The notes beneath the pieces were generated by a model. The model did no database searches and was not told the origin of the DNA. It worked only from the letters and a program-made list of their open reading frames with translations. From IMG/VR virus record IMGVR_UViG_3300034104_000300, positions 1 to 20,086 of that record: DNA of 20,086 nt; one strand, written 5' to 3'. This DNA comes from a virus. The translations under genes were made by a program, and so were the position numbers. Positions 1 to 20,086 of this stretch are shown here, in pieces. The stretch's first letter is position 1, and every line of letters begins with the position of its first letter.

Positions 1-802
1 CATCCGGGTAACTTGGGCTCGTGTCGTTGTAGGCCGCGCGGAAGTCGGTGAAGAAGTAACCGTAAACCGATCCAACGTAGGTGCCGTCCGCCAATTTGCG
101 GGCTTCTTCGTTATACGTGGTCGGCATATTCCGCGCCCACGCCGGAGCCGGACCTGACGGCGCTACAGGCGGAGCAACCGGCGGAGCCACGGGAGGGGCA
201 ACCGGCGGCGCCACAGGAGGGGCGACCGGCGGCGCTACGGGAGGCGCTACGGGAGGCGCTACGGGAGGTGCCACAGGCGGAGCCACAGGCGGAGCCACAG
301 GCGGAGCCACAGGCGGCGCTACGGGAGGTGCCACAGGCGGCGCTACGGGAGGTGCCACAGGCGGCGCTACGGGAGGCGCTACGGGCGGCGCTACGGGAGG
401 CGCTACGGGCGGCGCTACGGGAGCGGTAGGCTGCGTACCGGTGACGCGGTAGTAATCGTCAAGAGTAAAAGATCTGCCAAGCGCAGCGTTCCATTTAGAA
501 ACCGTGGTCTCCGGGCTCCAGCCCTTTGCCTGTGCAAACTCTAATCCCCGCTGAGTGGCAAGCGCATGATCATTGGGATCAAGCGCGTACATGTAGTATT
601 TGAACGCCTCCGGGGAGTTGGAGATGTCCTGCTCGATCAACTGGAGCGAGAAGTCCGGGCTGCTGTAGAACGCAAGCCCAGCAGGGTCGGGGGCGCGACC
701 GAGGTACCGGTAATAAAGATCGTAGATAGCAGCAGTTCGCGGGTCTACATACGGGCCGCCGCTGTCTTCCGGGAATGTTTCGAATTCCTCAAGGATCGCC
801 AT
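1..802 (-). CDS. DUF4214 protein with (VAPP)22 proline-rich linker, 3'-truncated by window edge
   Basis: The reading frame is open from ATG at 802 to the window edge (267 codons seen, no stop), so the C-terminus is missing. Residues about 25-65 (IYDLYYRYLGRAPDPAGLAF and following) match the DUF4214 pattern, a helical domain found in phage structural proteins and in bacterial surface proteins. Residues about 127-214 are 22 tandem Val-Ala-Pro-Pro units, probably an extended rod. A folded segment rich in Tyr and Phe follows (about 215-267). The gene begins 4 nt after the stop of the preceding virion gene, with no clear SD, so translation is probably coupled. I infer a virion-associated or tail-fibre-like protein whose Pro-rich stalk separates two folded parts. 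The exact function is unknown. Confidence 0.8.
   Translation of the reverse strand, partial: MAILEEFETFPEDSGGPYVDPRTAAIYDLYYRYLGRAPDPAGLAFYSSPDFSLQLIEQDISNSPEAFKYYMYALDPNDHALATQRGLEFAQAKGWSPETTVSKWNAALGRSFTLDDYYRVTGTQPTAPVAPPVAPPVAPPVAPPVAPPVAPPVAPPVAPPVAPPVAPPVAPPVAPPVAPPVAPPVAPPVAPPVAPPVAPPVAPPVAPPVAPPVAPSGPAPAWARNMPTTYNEEARKLADGTYVGSVYGYFFTDFRAAYNDTSPSYPD
159..422 (-). repeat. 22 tandem 12-nt units encoding VAPP
   Basis: There are 22 contiguous 12-nt units with no length variation. On the plus strand they read as variants of GGCGCTACGGGA. Most differences are in codon third positions of the minus-strand gene, so the Val-Ala-Pro-Pro reading is kept although the DNA units have diverged. Neighbouring units also form 24-nt blocks that recur, which points to expansion by slippage or unequal recombination. 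Confidence 0.95.
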
Positions 803-806
803 GATC

Positions 807-2183
807 TTATTGCGTCAAGTCCCAGAAGGCGATGGTGCCGTAGCACTCGCCTTGCGGAGTTGCAGAATCCGCCGTGCGGATGGCGAGCGTCAGGACATCA
901 CTGGCACCGGCCAAGGACACCCCCAACTGCAAGGCCCAGTTGTAACCGGCGGGGTCAACCAGAGGCTGCGTACCGCCCGAACCGCTTGAGGACACGTAGT
1001 CTGTCTGCACCAAAGTGCCGCCAGTCATGGCTGTGGCAGACGTATCCATTTCCACGTTGGCATCCGTCGAAACGGCAGACCAAGAAGCGCCCGTTAGTGT
1101 CGCGTTAAAGAACAGACCCACTTCGTAGTTCTGACTTGCGATAGGTAGCAGTTGCATCCGCCCCGGGAGCACCACCGCACCAAGCGCCGTGGATGCCAAA
1201 CGGATCGACACAACCGGCTTGAACGTCAGTTGGATGTTGCTGAGTTTGGTCGTGCGTCGCGCCAAGTGACTCGGGGAATACTGCTCGTAGCCGCCCTCAG
1301 AGATGACCGTCGAGCAAATCTGCTTCATGCTCGCGGTGGTGAGGTTGGACAGATTCTTGATCTCGTACCGCACCGGCAGGATGGCCGTGGTCATGTAGAC
1401 CGAGCCAATGTCGTTGGCGTTGTTGAAGGTATGGCAGACGATGTACTGGCCATTGATCACGAACCCGGTACGCACCGAGCCCACACCCAACCATTCAAAG
1501 TCACACCAGAAAATCTGCGTCTTACTCGGATCGAGCGTGAGACCGGACGCCCCGGTGCCGTCCAACTTGTCCCCGTTCCAGTCGGCTTGGTTGACGGTGC
1601 GGACATCGCTCGGCGTTCCCGGCGTAGGCAGAGAATCGGAACGCATGACCATCGACAGCGTGGTGCCGTTGGCCTGGAAGAACACGCCGTTCTGGGTGTT
1701 GAAGTACCCCACACGCTGCCGGATGTTGGCCGTGGGTGTGTTCATGGCGAAGGTGGCAAGCACCAACAGCCCCTTGCCCGGTTGGTAGGACATGGAGCGG
1801 AACGTCTGCCGCACTGCCTCAGAGTTGAGGGTGTTGTCTACCGACATGAGTACAGTGGACTCGTTGCTCAGGAACGTGGTAGATGCACCGTTGACCGTGC
1901 TCGTATCAAACTGGTTGTCCGCAGCGTAGCGTTGCTGAGAGTCGAAGAGCGTATAGGGCTGACTGACCCGCAGCCGCCCAAAGGCATCCGTGTTGGTGCC
2001 ACCAATTGAGATTGGGATGGGGGATGTCGTTGCCACGATCTGCCTCAGTATTGCGTCCAAGCGGTTGAAGTACAGACGCAGGACGTTGTTGAACTGCTCC
2101 TGATAGCGTGAGTCGTAACCACTCGGCGCAAGGGGCAGATTAGGTGGCGGCGGGACAATTGCATCTTCAATGAGCAGGCTCAT
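807..2183 (-). CDS. Conserved phage virion structural protein (458 aa)
   Basis: The start is the ATG at 2183, which overlaps the stop of the upstream gene as ATGA; a longer in-frame ATG at 2231 lies deep inside that gene. The N-terminus has a run of prolines (VPPPPNLPLAP) and then a helical segment with RYQEQFNNVLRLYFNRLD. A conserved-looking core follows, with FGRLRVSQPYTLFDSQ and VRQTFRSMSYQPGKGLLVL. The rest is beta-rich. I recognise this as a large protein type that recurs in aquatic phage structural regions, next to nozzle-like genes, usually without an assigned role. Its place after the nozzle-like gene suggests a tail-tip or fibre-attachment protein. This is inference from context. Confidence 0.75.
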   Translation of the reverse strand: MSLLIEDAIVPPPPNLPLAPSGYDSRYQEQFNNVLRLYFNRLDAILRQIVATTSPIPISIGGTNTDAFGRLRVSQPYTLFDSQQRYAADNQFDTSTVNGASTTFLSNESTVLMSVDNTLNSEAVRQTFRSMSYQPGKGLLVLATFAMNTPTANIRQRVGYFNTQNGVFFQANGTTLSMVMRSDSLPTPGTPSDVRTVNQADWNGDKLDGTGASGLTLDPSKTQIFWCDFEWLGVGSVRTGFVINGQYIVCHTFNNANDIGSVYMTTAILPVRYEIKNLSNLTTASMKQICSTVISEGGYEQYSPSHLARRTTKLSNIQLTFKPVVSIRLASTALGAVVLPGRMQLLPIASQNYEVGLFFNATLTGASWSAVSTDANVEMDTSATAMTGGTLVQTDYVSSSGSGGTQPLVDPAGYNWALQLGVSLAGASDVLTLAIRTADSATPQGECYGTIAFWDLTQ

Positions 2184-4033
2184 CTGCGGCCATCCATCCG
2201 AACGTCGATACGGGGGGAACCCAACTGCCACGCCACGCCAAGAGCGGTGGACTCGGCTTTCATAATCAACTGCCGCCCGCGCACCCGGATGTAAACGATG
2301 TTGGTGAACTGCTCAATCGGCACCGTGGCCGTGCGTGTAACCGCTGCACTGCTCGACCCGCCCAGGGATTGGGGCGTGTTAAACCCGGAGCCTGCCCCCT
2401 TCATGGGGATGAGCGACATGGTTAATTGCGGATTGTTGGCGGTTGAACCTACAAATGTCACGTCCGGCAGCATGCGCCAGACAAAGCCAAAGTTTTGTCC
2501 GTCTTCAATGTCAAATTCAGCAGACTCGATGTAGGCGTTGATTGCTGTCGGGGTCGCAGTCTCATTGTCGTCCACGCCGTTTTCATGGAAGACGAGGTTA
2601 TGGTTGTAGGTCGCCGCAATCGGAAAATTGAGCAAACCGGAGTCAAGCCACGCCGTGCGGCCAATCGTGCCGTAGTACCAAATCTTTTCAAGGTAGTTGT
2701 AGACGACGTACCGGTCATTGACCGTGGAGTTGGCAGACGGGTAGAACCACCAGACTTCATTGAAGCCCTCGTTGGTTCCGGCATAGACCTGAGCCGCTTG
2801 GGACTGATTGAAATCGTTGAATACATGACGACGCAAGTCGCAGGGCAACGTTTGAACACGACCGTCGTACTGGTAAAACTTGTCCACGCCCATCCAGTAG
2901 ATCACGCCCGATCCAATAACCGCAGCGTTTTGGCCCTCGATGGAGATGTTGTCGCCCAAGAGTTGAGCGCCCCAGACACCCGCCTGAGCACCGAGGTATT
3001 GGATGGAATAAATGGCGGAATCGGTGAACACCACGATTTCCTGACGGGCCTGAACTGCCGTGATGATCTCGGAACCATGCGACAACCGCAGACTACCTGC
3101 TTGGTTGGTAGCCGAGGGGGTCCAGTTGACTGCACTCTCCTGATCCGACCACCGGATCAGCATGGGGTCAATGGTCGATGAGCCGTAGTCGTTGCAACCA
3201 AAGCAGAACACAAAGCGGTTGATGTCGGAGATGTAGATGAAATTCTGAACCGTGGGCACATCAGATGCCCCGGACAGCGAAGACAATGCCACCCCCCGAG
3301 CGCCCAGACCAGAGTTGGCATCCCAGTAGTAAATGCCACCCTTGCGAGGGCCAAAGATCAGATCTTCACCAAAGTTGTCTTGGCTCCACAGCCGGATGGC
3401 CGTCTGTGTGGTGCTTGGCACACCTACGCCCCAAGCGCCTACACCCCACGCCCCCGCGCCCCAACCGGTCAGCGGAACAACAATCTCAGGGCCGACGTTG
3501 ATCTGGTAGGCAGCAGAAACTGCCGAACCGCCTGTGGCCCCCGCAGCAACAACTGAGGGGGTGGTGATGGTGTAGGAGTTGACGTTGACGACGGTGATCT
3601 GGAACTCGGCGTTCAGCACCGAGGCGTAAGTACCCGTGACGCCACTAAAGGTCACAAAGTCACCGGTCACACAGCCGTGAGATGAGGCGGTCACTGTAAC
3701 CGTCGTAGTGCCATTGCCCGTAAACGGGTTGGTACCAAGAGTGACGGTCGTGCGAAGCGGGGTAATGTCGTTGTATGCCCCGCCGTTCTCGATGTAGAAC
3801 TTCAGATGCGTACCGACGCCGACCAAGTTCTCATTGGTCAGAGTCACCCAGTTCCACAGGGAGCGGCAAACACCAAGGAAAGTATTGGCAGAGATACGGG
3901 CCCATCCACCAATCTTCTCGGGAGTGCCCTGACGGAAACGCACCTTGTCGCACTCATACCAACCGTTCTCGTTGGTATAGCGGGTGTTTTCCTTGTTTAC
4001 GCCGGGGTTGAGTTTGAGTTTCTTCAGCGGCAT
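2180..4033 (-). CDS. Large tail nozzle-like structural protein with inserted beta domain (617 aa)
   Basis: The ATG is 2 nt after the endolysin stop. The N-terminus (PGVNKENTRYTNENGWYECD, then VRFRQGTPEKIGGW) is characteristic of a large protein family in short-tailed and related aquatic phages, generally taken as a tail nozzle or tubular protein. The body (residues about 210-500) is rich in short Trp/Tyr/Gly strand motifs such as LIFGPRKGGIYYWDA, consistent with a beta-propeller-like structure. Residues about 100-178 look like an insertion resembling the small beta domain often called E1_FCCH-like (DFVTFSGVTGTY, EFQITVVNVNSYTI). A Trp-Gly repeat follows directly at 190-204 (GWGAGAWGVGAWGVG) and is shared with the protein at 11799-12662. 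The nozzle assignment is by resemblance only. Confidence 0.75.
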   Translation of the reverse strand: MPLKKLKLNPGVNKENTRYTNENGWYECDKVRFRQGTPEKIGGWARISANTFLGVCRSLWNWVTLTNENLVGVGTHLKFYIENGGAYNDITPLRTTVTLGTNPFTGNGTTTVTVTASSHGCVTGDFVTFSGVTGTYASVLNAEFQITVVNVNSYTITTPSVVAAGATGGSAVSAAYQINVGPEIVVPLTGWGAGAWGVGAWGVGVPSTTQTAIRLWSQDNFGEDLIFGPRKGGIYYWDANSGLGARGVALSSLSGASDVPTVQNFIYISDINRFVFCFGCNDYGSSTIDPMLIRWSDQESAVNWTPSATNQAGSLRLSHGSEIITAVQARQEIVVFTDSAIYSIQYLGAQAGVWGAQLLGDNISIEGQNAAVIGSGVIYWMGVDKFYQYDGRVQTLPCDLRRHVFNDFNQSQAAQVYAGTNEGFNEVWWFYPSANSTVNDRYVVYNYLEKIWYYGTIGRTAWLDSGLLNFPIAATYNHNLVFHENGVDDNETATPTAINAYIESAEFDIEDGQNFGFVWRMLPDVTFVGSTANNPQLTMSLIPMKGAGSGFNTPQSLGGSSSAAVTRTATVPIEQFTNIVYIRVRGRQLIMKAESTALGVAWQLGSPRIDVRMDGRR

Positions 4034-4035
4034 GG

Positions 4036-4506
4036 TTATCTCAGCAGTGCCGCTTCGGCTTCACGTCTAAGGGTTAGCCCCCTCAATACGCGGCCTGCGG
4101 CCTTGTTCCACTTGACGATTTCCTCGCACGCACCCGCCCAGTCCTGGGCATCAACCCGCTTCTTTAGCGTGGAGATGCGGTAGTTTCCTAGCCCGCAGTT
4201 ATACGCGAAACTGATGATGGCGGCAAGGCGTCGGGCGGGTTGTTTGATCAGTATTGGCGATAGTTTGATGACGCCAACGGAGAAGTGCAGCAGGTGGCTG
4301 TCCAAGGAGGCTTCGGCCTGTTGTAGTGTCCAGACCGTATCAGGCGTCACCTCGGGGCCGGTGCTGCCGTAGCCAATCGTCCAAGGATGCCCGCCCGTAC
4401 CCGGATCGGGATAGGCTTTGCAGTCGCCGTTCGGCAGGCGCTTGGCGTAACCCTCAAAGGGCTTGCACAGCGCCTCCCGTGCGATACGGATGGCTTCCGT
4501 GGTCAC
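4036..4506 (-). CDS. Endolysin, GH24 lysozyme (T4/P22 type muramidase)
   Basis: This is predicted to hydrolyse the beta-1,4 bond between MurNAc and GlcNAc in peptidoglycan at the end of infection. The signature residues are visible: Glu18 in PFEGY, then AYPDPG with Asp34, and Thr43 in WTIGYGST. The C-terminal GRVLRGLTLRREAEAALL helix is typical of the family. The 156 aa length is normal for a single-domain GH24 enzyme. There is no signal peptide or signal-anchor segment, so release should depend on the adjacent holin. The start is GTG, overlapping the holin stop as GTGA, which indicates coupled translation. The Glu-to-Asp and Asp-to-Thr spacings are longer than in T4 lysozyme because of extra residues around 24-41. 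Confidence 0.93.
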   Translation of the reverse strand: MTTEAIRIAREALCKPFEGYAKRLPNGDCKAYPDPGTGGHPWTIGYGSTGPEVTPDTVWTLQQAEASLDSHLLHFSVGVIKLSPILIKQPARRLAAIISFAYNCGLGNYRISTLKKRVDAQDWAGACEEIVKWNKAAGRVLRGLTLRREAEAALLR

Positions 4507-4985
4507 TTCTGGTACTTCTCAATGCTTCTTCCAACAAACCAGAACGTCAGGCACATATTGAGCATGGCGAAGTCATCTGCATCCCAGACGCGGGTCATCA
4601 CCTCAGACCAATGCCCGCCCGACTTGAAGGCCATGTAGATCGCAGCCGCCTTGACCGTGGCGTACATGAAGAACAGCGCCCAGGTGATACCGGGACGGAC
4701 AAGGGCAGAGACTGCCGCCACAAACCATCCGGCTTCTTTGGCAGTCGTGGCCTGCTCCTTGAAGGCTTCCTTGATGGCATCCAGTTGATTGACGCTGTAG
4801 TCAACGTACCGCTCTTCCATCTTGAACTGGCCGCGCATCTTCTCCAGATCGGTCTGGAGCGTGAACATCGACAGTTCATGCTTGCGCTCATTGCCCTTGT
4901 CCAAGAACTTCAGGACTTCTGGTGCAAGCCGGAACAGGCCACCGAAGAGACTGCCAAGCAGCCCACCACCAAGGATTTCAAACAT
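4503..4985 (-). CDS. Holin, 3TM family
   Basis: The N-terminus is Gly-rich and hydrophobic (MFEILGGGLLGSLFGGLFRL). A charged helical stretch follows (about 28-85, with FLDKGNERKHEL), then strongly hydrophobic segments around 87-118 and 138-153. The pattern and the APEVLKFLD.KNERKHE-like sequence match the family called Holin of 3TMs, known from gene transfer agents and phages. It would form the inner-membrane lesion that lets the endolysin reach the cell wall. It lies immediately before the endolysin with a 4 nt overlap, which fits a holin-lysin pair. An SD-like GGAG is present shortly upstream of the ATG. Confidence 0.85.
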   Translation of the reverse strand: MFEILGGGLLGSLFGGLFRLAPEVLKFLDKGNERKHELSMFTLQTDLEKMRGQFKMEERYVDYSVNQLDAIKEAFKEQATTAKEAGWFVAAVSALVRPGITWALFFMYATVKAAAIYMAFKSGGHWSEVMTRVWDADDFAMLNMCLTFWFVGRSIEKYQK

Positions 4986-4987
4986 GT

Positions 4988-5353
4988 TTACTCCCTTGTG
5001 GCCGTAACCACATCCTCACCCTTGCTGACCGTTACCTTGTCGCCCTGCACAGTCACCTTCATGGGCTGCTCGGGCTTGTCCAGGCGATCCAACTTGTCGA
5101 TCAGGGTCTGGATGACCTTGAACTCAGGCTTCTCTTGCTTCTCTGCCGTGCCCGCGATGCCGTTCATCATGTTGATGAGGGCCACCAGAGCGCCGCCGAT
5201 CATCGTCATCACAGCCGTGATGGCAGAGTCAGACAGGAAATAGGAGGAGCCCACCCCGATCAGGACGATCAGGGTGATGTAGAAGAGACCAAACCTGCCG
5301 ATAGACTTACCGGCAACTTCTTTGGCTGTCTCAGCGGGTTTGGTTTCTTCCAT
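4988..5353 (-). CDS. Two-TM membrane protein, possible second holin or holin partner
   Basis: This 121-residue protein has a charged N-terminus (1-20) and two probable membrane spans, about 21-40 (FGLFYITLIVLIGVGSSYFL) and about 45-66. A polar C-terminal part follows, with a helical VIQTLIDKLDRLDK stretch and a beta-like KVTVQGDKVTVSKG stretch. It starts 2 nt after the preceding gene and ends 2 nt before the 3TM holin, so it belongs to the lysis group by position. Two-TM proteins next to an endolysin are often holins or antiholins. No specific family is recognised, so the lysis role is inference from topology and context. Confidence 0.7.
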   Translation of the reverse strand: MEETKPAETAKEVAGKSIGRFGLFYITLIVLIGVGSSYFLSDSAITAVMTMIGGALVALINMMNGIAGTAEKQEKPEFKVIQTLIDKLDRLDKPEQPMKVTVQGDKVTVSKGEDVVTATRE

Positions 5354-5355
5354 GA

Positions 5356-5586
5356 TTACTCCGTGATCACCACCGTGTCGGTGTCCTCAAAGAACATCAT
5401 GCGCCCACGGCACGCGATGTTGTAGTCCTGCCCGTTGGCGTCCAACTCCGTCCACGACCGGGTTTCAATCCTGACGTGCTTGGCAAGGATTTCCCTGCTG
5501 CCCTCAAACACGCGCCAGACATGAAGCATGGAGCCACGACCCGGTTGTCCGCGTGACTTATTGAACCGGATCGTGTACTTGGTCAA
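5356..5586 (-). CDS. Small conserved phage protein of unknown function (76 aa)
   Basis: The protein begins TKYTIRFNKSRGQPGRGSML and continues with HVWRVFEG, then a Cys-containing beta-like C-terminal half (NIACRGRMMFFEDTDTVVI). It looks like a small single-domain beta-rich protein. The preferred start is TTG at 5586, overlapping the stop of the fibre chaperone gene as TTGA. The N-terminal RFNKSRGQPGRG stretch looks conserved in similar phage proteins and would be lost if the internal ATG at 5529 were used. No good SD is present, so initiation probably depends on coupling. I do not recognise a function. Its position between the fibre chaperone and the lysis genes is uninformative. Confidence 0.7.
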   Translation of the reverse strand: MTKYTIRFNKSRGQPGRGSMLHVWRVFEGSREILAKHVRIETRSWTELDANGQDYNIACRGRMMFFEDTDTVVITE

Positions 5587-5972
5587 TCAGGAGCCTTGGG
5601 CCACTGAATGTCTGCCGGGAACCCAGGCTGAAGGCGAATCTCGCGCAACGCACGGCGATACTCAATCCACAGCGCCTTGTTGCCCGTCGTCATTGGCACG
5701 TCGGGGAGCATCGCCCAGTCGGACTCTGCCAACATCTTTTTGGCGCGGTCCCAGGCGAGTTCTGCCGCAGACGAGGTGGCGGGGGCGGGTGGCGCATCGC
5801 CCACCTCAACCCATCCCTGATCGTTGTAGGACTCACCTAGCCACGACAGATCACCGATCTGGTCGATGAAGCCGTAAAGGCCGAAGATCGGCCCCCAGTT
5901 TTCAGGCAGCGGCTGCGGTTCGTTTAGTGCGCTTCCGTCCGACAGTTTTTTGAGTTGCCAGAGTTTGCTCAT
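5583..5972 (-). CDS. Tail fibre assembly chaperone-like protein (Phage_tail_APC type)
   Basis: The C-terminal part (about 75-127) holds LAESDWAMLPDVP, YRRALREIRLQPGFP and a WP.AP ending. This is the hallmark pattern of the phage tail assembly chaperone family PF16778, found at the C-terminus of fibre-associated proteins. The N-terminal half is a small separate domain with Trp/Leu motifs (WLGESYNDQGWVEVG) that might bind its target. I chose the ATG at 5972 (MSKLWQL) because AAGGAG at 5986-5981 is 8 nt upstream; the ATG at 5978 would be only 2 nt from it. It follows the adhesin and a conserved unknown, so it probably helps fold or attach one of the fibre proteins. Confidence 0.8.
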   Translation of the reverse strand: MSKLWQLKKLSDGSALNEPQPLPENWGPIFGLYGFIDQIGDLSWLGESYNDQGWVEVGDAPPAPATSSAAELAWDRAKKMLAESDWAMLPDVPMTTGNKALWIEYRRALREIRLQPGFPADIQWPKAPD

Positions 5973-6429
5973 TTTCATTACTCCTTGCCATCAAGGCGGG
6001 TTGAAGTCCGGGCTGTTGCTCGGGGGCAGGAAGATTTTGCCCAATATGTTGATGCGGGGCCATGTCGTTTACGTGAGGGGGGTGCCCGACTCCCGGACTC
6101 AGAAGTGCAGCGCCCCCATAACGGTAGTGTTTAAGTTCTTCGTCAGTGTTTTTCCAGTTTCTCCAACTGGCGAAATCGTTGCGCGGCTGAAGGTGTATAT
6201 GGCACCCCACATTAGCGGCAAGTTGATGGATCAACTCCACCACCTCCACCGGCTGCATGATGGCCCAGATGACGTTGCCGTCATTGCCACGGAGCATCAA
6301 CTCCGTAGTGCCACCAAACGCAGTGCCAACAGTAACCGAACGCGCGCGACGAAGATCACCCATGCGGTTTTCAACCGACATGTTGCGGTCTATATCTTCC
6401 ATGCGCTTCTGCAACTGTTTCTTGTTCAT
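5902..6429 (-). CDS. Conserved phage protein of unknown function (175 aa)
   Basis: The ATG at 6429 overlaps the adhesin stop as ATGA. The N-terminus (MNKKQLQKRMEDIDRNMSVE) is helical. A compact domain follows with SVTVGTAFGGTTELMLRG, WAIMQPVEVVELIHQLAANVGCHIHLQPR and FASWRNW. The C-terminal third is low-complexity, with Pro, Gln and His (PPHVNDMAPHQHIGQNLPAPEQQPG), and ends in a basic KRTKRTAAAA tail. I recognise the first 110 residues as a type common near fibre genes in aquatic phages, without a known function. The last 71 nt overlap the chaperone gene in another frame, which is long for this genome. The extreme C-terminus may therefore be a recent extension. Confidence 0.75.
   Translation of the reverse strand: MNKKQLQKRMEDIDRNMSVENRMGDLRRARSVTVGTAFGGTTELMLRGNDGNVIWAIMQPVEVVELIHQLAANVGCHIHLQPRNDFASWRNWKNTDEELKHYRYGGAALLSPGVGHPPHVNDMAPHQHIGQNLPAPEQQPGLQPALMARSNENEQTLATQKTVGRKRTKRTAAAA
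5981..5986 (-). promoter_or_regulatory. Shine-Dalgarno site deciding the start of the fibre chaperone
   Basis: AAGGAG on the minus strand at 5986-5981 is 8 nt from ATG 5972 and only 2 nt from ATG 5978. The shorter start is favoured. Confidence 0.65.
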
Positions 6430-7475
6430 TGCGGATTCCAAGAAATGGTGACGTTTCCTGCGGGGCTGCTGGCTGTAATCGGATACGACGCACCGGGGGT
6501 TACCGTAACGCAAGAATACGTTGCGGGGCTTGCAGGGCCTCCAGGATTTCCTGCGTTTGCAGAAGTTGGATTATTCCCACGGCCACCGCCGCCACCGCCT
6601 GCGCCGTAAATGCAAGCAGGACCGTAACCGCTAGGAAAAGAATACTGGCTACCGCCGCCACCCCCGCCACCTGCTTGCCTATTATTGGCCGGTGAACCAG
6701 TGTTCCCGTTGTTGTAGTAAAGGTTTCCGCCGGGGCCGCCGCCGCAATTTCCGCCTTGCCTGGAGTTCCCTGGACCACACGGAGGATAGCGTCCCGGGGT
6801 GCCTGGATTGCAAGAGCCTGCACCGCCGCCGCCACCGTCAGCATTACCGCTTGCGCCGCAGGAGTTCCACCCAGTACCGCCCCCATTGCCACCGGAGCCA
6901 AAACTTCCGCTACCCCCAAAACTATTATACGGACATGGGCTTTGATAGAAATACCCTCCGCCTCCGCCGCCACCGCCGTTACCTCCGTAACCGCTTGAGC
7001 CTGCGGTGCCGCCATTCCCCGCGTTGCCGCCGGGGAAGGTATATCCAAGACCCGACGAATTTCCGCCGGTAGTGCCCGGATTTCCCGGATTGCCAGCACC
7101 GCCAGGAGTACCAGTACTGCCAGGATTACCGGATTGACCAGAACCTCCTGAGCCACCCGACGCTTGAAACGGAGAAGTGCTGCCAAGGCCGCCCCCACCG
7201 CCAGAGGTATAAATGGCCAAAGGAGTACCATTTGGTAAGCAATAAAGCATGATTCCGCCACCACCACCGCCCCCTGCGCCATTAGCAGTGCCGGGAGAAC
7301 CGGGTGAAGAATTCCCGGGATTGCCGGGGTTACCAGAACCGCCTCTACCTTGAACACTTACTTTTGTAACCCCCAAGGGCACAGTAAACGTGCCTGGAGA
7401 ATTAAAAGTCTGCGTGCCGCCGGGGACAACAGTCTTCCCCCCAAACAGCGTTACTTTTGGTGTTCCTGCAGGCAT
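6426..7475 (-). CDS. Glycine-rich adhesin-like protein with polyglycine loops and Gly-X-Y triplets (349 aa)
   Basis: The N-terminus (GTQTFNSPGTFTVPLGVTKV) and C-terminus (VTVTPGASYPITASSPAG, then NVTISWNPQ) are the two ends of the glycine-rich phage domain family, in which a beta strand pair brackets a Gly-rich core. The core (about 44-315) has many runs of 5 to 8 Gly, plus Asn, Ser, Tyr and eight Cys, as in polyglycine-II type receptor-binding proteins such as gp38 adhesins. Residues 113-136 form eight consecutive Gly-X-Y triplets (GNP, GTP, GST and others), and 48-56 form three more. A receptor-binding tip protein is the likely role. AAGGAG lies upstream and overlaps the stop of the last oxygenase gene, so the two are co-expressed. 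Confidence 0.8.
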   Translation of the reverse strand: MPAGTPKVTLFGGKTVVPGGTQTFNSPGTFTVPLGVTKVSVQGRGGSGNPGNPGNSSPGSPGTANGAGGGGGGGIMLYCLPNGTPLAIYTSGGGGGLGSTSPFQASGGSGGSGQSGNPGSTGTPGGAGNPGNPGTTGGNSSGLGYTFPGGNAGNGGTAGSSGYGGNGGGGGGGGYFYQSPCPYNSFGGSGSFGSGGNGGGTGWNSCGASGNADGGGGGAGSCNPGTPGRYPPCGPGNSRQGGNCGGGPGGNLYYNNGNTGSPANNRQAGGGGGGGSQYSFPSGYGPACIYGAGGGGGGRGNNPTSANAGNPGGPASPATYSCVTVTPGASYPITASSPAGNVTISWNPQ

Positions 7476-7477
7476 TC

Positions 7478-8065
7478 TTAACTCCTTGCGTGAGTGCCCA
7501 TGCCGTATCGAGCACGCTTGTCTTTTGCGTACTCCGCATTTGGGCCGTCTTTGTCCACGTAATGCAGCATAAACTGCACGTTAAGTTGATCGCTACCCAG
7601 TGGGTGCCGCCAATGAACCGCGTCGCACCCTTTGTATACGACCGCATCTCCAGGGTTCAGAACGTGCTCTTGCGGGGCTCCGTCTTTATATTTTGTATAT
7701 ACTGGGGAAAATGCTCCCTTAGTTGCCACATTAACTGTGACACTTATTTCGCAAGACGGTCTGTCAACATGGGGCTTTAGTTGTTCCCCGGGTTGATACA
7801 CCCGCGTATATGAATACGTCGGTATCAGCGTTTTTCCGGTTGCTGTTTCCACAGCCCCTTTACATTCTTGCAGCAAGACCTCAATCAATGGGTCTGCATA
7901 ATAGGCTAAGCGCGACGTAACTTCAGGGCCATTTGGACTCTCGGTCCACTCGCCACGAACTATTTTATTTTCCAGATACCGAGATACTATGCTAATAGTT
8001 GCAGGGTCGATAAAGTTATCTATCCTTACGCAACCATCAAGTTCAAACAGTTCAGCGTCAGTCAT
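7478..8065 (-). CDS. 2OG-Fe(II) oxygenase-like protein D (195 aa)
   Basis: A double-stranded beta-helix oxygenase core is suggested by KPHVDRPSCEISVTVNV, giving the HxD iron ligands His99 and Asp101. NPGDAVVYKGCDAVHWRHP then supplies a distal His (151 or 154), and FMLHYVD closes the core. No Arg or Lys follows the distal His at the usual 2-oxoglutarate-anchoring spacing; the stretch reads PLGSDQLNVQF. The residue that binds the co-substrate is therefore unclear. Related proteins with a W-R-x-P motif and FLHYVD ending occur in aquatic phages. It is the last of four consecutive oxygenase-like genes and directly precedes the adhesin gene by 2 nt. The ATG overlaps the previous gene by 8 nt. Confidence 0.8.
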   Translation of the reverse strand: MTDAELFELDGCVRIDNFIDPATISIVSRYLENKIVRGEWTESPNGPEVTSRLAYYADPLIEVLLQECKGAVETATGKTLIPTYSYTRVYQPGEQLKPHVDRPSCEISVTVNVATKGAFSPVYTKYKDGAPQEHVLNPGDAVVYKGCDAVHWRHPLGSDQLNVQFMLHYVDKDGPNAEYAKDKRARYGMGTHARS

Positions 8066-8654
8066 AGTAAAACCACCCAGTCACAATGTATTTACTGCGT
8101 TCACCAAACACCGCATTCCCACGATGGGTGTGTGTAAAAGTCGCCGGCCAGATTACCATTGTGTTTTCTTCTGGGCGCAATCTGCGCTGCTGATAAAGAA
8201 ACTCAGTTTCACCGGCCTCTTCAGCAGTAAGAGTGTTCAGGTATAGCATATACACCAAAACACGCTCTGCATGTTCGCCGTTACCCTGCTCCGCATGCCA
8301 CAGATGGTAGCCGCCCCCCGGATCAGTGCGCTGCATTTTCATTGATGTGCCGCGAATCTTTCCATCACGAAGCGGTGAAAACTGCTCAGTATAGTGATCG
8401 TAGCAACGCTGCAATCCTTCAAAGAAAATCCTTGTCGCAGCCTGACCGCCAAACCCGCCGACCGTATGTACGCCGAAGTTCAAACTCAACTGCATGTCGT
8501 TCTTGTGGTGTTTGTGGGAATACTCGTGTTGCTGACGGTTATTCCCCGCCCCAGAGCCAACCAACCGCTCAAACTCTGAGATTAAGTGCTGGCAGTACCC
8601 CTCCGGGTACACGTCCCGGTAGATGGCAATGAAGTCTTTATATTCAGCGTTCAT
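8058..8654 (-). CDS. 2OG-Fe(II) oxygenase-like protein C (198 aa)
   Basis: I chose the ATG at 8654, which overlaps the preceding stop as ATGA; a further in-frame ATG at 8678 has no support. The central motif GGGYHLWHAEQG supplies His120 and Glu122 as an HxE variant of the HxD iron ligands. AGETEFLYQQRRLRPEEN is the typical strand-turn that in prolyl-hydroxylase-like domains reads GGET.F. IWPATFTHTHRGN gives the distal His (175 or 177), with Arg186 or Lys188 as the possible 2OG anchor. This matches a 2OG-Fe(II) oxygenase type common in cyanophages and other marine phages. The substrate is unknown. A His-rich stretch (SHKHHKND, about 46-53) precedes the core. Confidence 0.85.
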   Translation of the reverse strand: MNAEYKDFIAIYRDVYPEGYCQHLISEFERLVGSGAGNNRQQHEYSHKHHKNDMQLSLNFGVHTVGGFGGQAATRIFFEGLQRCYDHYTEQFSPLRDGKIRGTSMKMQRTDPGGGYHLWHAEQGNGEHAERVLVYMLYLNTLTAEEAGETEFLYQQRRLRPEENTMVIWPATFTHTHRGNAVFGERSKYIVTGWFYYD

Positions 8655-9238
8655 CGGAATGCAGGCCCAGAAACCCAAGCCACAAGAGATTGGCGGTCAC
8701 CGTTTGTCACGGGGGTTACTTGATGGAGTACATACGAAGGGAATGCCGCCACCAGACCCCGCTGTTTGCGAACGGTTTGCGGCTGACCAGAAGTAAGAAC
8801 TTGGAGGTTTCCCCCCTCGTACTGGCTCGGATCGGTCAGTTGTAGTACCAGACTGAGTTTTCGACTGGGGCTGAGTCTCCCACCGTAGTCTTGATGCCAT
8901 CCGTACATCCCCTGTTCAGAGTGAGCGTAGTTGGTCAACTGTATGGCTTCGCCAAAACCCGTCAGATCGAACCGGTAATACTGGGCGTTGAGGGAGGAGG
9001 CAATATGCCCGAGTTTGTTGAAGACCCAAGCGGTGTCTTGATTCTTATCCAGCCAGGACACTTGCGAACGGCGGATTTTTGCCAAATCTGCACCCTGCGG
9101 ATCACCCCCAACCTGCGCCCGTTGATCAGCCTTAATGGCCTGCTCTTGGAGCCAGTTCAGTTCCTGCTCCGTGAAGCCGTTCTCCCACCAAACAAAAGGC
9201 TCTATGGGCATGGAGTAGGGGGTCAGCACATGCTGCAC
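8651..9238 (-). CDS. 2OG-Fe(II) oxygenase, PKHD/prolyl-hydroxylase-like protein B (195 aa)
   Basis: The core signature is clear. GMYGWHQDYGG provides His115 and Asp117, and RKLSLVLQLTDPSQYEGGNL is the standard strand pair of PKHD-type hydroxylases. FPSYVLHQVTPVTNGDRQSL provides His172 and Arg182 for iron and 2-oxoglutarate. All canonical residues are present, so it is probably active. The N-terminal 90 residues form a helical cap (FTEQELNWLQEQAIKA). The start is most likely GTG at 9238, because AAGGAG (9249-9244) is 5 nt upstream. ATG at 9211 would give a 186 aa product but has no SD. With the GTG, the gene overlaps the previous one by 16 nt. The substrate is unknown. Confidence 0.9.
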   Translation of the reverse strand: MQHVLTPYSMPIEPFVWWENGFTEQELNWLQEQAIKADQRAQVGGDPQGADLAKIRRSQVSWLDKNQDTAWVFNKLGHIASSLNAQYYRFDLTGFGEAIQLTNYAHSEQGMYGWHQDYGGRLSPSRKLSLVLQLTDPSQYEGGNLQVLTSGQPQTVRKQRGLVAAFPSYVLHQVTPVTNGDRQSLVAWVSGPAFR

Positions 9239-9816
9239 GGGCGCTCCTTGTGAGACACGATGAAGTGGATGCACCGTGTCGGGGTGTCGGCGTTGCTGCC
9301 GGTCAGTTGATGCCGCATCCACGAATTTCCAAACATCACGGTTCCAGGCACCATGTTGTTGAAGTGGATGGTATTGGTAGCGTTGCTGACCTCGGCGTCC
9401 TGCACGAAATCCAGTTCGATCATGGACTTGTTCATGCGGGTGTCGTGGTAAATCGGATACGCACCCCCTTGCGGGGTTTCGAGAAAGAACCACCCGCACA
9501 TTTGGCTGTTCTTGTGGACATGCACGTCGGTACCTGCGCCACGATTGACCTCCTGCGCCCATAGGCCGGAGAGATAGAAGTCGTACTTCTCTACCGCGTA
9601 GCCCTGCCCACGGAGCAGGTCTACAACAGACAGCAGAAGGTAGTCTGCTACTTCCCTGAAGGCGCGGTCGTTCCCGAGATGGTCGGACTGACACATGGGC
9701 CACTCGGGCTTGCGGACTTGATCCAGATATTGGATGCATGTCGGAAGCACCTTTTCCACAAGGTCAGGCCGCTCATCTCGATAGACGATAGCCGGGAAGT
9801 AGGCAAAACCCTGCAT
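9223..9816 (-). CDS. 2OG-Fe(II) oxygenase-like protein A (197 aa), TIGR02466/PF13759 type
   Basis: The motif DVHVHKNSQMCGWFFLETP resembles the H-x-H..S..SG.yYl pattern of the putative 2OG-Fe(II) oxygenase family PF13759. It gives His99 and His101 in place of HxD. PGTVMFGNSWMRHQL gives the distal His169 and RCIHFIVSH the 2OG-anchoring Arg181. The N-terminal 90 residues are mostly helical (PDLVEKVLPTCIQYLDQV). It begins within TAATG at the end of the coiled-coil gene (1 nt overlap) and is the first of four oxygenase-like genes after the tail fibre. The substrate is not known for the phage members. The motif match makes the fold likely, but activity is not proven. Confidence 0.82.
   Translation of the reverse strand: MQGFAYFPAIVYRDERPDLVEKVLPTCIQYLDQVRKPEWPMCQSDHLGNDRAFREVADYLLLSVVDLLRGQGYAVEKYDFYLSGLWAQEVNRGAGTDVHVHKNSQMCGWFFLETPQGGAYPIYHDTRMNKSMIELDFVQDAEVSNATNTIHFNNMVPGTVMFGNSWMRHQLTGSNADTPTRCIHFIVSHKERPCSMC
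9244..9249 (-). promoter_or_regulatory. Shine-Dalgarno site deciding the GTG start of oxygenase B
   Basis: AAGGAG on the minus strand (9249-9244) sits 5 nt before GTG at 9238. The only ATG candidate, at 9211, has no SD within 15 nt. This favours the GTG start. Confidence 0.7.
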
Positions 9817-10061
9817 TAGCCGTCGATGTAAGCCACCAACGCTTGCGCAAATGCCGTGATGTCCGCAGCAGTCACTTCACGAGAGTCAGCGGGCTTGCTA
9901 CGGGCGTTTTCAAGCAACGTATCTTTTGCCATACGTACCATCTCAAGTTTGGCACGTTTTGCTTCAATCGCCAGTTGATTGGCGTGGCGAGAAGCCTCCA
10001 TTGCGGCTTGTTGCGCCAGTTGTGCATCCATTGCGGCCTGTTGTTCAGTAGTCAAAGCCAT
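9816..10061 (-). CDS. Small helical coiled-coil protein (81 aa)
   Basis: Residues 4-52 are Ala/Gln/Glu/Lys-rich (TEQQAAMDAQLAQQAAMEAS and onward to about KDTLLENA), with a heptad-like spacing that predicts one long helix or coiled coil. A short C-terminal helix follows (TAADITAFAQALVAYIDG). AGGAG lies 6 nt before the ATG. It sits between the tail fibre and the first oxygenase gene. I recognise similar small proteins next to fibre genes in aquatic phages but know of no function. It might be a fibre assembly factor or an oligomerisation partner, by context only. Confidence 0.75.
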   Translation of the reverse strand: MALTTEQQAAMDAQLAQQAAMEASRHANQLAIEAKRAKLEMVRMAKDTLLENARSKPADSREVTAADITAFAQALVAYIDG

Positions 10062-10073
10062 TTCTTGCTCCTG

Positions 10074-11789
10074 TTAAGACTTCATATCCTTCATGGCGAT
10101 ATTGCCGTACCACGTCGAACCTCCGTTTGGGGTGAAGAAAACCCAAACATCAACAGCACCCGCCGAGGTTGTGCGAGACAGCGTTGCTGCCCCGCCAGGG
10201 AAAACAAAACTACCGCCAGACCAAGCCACAGTTCTACCCGCAGTGCTGTCGTTCGTCAAGATCAGCGTGAACGAAGACGAACCCGTGGCGATTGGGTTAG
10301 AGAGTGTAAACGTGCAGTTGCCGGTCAACGTGGCTGTAAACACGTTGGCGGTCTGGAGGTTGATGGTCGTGGAGGTTCCAGAATTGCCCAGAGCCACCAC
10401 CGTGTCAGCGTAAGCCACCGGACGGGTAAAGCCCGCAGCGGTAATCCGCAGCACTTCAGCGCCGCCTTCAGCGAACGCGATCTCATCTGCCGTGGGGAAA
10501 AAGATACCCGTGTTGAGGTCAGTCGAGCGGGTAATCACCGGAGCGGAGGCACTGCCGTTTGAACTCAGGGCAAACTGACCACCTGCGGTGATCTGAGCGC
10601 GCTCTGCAAGAGTGCCCGCGTTGTTGGTGTAGAACTCAAGGTTGGCTGTAATGGTCGTGCCAGACGCCGCACTCAAGCGGGACGCAACAATCGCAGACCG
10701 CTTCTCGGCTGCTGCTGTGCCCGTGGTTCCAAACACCATGCTGCCGAGCACTCGGGTGTCCGCAGTTGCGGCGCTGTAAGCGTAGATTTCAGCGGCAGAG
10801 TTTGCGTCCGTGCCGCTATTGCCAACCGTGATGGAGTGCTGATTAGAACTACTGTTAAGCCGGTTAAGCGACGTAACCCCAACCAACAAGTTGCCAGTCG
10901 CATCAAGCGTCAAAGCCTGGGTGCCGTTGGTGCTGAATCCGAGGGTGTTGGTCGTAGCCAAGAACATACCGTTGCCAGTGGCGGTGCCGCCGGTCGGAAT
11001 AAACTTGGTGGCAGACGCCGTGCCCGTGGTCGTGAAGTTGGTGCCGTCAAACGTCAGCCCCGCAGAGTCCGTGAGGTTTCCACTTGCACCTGCATAGGTA
11101 ATCCGGCCAGAAGTCAACGAAGAATCGTTGATATTGTTGGCCGTGAGCGTGGTGCCGTCGAAGGTCAGATTTGCAGACTGACCAACCGCACTTGTAGACG
11201 ACGCATAAAAAATTTGATTGGCACTAAATGTCGTAAGCCCCGTACCACCGTTTGTGGTAGCGAGCGTACCCGCAAGAGTGACTACACCAGCGGTTGCCGT
11301 AGAAGGCGTAAGGCCAGTGGTGCCCGCACTAAATGTTGCGACACCATCCGCTGCGCTTGAAGCAACTTTGGTGAAATCACTGCCGTTCCAGACGACGACG
11401 GCGCTCTCACCCGCCCCCAGTGTCACGCCCGTGGTCGGACCTACGCCTACGATCTTCACAGACTGCAAAGTCGAGGTGGCGTTGATGACGATGTAGGGCT
11501 TGCTTGCCGCCGGAGCGGTAATCGTCAACAAACCTGCCGGGTTACCCGTGCAGTTGATGATCGAATACTGAGAAGAGCCGGTAGACCCTGAGCCAACCTG
11601 CGTCAAAGCAGATGCAGTGGTCTTACTCAGAGTAACCGCTGTTTGGCTACCGCTGATGGTCTGCGTACCGGCTACCGCGCCGTCAAGATAGGTGGTGATG
11701 TAGTCGTTGACCGTATCACCCCAGGTACCAGACAGTTCTCCGGTGACCGGGAGGGCAAGGCCCAGGAGGGAGGTGTATGAGGTGGGCAT
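10074..11789 (-). CDS. Tail fibre protein (571 aa)
   Basis: The N-terminus (SYTSLLGLALPVTGELSGTW, GDTVNDYITTYLDGAVAGTQ) is a recurrent fibre attachment domain in aquatic phages. The middle part carries NGGTGLTTF (180-188), a motif common in trimeric fibres. It also has repeated beta units with the pattern LTFDGTxxTxxx and LTLDATGNLLVGV. The C-terminal 110 residues (NLQTANVFTATLTGNCTFTL, SGGSFVFPGGAATLSRTT, VDVWVFFTPNGGSTWYG) form a separate beta domain I recognise at the end of many such fibres. There is no intramolecular chaperone (peptidase S74) ending. A GGAG overlapping the previous stop serves as SD. The role would be host recognition, possibly with the downstream glycine-rich adhesin at the tip. 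Confidence 0.88.
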   Translation of the reverse strand: MPTSYTSLLGLALPVTGELSGTWGDTVNDYITTYLDGAVAGTQTISGSQTAVTLSKTTASALTQVGSGSTGSSQYSIINCTGNPAGLLTITAPAASKPYIVINATSTLQSVKIVGVGPTTGVTLGAGESAVVVWNGSDFTKVASSAADGVATFSAGTTGLTPSTATAGVVTLAGTLATTNGGTGLTTFSANQIFYASSTSAVGQSANLTFDGTTLTANNINDSSLTSGRITYAGASGNLTDSAGLTFDGTNFTTTGTASATKFIPTGGTATGNGMFLATTNTLGFSTNGTQALTLDATGNLLVGVTSLNRLNSSSNQHSITVGNSGTDANSAAEIYAYSAATADTRVLGSMVFGTTGTAAAEKRSAIVASRLSAASGTTITANLEFYTNNAGTLAERAQITAGGQFALSSNGSASAPVITRSTDLNTGIFFPTADEIAFAEGGAEVLRITAAGFTRPVAYADTVVALGNSGTSTTINLQTANVFTATLTGNCTFTLSNPIATGSSSFTLILTNDSTAGRTVAWSGGSFVFPGGAATLSRTTSAGAVDVWVFFTPNGGSTWYGNIAMKDMKS

Positions 11790-11798
11790 CTAATGCTC

Positions 11799-12662
11799 CT
11801 ATTGCGTATTGATGATTGTCCAACCCGCGTTCTGATTGGTATTGATTACCGACCATCCGCGAATCAAAACAGTTCCGACAGCGCCCGTGCCCTGCACTCC
11901 AGTGACCGTGATACTGTCGTTGATTTTGAAGGTAACAGTGCCAACTTGTCCAGTCGCTGAAACCCCAGTGAGCGTCTTAATGACGTTAGCAACTGCGGTT
12001 CCGACTGCACCGGTACCAACAACCCCCGTCGGGGATACCCCGCCGTTATAGATGAGCGAAACCGTGCCAACCGCACCGGTTGCGGCGACGCCTGTCGGGA
12101 TGATGGTTTCATCAACCTTGAAGGTGACGCTACCAACACTTCCCGTTCCAAGCACGCCCGCTGTGGTGAAGTTGACCCGGGGAAGTGTTGTGCCAACCGC
12201 ACCGGTGCCCTGAACCCCGGTAACCGAAACTGATCTGCCAATCCGTAGGGTTGGCGTGCCAACCGCACCAACACCTTCAACCCCAATCGGGATGATGAAG
12301 TCGTTGACGTTGACAAAGAAGTTGCCAATTTGCCCAACGCCCTCAACCCCTGCTGGCGTAAACGCCACCTCTGGGGTAACGGTGCCAATCTGACCGTTTG
12401 CCGATACGCCCGTGAGCGTGAACTGAACCTGCGGCGTTGTGGTGCCAACTGCACCGGTACCGGAAACCCCTGTCGGGATAAATGTGACCGAAACGACAAA
12501 CGATACCGTGCCAACAGCACCTGTACCCTGGACGGAGATGCTGTTCTGACCCCACGGACCAGCGCCCCAGGTATCGGCTCCCCAACCGGAAAGGGGAAAG
12601 ACTATGCCTTCCCCGCCCCAATTGTTAAAGCCCCAAGGGCGGTCACCCCATCCGGTTGCCAC
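11799..12662 (-). CDS. Repeat-rich virion protein with two Trp-Gly motifs and 11 GTGAVGT units (287 aa)
   Basis: The start is GTG at 12662 (no ATG available), with a weak AAGTGAG upstream. The N-terminal 40 residues contain two Trp-Gly motifs (GWGDRPWGFNNWGG and GWGADTWGAGPWG). Residues 44-267 are 11 repeats of 20 or 22 residues, each beginning V-x-G-T-G-A-V-G-T-V or close to it, followed by a strand and a T/P-x-G turn. A C-terminal pair of GW(S/T)xIN units ends the protein. Such even beta repeats suggest a fibrous or solenoid-like appendage. It sits just before the tail fibre, so it may be part of the fibre or collar assembly. The function is not known to me. Confidence 0.78.
   Translation of the reverse strand: MATGWGDRPWGFNNWGGEGIVFPLSGWGADTWGAGPWGQNSISVQGTGAVGTVSFVVSVTFIPTGVSGTGAVGTTTPQVQFTLTGVSANGQIGTVTPEVAFTPAGVEGVGQIGNFFVNVNDFIIPIGVEGVGAVGTPTLRIGRSVSVTGVQGTGAVGTTLPRVNFTTAGVLGTGSVGSVTFKVDETIIPTGVAATGAVGTVSLIYNGGVSPTGVVGTGAVGTAVANVIKTLTGVSATGQVGTVTFKINDSITVTGVQGTGAVGTVLIRGWSVINTNQNAGWTIINTQ
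11862..12533 (-). repeat. Eleven 20/22-residue coding repeats (GTGAVGT)
   Basis: Nine full units of 60 or 66 nt occur in the order 66, 60, 60, 66, 66, 60, 66, 66, 60 and are followed by one 66 and one partial 36 nt unit. The DNA units have diverged while the core V-x-(G/A)-x-G-x-(V/I)-G is retained in all 11. Confidence 0.85.
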
Positions 12663-12672
12663 GTCAACTCAC

Positions 12673-13134
12673 TTACGCAATCCGAATGATGGCGGTCGAG
12701 GCTGTGGCGGATGGGAACTGGATCGTGAAGTCACCAGACGACACTTGCTGATCACCACCAAACGACAGCACCGCGCAAGCGGGGTCACCCGACGCCGTGT
12801 CGTTATAGATGATCGCGCCAGACGTGGTGAACGTGGCCGAGGTCCAAGTGGTGTCCGCAAAGTCGCAGACTGCCGTGGTGCCATCAGCAACCGGCGTAAC
12901 CGAGGTCAGCGTGTTGCCGCCCGTGGTGTAGCCACTGCCGTTGGGCAATTGGTCGCTGTTGCCGGTCAGGTCGGTGTAACTCGTCGTGGCAGCGCCATAG
13001 GTGCCGGTAACGGACGCGGTAGCCTTACCAAGAGCGATCTTGAAGGTATTGCCCGTCGAGGCGGTGAAGTTGTGGACGGCCCTCAAGATTTCTACCTTGA
13101 AGGAGGTCGGCATTGCTGTGGTGAATCCGGGCAT
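12673..13134 (-). CDS. Beta-rich phage structural protein, paralogue 1 (153 aa)
   Basis: The protein reads TSFKVEILRAVHNFTASTGN, then FKIALG, SGYTTGGNTLTSVTP, and ends DFTIQFPSATASTAIIRIA. It aligns along its full length with the 140 aa product of 13425-13847: TSFK.E...(G/A).H, KIAL, GY..GG.TLT, A.(I/L)IYN, AVL.FG.D, FTI..P and a short Ala/Ser-rich ending. A strong GGAGG lies 8 nt before the ATG. Proteins of this type recur in phage head-tail regions and are often called structural or tail proteins. The role is unknown, and a small decoration or collar subunit is possible. Confidence 0.75.
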   Translation of the reverse strand: MPGFTTAMPTSFKVEILRAVHNFTASTGNTFKIALGKATASVTGTYGAATTSYTDLTGNSDQLPNGSGYTTGGNTLTSVTPVADGTTAVCDFADTTWTSATFTTSGAIIYNDTASGDPACAVLSFGGDQQVSSGDFTIQFPSATASTAIIRIA

Positions 13135-13135
13135 T

Positions 13136-13423
13136 TCAAGCCTCCAAAAGTTTTACAAGTTCAGGATGGCCCGCTTCACGGAGCCGGTTTGCAAGAGTCG
13201 TATTGTTCGACTGAATTGCACGCTGCATATAGAAGGTCAACACCGCCCGGATATGGTCACGATAGGCGTTGGCCTGATCGCGGATGGCCGGATGGGATTG
13301 ATCCCCCACATAAATGATTTTGTTCAGAGCCTGCTCTGCAAGTTCGTCAGGCGTAAAGCCGCGATGGCTCACCGAGTGAACCAAAACGGTGCCGACTTCT
13401 GCTGATCCGTCTGCTGAAAACAT
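13136..13423 (-). CDS. Small helical conserved phage protein (95 aa)
   Basis: The motifs are GTVLVHSVSHRGFTPDELAE, QALNKIIYVGDQSHPAIRDQ, and a C-terminal TTLANRLREAGHPELVKLLE. The protein is mostly alpha-helical and soluble. It lies between the two paralogous beta-rich genes, starting 1 nt after one and ending 1 nt before the other. I recognise the sequence type from other aquatic phages but not a function. Its invariable company with the beta-rich protein may indicate a partner or chaperone; that is inference. Confidence 0.75.
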   Translation of the reverse strand: MFSADGSAEVGTVLVHSVSHRGFTPDELAEQALNKIIYVGDQSHPAIRDQANAYRDHIRAVLTFYMQRAIQSNNTTLANRLREAGHPELVKLLEA

Positions 13424-13424
13424 A

Positions 13425-13847
13425 TTAGTTCGATGATCTGATCAAGGCGCTGTTGGCGTCGTTGACCGGCATGACGATGGTGAAGGTGGTGGTCGAGGTC
13501 TTGTCTGACCCAAAGTCCAACACGGCGATGGAACGGTTGGCTTTACTGGAGTTGTAGATCAAAGCACACCGTGCTGTAAACGCGCCGGGATTCCACTCCA
13601 CATTGTCAAAGTCCACAAAGGCCGTGTACCCAGAACTGCTGATGGTCGTGCCGGTCAGCGTCTTGCCACCTGCCACATACCCAGTGCCCGTGATCTCTGC
13701 GGTCGTGGTGTAAGCCGTAGTTTCCGCGTTCAGATCCGCATTGGCCGTATACAGCGCGATCTTCAGGACATCCGTCGTGAGATCGTGGATGCCCTGATAC
13801 AACTCCTTCTTGAAGGAGGTGGTCTGCGTTTGGACGATCGAAGTCAT
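13425..13847 (-). CDS. Beta-rich phage structural protein, paralogue 2 (140 aa)
   Basis: This is the shorter paralogue of the 12673-13134 product. It shows TSFKKELYQGIHDLTTDVLK, IALYTANADL, GTGYVAGGKTLTGTTIS, CALIYNSSKANRSIAVLDFG and TFTIVMPVNDANSALI. The two genes lie on either side of a small helical gene, so one probably arose by local duplication. The ATG overlaps the adaptor stop by 1 nt (TGATG). The role is unknown beyond a likely virion component. Confidence 0.75.
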   Translation of the reverse strand: MTSIVQTQTTSFKKELYQGIHDLTTDVLKIALYTANADLNAETTAYTTTAEITGTGYVAGGKTLTGTTISSSGYTAFVDFDNVEWNPGAFTARCALIYNSSKANRSIAVLDFGSDKTSTTTFTIVMPVNDANSALIRSSN

Positions 13848-14512
13848 CAGTTGACCTCAACGCGCAGTTGACCGTCGCGGTACGCGTCCATGCGCTGCTT
13901 GCCGTCGCCCAGGTTCTTGAGCAGGGCAATAGACTGCATGTACATGCGCTCGTAGAACTGCACCATGTCGGGCTCGCCCTTCATGAACCGAATGGCTTCC
14001 ACCAAAGCGGCGTTCAGCAGGGCGGAATCGAAGTTGTCGCCCAACCACGTGGTGCCAGTCGGGTTCAACACCGTGTCAGCCATCGACACCGGGTAATAGT
14101 AATAGTGGAGTTCCGCCACGAGATTGGCATTGGGCGTCGGCCCAATAATAAACGTCAACTCGTTCACATCGCTCGACTGCGGCCCGAAGATGGCGTAGTG
14201 CTTGGGAACTCCCGTGGTAGCCGGATTCGGATATGCCTGCCGGATGAAGTTCACATCCTTGTTCAACAGGTACTCATACGCTCCATCGGCTTTGACGATG
14301 GCCAGGGAGTACACCGACAGAAAATCTGACGGGCACTGGAGATACTTGTTTCCCGAGGTCAGCGTACCGGTGACGTTCTTGCGCAGGTTGGCGAGTTGGA
14401 CCGTGTTGTAGATGCGCTGCTCAGCCTGTTTGGTGAACAGCGCGTACTCGTCCTCAGTGAACGTGTTCTCGCAGATGTCTGCGATGTTGGTCTTCAACTC
14501 GGTGTAGTTCAT
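13847..14512 (-). CDS. Head-tail adaptor-like protein, phage SU10 adaptor type (221 aa)
   Basis: The N-terminal half (MNYTELKTNIADICENTFTE, FTKQAEQRIYNTVQLANLRK) matches the helical adaptor family described in phage SU10, which connects portal and tail. Beta segments follow (TGTLTSGNKYLQCPSDFLSV, TFIIGPTP), and a C-terminal helical region carries NFDSALLNAALVEAIRFMKG. The length fits the family. GAGG lies 5 nt before the ATG. It supports a short-tailed or similar neck in which the nozzle-like protein at 2180-4033 would follow. The family call is by memory of the pattern. Confidence 0.82.
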   Translation of the reverse strand: MNYTELKTNIADICENTFTEDEYALFTKQAEQRIYNTVQLANLRKNVTGTLTSGNKYLQCPSDFLSVYSLAIVKADGAYEYLLNKDVNFIRQAYPNPATTGVPKHYAIFGPQSSDVNELTFIIGPTPNANLVAELHYYYYPVSMADTVLNPTGTTWLGDNFDSALLNAALVEAIRFMKGEPDMVQFYERMYMQSIALLKNLGDGKQRMDAYRDGQLRVEVN

Positions 14513-14527
14513 CTACGCCTCACGCAC

Positions 14528-14788
14528 TCAAGCCATCGGGCCTCGTGCCATCGTGCCTTTGGTCGCACAGCCAGTACCACGGATCTTGATGCCCGAAGTC
14601 TTGGGTGCGGGGTCGTACCCGTCGCGGTCGATGTTGCCCACGGACATGTTCACGCGGTTAGCCCGCGTGGGCTCCGCCTGAGTACCGTTACCCAGAGCAA
14701 CTTTGCCGCCCTTCATGGTGTGGGGCTCGGCGTAGACCTCGGCACTGCCGACTTCTTTGCCGCCAACCTTTTTGCTGAACTTTGCCAT
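14528..14788 (-). CDS. Small Gly/Lys-rich conserved phage protein (86 aa)
   Basis: I chose the ATG at 14788 (MAKFSKKVGGKEVGSAEVYA) over the in-frame ATG at 14851, which lies inside the preceding gene. The chosen ATG follows that gene's TGA by 1 nt. The protein contains a MKGGK motif and a C-terminal GCATKGTMARGPMA that I recognise from many aquatic phages. It is basic and has no predicted globular core. The role is unknown. Together with the neighbouring KGG-bearing small proteins it may be a virion-packaged basic protein. Confidence 0.72.
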   Translation of the reverse strand: MAKFSKKVGGKEVGSAEVYAEPHTMKGGKVALGNGTQAEPTRANRVNMSVGNIDRDGYDPAPKTSGIKIRGTGCATKGTMARGPMA

Positions 14789-14789
14789 A

Positions 14790-14993
14790 TCAGCCACCCT
14801 TCTTGTAGGTGAACGACGACTTCTTCTGGTTGGCAACCTTTGCCAGTCCACGACCCAACTGTTTCATCTGAAGGTTGGTCTTGCCGCCCTTAGCGAACTT
14901 CGTCATGGGCTTGCCAGGGTGCATGGCCTTCTCGTGCTTGTGCACTGCGGAAGCCGCCGTCTTCTTGTCCTGTGCCAGATCTTTCTTGTCCAT
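14790..14993 (-). CDS. Small basic conserved phage protein (67 aa)
   Basis: The protein begins MDKKDLAQDKKTAASAVHKH and contains KFAKGGKTNLQMKQLGRGLA and a terminal YKKGG. It is Lys-rich (about one in four residues) and probably helical in the first 30 residues. An AAGGAG overlaps the stop of the upstream gene and gives good initiation. It resembles short phage proteins I have seen in the same neighbourhood, without known function. A nucleic-acid-binding role is possible from charge alone. Confidence 0.72.
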   Translation of the reverse strand: MDKKDLAQDKKTAASAVHKHEKAMHPGKPMTKFAKGGKTNLQMKQLGRGLAKVANQKKSSFTYKKGG

Positions 14994-15003
14994 GATCGAC
15001 TCC

Positions 15004-15420
15004 TTACGTCGTTTGGATGGTTACTGTACCAACAGAGGTGGTTGCCACCAAGTAATTTGGCGTCAGACCGACATCACTTGCACGTGCTCCGCCAACCGGA
15101 TTCCAACCCCACTGAATGTCTCGGGAGCCGCCGGTCGGAAAACCCGCAAACGTTGAGTTCGGATCCAACTCCAAACCGTTGACGCCCGCCGTAATGTACG
15201 TATTGTCCTTGCGAGGGTTACGCACCGCTTGGGGGTCATCCACCGGGTACATGCCCAGCAGCAACTGCGGATGGTCGGGATCCCAGCACTCCTGGCAGAC
15301 CAAGAGATCGTAGATCTTTGTCTTGATGATCTCTTTGCGCAGAACCTTGAGTTTGAACTGCTGTCCACAGCGATCGCACATGGCGATGCTGAACTTGCCA
15401 GAGGCGAACCGGTTACCCAT
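15004..15420 (-). CDS. Zinc-ribbon-like virion protein (138 aa)
   Basis: Two CxxC knuckles, C15-x-x-C18 (CDRCGQQF) and C42-x-x-C45 (CQECWDPDHPQ), predict one structural zinc site. LLLGMYPVDDPQAVRNPRKD follows. The C-terminal half (about 75-138) is Gly/Thr-rich and beta-like (WGWNPVGGAR, TVTIQTT). The ATG directly abuts the preceding TAA. I recognise the NRFASGKF..A.CDRCGQ.FKL start from other aquatic phages. A role in tail or neck assembly is likely by position. Whether the zinc site binds DNA or only stabilises the fold cannot be told. Confidence 0.78.
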   Translation of the reverse strand: MGNRFASGKFSIAMCDRCGQQFKLKVLRKEIIKTKIYDLLVCQECWDPDHPQLLLGMYPVDDPQAVRNPRKDNTYITAGVNGLELDPNSTFAGFPTGGSRDIQWGWNPVGGARASDVGLTPNYLVATTSVGTVTIQTT

Positions 15421-16353
15421 TTAGGTATACCCCCCGCCAATAAACATCTGCCGGGGCACAAACCGGATCGCGGCTTTCTCACGATCTTCGTCTGCGGCCA
15501 ACTGCCAAGCCTCTTCGTACTGTGCCTTGAGCGTGTCCATGCGCTCCAGCGCCTTGGGGATCTTCATGCTCATGTAGTAGGCCAAGCCTGCCACCATGCA
15601 CGGGATGAACCGGAACGGGACATCCATGACATTGACGCCTTCCCCGGCGTCCTGCGTGCGGCGCAGGCGCCAGTACACGAAGGTATACGTCTGCGTATTG
15701 TCCGGGGTGGGCCACACCGTGACCGCCGGGACCTGCTTGATATAGACCGCAGTTCCCTGGGGATGCGACGCCGCCGTCGTGTTCTGCTGCCCACGGGCGC
15801 AGTTGTAGAGCGTGTTGCCGCTGATGTAGCCGTAGTAGATCAGTTCGCTGTCGAGCAGGATGAACCCGTTGGCCGGAAGACCAATGGTCGAACTGAGCGT
15901 AATCGTGGTTGCGGCAGAAGTAATGAGCGCGGGCAGCGTATAGCCAGTGGGCGAAGTCTGCGCGTTCAGCCGTTGGATCCACACCTGAATGGGGCGGGCC
16001 TGTTGCAGTTTGTTCGGGATCGTGGCGTACGTAGAAACGCTGATCCGGGTAATGGTCAGATCAGCCTGATTGTTGCTGCTGTTGGCGCCCGTGCGGATGA
16101 CGTGCTCAAGCAGGTCCACCGTGTCGTCCGGCAGGGCGTAGGTGTTCTGGCCCTGGACCAGTTGGATCGTTCCTTGTTCGAACGTCCACATGTTCACGCC
16201 CCGGTTGGCCCAGTCGGCAAACATGAGGTTAAGGCTACGCCGCGCCGTGCGCAGGTCATAGCCCGTGCGCAGTTCAGCCCCGCAACGCTCGAAGGCTTCC
16301 TCCACGATCTCCGTCAGATCGAGGTTGAACGATGCGGTACCGGAAGTGGTCAT
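15421..16353 (-). CDS. Head-tail connector-like structural protein with inserted beta module (310 aa)
   Basis: Residues 9-60 (FNLDLTEIVEEAFERCGAEL, TGYDLRTARRSLNLMFADWA, NRGVNMWTFEQG) are a helical start common in phage head-completion proteins. The C-terminal part (about 205-310) returns to VYIKQVPAVTVWPTPD, a strand-rich piece, and an ending helix with ERMDTLKAQYEEAW. Between them, residues about 139-205 form an apparently inserted domain: SAATTITLSSTIGLP, GFILLDSELIYYG, ISGNTLYNCARGQQNTTAAS, HPQGT. This module occurs in unrelated phage proteins. The ATG overlaps the preceding stop as ATGA. A gp4-like tail accessory or neck role is possible but not certain. Confidence 0.8.
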   Translation of the reverse strand: MTTSGTASFNLDLTEIVEEAFERCGAELRTGYDLRTARRSLNLMFADWANRGVNMWTFEQGTIQLVQGQNTYALPDDTVDLLEHVIRTGANSSNNQADLTITRISVSTYATIPNKLQQARPIQVWIQRLNAQTSPTGYTLPALITSAATTITLSSTIGLPANGFILLDSELIYYGYISGNTLYNCARGQQNTTAASHPQGTAVYIKQVPAVTVWPTPDNTQTYTFVYWRLRRTQDAGEGVNVMDVPFRFIPCMVAGLAYYMSMKIPKALERMDTLKAQYEEAWQLAADEDREKAAIRFVPRQMFIGGGYT

Positions 16354-16586
16354 CTGAATCTCGCGGTTTTCTTAGCGATGGCCTTGGGTTGGGCTACGAA
16401 CTGCTTGCCGGAGGCTTTGCCTGCTCGTTTTGCTCTGGTTGAGGCGGCGTACTCTTGGGGGGAAAGACTTTTGATCGCAGCCTCTGGAAGATACCTTTCA
16501 CCCGTGTCAGAAGATCGTTTACCACTTTTTGTCCTCCACTTCTGATCAGTCCAGTTCTTCAGCGACTGCTGAGGCTTCTTAGTCAC
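16350..16586 (-). CDS. Small basic conserved phage protein, GTG start (78 aa)
   Basis: The start is GTG at 16586, which overlaps the stop of the previous gene by 8 nt (GTGACTAA). The longer frame up to 16694 would overlap that gene deeply and reads an Arg/Pro/Ser-rich shadow. The product contains TKKPQQSLKNWTDQKWRTKS, GERYLPEAAIKSLSPQEYAA, and KASGKQFVAQPKAIA. I recognise this as a type that recurs in phage genomes near structural genes. It is highly basic, with a compact helical middle. The function is unknown. Confidence 0.78.
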   Translation of the reverse strand: MTKKPQQSLKNWTDQKWRTKSGKRSSDTGERYLPEAAIKSLSPQEYAASTRAKRAGKASGKQFVAQPKAIAKKTARFR

Positions 16587-16866
16587 GATACCCGCCGCCC
16601 TTGGCCTTGTACTGCTTGGCAAGCAACTGCGCTTTTCTTGCGCTCCACTGTCCCGCCGCCGTGCCCTGGGTTGCCTGTCCCTTGATTGATTCAAAGAGAG
16701 ACTTACGCATCCCGGGCTTGGTGTAGTTGCCTGCCTCGTTCACCTTGGACTTGGCCTCACCGCCCTCGGCGTACTCCGTGAAGTCCGTGTCATCGCGCCG
16801 AGCCTTACGCTCACCCTTGGGCATCTTGGATGGGAGCATGGCCCCCATCCCGCGACTGGGCATCAT
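16579..16866 (-). CDS. Small conserved phage protein with DUF5872-like C-terminus (95 aa)
   Basis: The N-terminal 30 residues are Met/Lys/Arg-rich and disordered-looking. EYAEGGEAKSKVNEAGNYTK and PGMRKSLFESIKGQAT follow, and the C-terminus QWSARKAQLLAKQYKAKGGG is the conserved part, similar to the short domain called DUF5872. The gene starts 1 nt after the preceding stop. The conserved helix with WSARKAQLLAK is found in proteins from viruses and bacteria, with no firm function. The DUF number is from memory and should be treated as provisional. Confidence 0.75.
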   Translation of the reverse strand: MMPSRGMGAMLPSKMPKGERKARRDDTDFTEYAEGGEAKSKVNEAGNYTKPGMRKSLFESIKGQATQGTAAGQWSARKAQLLAKQYKAKGGGYRD

Positions 16867-16867
16867 G

Positions 16868-17203
16868 TCAGCACTTCCCGCCCATCATCTTGCCGCCCTT
16901 GGCCATTTTGACCATGGTGCCCTTGGTCTTGCCCTTGACAGCAACGCCGTCACGGCTGGGAGCAGCGGTCTTCACGGCGCCCATCTTGGCAGTAGTCATG
17001 CCCTTCTTCTGCATGACGCCGCCACCCATAGCCATTTTCTTCATGCCCTTCATGTCGGACTCCTTGTTTGGAAATTTGCGGCCTTTGTCGGCCTGAATGA
17101 ACTCTTCCCCTACGGATGTAGGGACACCTACCTTCTTGGCGAACTTGGGGTTTGACGCCACCGCCGCCATGAATCTGTGCTGCTTACCGCTACTGCTCGG
17201 CAT
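16868..17203 (-). CDS. Lys/Met/Gly-rich conserved phage protein (111 aa)
   Basis: The first 45 residues are a recognisable conserved segment (KQHRFMAAVASNPKFAKKVG, VPTSVGEEFIQADKG). The rest is low-complexity, with repeated KGMKKMAMGGG, KKGMTTAKMG, MAKGGKMMGGKC. It overlaps the small membrane protein gene by 14 nt and has GGGGAAAG upstream as SD. The high Met content and the AKGG motifs set it apart. It is probably basic and partly disordered. The function is unknown, and DNA condensation or scaffolding are only possibilities. Confidence 0.75.
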   Translation of the reverse strand: MPSSSGKQHRFMAAVASNPKFAKKVGVPTSVGEEFIQADKGRKFPNKESDMKGMKKMAMGGGVMQKKGMTTAKMGAVKTAAPSRDGVAVKGKTKGTMVKMAKGGKMMGGKC

Positions 17204-17387
17204 TGTCTTTCCCCTTGCGCCCCACCATCCGTTGTACGGTATCGGTTTCCCAAATGCGGATCCCAGTCCACACGATCGTGAAGATGGCGGCTACAGACGG
17301 AAGCATTTCGACAAGCGTTCCAACGACGGTGACGATAGACAGAACATCGCCAACCGACTTAACAACTTCAGCGTTATCCGGTCTCAT
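17190..17387 (-). CDS. Small membrane protein, holin candidate (65 aa)
   Basis: A hydrophobic stretch covers residues about 10-45 (SVGDVLSIVTVVGTLVEMLP, SVAAIFTIVWTGIRIWE). This could form one long or two short spans, with a charged C-terminus (RMVGRKGKDNAEQ). Size and topology fit a small class II-like holin. However, it lies 13 kb from the endolysin, which already has a neighbouring 3TM holin. An alternative is a virion or DNA-ejection membrane component. The ATG follows the previous stop after 1 nt. Confidence 0.7.
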   Translation of the reverse strand: MRPDNAEVVKSVGDVLSIVTVVGTLVEMLPSVAAIFTIVWTGIRIWETDTVQRMVGRKGKDNAEQ

Positions 17388-17388
17388 G

Positions 17389-17643
17389 TCAGCAGTTCCA
17401 TGCCCTCAAGGACTTGTTGATCCGGCTGTTCGGGTCATTGGCGGTCTTGGCGCTTGTCAACTTCTTCTTCATGCCCTTCATCCGAGCACAGAAGGAGTCG
17501 CGCCGAGGTCCGCCCTCCGGTTGAGGAGCCTTCAGACCCGGTTTCCCAGGATTGGCGCGGTTGTAGGAGGCGCGGCCTTTGGCGTTCAGTCCGCCGCTCT
17601 CCGACTTGCCTTCCTTGCGCTGCCATGCTGGGCTCTTAGCCAT
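17389..17643 (-). CDS. DUF6321-like small phage protein (84 aa)
   Basis: I chose the ATG at 17643 (MAKSPAWQRKEGKSESGGLN), which overlaps the preceding stop by 8 nt (ATGGCTAA), rather than the upstream ATG at 17658. The sequence continues with GRASYNRANPGKPGLKAPQP, then RRDSFCARMKGMKKKLTSAK and NDPNSRINKSLRAWNC. This is a well-conserved small domain in phages that I associate with DUF6321, though the number is from memory. The conserved Ser-Phe-Cys-Ala-Arg and terminal Trp-Asn-Cys are striking and suggest a functional pair of cysteines. The role is unknown. Confidence 0.82.
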   Translation of the reverse strand: MAKSPAWQRKEGKSESGGLNAKGRASYNRANPGKPGLKAPQPEGGPRRDSFCARMKGMKKKLTSAKTANDPNSRINKSLRAWNC

Positions 17644-17908
17644 AGAACGCCACCGCACTCACACCGGCAGCGCAGGTGACGATTGCGCTCGTTTGGCACA
17701 ACACGCCCTCGCCGGGGATAAGAATGTTGATGGGGCCCGCCGACGTGGCCGTGTACGTGAACAGAGTCGTAGACCCGTCCGCCACAGCCACCGTAGCACC
17801 GGCTGTAACCGCGCTGACCGCCAGACTCTTGACGCGAGTTCGACCGTTGTAGATCGTCGTCGCAGCATTGGCAGCGCAGGTTGCGCCTTTAACGTCGGTT
17901 TGCATCAT
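17636..17908 (-). CDS. Small beta-rich phage protein, possible decoration protein (90 aa)
   Basis: The product is Ala/Thr/Val-rich, with alternating hydrophobic strands (VKSLAVSAVTAGATVAVADG, TTLFTYTATSAGPINILIPG) and an ending SAIVTCAAGVSAVAFYG. It looks like a single small beta-sandwich. AGGAG precedes the ATG by 9 nt, and a second ATG follows directly at 17905. Position just after the capsid gene and terminator fits a head decoration or minor capsid subunit, but no family is recognised. Confidence 0.7.
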   Translation of the reverse strand: MMQTDVKGATCAANAATTIYNGRTRVKSLAVSAVTAGATVAVADGSTTLFTYTATSAGPINILIPGEGVLCQTSAIVTCAAGVSAVAFYG

Positions 17909-17923
17909 GGTGATGCGCTCCTA

Positions 17924-18196
17924 TTAAGCGACAACCGCCAGACCAGTCTTGATGTCAATCCAACTGGAACCTTTGCCGAAGCAAACGGTACCTGCGTTGG
18001 TGTTGGCATTAGAGACATAGATCAGACCGCCAACCACAACAGTGGGCAGAGCAGTCGTGGTGTAAGCCGGGAGAACGGCCATGCCGGTGGTGGTACCGGT
18101 CACGTTGCCCGTGACGTTGCCCGTGACGTTGCCCGTGAGAGCGCCAATGAAGCCGTTGTCAGAGGCTACCGGGCCGGAGAAGGTAGTGCGTGCCAT
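17924..18196 (-). CDS. Small virion protein with GNVT repeat, possible head fibre or decoration (90 aa)
   Basis: The start (TTFSGPVASDNGFIGALTGN) is followed by three GNVT units and a Thr/Gly turn, then a beta domain (LPTVVVGGLIYVSNANTN, SWIDIKTGLAVVA). The short N-terminal repeat resembles the stalk of phage head-fibre proteins. It is the first gene after the terminator, and GAGGAGCC lies 8 nt before the ATG. A trimeric capsid-attached fibre or decoration protein is the best guess. Confidence 0.72.
   Translation of the reverse strand: MARTTFSGPVASDNGFIGALTGNVTGNVTGNVTGTTTGMAVLPAYTTTALPTVVVGGLIYVSNANTNAGTVCFGKGSSWIDIKTGLAVVA
18104..18139 (-). repeat. Three 12-nt tandem units encoding GNVT
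   Basis: Three nearly identical units (GTTGCCCGTGAC on the plus strand, last base changed in the third) encode the Gly-Asn-Val-Thr repeat. The near identity suggests recent expansion. Confidence 0.85.
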
Positions 18197-18215
18197 TGAA
18201 GGCTCCTCAAATTGC

Positions 18216-18258
18216 GCTTGCTGTCTGTGAGGTCAGTCCGCCAAGCCGGTCAGCAAGC
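18216..18258. other. 8-bp inverted repeat in the leader of the 18196 gene
   Basis: GCTTGCTG at 18216-18223 pairs with CAGCAAGC at 18251-18258, with 27 nt between. It lies between the terminator and the SD of the first downstream gene. It may fold in the transcript or be an operator. No convincing sigma70 promoter is visible in the gap (18197-18343). A TATAAA at 18289-18284 on the minus strand has only a poor -35 match. Confidence 0.4.
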
Positions 18259-18300
18259 AGTTGGAGATCTTGGGACTGGTGAGTTTATACACCCGCCACG

Positions 18301-18332
18301 GGAAAAAGAAAAGGGGGCCGAAGCCCCCTTTT
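18301..18332 (-). terminator. Intrinsic terminator after the major capsid gene, UUCG tetraloop
   Basis: A perfect 10-bp stem (18309-18318 with 18323-18332) closes a tetraloop that reads TTCG on the minus strand, flanked by GC pairs. On the minus strand it is followed by TTTT, C, TTTTT. It lies 11 nt after the capsid stop codon. The plus strand also has A and T tracts, so weak bidirectional action is possible. Confidence 0.93.
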
Positions 18333-18343
18333 CGTAGAACCAC

Positions 18344-19252
18344 TTAGGCTCCGGGCGAACCGAAGATACCCAGCGGATCCGAGACGCCGAACGAATAACG
18401 CTCGCGGGCCTTGTAGCGCACGTTGCCGGTGTCGAAGTCCCCGTCCATGGACGTAGACATCGGGGTACGGACAAAGTGCTTCAGGCCGTTGGGCACGTCC
18501 GTGGTCAGGAACCACGCGTTCGTGTCGGTCAAGAAGTGGTTAACGGTATAACCCTCGGGGATCGAACCGTTGTTCTTCAGGGCGTTGATGTCGTTGTCGG
18601 CGGTAGCCACGCGCAACTCGGTTTCGAGCAGGCGGGTTGCCACGAACATCAGAGCCGGGGGAACAATCAGTTTCCGAGGCTTGGCAGCGATCAGCAGACC
18701 GCGTTCATCCGTCCAACCAGCGATCTGAATGACGGCGTTCTCAAGAGACGTTTCATTCAGGTCAGCAGCCACCGTGGGGCGGTTGCTGTTGGTGCCACCA
18801 GAGATCAGGGGGTGCGCGGTCGAGAACAGGCTCACACCGTCGCCGTAGGTCACGGCGGAGTTGAAACCGTTGTTCAGAACAGCAGCAGCCTTGACCTGCT
18901 TGGTGTAGGCCATCGCACGAGCCAGGGCCTTGGTGTACCGGGACGACAGGGAGTCGTACAGGTTGTCCTCGATCGCCTCTTCGGTGATCGAGAAACCCAT
19001 GGCGATGGTTTCGTGGTTGTAGCGGGCAGTCCAGGCTTCCTGCGCATTGTCATACGCAATGGCTTGGCCTTCCGGCTTGACGGGGGCGGCGCTGAAGCCG
19101 GAGAGTTTCGTCTCCTCTTCAAACGAACGCTCAGAGGTCTCCGTTTCGTAGATCTCTTTGTGTTCTTCGCCGTAGCGGGCGTACTCCAGACCAAACAGCG
19201 CGTTCAGGCCGGGCAGGAGTTCCTTCAGTAGTTGGGCACGAGAAATTGCCAT
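18344..19252 (-). CDS. Major capsid protein, HK97 fold, Mu gpT-like (302 aa)
   Basis: This forms the icosahedral head. The sequence shows ISRAQLLKELLPGLNALFGL, RSFEEETKLSGFSAAP, YNHETIAMGFSITEEAIEDN, LYDSLSSRYTKALARAMAYT, NNGFNS, GDGVSLFSTAHPL, and PRKLIVPPALMFVATRLLET. This order matches Mu gpT-type capsid proteins (FE.T..I..E.IEDN, then GF..DG..LF...HP). Length is normal and no separate protease-scaffold domain is fused. AAGGAG lies 9 nt before the ATG, and a strong terminator follows the stop, in line with a highly expressed gene. The upstream neighbour is a head-associated protein. Confidence 0.92.
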   Translation of the reverse strand: MAISRAQLLKELLPGLNALFGLEYARYGEEHKEIYETETSERSFEEETKLSGFSAAPVKPEGQAIAYDNAQEAWTARYNHETIAMGFSITEEAIEDNLYDSLSSRYTKALARAMAYTKQVKAAAVLNNGFNSAVTYGDGVSLFSTAHPLISGGTNSNRPTVAADLNETSLENAVIQIAGWTDERGLLIAAKPRKLIVPPALMFVATRLLETELRVATADNDINALKNNGSIPEGYTVNHFLTDTNAWFLTTDVPNGLKHFVRTPMSTSMDGDFDTGNVRYKARERYSFGVSDPLGIFGSPGA

Positions 19253-19265
19253 TTTGAATTACTCC

Positions 19266-20086
19266 TTACGCGAGCGCCGTAGCGAATTGGTACGAGTGCC
19301 AGCCTTGGTTCCACTTCACCAGGACTTCAGGGAAGCCGGTAAAGGTGAAACTGCTACCAGCGGTAGAAGCGGTCAGCGTCTTCGCCACGGTGACGGTCGT
19401 GCCATTCACGTTGGTCACATAGTTGAAGTCGCCAGGGGTTCCACCAGCACTTGCATCAGGGCAGACAACTGCCATACCGGCCTGAAGGCCAGTGACAGCA
19501 GCGTCCAGCGTGATGGTCGTGGTAGCGGCAGTCCCCGTACCAGACACGGAGTAAGCCGTCTCAGGGACCACAGCAACGACGCGGAACGGCAGCGAGTTGG
19601 TCGCCACACGGACGTTGCCAGTGCCGTTGGTGGGGCCATTACCAGACACAGCCATCTTGGAATTGCCCGTGACGGTGCTACCGGCAACGCCGGTAATCGC
19701 GTACACGTTGGTTCCGATGAACGACTGGTTGGCGTAGCCAATGGTCGAAGCGGTGTTGCTCTCGGTGGCGGTTTGACCAACCATCGCCACCTTGAACAGT
19801 GCCGAGGGGTCATCCACCACGAAGGCCACGATGTCGTTTGCCAGGATGCTACCGGGGTAGTACTGGGCGAACAACTTTTGACCCGTCGAGGGGTTGGTGT
19901 AAGAACATCCGACGAACACGCCAATAGCGCCAGCGATAACCACGGTCGGGTCGGTTGACGCAACGTAGCCGGTCTTGATGATGGTTCCGTCTGTCGTCAA
20001 CTGCAACAGGTCGCCATTGAAAAGGGCGGTGCCGTAGTTTCGGGCAATAGGAATTTGTCGGATTGCTCCAGCGTACGGTAGGCCAT
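19266..20086 (-). CDS. Head-associated structural protein, 5'-truncated by window edge (at least 272 aa)
   Basis: The frame is open to the window edge; the visible part begins GLPYAGAIRQIPIARNYGTA and LFNGDLLQL, and continues LTTDGTIIKTGY. A TTG at 20006 is internal to this frame, so the gene extends beyond the window. The protein is beta-rich with Gly/Thr. A C-terminal segment, TTTITLDAAVTGLQAGMAVV then NGTTVTVAKTL and SSFTFTGFPEV, looks like a small Ig-like or beta-sandwich module. It precedes the major capsid gene by 13 nt, where a decoration, scaffold or minor head protein is usual. I recognise the RNYGTALFNGDL start from other aquatic phage head genes but no defined function. Confidence 0.78.
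   Translation of the reverse strand, partial: GLPYAGAIRQIPIARNYGTALFNGDLLQLTTDGTIIKTGYVASTDPTVVIAGAIGVFVGCSYTNPSTGQKLFAQYYPGSILANDIVAFVVDDPSALFKVAMVGQTATESNTASTIGYANQSFIGTNVYAITGVAGSTVTGNSKMAVSGNGPTNGTGNVRVATNSLPFRVVAVVPETAYSVSGTGTAATTTITLDAAVTGLQAGMAVVCPDASAGGTPGDFNYVTNVNGTTVTVAKTLTASTAGSSFTFTGFPEVLVKWNQGWHSYQFATALA

Follow-up and report, generated by a model that had tools for sequence, protein, structure and literature searches.

The window analysed here is a stretch of 20,086 bases from a virus record, whose main genes lie on the minus strand. In minus-strand order, these are capsid and structural genes, a tail fibre gene, a small gene (g0), four oxygenase-like genes (g1 to g4), genes encoding a glycine-rich protein and a tail assembly chaperone, lysis genes and further virion genes. 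The central features are:

10074-11789, minus strand: tail fibre protein (phrog_7760 tail fiber, 5.2e-9), the first conserved member of the module
9816-10061, minus strand: g0, an 81-aa protein with homologs in 165 related loci
9223-9816, minus strand: g1, 2OG-Fe(II) oxygenase of the PF13759 type (PF13759, 2.2e-9)
8651-9238, minus strand: g2, 2OG-Fe(II) oxygenase of the PF13640 type (PF13640, 5.6e-14)
8058-8654, minus strand: g3, 2OG-Fe(II) oxygenase of the PF13640 type with an H-x-E motif (PF13640, 7.3e-12)
7478-8065, minus strand: g4, a PHROG "ferrochelatase" (phrog_2954, 1.8e-45) with a predicted 2OG oxygenase fold
6426-7475, minus strand: glycine-rich protein, probable tail-tip adhesin (34% G, GNPG/GSPG repeats)
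5583-5978, minus strand: phage tail assembly chaperone (PF16778, 1.5e-14)

The four genes to which a preliminary description had attributed iron-ligand motifs were all recovered, with the motifs at the sites reported: HVH at residues 99-101 of g1, HQD at residues 115-117 of g2 if the GTG at 9238 is the start (106-108 if it is the ATG at 9211), HAE at residues 120-122 of g3 (counted from the ATG at 8654) and HVD at residues 99-101 of g4. The described overlaps of 4 nt (g2/g3) and 8 nt (g3/g4) are exact, and that of 16 nt (g1/g2) requires that g2 start at the GTG at 9238. This start is the better supported one, because 42 of the 65 distinct homologous junctions keep a start codon at this position; a start generating a 4-nt overlap is found in 21 more. 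Furthermore, the g0 stop codon and the g1 start codon share one base (TAATG), and the glycine-rich gene starts 2 nt past the g4 stop. A tail fibre gene and a probable adhesin gene do flank the oxygenases, as had been proposed, but g0, which is conserved between the tail fibre gene and g1, intervenes directly before g1. The tail fibre gene precedes the cassette in most related loci, and the arrangement of the chaperone gene after the glycine-rich gene is also conserved in these loci. No near relative was found by DNA comparison in the phage collection, and no RNA element was found in the stretch. Another minus-strand gene (2-802), open at the window edge, encodes a proline-rich protein that harbours 22 copies of the tetrapeptide PVAP, encoded by a 12-nt tandem repeat (158-421); PVAP repeats are also present in several relatives, and PSPS repeats replace them in two related loci.

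The proteins encoded by g1, g2 and g3 exceed the curated Pfam cut-offs, and that encoded by g4 scores below its cut-off. While g1 reaches the cut-off of PF13759, it scores 39.2 bits against TIGR02466 (cut-off 62.5); g2 is a relative rather than a member of the PKHD-type equivalog PRK05467 (65 bits for a cut-off of 143). The iron ligands vary hardly or not at all among the unique homologs (105 for g1, 108 for g2, 108 for g3 and 68 for g4). Indeed, H99, H101 and H169 are invariant in g1, as are H106, D108 and H163 in g2 (numbered from ATG 9211), H120, E122 and H175 or H177 in g3, and H99, D101 and H151 in g4. In g1, which combines H-x-H with a third histidine, the latter may stand in place of the carboxylate of the two-His-one-carboxylate triad. 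A basic residue that might bind the 2OG carboxylate lies near the usual place in g2 (R173) and g3 (K188), and g1 and g4 possess an invariant arginine elsewhere, of less certain role. The dN/dS ratios of the four genes, about 0.06-0.12 (from 7 comparisons for g3 and 3 for g4), indicate purifying selection on each of them.

The nearest relatives of known structure differ between the four enzymes. The AlphaFold model of g1 (pLDDT 76) gives as top fold matches the PF13759 relatives 3bvc and 2rg4 (E 2e-8), whereas the nearest solved relatives of g2 are PKHD-type hydroxylases (3dkq, 6.8e-11; PiuC) and the nearest solved sequences to g3 are prolyl 4-hydroxylases (P4Hs; 5c5t, 0.0021). Searching the PDB by sequence gave no match for g4; its AlphaFold model (pLDDT 92) has the P. 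putida P4H as top Foldseek match (E 4e-9) and also matches PHD2. Both g3 and g4 share fold and ligands with prolyl 4-hydroxylases (PDB 5c5t, Bacillus 5hv0 and P. putida 4iw3), from which g4 differs by an identity of only about 15% over the structural match. None of the four was found to lack a beta-helix fold, this being seen by model for g1 and g4 and by profile only for g2 and g3. On these sequence and model comparisons, three of the four enzymes most resemble hydroxylases of proteins or peptides. The initial reading of four different, co-translated 2OG-Fe(II) oxygenase-like enzymes is therefore borne out by Pfam matches, ligands, folds and gene spacing. The statement that they are not close copies of one another also holds: profile-profile comparison reveals no detectable similarity among g1-g4, which argues against a recent tandem duplication; as the alignments are shallow, an ancient one may have escaped detection.

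The identity of g4 probably has to be revised. Besides the predicted oxygenase fold, g4 gives no match to the ferrochelatase family PF00762 at E 10, its homologs give none at E 1, and the H-x-D...H signature is invariant in 11 diverse members of the g4 family, including T4-GC 615 of S-SM2, several of which are annotated as ferrochelatase in RefSeq. The label "ferrochelatase" for these phage proteins, on which published arguments about auxiliary metabolism draw (PMC3037559, PMC9599517, PMC11561400), is therefore probably wrong, and the g4 family would also be an oxygenase family. The modelled fold thus undercuts the iron-heme reading that was based on this label (PMC9599517, PMC11561400). In addition, g4 is missing from about 40% of related cassettes, and the tree implies 15 or more changes between its presence and absence.

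The idea that four such genes in a row are exceptional is not supported. Sets of several oxygenase genes occur commonly in aquatic phages, and tandems of this kind were known already: sets of three to five lie beside tail genes in HTVC008M (five adjacent annotated copies), S-SM2 (four, flanked by tail fibre genes), P-RSM4 (three plus two), Bellamy (four), HTVC023P (three together) and S-CAM8 (four plus two), and the run of ten genes gp45-gp54 of syn9 includes about nine oxygenase-like genes, some by marginal matches only. Many oxygenases per marine phage have already been reported (PMC9602691, PMC9599517), with 24 counted in S-SCSM1 (PMC9602691). The five consecutive genes of HTVC008M (I899_gp068-gp072) include g2-, g3- and g4-type homologs, and a 33% glycine protein is encoded three genes from this run; however, HTVC008M is a T4-like myovirus, and its glycine-rich gene lies uncoupled on the opposite strand. 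In S-SM2, P-RSM4, S-CAM8, Bellamy and syn9, oxygenase genes form uninterrupted runs of two to about nine within the tail region, with adjacent g2 and g4 homologs in most of them, but gene content and order vary and there is no fixed tie to one glycine-rich gene. The order g2-g1-g4, adjoining genes for 24-34% glycine proteins, is found in HTVC023P and HTVC033P. These HTVC023P-type pelagiphages differ by the lack of g3 and by the interpretation given to the genes, which were read as auxiliary metabolic with an iron-heme link (PMC9599517), a reading against which the g4 fold argues.

Several annotations in these regions also deserve mention. The syn9 genes gp51-gp53 (L251:10210-11914) and the gene at L002:10361-10873 match PF13640 or DUF6445 and are annotated as "DNA endonuclease (V)" or "minor coat protein", labels that look wrong. 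Within the syn9 oxygenase run, gp49 (L251:8909-9616) encodes a JmjC/cupin-type oxygenase (PF08007, 1.3e-16). Tryptophan halogenase genes lie near the oxygenase clusters of HTVC008M (L003:293-1687) and syn9 (L251:2277-5382).

What is new here is that the cassette belongs to a fixed module comprising the tail fibre gene, a small ORF, the oxygenase genes, the glycine-rich protein gene and the chaperone gene. The glycine-rich protein, probably a tail-tip adhesin, contains about 33-34% glycine, is rich in proline and asparagine, carries little charge and includes GNPG/GSPG repeats; 47% of its 36 prolines precede a glycine, as do those hydroxylated in the X-Pro-Gly repeats of the collagen-type prolyl 4-hydroxylase system. 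A sequence search of the PDB with this protein gave no match. Its linkage to the oxygenases was analysed using four viral scans plus local profiles. The order tail fibre, g0, g1, g2, g3, (g4), glycine-rich protein, chaperone dominates the related contigs. Among 112 distinct contig variants, the median distance between the last oxygenase gene and the start of the glycine-rich gene is 0 nt when g4 is present (n = 69) and 7 nt when it is absent (n = 43), and this tight spacing holds although g4 has so frequently switched state. Proline content shows only a trend with g4, towards more proline when the gene is present: when relatedness is allowed for, this trend is not significant (median p 0.07 for proline count and 0.25 for proline percentage), and residues other than proline also follow such a trend.

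The link extends to distant marine phages. A glycine-rich ORF is present in 56 of 80 contigs anchored on g4 homologs, and within 500 nt of an oxygenase gene in 44 of them, versus 1 of 80 terminase-anchored and 1 of 45 tail-fibre-anchored control contigs (Fisher 2e-22 and 6e-15, respectively, p-values that overstate the case as the contigs are related). This contrast persists at all glycine thresholds from 18% to 30%. The genomes of HTVC033P, HTVC008M and S-CAM8 each have no more than one or two glycine-rich genes, all of them at most three genes from the oxygenase cluster; in P-RSM4, one lies two genes upstream of the oxygenases, and in Bellamy the cassette is located among six of them. Shift tests of the link within single genomes, too weak alone, gave no individually significant result. 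The tested distant glycine-rich proteins match phrog_2295 and that of this stretch does not; therefore, the link apparently involves two families of glycine-rich proteins. It is not universal, as no glycine-rich neighbour was found beside the oxygenase genes of S-T4, S-SCSM1 (in the region seen), S-SKS1 and MW202545. Bacterial g3 homologs are mostly single genes with no clear glycine-rich partner, a test blurred by chance ORFs in high-GC DNA. In the literature searched, which included few subscription journals, neither a description of the oxygenase/glycine-rich link nor anything relevant on prolyl hydroxylation of phage tail proteins was found.

These data suggest, with about even confidence, that the co-translated g1-g4 products are hydroxylases that modify the glycine-rich tail-tip protein encoded right after them. 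With Fe(II) held by its H-x-D/E/H...H ligands, each enzyme would convert 2-oxoglutarate oxidatively into succinate and CO2, and side chains, most likely of proline and perhaps of asparagine, would be hydroxylated in the GNPG-type repeats. The reaction would occur during synthesis of the glycine-rich protein and its assembly with the chaperone, and might benefit the phage by altering tip stability or receptor contact. The dedicated modification pathway initially proposed is thus plausible and gains a named candidate substrate, although its enzymatic activity is something that we only infer. Enterobacterial phages are known to have glycine-rich adhesins in the absence of such enzymes, which counts against hydroxylation of the tip. 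Furthermore, the proximity of the genes may reflect only a shared location in the tail region, but the tail-fibre control argues otherwise.

The strongest alternative within the module, though an unlikely one, is that another virion protein is hydroxylated, either the upstream tail fibre or the PVAP-repeat protein. Indeed, in this clade the linkage of the oxygenases to the tail fibre gene is as tight as that to the glycine-rich gene, which weighs against the tip as target, and the PVAP repeat resembles the proline-rich targets of viral P4Hs. However, the recurrent partner across other phages is the glycine-rich protein, oxygenases were found in none of the 45 tail-fibre control contigs, and some loci of repeat-protein homologs have PSPS instead of PVAP or, in one case, neither. 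The PVAP-repeat protein is possibly an extra proline-rich target.

Outside the module, the strongest alternative, rather unlikely in our opinion, is an auxiliary metabolic role, in which the oxygenases would act on host metabolites or shift 2-oxoglutarate, steering host nitrogen or energy metabolism. This is the published interpretation, put forward for cyanophages (PMC3037559) and pelagiphages (PMC9599517, PMC11561400), and it agrees with the scattered single oxygenase genes found away from tail genes. It accounts poorly for a fixed position in the tail gene block, for the coupling to a probable structural gene and for the joint retention of distinct enzymes, each apparently under purifying selection. 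Modification of a host macromolecule, such as EF-Tu, or of host surface glycans, which would aid infection or block superinfection, appears quite improbable. The best fold match of g4 is the P. putida P4H-EF-Tu complex, in which the P4H modifies EF-Tu, and carbamoyl- or glycosyltransferase genes adjoin some cassettes; yet fold similarity at 15% identity says nothing on the substrate, and no such transferase neighbours occur in the 20,086 bases. That the enzymes modify DNA bases, being of the TET/JBP or AlkB kind, is very improbable: AlkB is among the g4 fold matches and PF13532 gives a weak score, but the genes lie in the tail gene block, their nearest families are P4H, PKHD and PF13759, and Tet_JBP is marginal at best, even in relatives.

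Globally, the original observation is real and correctly described, and its interest lies in the partner gene at a fixed position and in the probable new identity of g4. Hydroxylation of the tail tip might also apply more largely: somewhat more tentatively than for this locus, it can be proposed that several distant aquatic phage lineages possess a multi-enzyme hydroxylation system for glycine-rich tail-tip adhesins, a phage counterpart of collagen maturation, of which the gene named "ferrochelatase" in many phage genomes would encode one enzyme. The 2OG oxygenase genes are frequent and unexplained in marine phages and are usually classed as auxiliary metabolism genes. The recurrent partner gene supplies a testable substrate and would shift these enzymes from auxiliary metabolism to host recognition.
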